From the NCBI RefSeq assembly GCF_032118995.1, contig NC_092657.1:9921391-9985390 (forward strand): a DNA stretch of 64,000 bases. The letters run 5' to 3'. The first letter of the stretch is position 1. Each line of letters starts with the position of its first letter. The position numbers and the translations under genes were made by a program. Below are positions 1 through 64,000 of the stretch, in pieces. A model generated the notes under the pieces. The model saw only the letters and a program-made list of their open reading frames with translations, was not told the DNA's origin and searched no databases. This DNA comes from Asterias amurensis (taxonomy: Eukaryota; Echinodermata; Asteroidea; Forcipulatida; Asteriidae).

Positions 1-344
1 ACGTTTGTAACCGTTTTTTATAAAATGCATATGGGTAGAAAGATGTTGTAAAAGTGGAATACAATGATCCACACAAACATGCCTCGAAATTGCGTGGTTT
101 TCCTTTTACCTCGTCGACTAACACGTCGGCCATTTATGGGGGTCAAAATTTTGACCCCCATAAATGGCCGACGGTGATAGTTCGCACAGTAGAAGGAAAA
201 CCACGCAATTTGGAGGTAAACTTGTGTGGATCATTGTATGCTACTTTTAAAACATCTTTTCAACCATATGCATTATATATAAAACGGTTAAAAACGCTTT
301 TGTTTTGACCAACTCGTCCGATCCAAGGCAACGTGTTCCTTTAA
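1..344. repeat. TTAA-ended MITE, family A, copy 1 (left end cut by window)
   Basis: Long imperfect inverted repeat folding around a near-perfect central palindrome (GGGGGTCAAAATTTTGACCCCC, about 136-160). The right end reads CGTGTTCCTTTAA. Copies at 43221-43569 and 50202-50600 share arms and termini. The 'ORF' across it is only a by-product of the palindrome. TTAA at the borders suggests a piggyBac-type non-autonomous element; this is inferred from the ends only. Confidence 0.8.
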
Positions 345-1800
345 GAGCTGCTGAAAACCATTAGGCTTATACGAGGGAACAGTAACCTCGCAGTATTTTA
401 CAATTTTAGGAACCTTTTCTCGTCTGCTTGTGATTAAACTTTAAAGTGCAAACTGTCGTTTTAACTCATACACTGCATTTGGTCGGTAATCAGTGTATTT
501 ATTGGACGAAGAGAAATAATTTCTGCTACTTATTTACACCTACGCCTTTCCAACTTTTTAGCACACGACAGTGGACGATAAAAATGTGTTGTTTCCGGGT
601 TTGTCTGCCGCCTGACCTTTATTTCCGGGTTTTTCTGCCGCCTGACCTTTCTTGTTCCCAATCTCACCAAGAGAGGGTGATTATCAGGGGCTCACCCGAG
701 TGAGCACCGCTGGGTCGACCCAGGGAAGCTAAACGAACGCACCCAAAGAGATGGTCTTGTGTATGTTGCAATAGAAGCCCGGCATGCTAGATAGCATGTG
801 CATCAACCCGCCAAATTGAATTGAGCGCAGTGTGGAATCTCATGACTTTAAGCCCTTTTCACACTATTATTTCCGGGAAAATCCTGCGAAAATTTAGTGG
901 ATCTTTTCAATCTACTACAGCCATTTTTATACTAAGTATTTCCTGGGGTTTGATTGTAAGTGTGAAACGACCGTTCATAATAATGGGTAATGGTAACTCC
1001 CGGGAGTTACCAAATTGGGTTTAACTAATATCACTAATAGTGATAACGGTTGATTTTCCCGGGAGAACGTTTCCCTGAAAATTGCTCTGTAGTAAATAGC
1101 TCCCAATTTGTTGGTGCTTATTTTTCTTGTTTGAGGCACTGTACACGTTGAGTAATTAATCAAGCTATAAACTGGCACACAAATGTACTTGGAAACGAAC
1201 AGTGGGCAGCTGTTGATAGTATAAAACATTGTGAGAAATGACTCCCTCTGAAGTAATAACAGACTTCTCACCAGAAGCCCTTTTGCTACTTTCTGAAAGC
1301 ACACTCAATTGTACAACAAGGGTGTTTTTATTTCAGCATTTTCTTTCAATGCAATGACCAGATAATCCAATTTTTCACAAGTTCGTTATTTTTTCCCTGG
1401 TCTTTGACAATACCAGACGTGTGCATGCCTTAAAGGATGGACTTCTGTAGAACAACCCCCCCCCCCTATCTTTACTGTTTTGGAGATTTTTTTTTAATGT
1501 TTACATTATTTATTGATATAATTAATTCATGTTTGTCCCTCGATTACACATACACTCCAACGCCACTCACGTATTTAATGGGCTGAGTGCACATCCTGAT
1601 TTTTTTCAGGGAGAGGTTTTTTTTAAAGGCATAACTGGGATGTAAAATACCATTAGATAATGAATATTTGAAGTCAATTTAAACTTCACCTCCCCGAGAA
1701 AACAAAGCAATGATTACTAAGGTTTAAGAGGTTTCGAAACGGAGACATATGGAAACAATGCATGAATGCAAACTGATTTTTTGTTTTATCTTTAATGCAG
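345..1800. other. No gene recognised
   Basis: AT-rich spacer. It contains a run of C near 1447-1457 and a short palindromic CCCGGGAG stretch near 1000-1065. The small ORFs show no family resemblance or splice context. The last 30 bases form the polypyrimidine tract and AG acceptor for the exon at 1801. Confidence 0.5.
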
Positions 1801-2400
1801 GCAATCTGGAATGTTTTCGCTCCATGGCTGATCGTTTTGGCCTAGCGAAGTCAACAGCCCATGAATGTTACAAGAGGGTGGCTATGCAATGAAGAGGCAA
1901 TGTCAACTATGGTACAGTGGCCGAACACAGCAAGCAAATGCAACTGGTTTTGCAAGTCTCTGCACCCTCCCCAACATCGTCGGGGCAGTAGATGGATGTC
2001 ATATCCGGATCAAAGCACCCACAAGTGACCCAGAGGCTTAATTCATTCGGAAACATCATTACTCTAGTGTTCAAGGAGTGTGTGACAGTCACCTCCTCGA
2101 GGTGACTGTCCACTAATGTTTCGTGTGGCTGGCCAGACAGCTGCCATGACGCGCGGGTTTTCGTTCCGTATCTCTGCCATATACACATCAGCAGCCAATA
2201 AATTTATTGACCAGAAGTATTTAGTTGGTGACTCAGCCTACCCCCTGAAAAAATCTTTCTTGATGACTCTATTCAAAGAGTTTGGCAACATGACCAGGAA
2301 CTAAAACAGATACAACATGGAGCCGAGTGCAGCTAGACAGTGTTATTGAGCGTGCTTTTGCCACGGCTGTTTCAATCCCATGCACTGTGCGTTAAACAAG
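1801..2400 (+). pseudogene. PIF/Harbinger (HARBI1-like) DDE_4 nuclease, decayed exon
   Basis: The exon begins right after a strong acceptor (pyrimidine run then ATGCAG at 1795-1800). Pieces in different frames follow the HARBI1 order: a helix segment FGLAKSTAHECYKRV, then GAVDGCHIRIKAP (first catalytic Asp), GWPDSCHDARVF (second Asp), YLVGDSAYPLKK, and SVIERAFA (catalytic Glu). So all three catalytic positions of a D-D-E nuclease are still recognisable, but the reading frame changes several times and has stops, for example after VAMQ and after DPEA. It is dead as a protein. It could be a transposon copy or a decayed domesticated gene; no terminal repeats were found. Family call is firm, status is inference. 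Confidence 0.85.
2084..2110. repeat. 27-bp perfect hairpin inside the Harbinger relic
   Basis: GACAGTCACCTC, a 3-base loop CTC, then GAGGTGACTGTC. It falls at the point where the nuclease reading frame is lost, so it may mark a fold-back duplication. Confidence 0.85.
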
Positions 2401-2804
2401 TGTTCAAGTTTGTTTGCTGCAGAGTGCACAAATTTCGTTTCCTCCATATATTACACAGAACGTCATGATTTGTTTACACTACAACCCCTTTGCAACAGTT
2501 AAAGTTGACGTAATGCCCCGTTTATTTAATTCATCAACGTCCCAGTATTTACCTTGCCACTTTGTGTATATATAATTGTGTTTTCTACCAGGATTTACAC
2601 GTTTCTATACTAAAAAAGAATTCAAATAGTAAATAGACTTTTTTGTGAGATTTTCGTCGTAGTTATTTATATACGTGTGATGCATTCATACCCAACAGTA
2701 AATCTCTGATTATGTATGTGACCCTCTCAATACTTAAGAGAGTCGGATAAGGATAGAGGCTAACGGTAAGTTGTTTTCTTTATACTCGGTGCACCATTTT
2801 ATTT

Positions 2805-3329
2805 CCTGAAACAGACGAAGACAAAATACGTGTTGTCAGGTCTTCGCTGGAATCATTATCTTAATTTACTTATAAAACAAATAATCACAGAACAATACTT
2901 ATGTACAAACAATCTTAAATGAAATTGTAAACGGCTTTAAGTAAACAGGTATGTCTCAAGATCATGACATGTGATTTTCACATCATGCGCCATCTTGATT
3001 ATCGATGGAAAACAACAACTTAAATGCAAATAAAACTCTTGTCAAATAAACTACAAGGGTATAGTTCAACAAATAAATAGTAAACTTGTATTCAGAAAAC
3101 TAAACCGGGACAGATCTTTAGTCCGGCAATCAATCAGTTTCGTTAAAGCTCTTATAATCTCGAAATGAACAAAAATAGAATCAATAGTGGTTGAAGATAA
3201 AGACCAGTTTCAATAATGTACATGAATGATGATTTTAGATGGAAAATGTATGAAAATAAACCAAAAAACTACTACCTGAAACAAACAAAGACAAAATACG
3301 TTTTGTCAGGTCTTCGCTGGAATCATTAT
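2805..3329. repeat. Pair of 55-bp direct repeats, 470 bp apart
   Basis: The stretch at 2805-2859 recurs at 3275-3329 with very few differences (both start CCTGAAACA and end GGAATCATTAT). Each copy is partly self-complementary (CCTGA near the start, TCAGG in the middle). The interval between them carries no recognisable gene. They could be termini of a small element or a remnant of a tandem duplication. Confidence 0.75.
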
Positions 3330-3921
3330 GAGGGTGGCGGAAGCGCGCAAAATTGAAATGCTTCTCAAGAGAGGGCGCCACTCTTGAATAATTAAATGTT
3401 ACATAATAAGTAAGTGCAATAAAAATAACAGTGGGGGTACAATTTCTATGACCGTCACATGTATAAGGAAAACATTATCTATACAAGCCAGACTGATTAC
3501 TAAGAAGAATGGTTGTTTTTGCATGATATAAACAAAGATTCATCTCTGGGACATTTGTTTTTACACGGAGAAGTTTCAAAATCTGACCATAAAATCCACT
3601 CATATTACTCGGTGAAATTGTGTTTCAGCGAAGCAAACGACACAGTTTCGCTGGTGAGTACACGTAGGAACGCTACAGATACCACCGTGCGGCACGCCGC
3701 GTAGCAGCGACTTGCCAGGGAAAGCGCGCTATACGAAGTATATGGGGAAATTGTAAAGTTTGTGTAAAACAAGTTGTAGCCTACAAACGATGGAATGTGG
3801 ATTTGGATAGCTTGATGCTGTGGAGATTAACATCACATTAAAATATTCTTGTATACTCCAATAGTCTTACATCACAGTAGGCCAACATTCATGTAGTATA
3901 TTTAACTTTTCTTAAGCCGAG

Positions 3922-4398
3922 ATGAGCTTCAAATTTCAAGAAGTAGCTCTTACAAAAATGTGTAGAATATGCTCTAGTAGAATAAGGGTAACTGATAGAA
4001 AGCCAATACTTTGCAAGGATCAATAAAGAAATTAAAACCGTCTTCAATGTGAGCAGTTGGGAGGATGATTCGGGTCAGCTTCCACATAGCTTATGCGACC
4101 TGTGTGGTAGAAAAGTAAGCCATCAGAGAGCAGGCACGAGAGAGCACGATTCAGGAAATGTCAAGAACCGACAGACTGTGGTTGGGACAGAATGGCTAAA
4201 GCACCAACGTATTGGCAGTTGTTACGTCTGTGACTTATTTCACCAGCAAGCAAAAGGGGGTCCACGTAAAAAGCCAAAAAGAGGTCCGCAGCCTCACTTT
4301 GAAGTTTCGGCCATTGTGAACACAACTTAATTTGCGCAATCTGCATGTGTTTACTTAATAGACCATTTGTTGGTAACCACGTGCACAGATGTTGCACA
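3922..4398 (+). pseudogene. RAG1 N-terminal-type zinc-motif protein, exon (frame interrupted)
   Basis: Three cysteine/histidine modules occur in the order seen in the RAG1 N-terminal region and in the N-RAG sequences of mobile elements: MCRICSSRI (C-x2-C) near 3958; EIKTVFNV followed by LPHSLCDLC (H-x2-C-x2-C) near 4030-4105; and EWLKHQRIGSCYVC (W-x2-H-x5-C-x2-C) near 4190-4230, then a basic GGPRKKPKRG tail. A shifted frame then gives ICAICMCLLNRP, like the start of a RING finger as in RAG1, and runs into a good donor (ACA|GTAAGT at 4399). The frame breaks at a TAA (4024) after CKDQ and again near 4328. No RAG1 catalytic core was found. The alternative is another zinc-binding family with the same spacing. 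Family match is from memory of RAG1. Confidence 0.55.
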
Positions 4399-4540
4399 GT
4401 AAGTAACGGCAGCAAGTCTCCTCACTATAATTTAAATGGATACTGTGCAATTATTATGGGTTTCAACAAGAAAAAAACACAAATAAAATAATACTCTCTT
4501 GACTTGACGTTAATCCATGCAGTATTTATCTTTGTTTCAG

Positions 4541-4714
4541 GTTGAAGTGATTGATCCTCTGACTGCAGTTCCTTGGCAAGCAATGCTTCATCACCTCACA
4601 GACGACATCACCATCGCTGCTCAAGAACCTCTAGTGCGAGATTCAGCAAATATTGGAAGGGAATACCGTGAAATTTTTCTAAAATTTGCTGATGTTCACC
4701 AAGGCATCACATGA
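4541..4714 (+). CDS. Candidate exon downstream of the RAG1-type exon
   Basis: A clean acceptor (TTATCTTTGTTTCAG at 4526-4540) opens a frame starting VEVIDPLTAVPWQAM and ending at a TGA after 57 codons. It lies 142 bp after the donor at 4399, so it is a natural partner exon for the zinc-motif exon. The product is not recognised. The sequence is mildly acidic with no obvious domain. It may be the terminal exon or unrelated. Confidence 0.35.
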   Translation, partial: VEVIDPLTAVPWQAMLHHLTDDITIAAQEPLVRDSANIGREYREIFLKFADVHQGIT

Positions 4715-4954
4715 TATTCACCGTATAGTTAACTACACACCAGTTTACCTTGCTGCACATGTTTCAAGTCAGTACATAACTTCACGTATGATGAAATAAT
4801 CATTTGCTGTATATAAGTCATTGATGGTTGCATTTCTTTCGACGAGCCTGCAAGTTAAGAAACGCAACTTCAGTTAAAGAGTTCAGTTAAAATTAAAACA
4901 ATGGTCATCTCATATTCAAATGGACCGTAAACTAAGTGTCAATTTCATTTTTTA

Positions 4955-6020
4955 GGTGTTCGGCCACCAGCCGAACAACTATTGTTATTGTTCTGTTTTT
5001 TTTTTTTTTTTTTTTTTCTGCGTGTTCTTCTCCTCGAACGTTCTCGCGCGATTTTCGCAAAAACTAAAGCTTGTATGAACCTGAAACTTACCATATATAT
5101 TGATCTTAATGAGTAGACGAAACAGCAACATTTTTGGAATGATGACGTCATTGATGACGTCATTACGTTCAAAAAAACGCTAAAAATTGGAGAGTTCATA
5201 TCTTGAGAACTACAAATGCCACACACAAGATATTTGGTGCATATAAAAGGTCTTGTAATTAACTACAAAAGTCGTGCACAACGTGACCTCATGTGACTTT
5301 TACTTCCGGTTGAAACCGGAAGTTCAAAATTTCAAAAGTTCATATCTCAAGAACTATATATCATATTCGCAAAATTTGAATATCAGTTTGAAGATCAGTT
5401 ATCCTGCTCAAACTTTTGCACAAACATAATGCCAGTTGAATTTTGCCTTCTGGTCGTAAAAGCGCGCGTTTGTGTTGACCTCCATTCATTACGCGTAGAA
5501 ACCAGATAGTATCGCCATTCATGTATGTGAATGCTACTATTGTATTGTGGGTGTGTGGGTGTGTGTGCGTGTAGTTCATGTAGGCCTACATTGTATCCAT
5601 GCTCTACGACAAAACAGCACTGCGTGGCTGTGGGCATTACCGGTTGTGTATACACATGCAGACTCCGTTGAAGGCGCGCGTAATTCAAATTCCACTACGC
5701 TGGGATTCGCCTCATCTTTCTTCGTGCGATTTTGAACAAAATGTTAAACTACTATGAACTTGTTGAACAAAACTAACGCTTGTATGAACTTGAAACTTAC
5801 CATGAACATAAACCTTAGTGTGCAGACGAAACCAAAACTTTTTTTGGAATGATGACATCATCGATGACGTCATTAAGTTAAATAAACGGTAAATAATTGA
5901 AAAATTCATATCTTGAGAACCACAAACGCTACGTACAAGATTCTTTCACTACATGAAACCTCTTGTAATGTTCTACAAATGTTGTACACAACGTGACCTC
6001 ATTTGACCATTCACCCGAAC
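4955..6020. repeat. Dispersed repeat, two direct copies (about 4955-5395 and 5705-6020)
   Basis: Both copies share the order: GCGCGATTTT, then TTGTATGAAC..GAAACTTACCAT, a block with AATGATGACGTCAT, a block CATATCTTGAGAAC, and CACAACGTGACCTCAT. Copy 1 starts with a poly-T tract (about 4997-5018). The TGACGTCA octamers in it (5144-5162) would look like CRE sites, but they travel with the repeat. Family unknown to me. Confidence 0.7.
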
Positions 6021-8265
6021 ACCCTGAGTTTGTACACAAACTCTCAATTTCTAGTCTTGATTTTTTTTTTATACTTGTATTATAAATCTTGTATTTATGA
6101 TATTTTATTAACAACTAATAAGGTCTATAATAAATACAAAAAAGGGGCAGAAATTGCTGGCAAGGTCGTAAAATTTTTCTGAATTGATTGCCATTTGTTG
6201 ATATTGTTTTAAAAGTTTGGCCTAGTCGATGTCATGTCATATCGATGTCATGTCATTACCCCTTAACATCAAATGTGTACCTCCATCTATAGTGTCTACC
6301 TCCATGCTCCATCCAGTACCCCACCGTACCAACTGGCACCACAAATCAGTCGAGTATGCATAACAAATGTTTTAGAATTAGATGACACTAATCCCATGTA
6401 CTGGAAGTCAAACATGGCCGAACTTGTATACATACGTACCACTCATACATGTAGTTTGTACACGGAACACGATCCCCACATGTGAGTGAACCAAAACACG
6501 CTACAAAACACAATAGCTAAATGACGATTTGCTAATCAAAACCAAATGTCCCAGACTTACCATTCATACATCCACTTGGAAAAGTCATTGATGACAGACT
6601 TGCTAGAAGATAGCAACAAAAAACGCTCAGGCTTTTATTAAATGATACAAACTTCACGTCGTTTTTTACAACAGGAAGTCACATTTCGCGTCTCATGGCC
6701 GCTCACATCGAACTTTTCGTGATAGTCTCTAAGTCAAGAAGTTCAGCGAACAAGCCCACTTAGATTGTAAAAAGACTATATATACTACACGTAACTAAGA
6801 CAATCCCCCTAAAAAACTAGCCAATAAACGAGCAGGTTTTTCAGTACGTGACGACTTAAACAACAGGCGAGTTTTAGCTGCCGTCCTTTTAATAAACAAT
6901 GACGTCACGCGTTTTGACAAGCGAAACCCGCTTAACAAAAACCACCACGAGAGGGCGCACTTTTTAGTGACTGAAACAGCCGTTGGGCAACTCAAGGATG
7001 TTTTCGTCGAATGAGTCAGTTTGATGCGAGTGGAGTTCCTTATATCAACTGTTTAGGCAGCATACACTCTGCATAAGCTGTGCATAGCTCAGAAAGATGA
7101 GATCATGCTGGATGACATATTTACTGAGCAACTGGATGAAGTACAACCAGGCCGAAACAGAGATGTACGAGATGACCGAGAGGGTACAGTCAAGCGAGCT
7201 GAGCTTGTTCGTTCAATAAGTACCCTTTAAAGAATCTTTGAATACATGTTTTCTAGTTCTTATCAGTTAAAAGCACTGGTACCTGGTGTATCTCTGTTTC
7301 TGCCCTTTTGCACTTCATCCAACTGTAATTGTCAAAGAACAGGGTTCAACTTCATAGAGCTGCTCAGCACAACAAATGCACATAGCATGAAATTTCTTGC
7401 CATCCGAAAACATGCATCTGAAACCATCCAATAGTATTGGTTGTTTTTCTGTCGTTAGTTTCTTGCAACTGTGATGACAAATTGAGACCAATAGGGCCTA
7501 GTGATGATACTGGTGATTGGAAATTACCAAAATGATATCCTGCTTTCAAATGCCTCATAACGCAAAAATTACATTCCAAACTTTGCGCATGCATGCTGTT
7601 CATCATGAAATAAGGCTGTAAAATTTGTAATGTGTAAAAACATCCAAGTCCTTGAGACAGGCCATATCAGAAACAGCGACTTCGGCTACGGCTAGATCGC
7701 GTGGTCTTCCTTTTCTTCAAAACTACACACAAGCTGATGTAGCTTAAGCTGTAGCCAAGGACATTCAAGAAAACGGTTATTAGGATTGCTGCAGAAGTTG
7801 TTTATTACAATGTTTGTTTCTTTGTTTTTGAGGCTGACTTCATGAGGTTGGAAAATAATTTTTTATCACACACAGGAGTGGAAAACAAAAAACATATAGC
7901 GTGGCTGTGTTCTTACTCGGCCTTGCTGGATATGAGATGGGGAGACGCTATATTTTTTCGTATTAAACCTGCGCTTGTGTGGTCACTTAGAGAACCCCAA
8001 TTTTGTTTTGTTTTTCAGTAAGTTCAGTAAATTTCTGATATGCAAACAATTAAAAGTGGTAATCAATAACAGGTTTAAGGCACTTGACAAGTTGACAGCT
8101 ACCCCTTCTAATCAAATAATGCAAGGGGGAAATAAAGGGATTTGGAGTGCTTCTGGAGATTCTTGTGCAGGAATGATTAGTCGAGCGCTGCCTATGCAGG
8201 ATAGCTCCGTGCCACACCCTTAATGCCTTAGCGAGCTGGAAGTTGTCTTTATAAATTCAAGCTAC
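6020..8265. other. No gene recognised
   Basis: AT-rich, low-complexity in places (poly-T near 6061). A short coding-like stretch at 7085-7220 (reads KDEIMLDDIFTEQLDEV) has no family match. No splice-bounded exon or transposon end was identified. Confidence 0.4.
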
Positions 8266-8560
8266 TTATATCGGAAGGAAATCAGTGAGCGGAAATTGAG
8301 AAAGTCACATGCAGAGAATGACCACCAAACCTACATCAAGTCCCAGCGTGATGCCCCTCTTGCCATCACTGAAGCCAAGATGAACTACTACAATGAACAA
8401 CTATCTGGCTGTAATTATAAAGATGTTTAAAGTTGTTAATACATTACTTAACAAAAACAAATGTCATCTACCTGATTATACTTCCTCTGTTAACCTTGCC
8501 AATGAATTTCATGATTTCTTCGTGAACAAAGTTGATAATATTCGTTCTGAAGTATGAACT
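8265..8560 (+). mobile_element. CR1/L2-like LINE fragment (endonuclease-RT linker)
   Basis: Reads ISERKLRKSHAENDHQTY, then AKMNYYNEQLSG, then VNTLLNKNK and NEFHDFFVNKVDNIRSE, with one stop after KDV. The series R-K-x-x-R, K-x-x-YY, LLN+, FF-x-x-KI-x-x-IR is typical of the segment between endonuclease and reverse transcriptase in CR1/L2-type LINEs. Neither enzyme domain is present, so this is a short internal piece. Confidence 0.7.
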
Positions 8561-8569
8561 CTGGTAATT

Positions 8570-8765
8570 GGGTACGTTCAGACGTGGGGTTAAACTAGTC
8601 CTTAATCCAAAAGTGCTAAACTATAACCCTGCGTGGGAACGCATTATTCTGGTCCGCGAGGGTTAATTTGGCCCACTGAGCTGGGCTAAACTAAACCAAA
8701 AAGAATGGTGGACTAGCCTTAGGGTATGTTCACACATGGGGTTAAACTAGTCCTTAATCCGAGCT
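8570..8765. repeat. Short element with 40-bp direct repeats at both ends
   Basis: The segment from GGGTACGTTCAGACG to GTCCTTAATCC (8570-8610) recurs at 8722-8760 as GGGTATGTTCACACA onward. GTTCACACG-type starts are common at ends of small hAT-like elements in animals, but here the two copies are in the same orientation, so this is probably two nested or tandem ends. Confidence 0.5.
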
Positions 8766-8769
8766 CCAC

Positions 8770-10930
8770 AATTCTGTTGTGCCCGCTGAAGTTTCTGTTG
8801 CGCACTGCCCTCGATGAGCGAAACATTTACACGTTGTGAAAGCTTCAAATTATTTTCGAGTGTGAACTTTTGTAAATAAATCACAACTTGGTCACTAAGA
8901 AGTCGTAGCCTACACAATCGTTTTTTAAATTTAACATAAGTCTGGTATTAGGCACTTCAGTTTGGTGCTGCGTAACAGGGGACTAAAACCAACACGAACC
9001 ACACGCTCACACAGAAAACGAAGCGAGCGTGACAAGGAAAAAAAAAAAAAACACAACAGATTAAATCAACATAATGCTTCAATGGATCTTGCCATCCTTT
9101 GGATATATTACATATTATGTTACATATATGTTACATATTCTCCACCTGAAATCCTTAAACGGCATAAAAAATACACTATACTTTTTAAGATATCGTGGCA
9201 GCTACACCGCTCGGTCATTTCAGAAATCGCACAATCCACGGCACACTGGAAGTTTCTCCATTGACTTCCCACAGTACACTTCAGCGGCACCGTCCAATAT
9301 GACATTTCAGAATACTTCGTTTACTCGGATTTCATTGTCAGAAAGCAAATTGTTAGTCTGAGCGGTGTGATTGGTCAAATTGTTCATGAGACTCATTTAT
9401 CGTACAGTTTGTGAGTTGGGCTTTGTTGGAGTCGTTGATTTTAGGAAATCGGGTGAATAGTGCTTGCCGTGTGTTGTTTGGAAAAAAACTTGACTGTTTC
9501 CGCAATCAAGAACAATCTGTTTCAACTAAAATCAAGGTATGTAAGATTTATTGTATATCAAATATTTTTTATGGACCCGTGTTGAAATAACTTGGTGAGA
9601 TATCGGTCTCGAAGTTGAGAAAGAAAAAGGGGACTGTTTGGCTGCACGACGTAGCGTTTTACGTACGATCGTTGCGTAATGCCCTCAGTGGCTCGGTCCG
9701 TGTAGCGCAATCATCGCACAACGTGCGTCTATTTTTCTATGGTGTTTGACTGTGTAAAATAAGATTGCGGGGTAAAGTCACTTTCGCGTAACCAAATGTT
9801 GACGTCCATGTTTGTTTACATTTTTTACTACACAGCAACGGCTGGTCAAATTTTTTAGTGCAGTTAAGTTAGTGCTGTGACTTTTCTGGTTGTTAATTTT
9901 AATTTTTATTTTCAAATGAGTTTATCAATCACGGAAGAAACTTGAAATTATAGTAGTAATGTATTTTAGTAGAACTGATGTGGAAATTCTAAAGTTAGAT
10001 AACCCAGCAATATAAATCTTACAACAAGCTTTTGTTTAAAGAATACCTAAAATAAAGACTCAATGTATTTTTCAAACTGATTTGTTGTTTAATAGTTGTC
10101 ATAAAACAATTACTATTTTATAAGTTCACAATCACAGAACTTTTCTTTCTTTATGGGCAATTCCACAGAATATGTTACACCAAGGTTAATAAAATTAACT
10201 TGTACACAAGCTTAGTTTTCAACTGAAACTCTGTGAAGAAGGTCTATATTTTGGTGATCAAATGAAGAAAGTAAGAAATGGCATCATTTTGACATTTTTT
10301 CAGACATTGAAAGAAACCGCATTTTACAACCATTGTAAAGTTGCGATTTGTAAAAATGTCAATGGTATTGTATAAAATTGAATAAATTTATCAAAAGGCC
10401 CTACCACATTTATTTCTGCCTCATAAGAAAAGTAAAGGCTTCAAATATACACTACCAGAATGGAAATTAGCAGAAAGTCAAATATAATGCTAACACAGTC
10501 CTTGAAAGTGAGCCTATTTTCACCATATAGCCGCGTAATGTCCGTAACATTTTAGATATACAAGTTTTTATAACAGCTTAAGTGTTGCTTCATGTTTGTT
10601 CCTAATTCATTTGCAAAGGTAAAATGTGATATCAACTAACATGAAAACGTTTTTTCATATCTTTTGTACTTCTTCCAAAAACGGAGTTACGGACATTACA
10701 TATCATAACGTTACGGACATTACATGTACATGCACATTGACATACATGTTTTATAACAGAAAAACACCTAGGTGAACTGTGGACAGGTGTTTCTCCAATA
10801 AAGGGTACTCAAGGAATCCTCTGGTTGAAGCCTGTTAGCAGGATATCCATTCAACACAACCATACTCATTAGCAGATTCAAGCAACTCTACAAGCTTGCA
10901 TTATTTCTTCGAGGAAAAAAAAACATCAAA
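8770..10930. other. No gene recognised
   Basis: AT-rich. Contains a poly-A run near 9039 and scattered repeats of a TACGGACATTACAT motif (about 10530-10720) in both orientations. No ORF resembles a known family. Confidence 0.4.
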
Positions 10931-11074
10931 AGACTACCGTGCAGAAATCTTCAGAAATTCGTATAGAGGCGAGCCACTTAGCCGATTTGGAAGTGGCACT
11001 GGCAATGCGGAAAAATCGCCCTGAGGATGACCTTGGTAATTGTTTACATGGAGCACCACGAAATATCACAAGAA

Positions 11075-11185
11075 GTACCAAAACTGTTGACCACAATATT
11101 CTCCTTCAGCGGCTCACAGGTGACTTTGGTTAAGATGGAGTTGTTCACCAGTGGTTCCAAACATACTTGAGTGATAGATCTAGCC
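11075..11185 (+). mobile_element. LINE reverse transcriptase scrap
   Basis: TVDHNILLQRLTGDFG followed, after one stop, by HQWFQTYLSDRSSQ. This is the well-known RT segment (FDTVDH..LL..L...G..W..SYL..R) of CR1/L2/Jockey-type LINEs. Only about 35 codons remain and the flanks are unrelated. Confidence 0.75.
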
Positions 11186-11187
11186 AA

Positions 11188-11345
11188 GGGTCGGTTTCAC
11201 AAAGAGTCAGGACTAGTGCTAACTCGAGTTAGTCCTAGTTTTAATAAAAAAGATTTCACAAAACTTAGGACGGGTTTAAATGCCTCCTAACTTCCACGGC
11301 AACGGCCCTGAACCAGTCCTAACTTGGGACTGGTGTTTGGGTGGT
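11188..11345. repeat. MITE-like end, GGGTCGGTTTCACAAAG family
   Basis: Begins GGGTCGGTTTCACAAAGAG and carries repeated AGGACTAG/CTAGTCCT and TTAGTCCTA blocks in both orientations, so it folds on itself. It abuts the LINE scrap. The opposite terminus was not located with certainty. Confidence 0.5.
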
Positions 11346-12201
11346 CCTAATTATTGAATTTGTGTAATAAAAAATGTATGCGTACATATTCAACACACTT
11401 GTCTTCCGCGTTGGCGGACCATGATGCAAGGCAAGCTTTAAGGAGAGAGAAAGATTCTTTTGGACAGGCACAACCCTCTAATCTAAATTCACTGACTGAC
11501 GACTAAGTCACGCGAAGATATCGCTTTACACGAATTGCGATCACCCAACTGTTGGAAAAAGTTGGTCGATACAGCAGGGAACACAGGTAATTCCTCGAAC
11601 ATCTTGATGATAGGCCTATTTACTTATTAGTAATCATAATTAGGTTGTCTCCAAATATTTTTGTAAACACCGCCCACATTACCAAGCGATTAATTTGTTT
11701 ATGCAACCATGAGTCATGTGTGTGTTGCAAAGTGTAAACATTGGAGGACCTCTGTCACTCTGACCTTGTTGAATGATAAAACTTTCATTATGGTTGTTGA
11801 AACCATGTTGAAACACATCGTTTGATAATGAAATGACATGTTGATTTATCTAAATAAAAACTGGGACTACAGATGAGCCAATTCACTTGCGGCCATGTTG
11901 TCGTAGAAACAAGGATGACGAGGCAACTCCACAAATCATCTAGCACAACAGAGAGAAAACCATGGAAGAATGGTAAACTTGGCAATTTTACAGTGGTCAA
12001 CAGCTATGTGGACTTTTAGTAATTGTTACCTTGGCTTATTATTAATTTTCCAAGCTATTTATTAAAATAACAGTATCATTAATTAACACTATCCCCTTCA
12101 TTAATCATTATATTCCTCACATAGAATCCTCTAATCTGATTGGTTAAAAAGGGAGTCATGGAAATAGCTATGCCCGCTTTTTCTTTCAAGATGACGTCAT
12201 A

Positions 12202-12226
12202 TTGACTATGCCCGGGGCATAGTCAA
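12202..12226. repeat. 25-bp perfect palindrome
   Basis: TTGACTATGCCC, one central G, then GGGCATAGTCAA. A further half copy (CGACTATGCC) follows at once. It stands 210 bp upstream of the Crypton start and may belong to its flank or to a separate small element. Confidence 0.8.
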
Positions 12227-12437
12227 TCGACTATGCCAGCCCTGGAAATAATGGATCCGTCTCAACATACTGTACTCCTAAATGTAGGTCGCGCATGTGT
12301 GTATGCGTTGTGTACGTTCGTCGTGTCACGGCGCGAACTACATGAATTATAGCTGTGACCTTTTTTTGCAGACGACCTTTCCACGTAGTTTGTGTGGGAA
12401 ATTTAATTGTTTCATGTCAAACTCGAAACGTAGTAAA

Positions 12438-13733
12438 ATGGCTGAATCAAGATGTCATCTCGTTGACAACGAGGGAGTGCAAAATATAATAGATGCCTCC
12501 GACAGTAAAAGCACAAAGCAGCTTATAAAGTATGCTGTAAAATCTAAATCTCATTTGCAAGGATTTGCAAGAGGTTGGTGAACTGCCCAATTGTGAGCTC
12601 GACGAAATCATTGGTAAATTGTATTGTGGAGCACGACAACAAAATGGTAAACTGTACTGCAAAAAAGGTATGCTGTCGATCCGCTTCGGGCTCCAACGTC
12701 ATTTCATCAATAAAGGTAAATCTGACATCATCGGTCACACAGATTTTGCTAATTCATCAAGAGTCTTCAAGAGCTTCTCAGCAACATTAAAGCAGAAGTG
12801 GAAGGGATTTGTTACGCACAAGATGGCAATAACAGAGAAAGATATGAGCACTATTCATGATTCTGTGGACGTGACTGATCCATTGGGCCTTCAAAACAAG
12901 GTTAATTTGGATTTTATGTTGTATTTCAGCATCACAGGAAGAGAGAATTGGTAGAATTAAAACGTGATAGTTTTGAGATGCACGTTGAGCCAACTGGAAA
13001 GCGATACACAACTTTGAAAGATACTCTCACTAAAAACAACGGTGCGGATGATCTGGAAAAGAGCCAAGGTGGTGTGATGATCGAAACATATGATATGTGA
13101 TATCCAGTGGCTTCTTTCTGGTCATATGTGGAAAAGCTAAACCTAGGGTGTGAATGGTTCTGGCAAAAACCGAAGTCAAAGGAGCCAATATCAGGTCGAT
13201 GGTACTGTAACTCTCCACTTGGGAAAAACGAGCTGGGTGATAAGATGAAGGAAAGTTCCCTGAAAGCAGGAACCCGCGTGTATACAAGCCAATGTCTGCG
13301 TGCAACGAGCGTGCGTATAACATGTCTGAGGGATGCAGGCTTCAAAGACAGAGACATAATGTCAGTGTCCGGTCATCATTCAGAATCCAGTTTGAAGCAC
13401 TACGTAAGAACCACCGACAAGAAAAAAGAAGAAATGGCCCATGCCATAAGTTCTTCAATAAACTCAAACCAACAAATCCAAATCGCACCATCTGTGGGAC
13501 TTTCCACTGCATTTGACATTCCTTCACCTTCATCTGCTGATAACATTCCTGGCCCTATGGTATACGTCCAAGAGGAGATCCCGGATCTTGATCTACAGGG
13601 AGGGATTTTGCGTGAGTTTGCTAATTCACCACGGGGTACTATGACAATCCCTGTCAATATCACAAACACTAGCAGCCAGAAGAACAAACCCACCAATTTC
13701 CACAACTGCGTGGTGAACATTTACCAGAAGTAA
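12438..13733 (+). pseudogene. Crypton-type tyrosine recombinase (DUF3504/KIAA1958-like)
   Basis: Tyrosine-recombinase transposase of the Crypton DNA transposons, related to domesticated KIAA1958-type proteins. Start ATG at 12438 (MAESRCHLVDNEG), then DASDSKSTKQLIKYAV. A second frame (12565-12954) carries the DNA-binding half: CELDEIIGKLYCGARQ, FGLQRHFINKG, SSRVFKSFSATLKQK, DPLGLQNKVNLDFML. A third frame from about 12950 has RDSFEMHVEPTGKRY, LTKNNGADD, PVASFWSYVEKLN, CLRATSVR, DIMSVSGHHSESSLKHY, then a Ser/Pro-rich tail to 13733. Two frame changes (near 12570 and 12950) and one TGA (13098) break it. The usual HxxR catalytic box reads QCLR, so the His is replaced by Gln; the GH and Tyr positions remain. 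No terminal repeats are expected for Cryptons and none were seen. Confidence 0.85.
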
Positions 13734-13739
13734 CTTCAA

Positions 13740-15601
13740 CCACTGAAACCACCTGTAAATATGTTTTTTTTAACGTTGACTGTTGGATTTTTTATTTTAC
13801 TTTTATCCGTTGGATTGGTATATTTTACCAGTGTTGGATTTAATGAAAGACATGAAGACACAATTTGGTAAGTTATAACACTTTTATACATTTTAAAATC
13901 AAGGCCCAGTTCATGAAATCAGCTTTTAACCAAACAATTAGAAGAATCTTCATTATTTGGTGTATATTAGTAATATTGACTGCTTAATATTCGGGGCATA
14001 ATTGAAATTATAGGCCTTCGGTGCAGTCAATATTTCTGTATTATAATATTATAAAATTACTAACACTTACAGTACACAGTAACACCTGACAAGGCTTGAA
14101 AACTGAACAAGCAGCTAGTGTTTAGCCCGCTTCATACTTCCTGCCAATGCAATTACGAAGTGTGTAGTGTGTAAATAAGCTCAGTGAATACTGCCGTCAT
14201 AAATTTGCAACGAATATTCGCAATAAGAGTAACATACCTCTTACTTTTTCTGTATTCTGGATGGCTGAAACACGGTCACGTGGGATGAACTAAAATATAG
14301 TGTAGTGACTGCCTGCGTGTGTTTGCGGGAACTAATTCCCGAGCGGGCACTAGTCTTTGGAAACGTGCCCGGGTACAGGGGCCCTCTTTTGACTTGAATC
14401 GTGAAAGCAAAACTACTAAACTTCCCGATTTCTGTTCTTATTTCACATTTAAGACCGAGCTGCGTTATAAAACACATATAGACCATGGGATGATCGTTAG
14501 AATTGTTCAAAACCGTAGTCCCCACTATTGGACCACGCAATTTTGTATGTAGGTATGAAATAAAACACAGATTCCATTACTTGCTGTTGCTCGGCGGAGA
14601 TCCTGCACCGTATCTCGAAAAAAACTAATTACGGCGACAAATAGTGATCTAAAAATCCTCGGAAGCCTACGATGTGGGTGACGTCATTCGAAGCATTATC
14701 GTGTTTCATTCCCACACTGTACCGTTATAACATACAGTGTAATTCTTCCAACCCCTGAATAAAAGGATGCCGATTTACAAGCTTGTTCCACAAAATTATA
14801 AGTTATCCCACAAGCGCGAGTGGAAATCCGAACAAAATAGTGCGCCTGCGTCCCATAAACTTGGCCGCGCGTGTGATAATAAAAATTTATCACCAGACAT
14901 CGTAGCATCGAAAAACAAAAGGCAACTTAAACTTGATGTTCAATGAATAAAAATCATGGTTTTTTGTTGTGGGCCGTTGCATGTAATCCGCCAGAAAAGG
15001 GGAAAATTTACTTCGTTCACATTAAACACTTGGAAAAGGTTATTTCACTGCCGTGAACGATTGGTCAATAGTCCCAGTGTATACAGAGGTTGTCAAAAAA
15101 ACATTTTTTTACCTAAAATTACCCAAATATCGGTCTGTTCACGAACTGTGCAATTTAAGAGCTTGGCAACAACCAAATTCGCACTCAGTACCATTGAAAA
15201 CCCTTGTGCGTCAAATTTCATGCGTTCTTCAATACCCATCCCATGGTTGACTGGCATAATTAAGTAACTAGTGAATGTGTATTTCCCCTTTGGACCTGTG
15301 AGTGACAATAGGGGCCTATTTCTCGAGGGCGAACTTTTGGTCACTCAAAGTCCCTCAGGGGAAATGACGTACACTAGTTACCTCATTGCCAGTCAACATG
15401 TGTAAAATAGTCGCAGTGTGGGCAGAGATGTGATGTTAAATTCACGTGGTCGTAATATTCGCTTCGCATTCTCTGGAGTTATGAGCTGGGCTTTATTTAG
15501 TGTATATGACTATACATTACTGATCATCAGCATCTGAGCATGACCAGGGCCTGATGATCCACCACAAACAATCAATGATTCTTAGATTTTTGTATTTTCA
15601 G
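13740..15601. other. No gene recognised
   Basis: AT-rich spacer. ORFs at 14241-14552 and 14956-15267 are short and resemble nothing. The last bases (TTTTTGTATTTTCAG, 15587-15601) form the acceptor for the next exon. Confidence 0.4.
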
Positions 15602-16058
15602 CGTAGCAATGCCGTTCCACCACTTCTTCAGCTGCTCACCACACTGCGCTTCTATGGCATTGCAAAATTTTGTATGGTTGAAGGTGACCTCCATAATGTC
15701 AGTGCAGCATCAGTTTGCAGAACTATTCATAGAGTTACAAGAGCCATCTCCATATTGACAATTGAGGTCATCACATTCCCCATTGAAATACAAGATGTAA
15801 TGAGGGTGAAGCGAGACTTCCATGCAGTGTCCGGTTTTCCTGGTGTGGTAGATGCCATCGACTGCACACATGTAAACTTGTATGGCGCTCCACTTGGAGA
15901 AGATGAGCACCTTTACATTAACAGTAAAGCATTAACATGCATGTTGTCTGTGGTGCTGGGTTTAAGATAATTAATGTGGTTGCCAGATGGCCTGGAAGCT
16001 CACATGATAGTGCTGTTCTGCATGGAAGTCTGCCTGGACAGAGGTTCACCGGTGGAAG
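15602..16058 (+). pseudogene. PIF/Harbinger (HARBI1-like) DDE_4 nuclease exon, one frameshift
   Basis: Splice-bounded exon: acceptor TTTTCAG at 15595-15601 and donor GGAAG|GTAAGA at 16059. It encodes LLTTLRFYGIAKFCMVEGD, the helix segment SAASVCRTIHRVTRAI, then FPGVVDAIDCTHVNLYGAP (first catalytic Asp in AIDCTHV) and, after a single frame change near 15945, FKIINVVARWPGSSHDSAVL (second Asp in SSHDS). The third catalytic residue would be in a later exon that I did not find. Better preserved than the copy at 1801-2400. It may be a HARBI1-like host gene or a transposon; splice signals at both ends fit either. Confidence 0.85.
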
Positions 16059-16189
16059 GTAAGATAAATAGGCTACTTTTGTACTGACCTGTCTTTAGTC
16101 CACAAGTGGGAGTGGAGTTGCTCACGAAAGACACGATTGTACTCACGACTACACTATACTATGGTGGCCCTGAAGGGACACAGCCAGTC

Positions 16190-16440
16190 ATGAATATTTT
16201 TTGCGACATCGTGAATATTTTTGCGCTGTCGTGAATATTTTTGCGCGTCGTTAATTTATTCACGAAATGTCGCGAATTTTGTCATGGCTAGTCGCGAATA
16301 TTGTTACGATGTCGTGAATATTTCTACTCCTAGTCGCGAATAGTTTCTTGATTGGTCGCACATACTTTGACGACTAGTCGCGAATAGTTCCCCTGACGTC
16401 GTGAATAATTCTGCAACTAGTCACAAATATTTTTTGTTGC
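16190..16440. repeat. Minisatellite, about ten degenerate 24-28-bp units
   Basis: Units of the type GTCGTGAATATTTTTGCG alternate with CTAGTCGCGAATATT. The core TCG(C/T)GAATA is constant; the T run and the spacer vary. CpG-rich compared with its surroundings. Confidence 0.85.
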
Positions 16441-16559
16441 GTAACTTGAAGGGTTCTATCTTTCTGTGCATGATGGGATAGCATGCTACGGTTATTGGTC
16501 AACTCGGTCCCAAGTCAACTCGGTCCCTATAGTTAATCGATGGGAAGCGGAAACAAACA

Positions 16560-17215
16560 ACATGGAATGGGATGCCGTGTGCACCGATCTTTGGTAATGT
16601 TGTTTGATGCCTTCAATAGCGTCCCATTTGTTTATAAACTTATTGAACAATGTTTGTTTCACTTTTTAAAATTAGGAATTTAAGTATATTAATAAATGTT
16701 ATCAACATTTGTTGTGGGTGTAGTTTTTTGTTTTCAACAGTCTGATTTTGCTTGTGTTTTAATGATTTGTGTGATTTTAAAATGTTTCATACAATGACCT
16801 TTTTATACTGTTTAATTATATTTTTATCATTGGCAGGGGTCTGGTTTTACAAATCTTTTTATGAAAGTTTTATACTTTTGTTTTAACCTTGACAGCCCTT
16901 GTTCAACTTGTACTTATTGTGTATGTCTAAAGATTTAAAATAAAATGTTACTTTGCAATGCGTTCAAATGAATAATATAAACACAGTACACTTTCTGATA
17001 ATTACAAAATGATGAATTTCAGTAATATATGTAAATAGTAAGAAATATTGACAAATCAAATATACATAACAATGTGATCCCCTTGATTTGCTTGTATTTT
17101 GTTTTTAATTGTCATAACCATATCCATTCTATCTTTTCCCACTTCCCACCTGTTCTTCTCAGAACATTTATAACATTTTTCCTTCCTCCACAGATTATTA
17201 TTAAATCATTATTTT
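16560..17215. other. AT-rich, no gene
   Basis: Very T-rich sequence between the minisatellite and the CAGGTTT array. No ORF of interest and no repeat unit apparent. Confidence 0.5.
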
Positions 17216-17219
17216 TCAC

Positions 17220-17930
17220 CCTACAGGTTTGTAAAAACAACTACATAATTTTGTTGGTAGGTTTTTAACCTAATTGTTCTACAGGACTGTGTTTAACCCG
17301 CTTTTTTCACAGGCTTATGTTAACGTTTTCCTTTTCAGATTTTTTTTTAACCTTTTCCTTTTCAGATTTGTACATAACGTATATTTTTCTGCAGGTTTTC
17401 TAACCCTTTCTTTTACAGGTCTATATTTACCGCTATTTTTTCACAGGTTTATATTTACGTTTTCCCTTTCAGGTTTGCACATAACTTTTCCTTTTCAGAT
17501 TTGTACATAACGCATTTTTTTGCAGGTTTTATAACCCTTTATTGTACATAATTGTATTAACCCCAATTTTTTCACAGGTTTATGTTAATGTCTTCCCTTT
17601 CAGGTTTGTACATAACTTGATTTTGCAGGTTTTATAACCTGTTATACTGCAGGTTTTTAAAAAGTTTTCCTTTACAGGTTTGTAAATATTTACTATTTTT
17701 ACAGGTTCCTGTTATTGACTACATTATTTTTACGGGGTGATGTTAACCCATTTTTTCTTTACAGGTTTTTACATAATTTATTTTTCGCAGGTTTAACCCG
17801 TTCTTTTACAGGGCCTTGTTAACCCCATTTATTTGCAGGTTTTTTTCACTTTTTTCTTTCACGTCTGTTAATTAATAATCAATTTTGTACAGGATTTATA
17901 ACCCGTTCTCTCCACAGGAATGATTTAACA
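17220..17930 (+). repeat. Array of about 23 polypyrimidine-CAGGTTT units upstream of a Penelope-like ORF
   Basis: A degenerate 25-27-bp tandem repeat with consensus near TTTTnnCAGGTTTnTAnnTAAC. Clear copies have their CAG near 17224, 17282, 17310, 17363, 17391, 17416, 17445, 17470, 17522, 17575, 17600, 17626, 17650, 17676, 17701, 17762, 17788, 17836, 17889 and 17915. Every unit is a T-rich tract followed by CAG|G, the shape of a 3' splice acceptor. The array ends about 30 bp before the ATG at 17963. Confidence 0.85.
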
Positions 17931-17962
17931 ATTTTCCCCTTTACTGTATTCCCCCATCCATT

Positions 17963-20010
17963 ATGGCACTTGCTCCCGACACCAAGTGCATTTTCCGCAA
18001 GCTTCGTAAGCTTAAGGAAAAGAACACCCGTTACATGTCACATCTTGATAACTACCGTTTTTATCGTTTGTCCCGTATCATTCCCAAAGGCCTACAGATC
18101 AAGTGTACCCCTTCCTTTGGGGACCTTGACCCATCCTTTTTTAAGAAAAGGAGCAAGACACTCACTAATACGTCTTTCCGTTTGATCAAGTTGCTGGAAA
18201 ATCAATGCCAACAATTCATTGATAACCAGTTGCTTGAGATAACAGACACTGAGTCTCAACTCCAGGAGTCGTGTTCCATTGAAGAGTTTGAACAGTTACA
18301 AGATACCATACTATGTAACGTCAAACACTTAAGGTCCACCCTAATGGTCACACAGAACAAGAAACGTATGAATGTCCTGGCTAACCATAAGAAACACACC
18401 CATAGACGTTTCCACAGTAAGAGAGCCAGCATTGCTCCTCCCACTGTTAGGTCGCCAGAGACCAATACTGTAGTTAACCTGTCTGACATGGTCCTTACTG
18501 ACCCACAGGTTAAACTCCTCTCAAGGGGTCTTAAGTTTTGCCCCACACCCAGAGAACCTAACCAACTTCTTTTCCAACAGGACATGGCCCAATTCAATCG
18601 TAGGTTACGTCTACGTGAATACTTTCATGTAGAACCTTCCATGGATGACGAGTCATCTGTGGAGACCAAACCCATTCCCCGCAACCGCTTCAAAGAAAAG
18701 AGTACTTGGGTACCCCCTAAGAACCGAGATGTGTCTCTAGGGACATACATCAATTCGGTTAACTCCGAGGTTCTTAAGGCCCCCAGTACCCCTACTCCCA
18801 ATAACCTCCCCCAAGATGAGCGGCACGCCCTTACACAACTCCGCCAATCACCAGACGTAGTGATTAAACGGGCTGACAAGGGGTCCGCAGTTGTAGTCAT
18901 GAACACACATGACTACATTGCTGAGGGCCTTAGACAGCTCAGTAACACTGATCATTACATTGAATGTGCTTCTGATCCCACGGAATCTTTCTCCCAAGAT
19001 ATCAGTGACACCCTGGTTAGGATTTATAACGCCAATGGTATTGAGAAAGATACATTTAACTATCTCCTCCCACATGACCCCCGTACAGCAAGGTTCTACC
19101 TTCTACCTAAGATACAAAAGCCCAATAACCCGGGGAGACCTATTGTATCTGGGAATGGTAGCCCCACAGAGCGCATTTCTGAGTTTGTCGATAGCTTCCT
19201 CAAACCCTTAGTCTGCTGTATTCCTTCCTTCATCAAGGATACCAAAGACTTTCTCCACAAACTAGATGAGGTCAAGCACCAAATACCTGACTCTGCTATT
19301 TTGGTTACTTTTGATGTTTCATCACTGTATACTAATATACCCCATCATGAAGGCATGAGTGCATGTGTCTCTGCCCTCAATGCTAGGAATCAGTCCCGCC
19401 CCTCAGTGAGTCATATTAAGGAACTCATGAGCCACATTCTAATGAAGAATAATTTCACATTTTCTGACAGGCATTTTCTACAGGTACAGGGTACTGCCAT
19501 GGGTACCAAAAGACTCCTGTCCTCCGCCCCCAACCGACCACTAGTTTGGTGGAGATTGATTGATATTTTCTCCATCTGGTGTGGTGACCAAGACAGCTTG
19601 GATGAGTTTACTAACCATATCAACTCATTTCACCCCACCATAAAGTTCACTACCGAACAATCTCTCACCAGTGTGAACTTTCTAGATGTGACAATAACTA
19701 AGTCTCCTAATGGCCTTGTCACTGTAAGAAAGCAATTGCTTACAGTCAGGCCTTACGTATCAGGCGTATCTGTTCCACAGATACCCTGTACAAGAGGCGC
19801 TCATCAGAGCTAAGGAAACACCTTGTATCTAAGGGACACAGCGAACGTAGGGTCCAACTTGCTATCAACAGGGCTCTCAACGTACCTCGTCATACTCTGT
19901 TGACTAACACGGGAGGTGAAAAAGCTCCGACCAATAGAGTTGCTTTGGTCACCACCTTCCACCCCAAACTACCCAAACACCCAGTTTATACGACGGACAA
20001 GATGACAATC
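17963..20010 (+). mobile_element. Penelope-like retroelement, reverse transcriptase ORF
   Basis: The ORF starts at ATG 17963 and is open for 616 codons to 19813. The N-terminal half is basic (KLRKLKEKNTRY). The RT core follows in Penelope order: RADKGSAVVVMNTHDYI, ARFYLLPKIQKPNNPGRP, GSPTERISEFVDSFLKPL, LVTFDVSSLYTNIPHHEG, FLQVQGTAMGTK, then RLIDIFSIW and SVNFLDVTITKSPNG. A short stretch expected between GTAMGT and the catalytic box is missing, and that box has one Asp (LIDIF instead of a DD pair), so activity is unlikely. After a frame change near 19750 the tail goes on: YSQALRIRRICSTDTLYK, LRKHLVSKGHSERRV, then RVALVTTFHPKLPK. The GIY-YIG endonuclease usual in many Penelope elements is absent, so it is 3'-truncated. 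Confidence 0.92.
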
Positions 20011-20019
20011 TGCCTAACT

Positions 20020-20500
20020 TAGAATCGCAAAACTGATCAAGCATTGAGGATCATTATTAAGTTAATCAATACGGCGATTAGAAACATCGGTAACATTTGC
20101 CTTTTTAATTTGGCTTGGGCTGGCTATTAAAAAATACTCTTTATATCATAAAGCTTGCCAAAAATCTTGGGCATGCAGTCCCTCCTTCCTCCCTGGTGCC
20201 ACATCGCAATAATCGTAAAAAGTTGTATTACGCGCTGGTGGGCGTCGACAGGGTTCAGTCAACAGGTCAAAGAACGTAAACAAACCAAACTTGTTTTGTT
20301 ATTGTTCATGGCCGCCGCCATCTAGTTGACGACTGACTAGAGTCGTTCGCGCTTCAGTAGTAACGCGCACGCGCACTGTTTGACACCAATCAACCATTGG
20401 TAAACCATTGGTCCTTGCACGAACTTGGCCTATGCTTTTAAATAAGCTGTTTTGAGATATGGATGTCGGATAGAGGGCGCACTTTGATTTGGGTAATACA
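20020..20500. other. No gene recognised
   Basis: Spacer after the Penelope relic. Contains a GAGGGCGCAC motif (20472) that recurs in several spacers of this window (6953, 39842), probably a piece of a common repeat. Confidence 0.4.
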
Positions 20501-20503
20501 ATT

Positions 20504-20658
20504 CATAGACCTTTTCGCAAATACTGGGGCGCGCACGTAAAGCTTGGAATTAGGTGCATTGTGGTCTAGCTGATTACAAATTTGATTCATATATATCCCA
20601 CAATGCACCTCATTGAACAGTCTGCGCTTGCGCATTGGTATTTGTGATAAGGTCTATT
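20504..20658. repeat. Small palindromic MITE (TAGACCTTAT termini)
   Basis: Left end CATAGACCTTTTCGCAAATAC, right end GTATTTGTGATAAGGTCTA; the inner arms GGTGCATTGTGG and CCACAATGCACC also pair. A single similar end (ATAGACCTTATTGCAGATA) lies at about 27818, upstream of the SAP exon. Length near 155 bp. Confidence 0.75.
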
Positions 20659-20700
20659 ATGGCTGCTGTGGGTAAAGTGTTGGTGAAGAGCATTGACGAG
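20659..20700 (+). CDS. Candidate first coding exon, 14 codons
   Basis: ATG at 20659 opens MAAVGKVLVKSIDE and ends exactly at a consensus donor (GACGAG|GTAAGTGG). Phase 0. The start codon touches the end of the preceding MITE, so that MITE would supply the 5' UTR or promoter. No downstream exon was identified, so this is a signal-based proposal only. Too short for homology. Confidence 0.35.
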
Positions 20701-21490
20701 GTAAGTGGTGTGTGTATAATGTTTAAAAAAAATTAATTTGGTATTCTGTCTGAAGCGTTAGGTTACAACTGTTTGGAAACAGAATCAAGACAATTCTCGT
20801 AACTGAAAGTGGAAAATAACAGTCTAGTTGTGATATGCTCGTAAAGCACTCCATCCTCCCGACTTGCCTGTGGACGCTCGCAGATGAAAGACCATCTGTG
20901 GTCACAAATTTTGTAGTATGTTCTCCGTTTTATTCATATGGAAGTAAGTGCTAAAATTAAAACAAATCACTTTTTGGTAAAAGTAGATACTTGTTGCATT
21001 TTAGTAAATACTTGTAAGTAACAGTTTTTACTTCCTTTCATTCATATGGATGGTAGTAAGTATTTGAAATGTTCAAGTAAAAGTAAGTACTACTTTTTAT
21101 TCATACGACCCAATGTACTATGTAAGACTTTAACCACCCTTTATTTTTATTCATCAGTTGAAATTAAAAACAAAATTAAGTAAATAATTTTTGATTTTTA
21201 TTTTATATGTATACAAATTGGAAGCTACCCCTCCTTGTCACCTTGACCTTGGCCCTTTTTTATGGATTAGGTTAACAATACTTGTTTGTGATAACATGGC
21301 CTATTTTTATAAAAAATCTCTGTTAACTGATTTACCCAGAGTAGCTGAAACTGGCAGAGCAAAATAAAATTGTGAAACGACAAAAATGTGCCGTATCACC
21401 ACTCACATATTGTACAACGGTAACAGCCTCAAAGTTGATTTTTCAGTTGAAAATTCATAAGGTATAATCAATTTGAGGCCAAAACTTCGT
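20701..21490. other. No gene recognised
   Basis: AT-rich. Around 20930-21110 a block with repeated AAGTAAGTA/TACTTGT and CATATGGA words appears, a degenerate short repeat. If the 14-codon exon is real this is intron. Confidence 0.4.
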
Positions 21491-21499
21491 GCTTCAAAT

Positions 21500-22603
21500 A
21501 TTTTATTACCGCTAGACAGTCAGGCGGGCTTGTCGCGGGACCTGTGTGCTCAATCTGTCACCGGTCTGGCCTGGGCATTTGGTTTTTTGCCTCGCCTTTC
21601 GTCCAATTGACCCCTTGGACGGCGCCTTGCATTCCTTGATAGGTCTGTGCTGGCTTGATCACTTTTGTCTGAGCAGCCTTTGAGTTGAGTTGACAATTTA
21701 TCAGTCATCAATTCACACGCTCCCAATTCACTGCGGTTCTTCAGCGTTCTCTGGATTTTGTTGGTCTCGGTGACATGCGTTTTTCTTTGCATTCATTTCG
21801 TATTGGGGCAGCAACCTCTGCAGCAATGTCAGGTATTCCCGAGGCGGATATTCAAGTTATGGGTCGTTGGAAGTCCAACGCCTATAGCCGCTACATTCGT
21901 ATTGACCCCGGCTTTATTTTGTAAAAAGCCTGCCCCTGCTCAGTTTTTCGTTTTTAATTTTGTTAATGCTGTTATGTGGATTTGATTTTAGTATTACAAC
22001 CCCGTTTTAATTTGTTTTATATCATTCTGTTTCCTTTATGAGCAACCCCACACCATGGTGAGCCTGTGGTGTGGGTTGTTGGCGACTCGTTTGTACAGTG
22101 GGCATTGCGCATAGCTGTGAGGGATGCTTCACTCATACCCGGCATAAAGGTGCAATGGTTCGGGAGGCGGGGACTCCGCAATGAACAGTTTGGAGATTTT
22201 CTACAACACACGCGGTCTCGCGAAAACTCCAATTATTCTTCATGTGGGATCAAATGACCTCGGCAAGGTGCCGAAGAAATGCATGTTGCATTACATTCAC
22301 AGGTTGCTGTCAAGCACCAGAGAACTTTTGCCGCACGCCATCATTTTCTGGTCGGAAATTTTACCACGAGTTGCCTATACTGGGGCGGTCAAACAAAACA
22401 AGGTTGAGCGGGCGAGACGGGCCATCAATCGTAATGTGGGTGGTCTGTTTAGGTCCTCGCCGGGTGGGTTGATTAGCCACCCCCAAATAGTGTGGTCGAA
22501 TCGTGAAGTATTTATCCACGACGGCATCCACCTTTCTAACACAGCTTGTCATTTCTTGATTTCTAATTTTAATGTTGCACTACGCACCTTATTTCCATAA
22601 AAG
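21500..22603 (+). mobile_element. Ngaro-like (DIRS-order) retroelement fossil, 3' part
   Basis: Two modules typical of Ngaro elements lie in the same orientation. First, the C-terminal part of a tyrosine recombinase (about 21690-21930), recognised by HSFRIGAATSAA and MGRWKSNAYSRYIR, which hold the HxxR box and the tyrosine. Second, an SGNH-hydrolase-like module (about 22060-22600), recognised by VVGDSFVQWALR near its start, a GSNDLG block, and DGIHLSN at its end, which holds the Asp-x-x-His. Ngaro elements in animals are known to carry such an SGNH ORF. Reverse transcriptase and gag parts were not found. The element is broken (a few breaks) and 5'-truncated; the SGNH part is still easily read, so it does not look very old. 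Confidence 0.75.
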
Positions 22604-22642
22604 TTATACCCAACTGAATAAATCTTGAGGCTATTTTGGCGG

Positions 22643-22660
22643 CGGTCATCGCGATGACCG
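22643..22660. repeat. 18-bp perfect palindrome downstream of the Ngaro-like fossil
   Basis: CGGTCATCGCGATGACCG, flanked by TTTGGCGG on both sides. It precedes the row of hairpins at 22919-23197. Confidence 0.85.
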
Positions 22661-22918
22661 TTTGGCGGTATTTCATTGTTTACACCTCAATAGTCCTCAG
22701 GTATATTCGTTCAGCTGTTATAATTTGCGACTTTGGGGGTCTTTGTTAATGGTATTACCATTATTATAACTATGGTATTCTGCGTTGACGGGATGAACCG
22801 TATTTTAGGCGCTTTGGCTTAATGTGCCATTAACCGGGGAATATGTGTTGTTTATTTAACTGTGCTATATTTGCTTTAATTTCAAGTTCATTCGCAAACC
22901 TTTTATTTTAACGCTTTT

Positions 22919-23197
22919 GGTTTCGCGGTACAGCCTCGTCCGCAAACCTGTATGCAGTAGTAGTTTTGGCGACCTCGCGGATTTAGCTACGGCCGGAGGT
23001 CAGTTTTGCTATTGGTTGATTTACTGTTGTTGGTTTCGCGGATCTATGCAACTGCCGAAATCAGTTTGGCTTTAATTGCTTTATTTATTACTTTTGATTT
23101 CGCGGGTGATGCGACTACCGGGAATCAGTTCAGCTTATTGGTTTGCATTAAACACATTTTAGACGATCTTGCGGATGGCAGGCAACTGCCAGAGATC
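22919..23197 (+). repeat. Five tandem hairpin units with compensating stems
   Basis: Hairpins at 22919-22948, 22971-23001, 23032-23062, 23096-23126 and 23165-23197, spaced 52-69 bp. The outer stems differ but still pair: GGTTT/AAACC, GACCTC/GAGGTC, GGTTTCG/CGAAATC, GATTTC/GGAATC, GATCT/AGATC. The inner part keeps GCGG opposite a CCG-rich strand, with loops of the type ATCTATGCAACTG. The row lies directly 3' of the Ngaro-like fossil and may be its 3' region. Confidence 0.8.
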
Positions 23198-23264
23198 TGG
23201 TTAAGTTTTATAAAATACAAGCATTTTGTTATGGCTTAGCTCATTGCAGCAAAAACAAATAAAA

Positions 23265-23715
23265 GGCTGCTCAGGCCACTCTGTTGGTCGAACCAATCTG
23301 TTTCTATGTCGTATGTGGTAATAAATCACTTATACAGACTAAAAAAGCAATTTCTACAGATCTTTTGGTATCTTGCATTATATTACTAGCTGGTCTTGTA
23401 TTTGTTGTACTTAAATTTAAAAGTTTCACTGAAAATAGCTGAACTACTGTATACTTGATAGTATACACCAATGATTGTTACAAATACATTTTGGAATATT
23501 AATTCAATGTAAACCTAATTTATGGCAAAAAAAGGTCACAAGTTCCACACTGTAACAGGAAATTGAGATTCCGGTGTCTCTGTGATAGATATTTGTTGAC
23601 CTCATATGAAAACAGTCTGATTTGTGAAATTGAAAGTATACATTAAATGTAATAGCAACCCCCACCAGTTAAAATTGCAAAGGGTGTAAAAGATATACCA
23701 CAATGTCACACTTTG
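23265..23715. other. No gene recognised
   Basis: AT-rich spacer with no ORF or repeat unit that I can support. Confidence 0.4.
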
Positions 23716-23724
23716 GCCCCCTTA

Positions 23725-24015
23725 CAGGCAATTGACACATTGGTAATTATCGGAGACCAGTCTTCTCACTAAGTGTATCTCAACACTTACATAAAATACC
23801 AAACTTGTGAAAATTTGAGCTCAATCGGACATCGAAGTTGCAAGATAATATTGAAAGAAACAGCACCCTTGTCGTACGTCGCACGTGGAAAATTACTTTT
23901 CTCGAAAACTACGTCACTTTAGAGAGAGCCGTTTCTCACAGTGTTTTATACTAAAATCTCTTCCCACTACTCTTTATCAAGAAGGTTTTTATGCTAATAA
24001 TTATTTTGAGTATAT
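23725..24015. repeat. MITE-like repeat, family C, truncated
   Basis: Contains TTGTGAAAATTTGAGCTCAATCGG, then AAGAAACAGC and a complementary second half ending near TATCAAGAAGG. Family C shares AAACTGTGAAA..TAGCTCAATCGGTCATC with 34810-35070 and the phrase CTCAATCGGTCATCGGAGT with family B, so B and C look related. The right terminus is lost. Confidence 0.55.
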
Positions 24016-24019
24016 AATT

Positions 24020-24480
24020 CAGCCACCAATTCCAAAGAGGGGCACAAAATCATCTCGTAAAGTAACAAACCCTGCTGCAACAGATACATGGCGGACCAAA
24101 TCTCTTATCAATATGAAAGTGACGCTGAATATGGTTGATGAGTATATGGTACGACACAACACCAGCACGTTTCACCATGAAGACCTTGCAGCACCTTGTG
24201 TGAAACTGAAGGCATTCAATTGCAGCTGAATGATACTGCTTAAATATTCTCGCATACCAATCAGTGAATGCTGTGTTTTGCAGCGGTCTGTGTTTTCACT
24301 CGTGTGTTGTCAGGTGCTCACTAAGTAATAGCCAAGTACAACACGGGAATGCACGCGTCGAGAAGGAGACGGTGTTCCACTGCAACCACGTTTCGGCATT
24401 TTGTACATTCAGTAATAACAAACTTACAATGGTGCCAGATGATATAACTTGTACTTCATTGCTTTAAAAATAGCATAAAG
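24020..24480. other. Open frame without recognised product
   Basis: A frame ending at 24229 (reads PIPKRGTKSSRKVTNPAATD and later DEYMVRHNTSTFHHEDLA) is more protein-like than its neighbours, but starts inside the family C repeat and matches no family I know. Confidence 0.25.
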
Positions 24481-24504
24481 CACGAGAAAAGAACATCTGC
24501 CCCG

Positions 24505-24755
24505 AAACCTAACCCAGGAAAAAACTCCCATTTAATCCCATTGAGTCCCATTTGTATTTTAAATGGGACCAAAATGTGATTTTAATGGGATACCCAACTA
24601 ACTAGCCTCAATAGGATTCTAAAATTCCTATTGTTTCAAACGGGACAATAATCGGTCCCATTAAAAATGTACTTGAGTGAATGGGATACTGTAAAATTCC
24701 CATTGTTTCTAATGGGACAATATGTGTGAATGGGACAATATGAATGGGAGACGTT
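24505..24755. repeat. AATGGGACAATA-type repeat block
   Basis: Words CCCATT and AATGGGA recur about a dozen times in both orientations (for example AATGGGATAC and ATTCCCATTGTTTC), giving a fold-back structure. Probably a small MITE or tandem derivative. Confidence 0.6.
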
Positions 24756-24890
24756 AGACTTTTTGCCAATCACTAAGAGAGGGTGCTCGTCACAAGATAG
24801 TCGAGAAGTGTGTGACAGACGTACATATACGTCGTAAAACAACTAAACAAGTTGTACTACTGCCTGTTTTATGTGTTTTGGTTCAACACA

Positions 24891-25100
24891 ATGCCAAACA
24901 CGTCGTGTGCCGTACCAAATTGTTCTGGAACAAGACAGACTGGACATGAGTTCCCAAAAGATAAAAAGCAGTGTGCTGAATGGCGAGTAGCTATCCGTAG
25001 AGTGAAAAATGACAAGGGCGGATATTGGTGGCCAACCGCCTGTGACATGGTTTGCTCGAAGCGCTTTTTGGAGACGGACTACGATAAGTATGGAAAATGT
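24891..25100 (+). CDS. THAP-type zinc finger exon (His position replaced by Arg)
   Basis: ATG at 24891 opens MPNTSCAVPNCSGTRQ, with FPKDKKQCAEW, WWPTACDMVCSKRFLETD: the THAP signature (C-x4-C, conserved Trp, FP, late Cys). In THAP domains the late Cys is followed by x2-His; here the motif reads CSKRF, so the fourth zinc ligand is Arg. A weak donor (AA|GTATGG near 25088) follows the domain; the frame runs on to a stop at 25169 with unrelated sequence. THAP fingers bind DNA in host regulators and in P-type transposases. A P-element transposase relic is present at 47.3 kb but is too far to be the same gene. Confidence 0.7.
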
Positions 25101-25734
25101 GTATACAAACTCAGCATTAGGACTTGGTCAGGCTCTATCTCTTGCCTTAACTTTCAATTCATCGCGTAAATTTGAGTAGGCGAACATGACACATGACAGT
25201 GACATGATTGATAAGATTATAAACCAAACAAACGTTATAGGTTTAACATGTTTAACAACTAAAATACTATTGCGCTGTGTTGTGTACTGTTTCATAAAAA
25301 GGGCTAGAAATAATAAATAATAGCCAGTATTTATAAAGCGCAAAAAGCAGCGGCATCGAACCGCTGTTAACAAACATAAAAATCTTGAGCAACAAAATAG
25401 ACAATCTAAAAAATACCTAATGCTACATTCAAAATGTTCACGAACAATAAAATAATATTAACATCAACAATAAAAGTTAAAAAGTACCAAAAGTCTTTCA
25501 ACACGAAATGAATTGAGTTGTGGAGTGCGGAGCTTCAGTGAAACCGTTGAAAAACTTGTACTACCGTAGGAGACCATGTTGGAAGACTATTCTTGGAGGT
25601 GTAGTGATGAGGAAAGAAAAGGACGGCATGGTTGATACAATGAAATAGTGTTACGAAATGGTCGATTGAGGGCGTCGTGAAGAATCAAACCTAGTTTTGA
25701 GCACAATGGGTCAGTTGATAGTATCGAGAGGGGT

Positions 25735-26040
25735 ATTTGCCAACAGCATTGAGTAACGCATTTCGTGCCGTTATGGACTACAACATGGCAGCTTTCGAGT
25801 TGCAAGAAAATTTGGAGTCCCTAAGACCACACTAAGAGATCGCAGTCAATAAACAAACACACGAACCAAGATCATAGATTGAGAAGCGAGAAGAAAGACC
25901 CTCATCCACCGAGAAACACCGGTAAAACAAAAGAAAACTTAACCAACCAAATCCCGACCATCCCTGACGAGGGCAACACCACCATTATGGATCCAGCGAC
26001 AGTATTAGCATCGAAGTCCAAGATATTGAGAAAGGCTAAC
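25735..26040 (+). pseudogene. Pogo-like (Tc1/mariner superfamily) element, internal deletion derivative
   Basis: Starts with a psq-type helix-turn-helix: ALSNAFRAVMDYNMAA in one frame and FGVPKTTLRDRS in the next. It passes straight into TNTRTKIID, RETPVKQKK and SRPSLTRAT, which match the C-terminal linker of the copy at 40246-40512 (RTRTKIIDYEAGR, RETPAVQRKK, PRPSLPRAP). The whole DDE catalytic core between HTH and tail is missing, so this is a deletion derivative or a spliced form. Frame changes and stops are present. Confidence 0.6.
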
Positions 26041-26049
26041 ACCTCGTTA

Positions 26050-26770
26050 TACACGTGAAGTATTTATCTGCTTTGCCTCTTTTTATGACTAGGTATTTAT
26101 ACGAATAAAAAACTTCCTGTTTATTACGTGAAAAAGATTGCAATAAAAACATAGTGAATTCATAAAGTGATCTGGAACTGGTCAAACGATTTGCTTTAAA
26201 CTCAGTCACCAGAGGACAAGTCCAAACTTACATAATATTTCTGAGTGTCATACATATTCCTACCCCAACTTAGGTGGTTATGCAGGGTAATATTTAAAGT
26301 TTCAGAAACCACCCCTCCCCCCCCAAAAAAAAAAGTACCAAAATATATCGTATAATGCCAATTAGTTGACAATTTTAATGAGAAATGAGCAAATGAGAGT
26401 GGGACAGGGCGGAATTATTAATTAAACGTACAACATCTTATGAACAGATATATCAGATTTTTTTCATGAGACTAACTGGTCATGGAACACTTACATGTTG
26501 ATTTGCCTAATGTTGTAGCTATTTGTTGCGATTCTTTCAGACTCAATAAAATGTGTGTTCATCACTGAAAGCATATTTGCTTTCAACTAATTGCTCCAGT
26601 TAACTTAATTAGGCAATCAAAACTTGTCATGACAGTACGGAAACGAGTGTGACAGGATGGAAATATGTGTGACAGGATGGTTATTGCAAACTTGACTTGC
26701 ATCAGTCTTGGTCCATTTTTTGTACTGTTGAAATGTTTTTTGGGGAACTTATTTTCATTCATATTGTATT
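26050..26770. other. No gene recognised
   Basis: AT-rich; a C run and A run at 26311-26336; the phrase GTGTGACAGGATGG occurs twice (26649, 26668). Confidence 0.4.
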
Positions 26771-26777
26771 ATGCAAC

Positions 26778-27143
26778 TTAAAGCCATTGGACCCTTTCGG
26801 TAAATAGTGTCGTCCAAAGCCCACACTTTGTGTACCTCAACTTCTATATCAAATAACAAACATGTGAAAATTTAGGCTCAATCGGTCATCGGAGTCGGGA
26901 GAAAACAATGGAAAACCCCATCGTTTCGCCGTGTCATGACATGTGTTAATAATAAATCCGTAATTCTCGTTAACGAGAATTTATATTGTTTTGCTGTTTT
27001 CTCAAAAAGTAAAGCATTTCATGGACTATTTAATATTTCAAGAGAAGTCTTTTACCATTGCTTTCTGTAATCCCTGTAAGTTATTTGTAAATCTGTGAAC
27101 TTTTATTTATTTTTTCTGAACCGTAAGGGTCCAATGGCTTTAA
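26778..27143. repeat. TTAA-ended MITE, family B, copy 1
   Basis: Termini TTAAAGCCATTGGACCC and its complement GGGTCCAATGGCTTTAA; central palindrome ATTCTCGTTAACGAGAAT. A second copy is at 46538-46862. Confidence 0.8.
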
Positions 27144-27149
27144 ACATGA

Positions 27150-27815
27150 CTTTAGGTATCACAATGACCATCATACTCACTATTTATGTTGTTTACAAAA
27201 TGTTGTCTAAGCCTAGGCCTATTTCAAAAAAAGTTCTTCACTCATTTGACTTGTACAAGTCAACTAATCGGTACTCTGCACTAATTTACGAGCTAATTAA
27301 TACAAAACGTTTGTTGCCAGTAATCATTGTTTCACTGTTACCATGCATGCCATTAGTTGCCAACATTAATAGTACATGTTACAAACATGTACATGTGCAC
27401 AAACCCATCATTAAGAGTGCAGTGCTGTGTGGTGCCATGGAAAGTTCTCAATCAGAATCAAGGTAAGCTTATTGTTTAAAGAACTCAAAAGTATCATTTA
27501 GGCAAAAATATAAAACTAATTTTTTTTCTTTCTCATTTGTCTGTTATACTAGGGCCTACTTGCAATTGAATTTGTTTTAAAAATAAAAAGTGATAATACT
27601 AATGTTTTTTGTACTATTTTAGTTTTGTGCTGTAGTTGCTTGTTGAAGTTATAGCTGTATCGTCATTTATTTACAATAACATTAACTGTAGTGTCAGTCA
27701 TGGATGGCCATCAGCGAAGTGCAGCATCGCGGTCAAAGAAGTGCAGGATTAAACAAAAGGAGAAGATCGGAAAACAAAGATGTGAACCTTACTTGGAGTT
27801 ATTTTGAGTCAAACC
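27150..27815. other. No gene recognised
   Basis: An ORF covering 27095-27466 begins inside the MITE and has no family match; it ends near a donor-like AAG|GTAAGC at 27463. Left unassigned. Confidence 0.3.
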
Positions 27816-27935
27816 ATAGACCTTATTGCAGATAGCGATTTTGAACGACTGCGCATGTGCGCGCAAAGGACTGTGGGAAAAATTTGGCACTTGAATTGCT
27901 CAAAAAAGTAAACAACGTTCGTACAAGATCGATCG

Positions 27936-28291
27936 GTGTCACGAACAGCCGTTTGCAAAATAAATGGAGTGACCGAGAAAGAGCTGCTTGACCAAATAAA
28001 TAGTTTTACAATTGACGAATTAAGGTCATTTTTAGCCAATGTGAATGTGCCAAGACACGGCGTAGTTAAGGAACAACTACAAAGGCGACTATTTTTCGCG
28101 TTGAAGTTAGGTTTGCCCGTCTGTCCAACCGTCGACCGGGAGGAAGCAAACAGAAGGCTGACAAGAACGACAAAGCTGCAGCACGGATCGGTGACGCTCC
28201 CATACCCATTAACCCTCAAGGAATGGGAACAAAAACAATGACAACTTCCCACCGGTGACTCGGGCTTTTGCAGAGAGTTACTTCGACAAAA
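27936..28291 (+). CDS. SAP-domain exon
   Basis: The frame reads VCKINGVTEKELLDQINSF, then FTIDELRSFLANVNVP, RHGVVKEQLQRRLFFAL and LPYPLTLKEWEQK. FTxxELRxFL..VPxxGxKxxLxxR is a SAP-type DNA-binding helix pair. There is no in-frame ATG at the start, so an upstream exon or non-ATG start is needed. A stop follows EWEQKQ at 28239; one frame over, DNFPPVTRAFAESYFDK continues to a donor (AAA|GTAAGA near 28292), which suggests a frameshift near the 3' end of the exon. In invertebrates such SAP exons often open multi-exon proteins with SWIM or YqaJ domains; those were not found. Confidence 0.5.
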
Positions 28292-28299
28292 GTAAGATA

Positions 28300-29200
28300 T
28301 GTTTTTATGTTACAAAACACAGAGAGAAACATGACAAACATGTTATGATGGTCGAGGATTGTGTTATAAAATGTACTATATAGAAACCGATACAAAGCGA
28401 TAAACTAAATCACTACCAATCATGACCATCATGCGTCTTGTGCGTTCTACATCACACTCCGAGTTTGCTTGAAGATAAAAACGTTAGGTGTGTTGTAAAG
28501 GTTTTTAACACCACTCCATTCTGCGAATCTGATTGGAAGACGCGTGTACTTAACGCATTGATAAAGCATCAAACTGTGATGTTCAATAATGGTACTGTAA
28601 TATAGTATGGGTAAATTAGTTTGTCTTCAATTTTAATATTGGACCTCGAGTATTTGCAGGTTTATAATTTGTAAAGCTCGTGGTCACGGTGAGCGAAGCC
28701 CTTCTTCAGGTAGGAATTTGATAAAAGAATATCAAAATGTGTGTTTGAAATAAGCAAAGTTATTGATTCAATGAAATTAATGGGAAAGTTAAAAGATTAC
28801 TGCATTTGGGCATCCCCAACAAAATGAACCACTTTGGTTTTACTTGGAAATTTTCAAATCTTTGAACATTTTTGTTTAATAATTATTTTGGGGGCAACTA
28901 CGCGTAAATCCCAGGTAATACATTTTTGTTATTATAAATTTGGCTTTAGTAACGACTATTGTCGACTTGGGGCAAAAGGTTTATTTGGCTCTGGGTCTGT
29001 CAGTGCAATTGCGTGCACATTACTACTGGTGGGAGCTGGTTGGGACACGTTTGAACATATAGCTCGCACAGGGCGTCGATGATCACTTCCAAAAACTGTG
29101 GGAAGGGGAGAGAAAGTATTGAAAGTACATCATTAATTGAACCCCATTTTACATTATTTATTATTATTTTTATTTAATTTTTATTTTATTAAGTCAAAAT
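28300..29200. other. No gene recognised
   Basis: AT-rich; a short CTGAAGAAGGGCTTCGCTCACC stretch on the minus strand near 28685-28710 resembles Penelope-type tails but is too short to call. Confidence 0.35.
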
Positions 29201-29204
29201 ATAC

Positions 29205-29640
29205 TCATTATTTATCTGAGGGGATCCAAAAACAATAGGCGTCTAGGGAATCCCTTGACCAATCTCAAAACCAAGTTTGGAGTTAATACGCTAGGGGATC
29301 TCCTAGAAGCCTATTATTTTTTGGACCCCCTCAGATAAATATTAAGCTCGTTATGGCTAAAATAAAAGAAAGGTTGTCCGAATCAATTATTACGAAGGCT
29401 TTGGCATATCAACTCCAAACTTAGTTTCTGGATTTGTCATGGGATTCCACAGAACCCTACTGTTTCTGGATCCCTCAGATAAATATTAAGCATATGGCTA
29501 AACAAAAGAAATGTTGTCCGAGTGATATTTTAGAAGAACTTGGTGTATAAACTCCAAGCATGGGTTTGTGGATTATTCATGGGATCCCCCTGTAGACGCC
29601 TATTGTTTTTGGACCCCCCTCAAATATTAATCTCATTTTT
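29205..29640. repeat. Fold-back plus tandem repeat
   Basis: Three direct units sharing GGATCC.., AATAGGCGTC/GACGCCTATT, TTTTTGGACCCCC and TCAGATAAATATTAAGC (about 29300-29345, 29430-29490, 29580-29640) and one inverted unit at 29210-29295 (TTATCTGAGGGGATCC). Unit length about 150 bp. Confidence 0.7.
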
Positions 29641-29644
29641 GGCT

Positions 29645-31165
29645 AAAACAATAACTCAAAAAGGACTCTGTGTAGCAACTCCTATCTGAGCGGGGCATTT
29701 GTGTTGTAAACTCACCATTCCTGTTAATGTTTTTTATAAAATACTAAATCCTTGTGGTATATTTCCCTCAATTGGATTCACGTACTTTTCTGCAAGCAAC
29801 GCTCGCTGACAGGGGTTGATGGTGGAGCTAACGAACAGAAGGGGGAGGGGCAATAAGTTAAGAGTAAATTCACCGAATGTGTAGTCTTATCGCTCCCGCT
29901 CGCCGGCATTTGGAGGGGTCACAACAAAAAGTTTCACAGTATGTACTAGCAGATTTGTATCGGCAACGCCCAGCTAAGGAGGGTGAGGGGGGCAATTGGA
30001 AGAGATGTTTAAAGGTAGGGAAATTTTAAGCTTCGTCAAGTAAACTACAAAAAAAATTAACATAAACGAAAATGTGAAACTAACTGATCAACTTCTTTGC
30101 TTAGCAAAATTCAGGGGGCACTTTTCACAGGAACGTAAGGCGCACGGTCCATGTTAGGCCGGTTCGGCTACCATCACACGATTGTCAAACGATTACAGTA
30201 GCAAACGATTCAGCAGTGATTGTGAGACGATTGGGGGATAGGTTCTTCAAACGCTTCAGTGCGCTGAGCTCGTCTGGTCGTCCGGAGTCCAAACAAAGGG
30301 GCTATAATCGGATTACTGTCCATTGTGTTGGGATTATAGCTTTGACTGTTCGGTCTATGAGTACAAAATAATCTAACGCTTTATTTCTGCGCAGTGTTTT
30401 TTCCATTTCTAAAATACTCGTCAAAAGAGACCACACATACTTTTTTTAATCGTGAAAAACGATGAAGTATAACCTGACATTCTACTTTACCTGTTTTGTC
30501 ATGTATTAACTGGTTGGCTTCGCCTAGCGCTGGCAACGTCAATGTACCTCACATGGGTACATCATGTACATGTGTACTCGATTAGAGCGTTCGAGACGAA
30601 CTAAATTTTTGGTTGGTTGTGACCAACTAAGAATGTTTCCCAACTAATGTGTTTGTTTTTAACAAACTTATGACCAGGTTGTTGAATTTGGGTGTGATCT
30701 GCAAATAGGATTGTAATCAGTACGTCCTCGTCAGGTTTAATTTTGAATACTTTTAATTTTAAACATACTGTTGGCATTGAAGAAGAAATACCATTGCATT
30801 AATAAAAAGACTGCAATAAAAAATACCTAATATATGTGAGTGCAGTTGTTTCTTTTATGCTTGATTGGAATAAATTTACGGATCTTATTATCCGAACATT
30901 TTGTTTTACACTTCTCGTTTTTCAGTTTAAAATAAAACTCTCTATGTTTAAGGTTGATCAGATAATCTCGTGCTTTAATATAAATTTGTTTCCTGGAAAA
31001 GCGACATAAATTTGGAGTTAGATTTTGGGGGAAATCTGAAACATAACTATTAGAAATCTGTGAAATTATAAATGAATAGTTGAATCACTTTTTATTACAA
31101 AGACGCATCATGTTAAATCTCTTTCTTGAATGTGTGTGGCTCTGAAAAGAGCCGTTTGGTTTGTT
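29645..31165. other. No gene recognised
   Basis: AT-rich spacer. Near 29820-29840 and 29970-29995 there are two G-rich stretches (GGGGGAGGGG, GGGTGAGGGG) in similar context, probably a repeat. Confidence 0.35.
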
Positions 31166-31170
31166 TGAGA

Positions 31171-31230
31171 GAAGGTTTCTCTCCTTCCTCAGGGTTTCTA
31201 AGAAGGTTTCTCTCCTTCCTCAGGGTTTCT
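31171..31230. repeat. 28-bp tandem duplication
   Basis: AAGGTTTCTCTCCTTCCTC plus AGGGTTTCT occurs twice in direct succession, overlapping the end of the minus-strand DDE-like coding region. Confidence 0.85.
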
Positions 31231-32950
31231 TGAACTTGTGGATGAGACGATCGTGTCGGTCCATGTCGGCTGCACTCTGAAAAACCTTCTTGCATCCTTG
31301 CTTGCACCTTCGCTGTTCACCTGAAAGTGTCGACTCAAGACCCTCGTCTAAGTCTGCAAACAAGCGTTCCCGCAGTCGCCCTTTTAGCCATATCATGCCA
31401 TGCCATGAAGTGATGTGGATGTTGCTCCGATGGTTTCGGCGTGAAGTTGTAGCCATTTGCAAACTCAAGTAAAAAGTAATCAACTTCTTTGCGCGAATCG
31501 GCCTCTTGGAACAATGACCACAGGAAGAGGACTCACACTTCACAAATTTCAGCTGAAACGACCGCTGGGCAGAATGACGGGAGAGAAATTGAAATTCCTC
31601 TGCAAGATCACTTAGAGTATCGTCTCGCTGGAATTTTAGAAGGCTTGCAGTGGTGAGTTCCTCAATTTTGGCCTCATCTGTGTGCTGTGTTGAACGGCAA
31701 GGAACAGGGACTATGTTCAGGGGGAACAAGTCGTAAACTCTTCCTTTCAGGCAGCGGTGGACGTCATCAATCGCCGTCTCATGAACAATTGCCTCTGGTT
31801 TCCCTCGCTTGTTGTGTCATTTTTGTTTGTTCTTGTGGAGTCTTTTCCTCTCCGGGTACACTTGCCCTTTTAGCTGAAGCCCTGTTAACCACATAGTCAA
31901 GGGGACCCATGAGTGTTCTACCATGTTCAACCTACTGTCCCTAGGTCAATATGACACAATGCACAAGTAGTCGAGGTTCAAGTCTCGCCAAAGTCGTCCA
32001 ATCATTTGGACTACCTTCAAACTGCTTGTTCCAGTCTGGCCCATTGTCTGATATGATTACGGTGGTGTACTTCCCGTCTTTTTCGTTGACTCTTTGAATT
32101 AGTTGTTTGAGGTCTTCATGGTGATTAAAGACGGATGCTTTGTGAAACTTGTTGCCCCGGAGATAGATGGAGAGTGGACCAGTTCTGGGATAGTTGAAGT
32201 GGACACGGCCTAGCTTGTCATGTCGATATTTTGAGGTGGGTAGCTGACTGGTTGCCAGGTGATGGAGGTTCTTGAGATGGTGTCTTGACGTGCTGTTTTG
32301 GTGATGGCCGGTGAAGAAGCTGCATATACCCGCTTGGTTTAATTTGGTACCCAGTTGAGAAGTTGTGGTCTGGATAATGTACCATGTCATTTCTCATGAA
32401 GTACGATTTAAAGGACATCCTTCTATCGACACATGGACCCCCTCCTACAAGTAGCTTGTTGTTGTCGTCCACTGACCATGCTGACACCTCATCTTCAAAA
32501 CAAGTGGCCATCTCAAGAGCGTAATTCACGGAGCTTCGGCAAAAATTAGAGTTTTTGTTTTCCTTTGCTACATCATTTGCATTCACGCCAATTTTTGCGT
32601 CAATAACTCCATGATATATGCATGGCGGCTACTATGGGATGCGACAAATAAGCGTTTGATGGAGCTCACTGATTGACTTTGGCAGGTCGGAAACTTCAGG
32701 CCTATTCAAAACTTCACTCGTCAATCTCTGTGCCGTCACACCAACAGGTGACCAAGTTTCTGATCTCCTCCGATGTGCTGCAAAACCATGATCAAGTAGA
32801 CTCTCGGTAACAGTCTGAACGAGGTTAGGATGTTTTTCATGCAAAATCTTCCTACCCCGTTTTTGAGGTAAAGTATCGCGTGCTTGAGAGGTGTTTAGAT
32901 CGAAGAGCCGTTTCCTTGACAGTGGGTGTGCCGATGCCTGCATCGGTTGC
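31220..32950 (-). pseudogene. DDE-like transposase-type protein with C-terminal zinc finger, family unassigned
   Basis: Minus strand, read from 32943: KRGRKILHEKHPNLVQTV and AAHRRRSETWSPVGV; then (32586-32218) SNFCRSSVNYALEMA, SAWSVDDNNKLLVGGG, NDMVHYPDHNFSTGYQI; after a frame change, YPRTGPLSIYLRGNKF and VIISDNGPDWNKQF (32230-31941); a frame change to MVEHSWVPLTMWLTG; then ELTTASLLKFQ, LKFVKCESSSCGHCSK and a C2H2-like finger CKQGCKKVFQSA with DRHDRLIH (31729-31220). Two Asp-bearing blocks (VDDN, SDNGPDW) and an E in the VEHSW block give a DDE-like pattern. I recognise this as a multi-copy invertebrate protein family but cannot name its superfamily. At least three frame breaks. Order of blocks is intact, so nearly the full length is present. 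Confidence 0.6.
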
Positions 32951-33288
32951 TTGATCGGTGAACACGGAATCAGATTTGGTTGAATAATATCGGCAGGAAA
33001 CCTGCGAGTGTTAGCATTACTTTTCTGTGCTTAGCAAATTTGTGTGCTTAGGGGCTCCATACATTTGGGCCTAGGGCTCTTCTCACTACAGAAATGTTAT
33101 GCAGAGGTCTTATCTAAATTTCAGTACATTTACAATCGTTAATACAGACTAAACAGTGTCAAACAAACTTTTTAAGTCTATAAAAAGTACCGCAGTGGGC
33201 AATCTTTTTTTTTTTTTTTGGCGTGCGTCTTTTGTTTTGCTAGATTGCAATATAAATTTTTGTTTTCCTTTGCGTTCTGTTTTAACAG

Positions 33289-33779
33289 ACTGCAAGACCG
33301 AAGATTCAGAGAAGTGCAGCAAAGGGGAAACCCTACACAGAGAAGGGCGTGTGTTCAAAATGAAGATGCCCATCAACAAGCAGCCCCTCTAGCAGCACCG
33401 CAGAACCCACCCGTACTGCATCCCCTACCAGTACTGCAGCACCCACCAGTACCGCAGCACCCACCAGTACCCGCAAGTATCGCAGCACCCACGTGTTCTA
33501 CAGCCCCTACCAGTATCATAGCCCCCACCAGCACCGCAGCCCCTGGCAGCTGCTCCGCAGCTGCATCCACCACAAGTAATTGATTGGCCGACCAATAGTA
33601 GTGGGTCGACATATCCCCCTCCCTATTGGTGAAATCTGAAGGCAGCTGCCTTCGACAGCTACGTGACACAAATTCTGCCGGTAGTAACCACAGATTTTCG
33701 GCAGGCTATGCATGAGTTCAGGGGCAACATGCTGATGCTGCACGGAGAAGTGCCCCCACTCCATGGCAATGATGAATAG
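33289..33779 (+). pseudogene. Proline-rich terminal exon, one frame change
   Basis: Acceptor TTCTGTTTTAACAG at 33275-33288. The frame reads RFREVQQRGNPTQRR, then a Pro/Ala/Ser-rich tract made by a CAGCACCCACCAGTACCG minisatellite (about 33400-33560). One frame over it ends HPPQVIDWPTNSSG, FDSYVTQILPVVTTDFRQAM and HGEVPPLHGNDE, stop at 33777. The last 30 residues look like the helical BESS-like tail of MADF/Myb-type partner proteins of Harbinger elements, but that is a weak impression. Frame change near 33560-33580. Confidence 0.4.
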
Positions 33780-33784
33780 GCTTT

Positions 33785-34800
33785 GTGCGCCCCTGCCCCC
33801 CCCCCCCGTGCCCCAGTTGCGCATTTTTGTTCTTCTTGTATTTTTAACTTTCCTTTTATTTTTGAGCTTTTGGTAATTATTTATATTTTTCTTGCGATTT
33901 GTAAAGGTGCCACAACATGCAAGTATTTCAAACCTCCATTGTCTGAATAAAAGTTAATACAAACAAAAAAACCTGTTAACTAAACTTTTTATGATGTGAT
34001 CAACGCTGTGGTTATTTACTAAGCGTTTATGCCATGTAATAGCATGACATGGAGTTTTTTTCTGTAATAAAACAACAAAATAAGAAAAACAACAGTGCCA
34101 CCACCACCTTCCACCAAGTAGTTGCTACTTAACGTAGCCTACGTCAAAACACAGAATTTCGATGCTTTGTGCAACAACTTACGATGCATTGCAATGAACT
34201 CCTTATAGGGTTTAATTTCACTTCCAAATTATTTGATCATAGTGGGGTTCAATCCTTGAAAAGCCTTCGCTTAACTTTAGTAATTGCTGTCAATTGATCA
34301 AATTCCATAGAGCTTCTTAAGTAAAGTTTAGTTTGATGATAAGGATGCTATAAAACTTTCATTAAACATTTTCTTTTGCAGAGGAGCTGTAGTTTTTGAC
34401 AGAGTAGTAAAAAAGGTTCCACAAACAATTTAGGTCTTGGTAGACGAAAATTATTTTAGCGTGGACAACTACTCGAAACTATAGCCTAAGTAAAGGTATG
34501 CCTTCTGCATCATTTTCTTCAAACGGTGTAAGTTTAATGTAAATCTATCGACATGGAAAATGTTTTGTGTTACAAAGAGTAACCAAATCGTTTAAGCACC
34601 AAAAAAGCTCAGCACAACAAAGTTATGCTAACCATCACCATGTTACCTGCCAATTACCCATGCCAATGGTGCCCTGCTCATTATTCCTTAACATGGAGTT
34701 TTTTTGCTTATTTCATAAGCAGAAAATACAGGTTCAAGATCCATGCTAAGCAGTTATGAGCAGGGTACCAGTGGCATGAAAATTTGGCTGGTAACATGGT
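33785..34800. other. No gene recognised
   Basis: A C run at 33797-33808, then AT-rich sequence without supported features. Confidence 0.4.
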
Positions 34801-34804
34801 TAGG

Positions 34805-35072
34805 CTATGTATCTTCACTTCACGTGACCTATTTTATACAAAAAGTGGCAAAACTGTGAAAGTCTTAGCTCAATCGGTCATCAAACTTTATAACAAGAAT
34901 TGCGTGAACTTAAGATATTTTTGTCAGTGTTTTATAACGTGAATGTTGTTCACACATTCTGTTACCCAATGAATTTCACCCGCAAAAATCCCACTTTGAC
35001 CCTCATTATACAACGCAAGTCTCATTCGATGTTGAGCAAACCTTTAAATGAAAGCGGTGGGCTAGGCATGCG
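34805..35072. repeat. MITE-like repeat related to family C, truncated
   Basis: GGCAAAACTGTGAAAGTC and TAGCTCAATCGGTCATC match 23800-23830 in order and spacing. Its right border lies where the downstream end of the DDE_4 exon is lost. Confidence 0.5.
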
Positions 35073-36343
35073 CAGAGTTTAGCAACAATCACACGTTCAT
35101 CAGCATCTGCCACATGTTGGATCTGGTCCCCTCTATATCGCGTCATAACCGGGTTCCTCCTCGCATTGCAGTTATCCCCAAGAAGTACCCAGCTCCATCC
35201 AGAAAGTTTATATCCTGGACCTATGCTAGGCATCAGGTGGTACTTACTGGCCAGCCATCGTTCTGATGTCCAAGAAACCCACTCTTGACGTAGCGAATAT
35301 TTCGTCTGTTGTCGATGATAACCTAAAAATAAAATAAAATCAGAATAAGTGAATTTATCACTAAAACCAATAAATTAATCAACCAATAAATGCTGATGGA
35401 CGATGACGATAGGATTTGAGAAACCTTTGTTCCATAGAGTTATATATAACTGCCATACGAAAGCTTGCATTGTTTGAGATCAGAAACTACCAGATTACTA
35501 AATTACATTTTAAAACCTATACATAGTAAATCAATGTTTTAAATTTGTGGGGACCCGATACAAATATTGTGGCCGTAAAAAATGATTCACCCAATAACCT
35601 ACTTCTCCCCCTTAAATTCTACCCAATACACATTGGTGCATAAAAAAAATATATATATATTTTTTGAAACAAAACTTTCCCGTGCACTCATGCAATGATA
35701 TCTTGAATACCAGCTGTAAAAGTCGTGCTGATTTTCTGCCCGAGGTCTCAACATGTCATGAAGGGTGCTGCCGTCGATGCCCCCCGCTGCACGGAGAAAT
35801 GTAGGCCATTGCCCTCTCATGGCGTTAGATTCGTCACTACTTGGCCAAGAAATAAATTATTTAAAGTAGTACCAAAGTAAAGTTCCCGCATCGCAGCAGC
35901 CTCGTCCAAAAAGTGCAGACAGAACATCGTATGTAGGATACTGTAGAAGCCATATCAGGGCCATAAGAACTCTGTTGATGGGTTGGTGTGCGTGTCTTCT
36001 GCCTCTTCCCTGGTTGTTAAAGGTTTCAAATCTCTGGAAATCGCCAGCAATGACTCGGGTGTTTCTCCAGTCATTCTATACAGTCTGGGCGGATCTCTCA
36101 CCAGATCGCTGAACAGATCTCTCGAGTTTGGTTGACCACCTTCTACCAAATCAGGGAACAGAAGAGTGGGAAGCCTTGGGATCGGTGGGGGCAAGTCAAC
36201 TATGCTTAACAGCAAGAACCCATGATACAAAGCAGCAAATCACCTAAAATGTAGTCAATTGGTGGAACAGGTATCATCAACAAAAAGTAATACGATAGAG
36301 AAATAAATGTCGTAACAGCTGCGAGCACGTCAGGCCTATCCAT
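35073..36343 (-). CDS. DDE_4 (PIF/Harbinger-type) nuclease gene, two exons, truncated and partly degenerate
   Basis: Exon 1 (about 36230 to 35680): DLVRDPPRLYRMTGETPES, LLAISRDLKPLTTREEAED, ALIWLLQYPTYDVLSALF in a shifted frame, DEAAAMRELYFG, then AAGGIDGSTLHDMLRPR (first Asp) and SWYSRYHCM. Exon 2 (35322 to about 35075) begins after an acceptor (TTTTATTTTTAG) with VIIDNRRNIRYVKSGF, LGHQNDGW (second Asp), MPSIGPGYKLSGWSW, LLGDNCNARRNPVMTRYRG. The order is that of DDE_4 nucleases of Harbinger type. The ORF start MDRPDVLAAVTT (36343) could be the N-terminus. Frame changes near 35950 and 35220. The last part with the catalytic Glu is missing, cut by a MITE-like repeat. Possibly a host gene family derived from Harbinger. 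Confidence 0.7.
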
Positions 36344-36399
36344 GATGAAAGATGAAAGTGTGCCTGAGATGAGTGTACAACTCGAACAAAACATTTATA

Positions 36400-37340
36400 A
36401 CCCCTATCGAACGTAACCAATCTAATAATTAACAACTGAAAAACAGGAAAAAACTATATGTTTAAACTATAATGTATTGTATTTTTTTCAAACCACGATA
36501 AGTTGGTTGTCAATTTGTAGCATTTAAGTCTATTATGCAAACAACTTTTCCCGAGCTAAGTTGAACAGGTGCAAGTCCCTTTGGTTGTGCACTTAATGTA
36601 ATGTTCGTATAGAGAACTATACACCTGTTTTAGAAATGTCGCGTTTTCTATAAACTATTTGATAGAATTCTATAGAAATTTTGCATCTTTTCTTACTGAA
36701 ACTGCAATAACATTCTATTATGTTTTTTTTTTTCTAAACCATTTCACAGAACTCTAGAATTCCACAGAAATCTGTCAAATCTGCTATACAGTATACATCA
36801 CTATCTGATCGCTCATCTCCTACGGAACTTTGATGTAGACTACTGCACTGTTCTGTATTGAACAATGAGAATGTTATTTAGAATCATTTCTCTATTTAGC
36901 TAGTTGGACGCAGTTGTTCTCGTTTTCAAAGGACACATTTATAGTAAAGCAATGCATTTCAATGTTGCGACTGATTGAAGAAGCTATTTCTGTACAGCTT
37001 TATGGATTTCCTCGGGGTGACACGGCTTTCTTTTGATGTTGTGTTAAACCTCAACGTGTTGGGCCTATTGAGCTGGCCCATGATTCAAAATCCGTACTCC
37101 CGGCTTTTCTCAGATACAAAATTCTTAGGCCCCAGGCATCAGAACCACAAAATATTGTTCAAAATGCACTCAAGATTTAATGTATGCCACCTATTCCATT
37201 AGGAGAAACGTCTTTCTCCATCACTCGTTGTCAAAAATGGCTGATCAAACGCAATTTCACCAAAATAAGCAGGAGCGATGTTGAAGCACGTCTTGCGCCC
37301 TAAGCGCCTATTTATTTATCTATTTATTTACTATAATATA
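36400..37340. other. No gene recognised
   Basis: AT-rich; around 36640-36780 the words TCTATAGAAAT / TCTAGAATTCCACAGAAAT recur, a degenerate short repeat. Confidence 0.4.
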
Positions 37341-37344
37341 ATAT

Positions 37345-37402
37345 AATAGTAAATAGGGTAGATGGCCTTGGCTTTCGATCCAAAGCTGACCTTCAGATGC
37401 AT
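37345..37402 (-). mobile_element. Penelope-type tail fragment, copy 1
   Basis: On the minus strand: CTGAAGGTCAGCTTTGGATC, GAAAGCC, then AAGGCCATCTACCCTATT. The 45412-45475 copy has CTGAAGAAGGTCC..GGATCGAAATCTAAGGCCATCTACCC (in pieces). CTGAnGA-stem-GAAA phrases of this sort lie at the ends of Penelope-like elements, where hammerhead-type ribozymes are known. Confidence 0.5.
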
Positions 37403-37469
37403 AAAACAAACACATATCCTTTTGTAGAAAAATAGAGGGGAGAGGGATTAAGGGAAGGAACCGTATTTA

Positions 37470-38420
37470 TTTATCAGTGATTTCAAACCAACCATGGCTC
37501 GACATCGCTTGCCAACTTGAAACCGAAGCAACATTTCTGCAATATTTAACAACAGTTGGCACAACATGATATGCGGTTGGTTTGCTGCACATGCCTGGTT
37601 ATTGTCAGCAAATAAAAAAAAATAAAACAGAGCAGACCATTACCAATCGTTGGTGCAACATCAACTTCAAATCGACAACCAACAATGGCTCCACATCAGT
37701 AGCCAACCTGAAACCGAAGCAAATTTGTGCAGCATTACGCCAACGTTGGGGCGACACACCTTGTTATCGGCTGTCAATGCAACAACAACTATGCCGACCT
37801 TTAGCCATCGTTGATGCAACATCATTACTGCCAATATTGGCTTCCGACCCACAACCAGCAATGGCTCAACATTGACGGCCAACACACTACCAACAGTAAG
37901 TCACCGGCCTCCTGCCAACACTGGCTTAATTAATATCAATAATGACAAACCGTTAGCAGTCATTGACGCAACATCTATAGCAAACTTCCTGCCAATGTTG
38001 GCTTCCGACCCACAACCAACAACGGCTCAGCATCGATTGGCAACAATACCAACAGTAAGTCACTTAACTCAGGGGTCGAAATTAAGTGTATTTTCAGTGT
38101 AGTCAGCAGGGCTAGTAACCAATAATTTTTAGTAGCCCTGATGAGATTTTGGTTGCCCGAAAGACACATTATGTCTCGCGTCACGGCTCAAACTTTATAA
38201 TACACCATAGCACAGTTCTTTGTTGTTTGTAATGATGATTTTTGCATTGTTTTTCCACTAGCCCGTCGGGCTATCAAACTGGAAAAATCAGTAGCCCGGC
38301 TGTAAATCTGGTAGTCCCGGGCTAGCGGGCTAGTGGCAATTTCGACCCCTGCTTAACTGCATCCAACAATGGGGTAATATCAGTCGCCAACATCACACTG
38401 AAAACAATGTTTTGTTCAAC
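37470..38420. repeat. Degenerate minisatellite, about 50-bp units
   Basis: Units built from CTTCCGACCCACAACCA, CAATGGCTCAACAT and GCCAACA recur across the block (for example 37680, 37845, 38010, 38370). It is interrupted by the element at 38070-38351. Open frames across it are by-products of the repeat. Confidence 0.75.
38070..38351. mobile_element. Non-autonomous DNA element with CAGGGGTCGAAATT ends and 7-bp target duplication
   Basis: Left end CAGGGGTCGAAATTA, right end AATTTCGACCCCTG. The target CTTAACT is present on both sides (38063-38069 and 38352-38358). The interior has repeated TAGCCCG/CGGGCTA words, so most of the 282 bp can fold. It inserted into the surrounding minisatellite, so it is younger than that array. 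Confidence 0.85.
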
Positions 38421-38424
38421 TTAC

Positions 38425-40240
38425 TTAATTTTATTAAGACAAGTTAATTTAAGTTCTTGGTACTTTTCTCCTCAAGTTATTTAAACTGAAAATGTCAAAG
38501 TCCAGTAAACTTAAAAATTATGTGTTCCTCGCTTTTTCAAGTTAGCTTAACTGATTTAAAATGAGTTTGGATGACATATTACGATTCATTTATCGTAAGC
38601 GGTTCTGTTATCGTTGCAACCCTGATATCGCGGTACAGATTTCCGACGTCACTGCGTAAGAACACAACAACCCTTGGAAACGAATTTTTTTGTCAGCTTA
38701 CCCAGACGAGTCATCCATTATCCAGGGCCAACTATGTGGAAAGTGCTGGCCTTGCCGGTGAGTTGTACTTGTAAACATAAAAAGTTGGTCCTTTTTGGCA
38801 AATTGTACAAGGTACCAAAACGATACTCAAAAGTTCATAAATATTTATCGTGACACCGTAGAAATTTTTGTAACTGGCGGCTTGGCGCATTAGCTAAATC
38901 GTTCACTCGACTTAAGGAAGTCTATGACTAGCGCCCTCTCGTAATCATGGGTTTATATTTTTTGTCAGGCTTGAAGGTTGTAAACATTAACTTTCCGTTA
39001 GTTTGGATGAACGTTTTTGGCTACTTGCCCCCTTTTGAATCGTGTTTATGGGTAAGAGAAGGTTCTTATTTGATATCTACTACATCATGGATATTGTTGT
39101 ATTATCAATTGCATTATAATTCGTTACTGTTTATACAGAAATTTGTGTCTATTTTCTAGGGGTTTGAGAGTACATGTGCATGTTTATTTTGCTACTGGTC
39201 ATTACATTGCATTGTTTCATTGCATAAAAATGATTCTAGATTTATATTTTATTTCGTCTAGGCTAAATAGAGTCGAAGTAGTCATTAAGTGATCAGGGTT
39301 GAATGCTGGAAGTTTATCAGCTGGTCTAAGGCGTGAACGGTGAGGATTAGGTTATGTTATTATTATATTTGTATGTTAATTAAGTACTATACACGGTGTG
39401 TTTCAATGATTGAAAAGGTCAAGTCATTAAGATGGTTGTAGAACTCGTAGGTTCAATGCAGACGTTTATTTCTACACTGTATTAGGGAACTTAATTTCCA
39501 ACTGACTAATGCTAGGTGCATTATAAAAACAGTTTTTATTAGTATGTTATGACGAATGCATACCTTCTTATTGTTACTTATCAAATGGTAATTTGTTTTC
39601 TGTTATTCATCTTGTTACAGTTTTCACGGTGATTTGAAACAAAATAAACCATTTTCAACATCAGTAGAAGCTTCACAGCAGATTTATTATAGACCAGCCC
39701 CCCCCCCCCCCCCTTTTGAGTGCTCGTAGTGCGCTACAATTTTCAGTAAACAGAACTTGACTGCACAAGTCGTGACGATCAAATGACTCTCTCAACATCC
39801 CGCTGAGTATTCTTGGAAAAAAAAAAAACTATAGAGGCCCCGAGAGGGCGTTTCCTTATACCATTTCCTTAATTTCTAGCGCATTGGCGAGATGGATTTA
39901 CCGTTGATTTAAAGGCTTATTATGCAAATGTCACTATGTGTCCGTGAAATATCTATTCAAATAGTTTAATAAAGACAATTGAACTTTAGTAAAGTAATTT
40001 TAACATGGTTTTGTTTGACATTGACAAGCCAAAAATGTAAATTATAGTTTGTTCCCCCCAGTCGAAAGTACATTCATAGGCCTACAATATTAATTTAAAA
40101 AAAATTGTAACTTATTTGTATGACGTAAAACATTAAATAATATTTTTAAAATGTGACCGTGAATTAATCTACCAAAACTGAAAATAAGCAATGTCATTAA
40201 ACGAAAATAAATTATGCCAACTTTAATGTTTACTGTCTTA
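38425..40240. other. No gene recognised
   Basis: AT-rich spacer; a run of 16-17 C at 39698-39714 and A runs near 39820. An ORF at 38947-39159 is hydrophobic but has no family match. Confidence 0.4.
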
Positions 40241-40245
40241 GCTTC

Positions 40246-40605
40246 GTGGTGTCCGGTAAGGCAATAACCGAGGAGAGAACAAGAACCAAGATTATCGACT
40301 ACGAGGCAGGAAGAACCCCCACACGGAGAGAAACACCGGCGGTCCAACGGAAGAAAGCTAAACCATCCAAACCCCGACCATCCCTGCCGAGGGCACCACC
40401 ATCACCATCTGGATCCAGTAGCGACAGTGATGGCTCATCGGAAGTCCAAGACAATGAGCAATGCTGTGTCTGTAAACAATTTCGCCCAATCCAGCTTGCC
40501 GACTCCATATAATTAATTTCACTTCTTGGGGCCAGTGCATGCACTGTTTCAATCAGCATGCACTGGGTCCACCTTCAGTATTGTTGCGGCACGTCTTGCC
40601 TTAAA
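40246..40605 (+). pseudogene. C-terminal part of a pogo-like transposase (linker plus PHD-like finger)
   Basis: Reads RTRTKIIDYEAGRTPTRR, RETPAVQRKKAKPSKPR, SSSDSDGSSEVQDNEQCC, CCVCKQFRPIQLADS and a stop; one frame over, WGQCMHC and then HWVHLQYCC follow. CxxC...WxQC..C..W.H..CC is the cysteine-rich, PHD-like tail of invertebrate pogo/Tigger transposases. The DDE core is absent. Related to the deletion derivative at 25735-26040. Confidence 0.65.
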
Positions 40606-41180
40606 GCAAGTAACACGTTTTGCTTTTAACTCACACTCACCATGGTACTGTTCACTTTTAACAAAATTGCAGACATCCATCAAAATTCAATCTCCAGTAA
40701 ATTTCAGAAAGTACAGTACTTTCAAGGATTGTTATTAATTTGTTGTTTAAAGAGGTTTAAATAAATTGACTCGGCAAGTTGGATTTTACCCCCTGAAAGG
40801 TCATAGGCCTACGCAATACCAATGAAGTAGGAGCAAAAGTAAGATCAGAATTGTATATAAAAACAAGCATCAGAATTGTTTGATTTTGTTACTTTTGTTT
40901 CTATAATTATTACCAATTAGGAAACACAAAAAGTAACACAAAATAAAACACATCTTGAAATTTAAAAGCAAAGAATTATACATGCCAATTTTATTGCTGT
41001 TGTCGTTTTCTTTTCAATTTTACATTTATCGCATTATTATAATATAGTTATCTGCTAAGAAATATATTTAATAAATTTAATTAGAAAACATATATATATG
41101 ACGGCTATAAAACCAACTAAAGACGCACAGAGCACTCAGGTTTAATTCAGATACTTTGTTTCACGTACGACTGTACTGGA

Positions 41181-41318
41181 ATGCCGTACTGCGATAACTG
41201 GACAAAGTCAAACTCTGGGGGCGCCGTTCCTTGCATCAAAGATCGGTGCGTGGTGAAAGAATGCGACATCCATCCAGTCTTAAAAGATGTTTTGCATACT
41301 TCAAACAAACATAGGAAG
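41181..41318 (+). CDS. Candidate exon, product unknown
   Basis: ATG at 41181: MPYCDNWTKSNSGGAVPC, then KDRCVVKECDIHPVLKDV, ending at a good donor (AGGAAG|GTAATA at 41319). Cys-rich (five Cys in 46 residues) with no signal peptide. No second exon found. Signal-based and weak. Confidence 0.3.
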
Positions 41319-41399
41319 GTAATAAGACATCATTTGACATTTGCATCTGTTTATTTTTTTTTCAATTCAAAGTAAAAGCAATGATGCCGCGATAACCGG

Positions 41400-43215
41400 G
41401 GCGTACATGATACTATTACTCAAATCTAAGGCAAGTTGAAATAAATTGAGGCTAGAAGAATGCGCTACGTTTAATTGTAAGTAAAATAAACTCAAAACGC
41501 GTTTTCTTCGAATTACTTAATTGTATTGAGGCAAGTTTGTTGACTCGATATAATTGAGTAAAATGAACAGGACAAGAAAATAAGTTCTTTGTACTTGTAT
41601 TCCCCAACTTTGTTATACTTAAAATATTAGAGCTTGAGTTACTCCTTGTGATGCAACTAATATTACTTCATATGACAAGTTAAATTAACTTACAATTCGA
41701 AGTGGGCGCTACTTTTCATTTGAAGTAAAATTAACTAAAAATCAATTGATGAAATTAATTCAATTTTACTCACATATGGGTTTGTTTGATTTAATTAATT
41801 GAATTTGGTTATTAACCCATCCAAATTATATTTTTGTATGTAATTTGAATTTGCAAGGTAAATAGGCGCAAATAATTAAGTTTGTGGTATTCAAATTTAA
41901 CTTGGACAATTACAAAAAAAAATGATCCTGGCAAGTTTAATTGATTGAGGTAGATTCCACAAGGTATTTATTCAGATTGCACATGAAATTAAACTGAATA
42001 TAATGCTACAACAGTACTTGGATGTTTTAAACTTAATTCGCAGTGTGATTTTATACTGGTGTGTAATATTATGATGCAATAATTAACACAAATCAATGTG
42101 TAAACAATTTAAGTCATAAAGTTGACGGAAGTTAATTGAGTTGAGGAAATTAACCGATAGGGGGTAAATTACATACTGATATTTGTAAACAACACTCATG
42201 AAAGTGCTTTCTGTGTTACTAAAATTATTGACACTCTTATCCAAATTCGCTAAGGTTTCACTTGCGGTTTGTGCAATTATCTACCATAAACGCATTTATT
42301 TTATGTAAACATAATATGAACAACAGCAACAACAATAATTTTTAACAATATTATCAGCAAACTCGTTTGAACACTCTTGAAGGATTTTGGTACTTTTTGT
42401 ATTAATTCATAATACAGTTTCCACAGATTCCTATTAAACTTACACCGTTTGAAGATATTGACAGTAGAAAGCATTTATTATATTTCACAAGCTTAAAAAA
42501 ACATTTCACAAGCTTAAATAGTTTTCTCGGACGAAAATATATTTTTTTTTGACTTGTTTTACTCATTCCTCAGCAAGTAATATTGTAAGGGAAGCTTTCT
42601 ACTATCATTATTTTCAAACTGTGTGAGTTTAATGTAAATATGTCGACATTGTGTTTTGTATCATACAAAAAGTACCCAGACCCTTTAACTTCATTAGCAT
42701 AATAACATAAAAAACACCTTCCTTTGTTGTATCAATTTTGTTGTGTTTATGATACAACTTTCATTTGTTAACGTCTTAATTATCTGATACAGTAGTTATT
42801 GAATACAGTATTTTTGGGGCAAGTGGTCATACGCTTCAAAACAAACTTCTCTTGAGGGTGTGGAACATAACTACAGTACAGATTTTTCAGAAAGAACTTT
42901 TGAAGTAAAAGCATCTGGCTGACAAGCTATATCAAAGAAGTTTTGGATGCATTTATAAGATAAGACTTCTTTGGACTATTCTTTAAACAAATTAATTTTA
43001 ACACCCCCTCCCCCGAAAGATGTCTTTTTGTTTTAGTCTTTGTTAAGCGAGTAAAATTAGTGGAATAATAAAAGACAATGTACTGCAATAAGGTTTCTCC
43101 AGCAAAGAGACCCATTGAGTTGACCTTCAAAAAAATTCTCAAAAGGTGCAGAGAAATCAACTCTAGGTCCTAGCATTGGGAATAGATATTTAGCTTGCTC
43201 AATCTTATTTTTACA
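41400..43215. other. No gene recognised
   Basis: Strongly AT-rich. Many TTAATT/AATTAA words and a tract CAAGTT(A/T)AATT repeated between 41410 and 41960, perhaps an old satellite. Confidence 0.4.
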
Positions 43216-43220
43216 TCACT

Positions 43221-43569
43221 TTAACGGGACACGTTGCATCGGATCCGTCGAATTGGTCAATGAAAAATGTTTGAAACCGTTTGATATGAAATGTATGTGG
43301 TTGGACAGATGTTTTAAAAGAACAATAAAATAATCCAAACATCCAAACAAACATGCCTCGAAAGTGAGTGGTTTTTCTTTTAACAAACACGGCCGGCTAT
43401 TTTGTTTACTCTACGAAATTGCCGACAGTATGTGTTCGCAACGTTAAAGAAAAACCACGCAAATTGGAGGCATGTTTGTTTTGTTTGTTTTACACATTTC
43501 AAATCAAACGGTTTCAAACACTTTTTTCATGGACCAACTCGACCAGTCCAAGGCAACATGTCCCTTTAA
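43221..43569. repeat. TTAA-ended MITE, family A, copy 2
   Basis: TTAACGGGACACGTTGC at the left, GGCAACATGTCCCTTTAA at the right. Inner arms match copies at 1-344 and 50202-50600 but the central palindrome is weaker, so this is the most diverged copy. Confidence 0.8.
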
Positions 43570-43689
43570 GTAATAAGTAGAAAAAAAAGGATTGTTCAGT
43601 ATAACTTGTATAAAGGTACAGGATTAATTATAACATCACATTGGCAAGTGGTCAGCTGGTTTCGATCACAATTCTTTAGAACAACATCT

Positions 43690-44541
43690 GGTTTTTGAAG
43701 AACTACTTCTTGTCTGCGGTGGGAAAAATGTCTTTGCCATTTTTTCCATAATCACTTTTCCATTGTGTGTTTTCTTCAATTAATCAAGAAGAGCAGTCCG
43801 TTCATTGATTTGCGTTAGTTCTGTGCACACGTGATTTTCGCAATTCTGATCTAAAGTTACCCATCTTGAATTTAAGGCTTAATTTCTAACCAAGTTATAG
43901 CCAGTGGCAGCACCTGATTCTTTTAGTTATGGTTGCTTCTTGACGAATGCTTGTGCTACAGAGCAGAGCTGATCATCTGATGGATAGACCTTGTAGCTAA
44001 ACATGGCTTCGGAAAGTCTTTTCAAAAAATATCAGATTTCATTCCTGTGGTGTTTGTCAAAGTTCCATCCTTCTGAACTGTTTTTCCCCGTTTGATAGTT
44101 TCATCTCTGTGTCGATTGAGAAGGATGGGATTGGAAAGACGGTAGGCCACTGAAGTGCTCTATCTGTACTACATGTACTTACAGCAGTAGACATGGATGA
44201 TGCTTCCGACATCGACAGAGACGATGACAGCAGAGATGATTTACTCAAAGGACTGTCATGTCTGTGTCGGAATCTGAATCAGGAATAGAAAGTGAAACGA
44301 CTTTGATAGTTCCCCTGTCTTTAATATCCTCGAGTGATGATAAGCTCATGAAGTTATCAAAGTCCGAATCAATGAATTGGAGACTGAATTCCCCTTTGAG
44401 TTCAAACCTCTCCTTGACTTGGTTCTTCAAATCCTGCACACTTTCCAGCCCAGGGGGTAGAATCAGCTTCTGGATGTTTCCTTCGGTGATGATGACTCTC
44501 AACAACGATGGTGCAACAAGTGCATCTGCCATCTTGACCAT
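43690..44541 (-). pseudogene. PB1-like / SAMD3-like protein pseudogene
   Basis: Minus strand from ATG 44541: MVKMADALVAPSLLRV, ITEGNIQKLILPPGLESV, LKNQVKERFELKGEFSLQ, FDNFMSLSSLEDIKDRG and IKVVSLSIPDSDSD, a PB1/ubiquitin-like fold. A stop ends this frame; the next frame carries SKSSLLSSSLSMSEAS and WPTVFPIPSFSIDTEM (44248-44057), and beyond it YPSDDQLCSVAQAFVKK and KFKMGNFRSELRKSR. The order PB1-like, serine-rich, WPxxFxIPxFSxDxEL, YPxxxQLCxVAxAxVKK, KMGNxRxKLR is that of SAMD3-like proteins that are greatly expanded in fish. No introns remain between blocks, and several frame changes and stops occur, so it looks like a processed or decayed copy. Confidence 0.65.
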
Positions 44542-44639
44542 CTGTCATAAAAGAAACGAGAACAACACAATTAAATCATTAAAATAAATGTTTCTTTTGT
44601 TTGTTAAATTACAGTAGTTTACAGCCAAAGTTAACTAAA

Positions 44640-45225
44640 TTTGTCTATAAATGAGTAACTATTACTAAACGTTTTGTTGTTTGGACTTAATTTTGTGCAA
44701 ACTACATACCCTTCAGTTATCCCAACTTTATATTTATATGAATACTTTTACTTTGTGTTGGTTTTGATTGGACTTAATTTACTTTAGTGTAAATGAGTAA
44801 CTCTTACTTTGTGTTGTTGTTGCTTGGACTCAATTTATTTAGGTGTAAAACACAAACCTTTTAGTAAAAATAACTTTGTCTAGAAATGAGTTACTCTTTG
44901 TGTTTTTGTTGCTTTGACTCAATTTATTTTGGTGTAAAACACAAACCCTTCAGTATACTAACTTTGTTTATGAATGAGTAACTATAACTTTGTGTTTTTG
45001 TTCTTTTGACTCAATTTACTAATGTGTTACACACAGAACCTTCAGTGAAGCCAACTTTGTTAATAAATGAGTAACTATTACTTCATGTTTTTTGTTGTTT
45101 GGACTTAATCAATATGTTTGGGTGCAACACACATAAACTTCAGTAAAACCAAGTTTGTTTATAAATGAGTAACCATTAATTTGTGTTTTTGTTTGGACGT
45201 AATTTGTTTATGTGTCCAGTAACCC
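44640..45225. repeat. Satellite, six to seven units of about 84-98 bp
   Basis: Anchored on AAATGAGTAACTATTACTTTG at about 44650, 44797, 44886, 44972, 45066 and 45164, each followed by TTTGGACTTAATTTA and then ACACAAACCTTCAGTAAAACC. Confidence 0.85.
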
Positions 45226-45411
45226 ATCCTTTCATACCGAACATGCTTTGTCCTCGCCACTTCACTCCTATTGGTTCATAACCACCAGTATTGTTCCTGA
45301 AATAGAAACTTTGATTGGCTGTTTTTTTTCCGCTTCTTTCTTGATCCTTTACTTAGTCCTTTTCCCCCTCTCTTTTTCTATAAATGGATATGTATTTGTT
45401 TGTACTTGTTT

Positions 45412-45475
45412 TATGCCGCTGAAGAAGGTCCGAATTGGATCGAAATCTAAGGCCATCTACCCTATTCATTATATA
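45412..45475 (+). mobile_element. Penelope-type tail fragment, copy 2, with hammerhead-like core
   Basis: CCGCTGAAGAAGGTCC, loop GAATT, GGATCGAAATCTAAGG, then CCATCTACCCTATT. CTGAAGA fits CUGANGA; GGTCC and GGATC can pair as helix II with one extra base, followed by GAAA. It shares its flank with 37345-37402 (minus). Confidence 0.5.
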
Positions 45476-45639
45476 TATGTATATTTTTATATATTATATT
45501 TATCGTCGCCTTAAACTACGTTGCAGGGAAGCTTTTAAGCATTGTTATCAACTTTCACATAACTTTGCACAGATTTTGTTACGTTCTTTACCAGACAGCT
45601 TTGGACACCAGTCTCTGTATTTTCGTTGAAAACGTGGTG

Positions 45640-46320
45640 TTGTCTCCTGATGTTGGCCACTGTGCCGTAAGGTCAAATGACATTTAAAACTATCTGATCG
45701 CTCATCGGCCGAAATCAATGCCAACTCACAATCGATGACAATGCGTTTTGGCCTCAGTCAATGACCAGACAGCACTCTCACTTTATCTTGGACATGTTGC
45801 AGGACCTGACGGTAGGCGCTGATAGTTCTTTCGGTCATAAGTGCCATCACAAATGGAAGCACTCTGCCATGGTACAGCCCGTGGATGATGAAAACTGGTG
45901 AATGGCACGTTTTTAAAGTACCATCCATGTACCAAACAATGCATTCCTCAATTTTCTTGTGTTTGCTGTCGGTGAGGAGTACAATAATCCCCCAGTCGTT
46001 GTCTTGTAAGGTTAAATATGGGCGACCATCCCATGTCTCAGCCCATTCGTCTGTGATCACTACGTCTTCAACATCATGTGAGATTGGGGGAATCAGAGAT
46101 GCCCGGCGACTTCCGACTAAGAGCGAACTGTGTTAAATCTTGGCACATCGTTTACTCGTTCCTCCAGCTGAACTGTAATGTTGAATACTCTTTACGGTAC
46201 GGGACGGGTCGTTCTCAATGGTTTCCAATATCCGATCCGTTATGGCTCTGGTGTTTATCAACTCGTCTTCAGGCCCATGATTCAAATATTGTGATGCCTG
46301 AAGAAAAAAACATTTAACGT
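45640..46320 (-). pseudogene. MULE transposase fragment
   Basis: Minus strand: INTRAITDRILETIEN (about 46290), then after a frame change VITDEWAETWDGRPYL, LLTDSKHKKIEECIVWY, YMDGTLKTCHSPVFII, HGLYHGRVLPFVMALM, TERTISAYRQVLQHVQ (46060-45758), and in another frame RPKRIVIDCELALISAD. WYxDGTFK..P..F.QLYxIHG...G..VP.V..LM..RT..TYxxV is the MULE transposase domain; the first Asp (MDGT) and the later D of VIDCE are catalytic positions in that family. The His-rich end and zinc finger are not seen. At least two frame breaks. Confidence 0.75.
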
Positions 46321-46537
46321 CAAATTATTTTGTTTGTACTCCCAATGATATTTTCCGTTTAAACTTCAACTATTAATGTCGTTGATATTTTATCTCGGGG
46401 TATGGTGTTCTAAAGACGATAGATGTGCGTTGCGTCCTGCCGTCGCCTGTTACGGCGTCCGTCGCGTTTCCCATCTCGTAGCCCGAGCAGTATTTTTTTG
46501 AAATAAAATAATTGCGTTTGTCATGTTTAAGTCATTC

Positions 46538-46862
46538 AACAGTATTGTCCAAGGCCCAAACTTCGTGTATCACAACTTATATATAAAATAACAAACTTCG
46601 CCTCGTCGGAGTCGGGAGAAAACGAAAAAACCAACCCTTGTATCCGCACATTTCGCCGTGTCATGACATGTGTTTAAAATAAATCCATAATTATCGATAT
46701 CGAGAATTTATTGTTTTACTGTTTTCTCAAAAAGTAAAGCATTTCATGGAATAATATTTCAAGGGAAGTCTTTCACCACTACCTTCTGTAAACTCTGTAA
46801 CTTATTTGTAAATCTGTGAAGTTTTTTTTTATCTGTACCGAAAGGGTCCAATGGCTTTAAAG
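46538..46862. repeat. TTAA-ended MITE, family B, copy 2 (left end truncated)
   Basis: Right end GGGTCCAATGGCTTTAA and the interior (TTTCGCCGTGTCATGACATG, TTCTCAAAAAGTAAAGCATT) match copy 1 at 26778-27143; the first about 25 bp of the left end are lost. Confidence 0.8.
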
Positions 46863-47261
46863 CAATATGGCCTTTCTACATTATCTTTGTAACTTTTTTT
46901 GCACTGTGTTCAGCTGTGATCTGTGAGTACCCCCAGATCTTGGGTCACAAATACTCACGCGCTCTCGGGATTTTCACAGCATGCGCTCAACTACCTGAAG
47001 GAGAAGAGTTTATCTGGAGACGTGTCTGTTTTTGTCACTTTTTTGCAAGCTTTTATTACTTTGCACTGTATCTTGGCCATGGCTAAATAATTCACTATTC
47101 CATGACAAAGTAACTTTTACAGAAATAACAAAGGTCATAAGTAATATCCTACTTCTGTCAACAGAAGCACTCGAGTACAAGAAATAGTACAAGTGTTACA
47201 GTGTTTGCTATTATTATCGCTATGTTCAAGTAAACAGGTGGCGGCGTTGGTGATTTATAGC

Positions 47262-47825
47262 ATGCACCTCAACTAGCATGTTGAGTACGATCAGGGGTTG
47301 AAGAGAGCTTTCGGGTACGTCGACTTGGGTTATCTGGGCGAAGAAGACAGCGAAGAGGTAGCTAGAGAGGCCCTGGTCATCATGCTTTTTGGCCTGAAAG
47401 GTCACTGGAAGATTCCAGTTGCCTACTTCCTAGTCAATGGCATAACATCATCCTTACAAGCAGGCATTGTGAGAGACACAATAACCAGATGCAAAGCCTT
47501 CCATTTACGTTTGCTTTCAGTTTGCGATGGAAACTAAACATAACATCAAGTGGATGAAGCTCTTTGGGGCTGGGTTCGAGAAAGACCATATAGATCCTTT
47601 CTTTGAGAACCCTGCAGATCCGGGCGCATCTGTTTATGCATTCCTTGACCCCCCCTCACATGATCAAGCTGATATAAAACCTGCACAAGTTTAAGGCAGT
47701 CACGTGGCCTGGACATGGACTCATCCGCTGGGAAATGCTGCAACGAGCCGACAACCTCCAAGATGAGCACCAACTTCAAAGGCAATATAAACTCACAAAG
47801 AGTTGGGCTGATTATCATGATTAAA
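47262..47825 (+). pseudogene. P-element / THAP9-type transposase fragment (RNase H-like domain)
   Basis: First frame: LKRAFGYVDLGY, EEVAREALVIMLFGLKGH, WKIPVAYFLVNGITSS, KAFHLRLLSVCDGN (47298-47537). A second frame has MKLFGAGFEKDHIDPFFEN and PADPGASVYAFLDP (about 47550-47655); a third has CHMIKLI, then PGHGLIRWEMLQRADNLQ (about 47660-47790). This is the P-type order: G(Y/F)VD.G, EALV.M..GL...WK.P.GYF, L.CDG, DPFF..P.DP, Y..LD..HM.KL+RN, I.W..+..L. The VD and the LD/CH positions are catalytic in this family. Two frame changes and stops break it; N-terminal THAP and C-terminal parts are gone. Confidence 0.8.
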
Positions 47826-47829
47826 AATA

Positions 47830-48535
47830 AAAATAAAACTTGGGTCGCGTGATTGTTCTAAGAGTGGTACAAACAATCACGTGACTTTCCGGGCTAGTTT
47901 TACTTCCAGCCGTCAAAAGTAACTTACCAAACCAAATTTAAATCTCTTTTTTACACAAATCATGAACGAGTAATTGACGAAAAAGTTCATGAATTCCAAT
48001 AATCGCTACAAAACGTAAATAATGGTGAAAAATGTAACGCAAAAGATGTGCATTCAAAGAATCCGTGTAACGGAAGTTTGTTATATGGCCCACGGCGTGG
48101 AGCAAACGGAGTGTAAGCCTCGGGGCATGTCACGTACCGCACGTGCCGTGTTTAGCTTGCGGGTCTTGCCGTGAGCTTGAGAGGGGTTGGGAGTACATGT
48201 TTGTCAGTCGGTACACCTCGTGTCGAATCCGTTTTTTTTTCTTATGAATGCAACGTTCCAATAATATGCTGTTTTGTTTCATGGCTCCTAATTTCTTTTC
48301 AGGTAACAATTAAATAGATTGATGTCAAAACGTAGGAATACCGCATTTTGTTATATTATAAGTGTTATTGTGCGAGTAGCTTTAAAAATGTTTTATGAAG
48401 AAAAAAAAGATTACAAAAACAGATCGAAAAAAAGAACAGGTGAATACTAATTTTCTATAAAAGGTTCTCTCAAAGCATAAATTCTCTCAAAGCATAATTT
48501 TTTCAAAAAAATATTTTTAATTCTTTGAATGAAGT
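47830..48535. other. No gene recognised
   Basis: AT-rich sequence with A and T runs; no supported feature. Confidence 0.4.
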
Positions 48536-48539
48536 GTTA

Positions 48540-49440
48540 TTTTTCAAATTGTTGAGGTATTATTTGGTTACGTTCCAAGCTATGCTGCTACTCAGCTACG
48601 GTTACGTTCCTTCAAGTTACCCTTTAATATCAAAAGGTACCTTTTCAAGCCAAGTCAAGCTACACTTATGTTCCATATGCAGCTACGCTCACCTTCCAAG
48701 ATATGACGTTCCAAGCTACGCATACATTCCAAGTTTTTGCTTGCTTACGTTCCTGCTCAATTTACGCTATAATTATAAATTATGACAGGCACACTTTCAA
48801 TCCTGACTGAAGTTACGTTTGCATTCTATACGCAGCAAGGTTTAAGCTCCAGGATATCCAGCTACGCTTTCGTTCCAAGATATGCTAACGTTCCAAAAAA
48901 AAGGTTACAAAACTTCACAGCTTCTCAGCTATGCTTACATTGCAAGATACTCTTACGTTTGTATCAAGCTACCCTATAATAACAAAAGGTATGCTTTCAA
49001 TCCTGAGTCAAGTAACGCTTACGTTCAATACGCAGCTACGTTTCTGTTCCAATATATCCTGCTACGCTTACCTTCCAAGATATAACGTTCCAAGCTACGC
49101 TTTCAATCCAAGTTTTATGCTTACGTTCCTTCTCAGGTTACGCTTTTATTACAAAAGATACGCTTTCAATCCTGAGTCAAGTTTTGCTTACGTTCCTACG
49201 CAGCTACGTTTACAATCCAAGATACCCAGCTACGCTTACGTTCCAAGATATGCTGACATTCCAAAAGATATTGTTACATTCCAAGCTACACAGCTACTCA
49301 GCTTCAATCCATATATATTATTTAGGTTCGTTACGCTATAATCAAAAAATTTCGCTTTCAATCCCAAGTCAAGCAAGGCTTACGTTTCAAGATTTGCAGC
49401 TACGCTTACGTTTCAAGATACATTCTCACAGGGACACTTT
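48540..49440. repeat. Higher-order tandem array
   Basis: Short words AGCTACGCTTACGTTCC and AAGATATG recur throughout, grouped in about five larger units of 150-200 bp that each start with a (A)nGGTAnnCTTTCAATCCTGAGTCAAG phrase (about 48633, 48786, 48984, 49154, 49345). Two plus-strand frames stay open across long parts of it because the unit lacks stops there, giving Tyr/Ser/Leu-rich reads; I treat them as by-products. Confidence 0.85.
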
Positions 49441-49569
49441 TGAATCCCTCACGATTCCCTTCCCCCACCCGAGATTAAAAAATTGTTTCACTGTGAATAA
49501 CATGGCCCATTGATCCGTCAGTTTCATCTGTTTAGCAAACAATACTGCGTACAAAATTTGGCTGGTATC

Positions 49570-50150
49570 AGTTTCTGCTGTGCAATACTATTTTGTGCTA
49601 AGAACATTTCTGTGCCTCTGAGAGGCACCTCTGACTGCTACTGTTTGTGTCCTTCCCGTCAGGAACGATGTTAATCCATCTATGTATTTCCCTCGATATC
49701 CATAGCCTTGTAGCTTGTTAAGTAGCATTCTATGCGGCACTGAATCAAAGGCCTTCTGGTAGTCCAGAAAAATTACGTTCACAGGGTTATCTTCGTCTAA
49801 GTTGCCCGTGATGTCCTTTAGGGTCGTCAAAAGATTAGTGAGGCAGGACTTGCCCTTCATGAAACCATGCTGACTGTCCCCAAAAATGCCCATGTCGCTT
49901 GCATGTTTAAGCATGTTTTCTAATATGATGGTTTCCAGTATTTTGAATGGTATGCAAGTAAGGCTGACAGGCCTATAGTTTCTGGCTTTTGTCCTTGCAC
50001 CTTTCTTGAAATTGGAGTCACCCTTGCCGTCTTCTACCTTGGGAAGCTCCCGAGAGTCCACCGACTTTCTGAAGATGATAATGCCAACTGCCACCTCATG
50101 ACTGCACTCTTTCAACACCTGAGGGTGGGTGTATTTGGTCTTGCCCGGGG
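49570..50150 (-). mobile_element. CR1-like LINE reverse transcriptase fragment
   Basis: Minus strand: VLKECSHEVAVGIIIF, KKGARTKARNYRPVSLTC, FKILETIILENMLKH, SQHGFMKGKSCLTNLL, VIFLDYQKAFDSVPHRML, FLTGRTQTVAVRGAS. The series NYRPVSLT, QHGF..G.SC.TNLL, FLDYQKAFD(S/T)VPH.+L is the RT of CR1/Rex-type LINEs. It is open for 176 codons from ATG 50118; residues upstream of it (HP.VLKECS) show it began earlier. It stops before the catalytic YADD box. Confidence 0.9.
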
Positions 50151-50201
50151 TATTTATATGGTTTCAATGCTTCCAATGTTCCTAGAATTAATATCTTGAA
50201 C

Positions 50202-50600
50202 TAAAGGAACACGTTGCCTCGGATCGGTCGGGTTGGTCTTTGAAAAGCGTTTCTAACCGTTTGTTATGAAATGCATATGGGTAGAAAGATCATATAAAAG
50301 TAGAATACAATGATCCACACAAACATGCCTTTAAATTGCACGGTTTTCCTTTTACCTCGTCGTCGACGAACCCGGTCGGCCAGTTATGGGAGTCAAATTT
50401 TTGACTCCCATAAATGGCCGACCGTGTTTAGTAGTTCGCACAGTAGAAGAAAAACCAAGCAATTTTGAGGCAAATTTGTGTGGATCATTGGATTCTACTT
50501 TTATAACATCTTTCCAACCCTACGCATTTTATAACAAACGGTTACAAACACTTTCTATAGACCAACTCGTCCGATCCAAGCCAACAACGTGTTCCTTTAA
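50202..50600. repeat. TTAA-ended MITE, family A, copy 3 (complete)
   Basis: Left end CTAAAGGAACACGTTGCC, right end ACGTGTTCCTTTAA; central palindrome ATGGGAGTCAAATTTTTGAC then TCCCAT. The two halves pair over almost the full 400 bp. The best preserved copy in the window. Confidence 0.85.
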
Positions 50601-50939
50601 ACTATCTTTATCGACTTGTTCTTACATGTTGGGTATTTCACCAACCTGTTAATTACCACAATGGCATTTTACCGCAAATCACGTGCCATTTTGATGATTT
50701 GTTTGTACAGCAACCATCTCTACAAAAACATAATTTTTGATTCTACAGCCCTAAATTGCGTAAACAGTGAGCCGGTGTGTCCCTTAAAAAAAGACAAAAG
50801 CAAAAGTGATAATAATTATCTAGCTATTATATATATTTGGTTTGCGGTAACACCATGTTTGTATATCTACTTGCCAGGTAGAATTGGACTACTGGACTAC
50901 TACTTAAGCGATCGTAATAACTGTACTGCCGCGGAGTCA

Positions 50940-51000
50940 GTTCGGAGTTGGTCTCAACGTTTCGACTAGCTTGGATCTAGTCATCGTCAGGAGACTGAAG
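50940..51000 (-). mobile_element. Penelope-type tail fragment, copy 3, with hammerhead-like core
   Basis: Minus strand: CTCCTGACGATGACTAG, loop ATCCAA, GCTAGTCGAAACG, TTGAGACC. CTGACGA fits CUGANGA; GACTAG and CTAGTC pair as helix II with one extra base, then GAAAC. It abuts the palindromic array that starts at 51003. Confidence 0.55.
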
Positions 51001-51002
51001 AG

Positions 51003-51790
51003 GTTCATGGTTTATAAACCATCCAAAAACGTGCACTGAGAAATCATGGTTTAAAAACCATAAAAAATGTGCACTCAGAAATCATGGTTTACAAACCATA
51101 AAAGTGTGCACTCACAAATCATGGTTTATAAACCATATAAAACGTGCACTCACAAATCATGGTTTACAAACCATAAAACCTATACATGTATGATCGTCAC
51201 AATTAAACCTCCTTCCCAATTCTGATCGGTTCCCTATTCCCCCATGCCACGTGCGAGCCAGCAAAGATGCAATGCACCGTCACGCTGTGATCAATGCACC
51301 GTGTGTGTCATGCTGCCAGCTATAGCAAGCATTCAGAGCTAATATTGCATCAGCATTATACAACAGGTGCATTGAACACAGCTTGACACACATGGTGCAT
51401 TGCATCATTGCTGGCTCGCACGTGGCATGGGGGAAATGGGAACCGATCAGAATTGGGAAGGAGGTTTAATTGAGACGATCATGTAGGTTTTCATGGTTAG
51501 TAAACCATGATTTCCGAGTGCACACATTTTATGGTTTGTAAACCATGATTTGTGAGTGCACGTTTTTATGGTTTGTAAACCATGATTTCTGAGTGCACAT
51601 GTTTATGGTTTGTAAACCATGATTTGTGAGTGCACATGTTTATGGTTTGTAAACCATGATTTGTGAGTGCACGTTTTTATGGTTTGTAAACCATGATTTG
51701 TGAGTGCACATTTTTTATGGTTTGTAAACCTTGATTTCTGAGTGCACATTTTTTATGGTTTGTAAACCATGATTTCTGAGTGCACGTTCA
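51003..51790. repeat. Fold-back element: macro-palindrome with arrayed palindromic units
   Basis: Left array (51003-51180): about five units with a (T)ATGGTTTATAAACCAT palindrome and GTGCACTCAC. Centre: left arm 51185-51318 and right arm 51365-51485 are inverted copies (for example ATTAAACCTCCTTCCCAATT against AATTGGGAAGGAGGTTTAAT, GCCACGTGCGAGCCAGCAA against TTGCTGGCTCGCACGTGGC-type). Right array (51490-51790): about nine units in the opposite orientation, ATGGTTTGTAAACCATGATT, TGTGAGTGCAC. Unit length 31-37 bp. Confidence 0.9.
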
Positions 51791-51869
51791 CAGGCTGATG
51801 CTAGCATCCGTGGTACTTGAAAACTTCAAAGAATTTGGCATGACAAATACGTAACACAAAAAACAAAAC

Positions 51870-52327
51870 TGCGGCTCGTGAATGCACTGGTTTATCCAGT
51901 TCTTTTATACAGCGCAGCAGCCTGGACCATCAGGAAAGCAGACCAAAAGAAGTTAGAAGCTTTCCAAATGCGCTGCTTGCGCAAAACCCTGAACATCTCC
52001 TGGCAAGACAAGGTGCGAAATGAAGAGGTGTGGAGGAGAGCGTCAGCTGGTGGTAACCCACCAGAGTTGATCACTTCACGCATCCACAAGATCCGACTTT
52101 CCTGGTTTGGCCACATAGTGAGAATGAAAAACAGCAGACTTCCAAAATGCATCCTTCTTGAAACAGTAACTGGAAAAAATAGACGGGGTAGGCCTCGGAA
52201 GAGGTGGGAAAACGACATTATCATGAACAGCACCTTCTACCTGGAACATCGAAGAGCGCAAGATAGGCAAGAGTGGAAAAAGAAAATTCGTGGAGCCAAC
52301 GTCCTGCGGGATACGGTGCAAGATTGA
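51870..52327 (+). mobile_element. LINE C-terminal domain fragment inside the palindromic array
   Basis: Open frame of 149 codons: LVYPVLLYSAAAWTIRK, KLEAFQMRCLRKTLNISW, DKVRNEEVWRRASAGG, KIRLSWFGHIVRMKN, RLPKCILLETVTGK, RRGRPRKRWENDI. This is the region behind the RT domain of LINEs (FQ.RCLR.IL.I.W.D..RN..V, RL.W.GH..RM, RRGRP..RW.D). Array units continue right after it at 52330, so the LINE entered the array. Confidence 0.85.
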
Positions 52328-52329
52328 TT

Positions 52330-52400
52330 GATTGAAACCATGATTTCTGAGTGCACGTTTGTATGGTTTATAAACCATGATTTGTGAGTGCACATTTTTT
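52330..52400. repeat. Continuation of the palindromic array
   Basis: Two units (AAACCATGATTTCTGAGTGC and TATGGTTTATAAACCATGAT) between the LINE piece and the next insertion. Confidence 0.85.
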
Positions 52401-52411
52401 ATGGTAATTGT

Positions 52412-53905
52412 AGCCTTGATCAAGGCTGTTGACGTACTGTTCCCCGGCCCGGTTCGCTGCACACGCATGCAGTGCATACACAAATGTACATTACCATACA
52501 TTGTACAGCGAGAATAGTATAGCGTAGTCGTGAGTACGGTCGTGTCTTTCTACTTTCAACCTCGCACACGTGGCTCAAACAACAGCCTTGATGGGTTTGT
52601 AAAGCTTTATCGGAATTCCGATAAAAGGGTATTCATGATGTGGGCGTGTCATTCTAAACATTGGCCAATCACAGGCGCGATTGAGAATGACGTATTACTG
52701 CAAGCAATCATGCCACGTCCATGCATGCATGCGTGTGTGTGTGTGTGTGTACGCTGTACGCTAGCTGTATGGACATGTACTGTAATACGTGCTTTTTATA
52801 GCAGTGTCGGGAGCGTGGTGTGTATATTAGCTATGATTGTAAGGGGTCTGAATGCGCTGCCGGACGGGTGAGCCGGACAAGACTTGCCCGGACGGTAATG
52901 GTGTTGAACAACTTCGAACAACTTCCGTTGTCTTGCGTTTCATTATAACACGAGGACTAGCATCATAATTACAACGTAGCTGGTAGATTTGTCCCTGAAT
53001 TGAAAGCTGCTGTACTATAAGTGTAACGTTGTAGTGTAGTACTAGTAGTATGGCAAGAGTTAGTTTATGAAATTGAACTTTACTTGTAGTACAACACATA
53101 TTTTCGATCCCCAACTTTGATTTACCGCGAGAAACGTAATAAATAATATATGTCTACATTAAGACAAAATAAACAGCTGGGTTTCTTATCTCATCTGGTC
53201 TGTGTTTGTGCTTCAAGGGGATGGGGTGTGTTGTACTGTCATATGCCCAACACCTAAGAATTCTTACCAAGTAGCCATCTTGCCGGAAACCCATGACACC
53301 TGGATACTTTTTTAACCTTTCTCAAACACATTTCACATGTTCTAATTTTCTTCCTTCTATTTCTAAACCCATGATTGATGCATTAAACGCGGTTGTTATA
53401 TTTTGTTGAAAGTTTCTGTAGTTGTGTTGCAAATTATACACCACTGATTTCCAGCGACTTACTGTTTTGTTTTACTAGTAGGGATTTCTCCCTCGCCCGC
53501 CGCCATTGCAACTACAACCACGGTTTGTTTACAATAACGTCGACGAGCACGTGTGTGCGAGTGCTTGCAGAACGTTGTGATTGACATCGCAGCGAGAGTT
53601 TATAGGTCAACCAACAACCAATGAGAACGGGTTGTTAGTAAACATTACCATAATGAGCTCCGCCCTAAATTTTGGCAGATACAAAACCATCAAGGCGCTA
53701 CTTAGGAAGTACCCATGTACCGTAAGTGTACCGTATACAGATGGTACATGTACATGTACATGTACATGTACAGTACGTATGTGTGTACATACGCTGTATA
53801 CGTATTATATGCACTGTGTTATGTATGGGGGTGCACTGGTGGAATTCAGTGATGGGGACTGGGATTTTGCAGATTGCGGCTGGCTGTAGCGCCTTGATCA
53901 AGGCT
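52412..53905. mobile_element. 1.49-kb element with palindromic 16-bp terminal repeats and 11-bp target duplication
   Basis: Left end AGCCTTGATCAAGGCT (52412-52427), right end CGCCTTGATCAAGGCT (53890-53905); each end holds the self-complementary GCCTTGATCAAGGC. The target ATGGTAATTGT stands on both sides (52401-52411 and 53906-53916) and belongs to the array unit. No transposase frame is evident; the interior has a (GT)n run at 52733-52750 and TACATG repeats at 53743-53772. Duplications of 9-11 bp are usual for MULEs, but the family is open. Confidence 0.75.
53743..53772. repeat. TACATG microsatellite
   Basis: Five uninterrupted TACATG/GTACAT units followed by related TACGTATG words. Confidence 0.9.
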
Positions 53906-53916
53906 ATGGTAATTGT

Positions 53917-54430
53917 AAACCATGATTTGTGAGTGCACACTTTTTATGGTTTGTAAACCATGATTTGTGAGTGCACATTTTTATGGTTTGTAAACCATGA
54001 TTTGTAAGTGCACATTTTTTATGGTTTACAAACAACGTTTTTGAGATGTGTAAATTTTCATGGTTTATAAACCATGGTTTTTAAGATGTCTCGATTTTCA
54101 TGGTTTATAAACCATGTTTTTTAAGAAGTCTCGATTTTCATGGTTTATAAACCATGATCACTAACCATGATTTTATGTTTCATTTGTTATCGTTTATTAA
54201 CCATGATTTGTTAACCCCGATTTTTATTCTTCAATTTTCATGGTTTACAAACCATGTTTTTTAGATGTCTCAATTTTCATGGTTTATAAACCATGATTTA
54301 TAAACCATGAATTTGATGCTTCAGTTTTTATGGTTTATTAACCATGTTTTTAAGATGCGTACATTTTCTTGGTTTATTAACCACGATTTGTAAATGTTTT
54401 GTGTATGTTCATGGTTTGTAAACCCTAAAC
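53917..54430. repeat. Palindromic array, distal part
   Basis: Units continue in the right-array orientation. From about 54030 the spacer changes from TTGTGAGTGCACATTT to TTTTTAAGATGTCTCGATTT, so a diverged subfamily with the same TTTATAAACCAT core takes over and fades by 54430. Confidence 0.85.
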
Positions 54431-54434
54431 TTAT

Positions 54435-55085
54435 ACACAACAAATACTTTACTGGTATGTTAACCATAACAGCATTTGGCAACAGTTTCAATGGTTTACA
54501 TCTAATTGCTGTAAACAATGGTAAAAACATGCCTTAATGGACAACGGCGCCCCATAGTATACCTTCACTTCAGAACAAGCAAAGTACAAAATTCAAATGT
54601 ACAATGGTAAAGGCGCACTAAAGCAAAATGACTGATTATGAACGACAAAGTGTGGCAACTAAAACGAATTGGTGACAAACGTCAAATTTATTAAAATAGT
54701 TTGCCAAACTTATAATAATTCGAAAAGGCGAGGCGGGGGAAACATTTCCGTACAAAGAGTCATTTGACATGATTAAAATTAGAAATTGGGTTCATTCCTT
54801 GTCAACAACTAACAAATAAATTGTTCTTCTTTTTGTGTCATGTACATGTGTGCTTGGAATTGCCCATACGCGTATTCCGAAATAGCATCGCTTGACCAAG
54901 AATTTAATTTGATCGACAAGGCAAAAACGCGACGTTTGTCTTGATCACGACCACCGCTTTGAAAAAAGTTTGCGCTACGTGGCAAATTCATCCAACTTTT
55001 TGAGTTTGACAAGTTATGCCAAAGTTCACCGAGAAACCTTCTGATAATTGTATTTTTACAAGAGTAATATGCGAAAAAATATGTC
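54435..55085. other. No gene recognised
   Basis: No supported ORF or repeat. Confidence 0.4.
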
Positions 55086-55087
55086 GG

Positions 55088-55252
55088 ACGATGGGGGTGT
55101 TGGATCATAGCGGTGTCGGATTATAGGTCCATTTGTCGGAACATAGGGGTGTTTGAACATAGGGGTGTCGGATTATAGTGGTGTCGGAAGATAGGCCAAT
55201 TGTCAAATAATAGGGATGTCGGAACATAGGGATGTCGGAATAAAGGTGTGTA
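55088..55252. repeat. Minisatellite, 15-19-bp units
   Basis: About nine units of the form ACATAGGGGTGTCGG with variants ATTATAGTGGTGTCGG and AAGATAGG. Confidence 0.85.
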
Positions 55253-55626
55253 ACCGGGCTTTTCATACCAAATTCTTTACAAGCGTACGCGATTGCTAAT
55301 GCCAAACAGACAATGTTTTCCTGCTTGATCGAGATAAGGTACTACTTTGAGAAGTCTTCCAAGCACCACTATATAATGAAAGGAGTGCAGACCTTATGCG
55401 GTACAGCAAACCACAAATAAATGAGAGCATGTATGGAAAGAATTACTATGTCTTGAAAAAGTCCTGAACCGATTTTTGGAGCAAAGGGCCAGCTAGAATA
55501 CTTTAATGGGGAAGCTGGCCGTGGGTCAAAATAAATACAGATAAATAGGTTTCAAGTCAACCGAAGAAACATTAAAGCAATACAGCAGGAACATATGGTA
55601 AACAGACTGTAAGATTTCCGTGTTAA

Positions 55627-55944
55627 ATGAGCAGCAGTGTCTCCAGTAAGACAACTGTTGTAGACTCTACAAAGGGAAGTGCGGCAGATTCCGTGAACAA
55701 CAAACCCACCGAGGTTCTAGGTTCAAAAAGCAGCATCGGATTTGCTAGGGCAATAGGAGCGTATAAAGTCCCCATAAAGAAAACTGAAGCAATATTTATT
55801 TTATTTTACATCTTCGGACATAACTCTTTGTTGGCAGGGGCCTTCAAGGGTAAGGCAAAAGTTTTAAAAACTGTCATCAAAGCGATGTGCCCTCCCTACT
55901 TCATTGCAATGCGACTATGTGATAAGCACACTTCCATTAAATAA
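55627..55944 (+). CDS. Unassigned ORF, 105 codons
   Basis: MSSSVSSKTTVVDSTKG, then SSIGFARAIGAYKVPIKK, IFILFYIFGHNSLLAG and AKVLKTVIKAMCPPYF. One hydrophobic stretch. Protein-like but not recognised; lies 1.5 kb upstream of, and in the same orientation as, the EnSpm-like relic. Could be chance. Confidence 0.2.
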   Translation: MSSSVSSKTTVVDSTKGSAADSVNNKPTEVLGSKSSIGFARAIGAYKVPIKKTEAIFILFYIFGHNSLLAGAFKGKAKVLKTVIKAMCPPYFIAMRLCDKHTSIK

Positions 55945-55949
55945 TTGAC

Positions 55950-57465
55950 TGCTGGAAATGAAAATTATTATCTGCTGAAAATGCAAGTGTCCATATTATC
56001 ATGAAACGACTGGAAATTATTTTCATATCCATGTCTTGCGTTGTGAAAAGATTCCTTTTTATGGAGAAAAAATTGGATGAGGTGGAAAAGAAACTGGTGA
56101 AAATTGGATGGAAATTGGCAAAACTTTAGACAAAGCTAACAGTCAGCTGAAGGGAACAAATCTTTCGAAGTGTACATGTAGCAGTGGCGTGCTGGTAGAG
56201 ATCACACCTTTCATAGGAACACATCATTAACAGGTGCTCCAAATTATGCATTTATTCCACGCAAGTTTGTACCCAAGATGTTTAAGATTGTATTATGTTT
56301 TCAATTAGTTGGCTTTTGTAACTGATAGTTTTAATCGTAATCGTATACGACTGGACTGGAAAAGGCATCTGACTTGACCTGACTCAACCAAGAAATGACT
56401 GGAAATCACTTGACTGGAAAAGACTTGACTCGTCTTATTGTGACTGAATACTACATGATTTGACTTGATTTGTGACTCAACCTGTTTGTGCCCCAATGCC
56501 CGATATTTGGATCGATAATTTGTTTTAAACATCAGTAACATTTCAATATGTAACTACTTTCATTTCAGCATTTTTTTCTTAAATAACAGACCAAGTACAA
56601 TTGGCTAGAACACCACCATCAATCGTCATGATGACCATGTGCCCGAAACTTCATCACCAGACAGTGAAGATAGTGTGCAAGAAGGTACACGGGGGAAAAT
56701 AATATTGTTTTGAGTTGTTACCCTTACACTTATACATTGTGTTATTGCAGTCCGAGGTCCTGTAAGTGAAACAATTGCAGGGGTACTACCGTACTCGGCA
56801 CTTCTTGTTGGCAACCGATATATAAAAGGAAGAAAACTGGTAAGAAACAAAATTGTGAAGATCACAGATTTACATAAAACTTGTACGGTGTAGTGATGTT
56901 AGTTGAAAACATCCCTCAACAAATTTCTGTCTGAAATGTCATACTTGATGGGAAATCAATCCAACTTCCAAATTTAACCTATGTGAGTTCATTCAGAACT
57001 GCAGATGACCAAAGGGCAGAATTCCATGTCATCAATCGACTCATGCATAAGAATAATTTACCATTGCTCGATCGACTGATTGCTGCGCGACCAAAAGATC
57101 TTTCAGTAGTGCTGCGCGATTGGTTGATCGAGCAGAGTGACCAAGTGCCCAACATTTGCACTAAAAATGAGGGATTGTTCGACAATACGGAACGCATTGT
57201 TTAATATTGCAAAAAATTTCGTCTTCCTGGACAAAGCAAAGAAAAGTAATATGTCTTGTAAATCAACGCTTGCAAGAAAATGTAGTTCTGACAATTTTAA
57301 CAGTGAGCAGGTCTGTGCTGCACCATATAAAATGTTAATTCAGATATAATGAAATCAAGAGACAATAAATGAAATCAGGAGACAATTAGATCTGCGTCAG
57401 TCTGATAACTTTCTGGATAATGCCTCTGGGCTCTGTTAATGAAAGTTTTGACTGAGAAATTTCTG
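55950..57465. other. No recognised gene
   Basis: Contains a repetitive stretch of GACTTGACT/GACTGGAAA words (56340-56480). A plus-strand frame at 56983-57204 (INRLMHKNNLPLLDRLIA, LSVVLRDWLIEQSDQV) looks protein-like but matches nothing I know. Confidence 0.35.
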
Positions 57466-57469
57466 ATAA

Positions 57470-58900
57470 AGACAAATGACGGCGATGGTTATAAACGAAG
57501 TAGTGAATACAGAAAATGGGCTTTGAATAACAACACAACAAAACTCACTCTTCATTAGAGGAACTGTATCCATTCTTGTCAGCCGTCATCCTTCTCTCCT
57601 AAAGGATCCACGTACACTCTTGGTAACTGACAAGTGATGACATCCGAGGCGGTTTGTATTATAATTGAAGCAGTGCCCAGTTTTGGCCAATTCTAGGAGC
57701 AATTTGTGAGTCGTCATGCAGGTGTGATCCCTTTATTATTGGTCTGTATTCAAGAAACTCAAAGCCAAAATGTCCCGAAGAACTTCTCAAAGATTTTGTT
57801 GATGAAATGGAAAAGCTAGAAGAGAACGGACCTCAACACGAATGAAGATTGTTCAGTGTTTATATTTCACCTATACTTTGCGGTGCCCCTGCACGTGCTT
57901 GTACAGTGCATGCAAAAAATGCAAAGTTTCTGGAAATCATGATGGCAAAATAACCTTTCCCGTTCTTAATGCACCACTCATGACGGATGGCTCTTTCAAC
58001 TTGCGGCTAGATGAAAACCATCATCTTGGACAAAATCCTCTAAGACGACTAAATATTGGCACGGTTTCTCAGATCCAATTAGATTACATGCGTTTAATAG
58101 GCTCTTGGAGTAATGAAGCTGCTTCTAGCACTTCGGAGTAAGGGTCCTTTGAAAGTTCGTCTCGTTCGTCGGCAAGGTTGAAGGTATCAGGCTCTCTTCT
58201 GTCCATCGGTGGTTCCATACCCAGAGAATTAGCAAGACGGCCAAGGGCTCGTTCAGACGTTACCAAACGGAAGGCAACTGAATTTCGATTGTTCCTATTG
58301 TATACTAGACCATTTGTACTGAACGGTAACATTCCTGACACAAAATGCTCTTTTCCACTGCGATTCATATCCTTGGTAATCCAGTTCTTGTCAATTTTGT
58401 GCAGCATCTGTCAAGCTTGTACGGGAAAGACCAACTAGTGTACAATGTTAACTGCTTAATCATTCTCCACGATGATGTGAAGCTGCATGGACCTTTTGAT
58501 ATGTTTTCAAGCTTTCCTTTTGAGAATTTTATGTAGGTTTTGAAGAAGCGATTCAGGAAGCCCAGCTTTGCTCTCGAATAAGTTGTCTGAAGGATGTCAG
58601 AGAAGTTGGCCATGCTGTCTCAAGAATGTACACGTTTTGACAAGGCAGACGATTTAAATCTGAGGATTGAACATACTAAGGATCCCCTTCCGTCGACACA
58701 CTTGTATGTAACCAATTCCCGAGATAATGTATTCAGCGACTGTGCTGCAACTTCAAAGGAAGGTGACAATTGTGTCAAGCTTGGACACGATGCTGTGGTA
58801 GTTGCTGATCCAAGCAAACAGGGATATAGACCCAACAAATCAATTTCACCCCTGAACTTACCTTTTATTTTCAAGTTATTGCTATCGAATGCAAGCACCA
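57470..58900 (+). pseudogene. EnSpm/TNP2-like transposase-domain protein, decayed
   Basis: Blocks in order on the plus strand in changing frames: YRKWALNNNTTKL (57510), HPSLLKDPRTLLVT (57590), AQFWPILGAICESS (57680), RCDPFIIGLYSRNSKPK and KDFVDEMEKLEENG (57730-57830), ILCDAPARALVQCMQK (57880), TFPVLNAPLMTDGSF and HHLGQNPLRRLNIG, SQIQLDYM (57950-58090), SIGGSIPRELARRPR, KATEFRLFLLYTRPFVLN (58200-58320), VYNVNCLIILHDDVKLHG, FSSFPFENFM (58435-58530), RMSEKLAMLSQ, DNCVKLGHDAVVVA (58595-58805). This order is that of the animal 'transposase domain-containing' proteins related to plant TNP2. I count at least six frame changes or stops. Full-length apart from the very N-terminus. Confidence 0.75.
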
Positions 58901-58919
58901 GGAAAGTTAAAAGAAATTA

Positions 58920-60370
58920 AAAGAAATATTTGTGATATTGAGGGTTGTACAAATTTAAAGCGATAGGCCTTGGAAAATTTATACATGCAAATACTCTCGT
59001 TGTTCAGATCGCCCTCGCATATTGTTGTAGTTTTTAACAACTACAGCAAGTAAAACAGTTTCTCTGACATCTTACAATTGTATTTTGATATTTATGAGAT
59101 TTATTGACACAATATTTTTTCCTGCATTTAGTGAATTAGCCCTATTTCAATTCTTGTATTTCATGTAATCTTTTACGTCCATCCCGTGTCTTTCAGAAAT
59201 GGCGTTTACTGACAAAATGAGGCAGACGCGTTTAATTGAAAACAAAGCAGCAGGAAAGTATGATTATCCGAAGAACACGGGGAAACTTCCAGTAAAAGCA
59301 TTTATAGTAAATGTATTTGACTACATTTGGTGACAGGGTATTTTCTGTGGCAGCCCATGTGGCGCTACCAAAGAAACAAAAACTCATCTCTTTTAAATGT
59401 AATATCAAAACCAACCTTTTTAAAATTGCTTTTTAGTGTATGGTCACCTTGCCAGTTAGTTTAGAATATTAGCATAGATAGGACCGATAGGGTTAGAGGC
59501 GTCTGTCTCCTGAAAACGTGAAACATTACCCATGCCCGCAAGGATAGGTCTATGTAATAAGTAACTATTAGTTCTCTGTTGGCGGGACATACGTATCCCC
59601 AATACTTCTGTTTCGTTACTGGCCTGGCGACCAGTCGTTTTTCTTTGTCTTTCTTCCTCACTCTGTGCTTGTAAGCAAGTGTTCAGCGCCTTCGATAATT
59701 CGGTATGTAAGGGGCGCAGTTGTATTATTCTGACATTTGTTATCTGGGTTGGCGGAACATGGATGCGTCGGAGCAGTAATTCGGATCAAACGTTTCGAAC
59801 TGTTCATTATTATATAGTTTAATTATACATTGAGGTGTAAAGGTGCCTGTCACCGGGAAAGGTCGATACTTCACTGATGTCAACAGGAGTTTGTCTCATT
59901 TTGGCGGAACTTGCACATGTAACCGGGCATGTGTAGTTCACATCGTCATTATTTACTGAACTTGTGCACATTTTGTAATAGTTGCAGCATTAGATTTGTA
60001 AAGGAATGCGTTAAATTATCAAATTAGTTAATTTGATTATTTATTTATTTATTCTAAGCTCTTTGTATACGGAAAACAACGGCTGTTCTACATAATGGTC
60101 CTGTGTCTTAATGTGGGAGTAAAAGGAATTGATGACGAAATCAATCGTAACCCAATCATTACAATAACAATATTAACACCCCCAGCCCCCCCGGACACAG
60201 TCCATCGTCAGTATTGACGGACGGATGCCTATTTACTTAATAGTATCACTTATTAACAATAACAGTCCATAGTGGTAAGCTTGATGATATAAAACCAATA
60301 ACTTTCGTGCTAAGGTGTACTAAAAATACTCATAACAGATAAATCATTGCATGTTCTTTAACAAATGCAC
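58920..60370. other. No gene recognised
   Basis: A possible small exon (MAFTDKMRQTRLIENK, 59203-59330) follows a TTTCAG acceptor but is unassigned. The rest is AT-rich spacer. Confidence 0.3.
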
Positions 60371-60372
60371 GC

Positions 60373-60595
60373 CCACAAATATACGCAGTTGTCGAGTTCA
60401 TCGATACGAATGAAGTGTGGAGCTGGTCCCTACAAACTGGCTGAGCCGATCAAAGGATACAGTGATGTGGCCACCTTTCAGGTCGTCGGCAGCCCTTAAC
60501 AAGGCGACGAGGGCACGGCTAAGGCCTGAAGTAGACACATGGCTGTTGCGTAAAGTTCGACTGCTAAACATACCACAAATAAATGGTCAAGTGCG
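60373..60595 (+). CDS. DUF4806-type gene, exon 1 (one frame change)
   Basis: Reads QIYAVVEFIDTNEV, then after a frame change at about 60415, ELVPTNWLSRSKDTVMWP, PFRSSAALNKATRARL, TWLLRKVRLLNIPQIN. YAVVEF.D...V..VP..WL......WPP......KA........W....VR+L is the N-terminal domain of DUF4806-type proteins, a multi-copy animal family often linked to transposons. The exon ends at AATG|GTCAAG (60596); its single extra G joins with AA of exon 2 to give GAA, so the phase fits exactly. The first Met is not evident. Confidence 0.65.
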
Positions 60596-61142
60596 GAAGT
60601 TGACATACATTTTACATAAGGCCAAACAAAATAAATGTTGTGTTTACGGTAACGGCCCTAAAAAATTCCAGGTAGGTAGGTAGGAAAATAATTTTATTTT
60701 GTAATTTTATTTTTATTTTTAAGTTCTTGAATTTTGAGTTATTTGTTAATATTTCAAACCCGTTACCATGAATTATACTAACCTTGTTCGACTCATCAAG
60801 TTATAAACCCTCATGTTGGAAAGTGGTAAAATATAAAAGTTTATAAGTTGTTTTAGAAAAAACATAACATAGGTCAAGTTGCAAGCGCTTTAGAAGTTAC
60901 AAGGAAACTTTTTATCTTACCATTAAATCAGGGCCATGTTTTAAATGCTGACATCAGTTTTACCAACTTTCAATTTGAGGTGTGGTTATTTTGTTCACAT
61001 TTTTCATTCCATTGTTGTACACTTACTTGCACTTTACCCAGACTGACGAACCTCCGGGTTGCTGGGTGAAAATGATGTCACTCAGTAGGCTCAGTGGTGC
61101 AAGGTGTACCATAACATTAACAACAGAGCCGAAACTCACAAC

Positions 61143-61508
61143 TCACATTTTCCCCAAAATAATATAGCAAAATGAATAAACACTTTTGAGGGTCAAACTT
61201 ATTATTTCTTGTGCGTTCCCATCGCATGAAAATTTGATAAATTTAATGTTGGGAAACACATCTACAATGCTGTATAACGTGCTGGTAAGTTCGACATCGT
61301 GCCAGTCTCCACATTGGGACGTCGAACATTGAGCACAAACGTGATAAAAGTTTGGCCCATGGTGATCTTCGAAAATATTGAGAAATGTCTTGCTGACATC
61401 GATGTTTACTAGCTTCAACTTGGCTGGCTGATGGAGGCACTTTTCTGTTTTCAAGCTAAACAATTTGTTCATGTTACCGCACGAAGAACTGCCTGACGTC
61501 GACGCCAT
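61143..61508 (-). CDS. Unassigned 121-codon ORF inside the inverted-repeat element
   Basis: ATG at 61508: MASTSGSSSCGNMNKLF, LKTEKCLHQPAKLKLVN, FLNIFEDHHGPNFYHVC, QCSTSQCGDWHDVELTS, IVDVFPNIKFIKFSC. Cys/His-bearing and uninterrupted on the minus strand within the young element. No family recognised. It may be a captured gene fragment or a small element-encoded protein. Confidence 0.35.
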   Translation of the reverse strand: MASTSGSSSCGNMNKLFSLKTEKCLHQPAKLKLVNIDVSKTFLNIFEDHHGPNFYHVCAQCSTSQCGDWHDVELTSTLYSIVDVFPNIKFIKFSCDGNAQEIISLTLKSVYSFCYIILGKM

Positions 61509-61574
61509 GTTTTGATGCAGTTTTCATTCGCAGTCTGTCCGTAGTGTAAAACGTGTTGTAAACGTACGCGGCCG

Positions 61575-61770
61575 GTCACCCACGTGCTGTACACCACTGA
61601 CAGCTACACCATGTTTTGTTGTGGTGTCCAATATGCGGCCGGCTGCCAGGGGCCCAATTTCGTTTCGTGCTGTACCACTGACAGCTAGCTGTACTGTACT
61701 GTTGTACCGTGTTTTGTTGTGGTGTCCAATATGCGGCCGGCTGCCAGGGGCCCAATTTCGTTTCGTGTGA
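61575..61770. repeat. Tandem duplication of about 85-105 bp
   Basis: GTGTTTTGTTGTGGTGTCC, AATATGCGGCCGGCTGCC, AGGGGCCCAATTTCGTTTCG occurs at 61612-61663 and again at 61708-61768, each preceded by CCACTGACAGCTA. GC-rich compared with the host sequence. Inside the inverted-repeat element. Confidence 0.85.
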
Positions 61771-62266
61771 CATTGGATCGCCCCGAAGTACGCTGTGAAC
61801 ACAGCGGGTGCGTCGGGGCCGGGCATCGGGTGGCGCGTGCACCTTTCACAGAAAAAATTGTGGCAGTACAGTAAGCTAGGCTAGGCGTGGGCCGGGTGCA
61901 CAAGTTTTGATATCGCCATGATTTTTGCAAAAATGCATTATTACACTGGTAAGTCGAAATAAACAGTTTTAAAGTGAGGCAACATGTTAAAATTCTCATT
62001 TTAAATTTTACCAACTCACAAAATATTTAGAAAAATGTTTTGAGGTCGGCAATTCGGCCGCAAAAAATTCAGGTCGGTCGGGTTACCGTAAACACAACAT
62101 TTATTTTGTTTGGCCTAATAAAACATACAGCAAAATAATAAGAACTTGATCTTCAGCTCAACAATTCCAGTTGCTTCACAAACATTATACATTTCAAACG
62201 AAATTAAAAGAAGTAAATTTCCATGTTACCTTAATTAAGTACTGAATTAATTAATTTCTTGTACAG

Positions 62267-62357
62267 AAAGCTACGAGGTTGGTCGGCAAAAGGTCAGGAT
62301 GGCTGAGGACACATCAAATGTGCAAACAGCACCAAAGACTGGACCATCCAAGCGAAA
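62267..62357 (+). CDS. DUF4806-type gene, exon 2
   Basis: Acceptor TTTCTTGTACAG (62255-62266); reads ESYEVGRQKVRMAEDTS and NVQTAPKTGPSKRK; donor GCGAAA|GTAAGT at 62358. (T)YxxARxKxxxAEETSxxQT is the linker typical of DUF4806-type proteins. No disruption. Confidence 0.75.
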
Positions 62358-62533
62358 GTAAGTATTTGGAGTATAAGTAAAAGTTTAATAACGGACTTTC
62401 AAAAGTTCAAATTGCAACACTTCACAAACATTCATTTCTGCCTAATACACTACTTCTAGTAGATCTTCTCAGCTTGATTTTAGGGGCGTATTTAAAAAAT
62501 AAAAAAAACCGATGTGATTATGTTAACTTGGAG

Positions 62534-62819
62534 GCGCAGAAGGCCAACAAGCTTGACATCCAGTGAGAGCGAGGGGGACGAAGAAGTAAGGCAAACCAAA
62601 AAGGCAACAGGAGAGGCACCACCACTGCAAGATGCGCCTTCAATTCCATTGCATGTCTTTAACGACTTTACTGAAAGGACTTAGTGAAATACAAGTTGCG
62701 GTGAATTCAGTACAGCAGCAGCTCAAAGCTCAAAGAAAGATTCTTAACAGCATCGCGTCTAAAATCAACCACGACGAGGAGGGAACATCTTCCCAACAAC
62801 ATAAATCTACCCCTTAGTC
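62534..62819 (+). CDS. DUF4806-type gene, exon 3 (one frame change)
   Basis: The junction gives KRK|RRRPTSLTSSESEGDEE in frame with exon 2, then APPLQDAPSIPLHV. One frame over, TLLKGLSEIQVAVNSV and QQQLKAQRKILNSIAS form a coiled coil, ending TSSQQHKSTP and a stop at 62815. Acidic serine stretch then coiled coil is the usual middle part of the family. The acceptor (ACTTGGAG) has a poor pyrimidine tract. Frame change near 62660. Confidence 0.6.
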
Positions 62820-63089
62820 ACTCCAACTCGGCTTAAAAGGTAGACAGACAAGATATGCATTGGTATGATCGTTTACACTCAAAATATCTAAAGTAGAAAT
62901 CTAATTAAATTACTTGATTATGTGGGTCATCGGCGCACAAATCCTCCATCAGTGACCCCCTAGGAGCAATCCGACATTTAATAACACGTAGGTCTATTTA
63001 GGCCCTTACGGGCTGCTGAAGTGGACACAATACAATATTTTTTTAGTATTTCAACGAGTCCATTATTTTGTTTCCTCTGCTTCTTTTAG

Positions 63090-63211
63090 CAGCAGTACAA
63101 ATAGTACCAAATCTGTCCATTTCGAACATGGATGTCGAAAAAGAGGTTATGGCATGGCTGAGGAATGCTGGAGACAGAAATGGAGGCCGAAAGAGGAGGG
63201 AGCAGGCGTAA
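63090..63211 (+). CDS. DUF4806-type gene, last exon
   Basis: Acceptor CTCTGCTTCTTTTAG (63075-63089); reads AVQIVPNLSISNMDVEKE, VMAWLRNAGDRNGGRKRR, EQA and stop at 63209. (V/I)xxWLxxAxDRxGGRxxR is the C-terminal end of the family. The DUF4806 core that should precede it (LxxLGG, LLTNxLAxxxNWxG) is not found between 62820 and 63090, so the core exon is missing or skipped. Confidence 0.65.
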
Positions 63212-63214
63212 CAA

Positions 63215-63995
63215 AGGGAGGATAATGAGAGCGACCTTCAATCACTTTATGAGGCGTGATCTTACATTTGGAGATCCATTATACCAAAAATGCATCCTCA
63301 TTCCAAGTTTTCTGAGATTGATCCAAGTTCTCTTGCAACGATCTGTTTTTTAAAAGGTCTTGGCTCTTCAAAACCGAGCAAACAAATCAAACATGAACTC
63401 TACGAATGCGGTGAATTTACGTCACAGCTCCGTATTCGTTGCGAGCTTAGTGATGTCAAAACTGGTATCGCATTCGCAGGAAGCTCCCTCACAAGCAGGC
63501 TAGCACAAGCAAACAAGAACTCCTGTTGGTATACGCTCGAAGCACAGCATCGCGTCAGTAGTCCATTGCACATGCTAAAATAATTTCCGTCTAATAATTG
63601 AGATGAACATTATTTTCGTTCATTTGTTTTACTTATTGCAAAAAAAAACCTGCAGTACCTCAGCTAGTATAGACCCTAACATCAGCGGGGCACTTGCGCC
63701 AAAATGGAATTTTGATGGAGTTTTTGCTAACTGGTAACAGGTTTCTGTTCAGTAAGGTTCGTCTGTGCTTAGCAAGTTGTTATGCTTACAGTTTTTTTAA
63801 ATTGGTTTATTTCACAAAGAGGTTCGTTTGATCCTTTAAAATGTGATTAAACAATACCTGCTAAGCAAAGTGTGATGTCATGATGCAAATCCCTATGGCA
63901 ATATTTTCAACTTGTCTTACGATGAGTTTTATTACTTTGTGAATTTACTTACAGCCAACAACTCTTCAAAGGAGAACATTAACATTATGAATAAG
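63215..63995. other. Unassigned ORF and spacer
   Basis: A 97-codon frame at 63290-63583 (FLKGLGSSKPSKQIKH, ELYECGEFTSQLRIRCEL) is protein-like but unknown. The rest is AT-rich. Confidence 0.25.
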
Positions 63996-64000
63996 TTATT

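Follow-up and report, generated by a model that had tools for sequence, protein, structure and literature searches.

The window analysed here, a 64-kb stretch of the Asterias amurensis genome taken at its full length, contains at 51005-51790 two oppositely oriented arrays, built of one repeat unit of 37-39 bp, that flank a gapped inner inverted repeat of about 135 bp. On the right-hand side the array extends as far as about 54430, its last part being made of a second subfamily of units, as had been claimed from a first, sequence-only reading of this DNA, and it is interrupted on the way by two later insertions. The features of the locus are the following (window positions):

51005 to 51178, minus strand: left outer array, subfamily A, with five cores (4.6 copies according to TRF; orientation established by the orientation test), the outermost unit being cut off
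51179 to 51315, plus strand: left inner domain, aligned to the reverse complement of 51356-51489, with an ungapped core at 51190-51278 (96%)
51316 to 51355, no strand: centre (loop), the middle of the palindrome, with limits set by us; on the left, the top local alignment ends at 51315
51356 to 51487, minus strand: right inner domain, from its alignment to the left inner domain
51488 to 51788, plus strand: right outer array, block 1, eight units of subfamily A (TRF, 8.0 copies of 37 bp with 92% matches)
51789 to 52334, plus strand: insertion 1, 546 bp, with an exact 25-bp direct repeat at both sides
52335 to 52412, plus strand: right outer array, block 2, subfamily A, from the core positions
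52413 to 53904, no strand: insertion 2, 1492 bp, whose ends GCCTTGATCAAGGC are short and inverted and which has the 13-bp direct repeat TATGGTAATTGTA on both sides
53905 to 54021, plus strand: right outer array, block 3, subfamily A, where the period is restored once both insertions are removed
54022 to 54430, plus strand: right outer array, subfamily B, units R12-R21 (TRF periods 40, 51 and 90)

In the orientation of the right array, a 14-bp core, mostly TGGTTTGTAAACCA, precedes an asymmetric linker of about 23 bp (GATTTSTGAGTGCAC plus a T-rich run) in each unit. The exact palindrome TGGTTTATAAACCA is present in three subfamily-A units (51008, 51122 and 52364) and in four subfamily-B units, while ten subfamily-A units carry TGGTTTGTAAACCA, in which 6 of the 7 pairs are formed. 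The sequence-only reading took each unit to be a palindrome; this holds for the 14-bp core but not for the rest of the unit. The left cores lie at 51008, 51047, 51085, 51122 and 51160 (spacing 39, 38, 37 and 38 bp). Before the first interruption, the right array comprises eight cores, from 51494 to 51756, spaced by 37-38 bp and opposite in orientation to those of the left array; with both insertions removed, 12 cores follow one another at intervals of 38, 37, 37, 37, 37, 38, 38, 37, 38, 40 and 37 bp. Core spacing therefore gives a period of 37-39 bp, instead of the 31-37 bp first proposed. In all, five cores are found on the left, compared to 21 listed on the right. Subfamily B retains the core and has a different linker, its units of 39-51 bp being arranged in a higher-order pattern of about 90 bp. 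The units of the right array diverge outward, and the array fades near 54430.

The inverted arrangement is far beyond what chance produces. The inverted alignment of the whole 786 bp (51005-51790) scored 452, as compared to at most 44 in 200 dinucleotide shuffles. When the same cut was applied at 148 other sites of the window, leaving out 10 starts that fell on the array region, the top score was 175, at a site overlapping a separate palindromic element at about 50202-50600. Likewise, folding as single-stranded DNA gave -334.9 kcal/mol versus a mean of -97.3 for 20 shuffles. Because the unit linker is asymmetric, the direction of each array can be read without ambiguity: the left array scored 284 against the reverse complement of the right array and 79 against the right array as is. 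The scores thus bear out the earlier description of a fold-back in which the same unit makes up two opposed arrays.

The inner arms can be aligned without gaps over 89 nt (51190-51278 with 51394-51482, 96%), or with gaps from 51179-51315 to 51356-51489 (116 matches, 12 mismatches and 15 gap columns). Neither length agrees with the arms of about 115 bp reported at first; the arms measure 89 bp if no gaps are allowed and about 135 bp if they are. The divergence between the inner arms is about 9-10%, with several gaps. Within the 64-kb window, the sole match of the centre is its own inverse.

Both arms share the sequence by which the array gives way to the inner domain: a core, then AAAACCTA, then ATGATCGTC, in the same phase, the two copies differing by one 6-bp gap, one 1-bp gap and a few mismatches. 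The presence of this junction in both arms argues that the structure is one composite inverted repeat rather than a palindromic sequence inserted into a pre-existing uniform array. Independent insertion into a one-way array would not be expected to produce it, because such an array would have kept one direction and contained no duplicated junction. Long inverted repeats made of tandem sub-repeats and an inner domain, the layout of Foldback-type elements, are therefore present at this locus, their terminal position in an element being putative.

Both interruptions of the right array are later insertions. Insertion 1 is bordered by a 25-mer whose two exact copies, at 51764 and 52335, are the only ones in the window. 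It ends in ATTGATTGATTG and carries a 168-aa open frame, for which a Pfam scan returned no match; we take it to resemble the 3' end of a non-LTR retrotransposon. Insertion 2 is bordered by a 13-mer found in the window only at 52400 and 53905. Note that its ends, GCCTTGATCAAGGC, are 14 bp long and self-palindromic, and that a 37-bp stretch of this insertion (52514-52550) matches 16126-16162 in inverted orientation (92%). The stretch shared with insertion 2 is itself adjoined, at 16187-16433, by a degenerate array of units of about 20-22 bp, of the GTCGTGAATATTTTTGCG / GTCGCGAATAGTTTCACGAC type, that by eye also look self-complementary.

We then compared the two parts of the unit, i.e. the half-sites of the core and the linker, between and within subfamilies. 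In nine B units (R12-R20), 5 of 108 half-site positions differ from the A consensus, as compared to 70 of 144 positions of the ungapped linker (Fisher p 1e-15, for units that are not independent of one another and that were picked by core similarity, which biases half-site conservation). The central two bases of the core differ at 11 of 18 positions, and gapped linker identity to the A consensus is 51-70% per unit. The last unit, R21, did not enter this count, nor did the additional core-like copies carried by the long units R15, R16 and R18; the copy in R18, at 54294, has one mismatch, and those in R15 and R16 were recognized by eye. Within subfamily A (15 units, with the cut-off L5 and the odd R9b excluded), 2 of 180 half-site positions are off consensus versus 9 of 240 positions of the 16-nt linker (Fisher p 0.13), so that the half-sites are not clearly better kept than the linker. 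The half-site versus linker contrast between A and B suggests, at the level of sequence, that the cores are putative paired protein-binding sites.

The order of the units shows no positional pairing across the centre: of the 840 ways to assign four left units to seven right ones, 779 were at least as good as the positional one. The absence of pairing points to arms that would have turned over independently of each other. Variation in arm length through sub-repeat turnover is thus seen here, in one copy.

No outer termini common to both ends were detected, the left flank scoring 36 against the reversed right flank when the best of 32 controls scored 37. The defined outer borders foreseen for a real element in the sequence-only reading were not recognized. 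Of its proposal of a Foldback/Galileo-type element, the inverted sub-repeat arms with a unique inner domain stand, but membership of that class is putative, the outer flanks being asymmetric, the one candidate target duplication ambiguous and a transposase not recognized. The left edge, at 51003, adjoins sequence without relatives in the window, and the left end of the element may be truncated. We also searched for a target duplication among exact repeats of 7-13 bp shared by 50901-51012 and either 51781-51800 or 54381-54560. Only the 10-bp direct repeat GTTCATGGTT was obtained, at 51003 and 54407; these two places, at the outermost units, are its sole occurrences in the window. Its status as a target duplication is ambiguous: the size suits a foldback element, but at least 7 of its 10 bases are unit sequence, and it could have arisen by chance.

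As to coding capacity, the four frames of at least 110 aa in 51005-54430 gave no Pfam match at 1e-3, and no transposase was recognized. Non-autonomous copies of the P superfamily would in any case lack a P-type transposase with its THAP domain. Pfam analysis of 14 frames of the window yielded one reverse transcriptase and one THAP domain. The latter (PF05485, E 1e-7) lies in a frame at 24816-25166, plus strand, about 26 kb from the inverted repeat, and we draw no link between the two; THAP domains are found in P/Galileo-type transposases and in host genes alike.

Relatives of the repeat were sought in several collections. The unit pattern and the inner-arm pattern had no match in viral_contigs or genome_contigs, the inner domain had none in phages, and the 786-bp palindrome none in plasmids. 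These misses say little because the four collections are not meant for animal genomes. The sole match to the subfamily-B pattern, L001 in viral_contigs, was dismissed as fortuitous: it contains no tandem repeat, and the 24 bp that it has in common with the array lie at one hairpin-like spot. None of four stretches of the unit was found in the literature text searched, which is also of little weight, papers rarely printing repeats. Rfam gave no match at gathering level in the array region; the sub-threshold matches over the array in 50600-55300 (e.g. MIR827, 34.4 bits for a cut-off of 65) were attributed to the hairpin-rich nature of the repeat.

Several other features of the window deserve mention in their own right. 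A near-palindromic element of about 350-400 bp is present in three copies (2-345, 43221-43569 and about 50202-50600) of 65-86% mutual identity, and is likely to represent a miniature inverted-repeat family; the element next to the inverted repeat had no match in viral_contigs or plasmids. An AT-rich tandem array of about 131-bp units (17250-17907) immediately precedes an open frame of 629 aa (17924-19813) which resembles a Penelope-type reverse transcriptase, although Pfam returned no match for it; in viral_contigs, two sequences matched a pattern from this frame, and neither was a relative. In the left flank of the inverted repeat (50930-51002, minus strand), a stem GACTAG...CTAGTC can be seen by eye beside CTGACGA and GAAAC. 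To us it is reminiscent of the hammerhead-like motif of Penelope-type elements, but this stem was reported neither by Rfam nor by a scan for hammerhead ribozyme cores, which found none in the left flank and two weak candidates elsewhere. Finally, a histone 3' stem-loop (RF00032, 41.7 bits) maps to 31114-31158 on the minus strand. It follows, at a distance of 61 nt, the stop of a 198-aa frame that is also on the minus strand (31220-31816). This frame has no Pfam match and does not look histone-like, and two perfect 31-bp repeats overlap its stop. The stem-loop, the THAP domain and the appearance of the mobile elements are those of an animal genome.

An inverted composite architecture, a junction common to both arms, units without positional pairing and two later insertions are what is observed at this locus. 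In our opinion, these observations are probably best explained by a decayed, non-autonomous remnant of a Foldback-like DNA transposon, in which each arm combined an outer domain of tandem units (37-39 bp) with a unique inner domain (about 135 bp), the centre between the arms measuring about 40 bp. A serious rival, which we regard as possible but do not favor, is a local minisatellite that underwent inverted duplication at one site, by template switching or hairpin-mediated repair for instance, together with about 135 bp of unique neighboring sequence, no transposon being involved. This scenario accommodates a centre that has no second copy in the window, the lack of both a shared outer terminus and a clear target duplication, and a right array that is far longer than the left one and whose units diverge outward as at the edge of a minisatellite. 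Against it, an inner domain and an array on both sides form the layout of a composite terminal repeat, and the window harbors several other palindromic elements.

The other two explanations that we considered fare worse. A palindromic miniature element could have inserted independently into a pre-existing tandem array, a scenario in keeping with the palindromic elements of similar size in the window and with the two other insertions that the array already hosts. However, a one-way array would have kept one orientation on both sides of the insertion, whereas the array flips here (284 versus 79), and the array/inner-domain junction itself exists in inverted copies; the flip largely refutes this explanation, which we hold to be very improbable. 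Inverted repeats being prone to misassembly, we also considered a false inverted join, created during assembly or amplification. A false join should yield near-identical arms, but the divergence observed is about 9-10%, several gaps are present, and the two arms hold different numbers of units; moreover, the right arm contains two later insertions with intact direct repeats. Given the divergence of the arms and their unequal unit numbers, there is very little reason to suspect such an artefact. None of these rivals fits the junction common to both arms as well as a Foldback-type structure does. A Helentron-type element was rejected as well: such elements have a one-way central tandem array between unlike ends, and the arrays here are inverted about a unique centre.

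If the locus is indeed a Foldback-like remnant, the element would have been moved by a transposase supplied in trans. By analogy with known elements, the palindromic core of each unit could then be a putative paired binding site for this transposase, and arrays of cores might raise its affinity for the element. The number of units would subsequently have drifted through unequal exchange, and the left end would have been lost, or cut off by the neighboring sequence at 51003. That this genome contains moving palindromic elements is plausible because there are others in the window, one of them in three copies. A more specific version, which we consider unlikely, is that of an undescribed animal foldback family, with near-perfect palindromic sub-repeats constrained as paired transposase sites, selection acting on symmetry at two scales, in the half-sites of a unit and in the arms of the element, and one arm expanding into a nascent satellite array. 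Objects of this kind are known, and the sequence of the unit is unfamiliar. Should the element recur in the genome, it would provide an independent case of composite terminal repeats becoming satellite-like arrays, and the palindromic unit would offer a concrete, testable candidate site for transposase binding. With one copy observed, its main value is as a case of nested repeats in a good state of preservation.

Among known systems, Foldback (FB) of Drosophila melanogaster shares with the present structure the long inverted arms made of short tandem sub-repeats (as referred to in PMC4079207 and PMC3169594), a likeness of described architecture only, the target duplication in the window element being ambiguous. 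Tetris of Drosophila virilis resembles it by its composite terminal repeats and its lack of conserved open frames, but Tetris has units of about 220 bp, compared to 37-39 bp here, and an additional external flanking domain (PMC4079207). Tetris is reportedly represented by three structurally complete copies with target duplications of 8-10 bp, a size which was argued to be that of the Mutator / Phantom superfamily (about 8-10 bp), and the conversion of composite terminal repeats into satellite-like arrays has been proposed for this element (PMC4079207). Here, no Mutator / Phantom transposase was recognized by Pfam in the frames of at least 110 aa within 51005-54430.

Tm1 of root-knot nematodes also has composite terminal repeats, in which tandem sub-repeats of 13-15 bp vary in number, so that the two arms of an element are unequal in length (PMC3169594). 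Unlike the structure described here, Tm1 displays defined outer motifs, 9-bp target duplications and, in some copies, a Phantom-like transposase (PMC3169594). Mcmar1 of Meloidogyne chitwoodi, as presented there, is Tc1/mariner-like, and a transposase of this type was not recognized here (PMC3169594). Galileo, of the P superfamily, has long terminal repeats with internal tandem repeats; the tandem repeats of the D. mojavensis subfamily F are about 210 bp long, versus 37-39 bp here (PMC3573991, PMC3688188). It is also reported that two tandem-repeat sites of Galileo bind the THAP domain of the transposase in vitro and that transposition itself could not be reconstituted (PMC3688188, PMC3573991). 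Tandem repeats are further said to turn over independently in the arms of Galileo (PMC3573991), and the absence of positional pairing between the units of the two arms described here fits such independent turnover.
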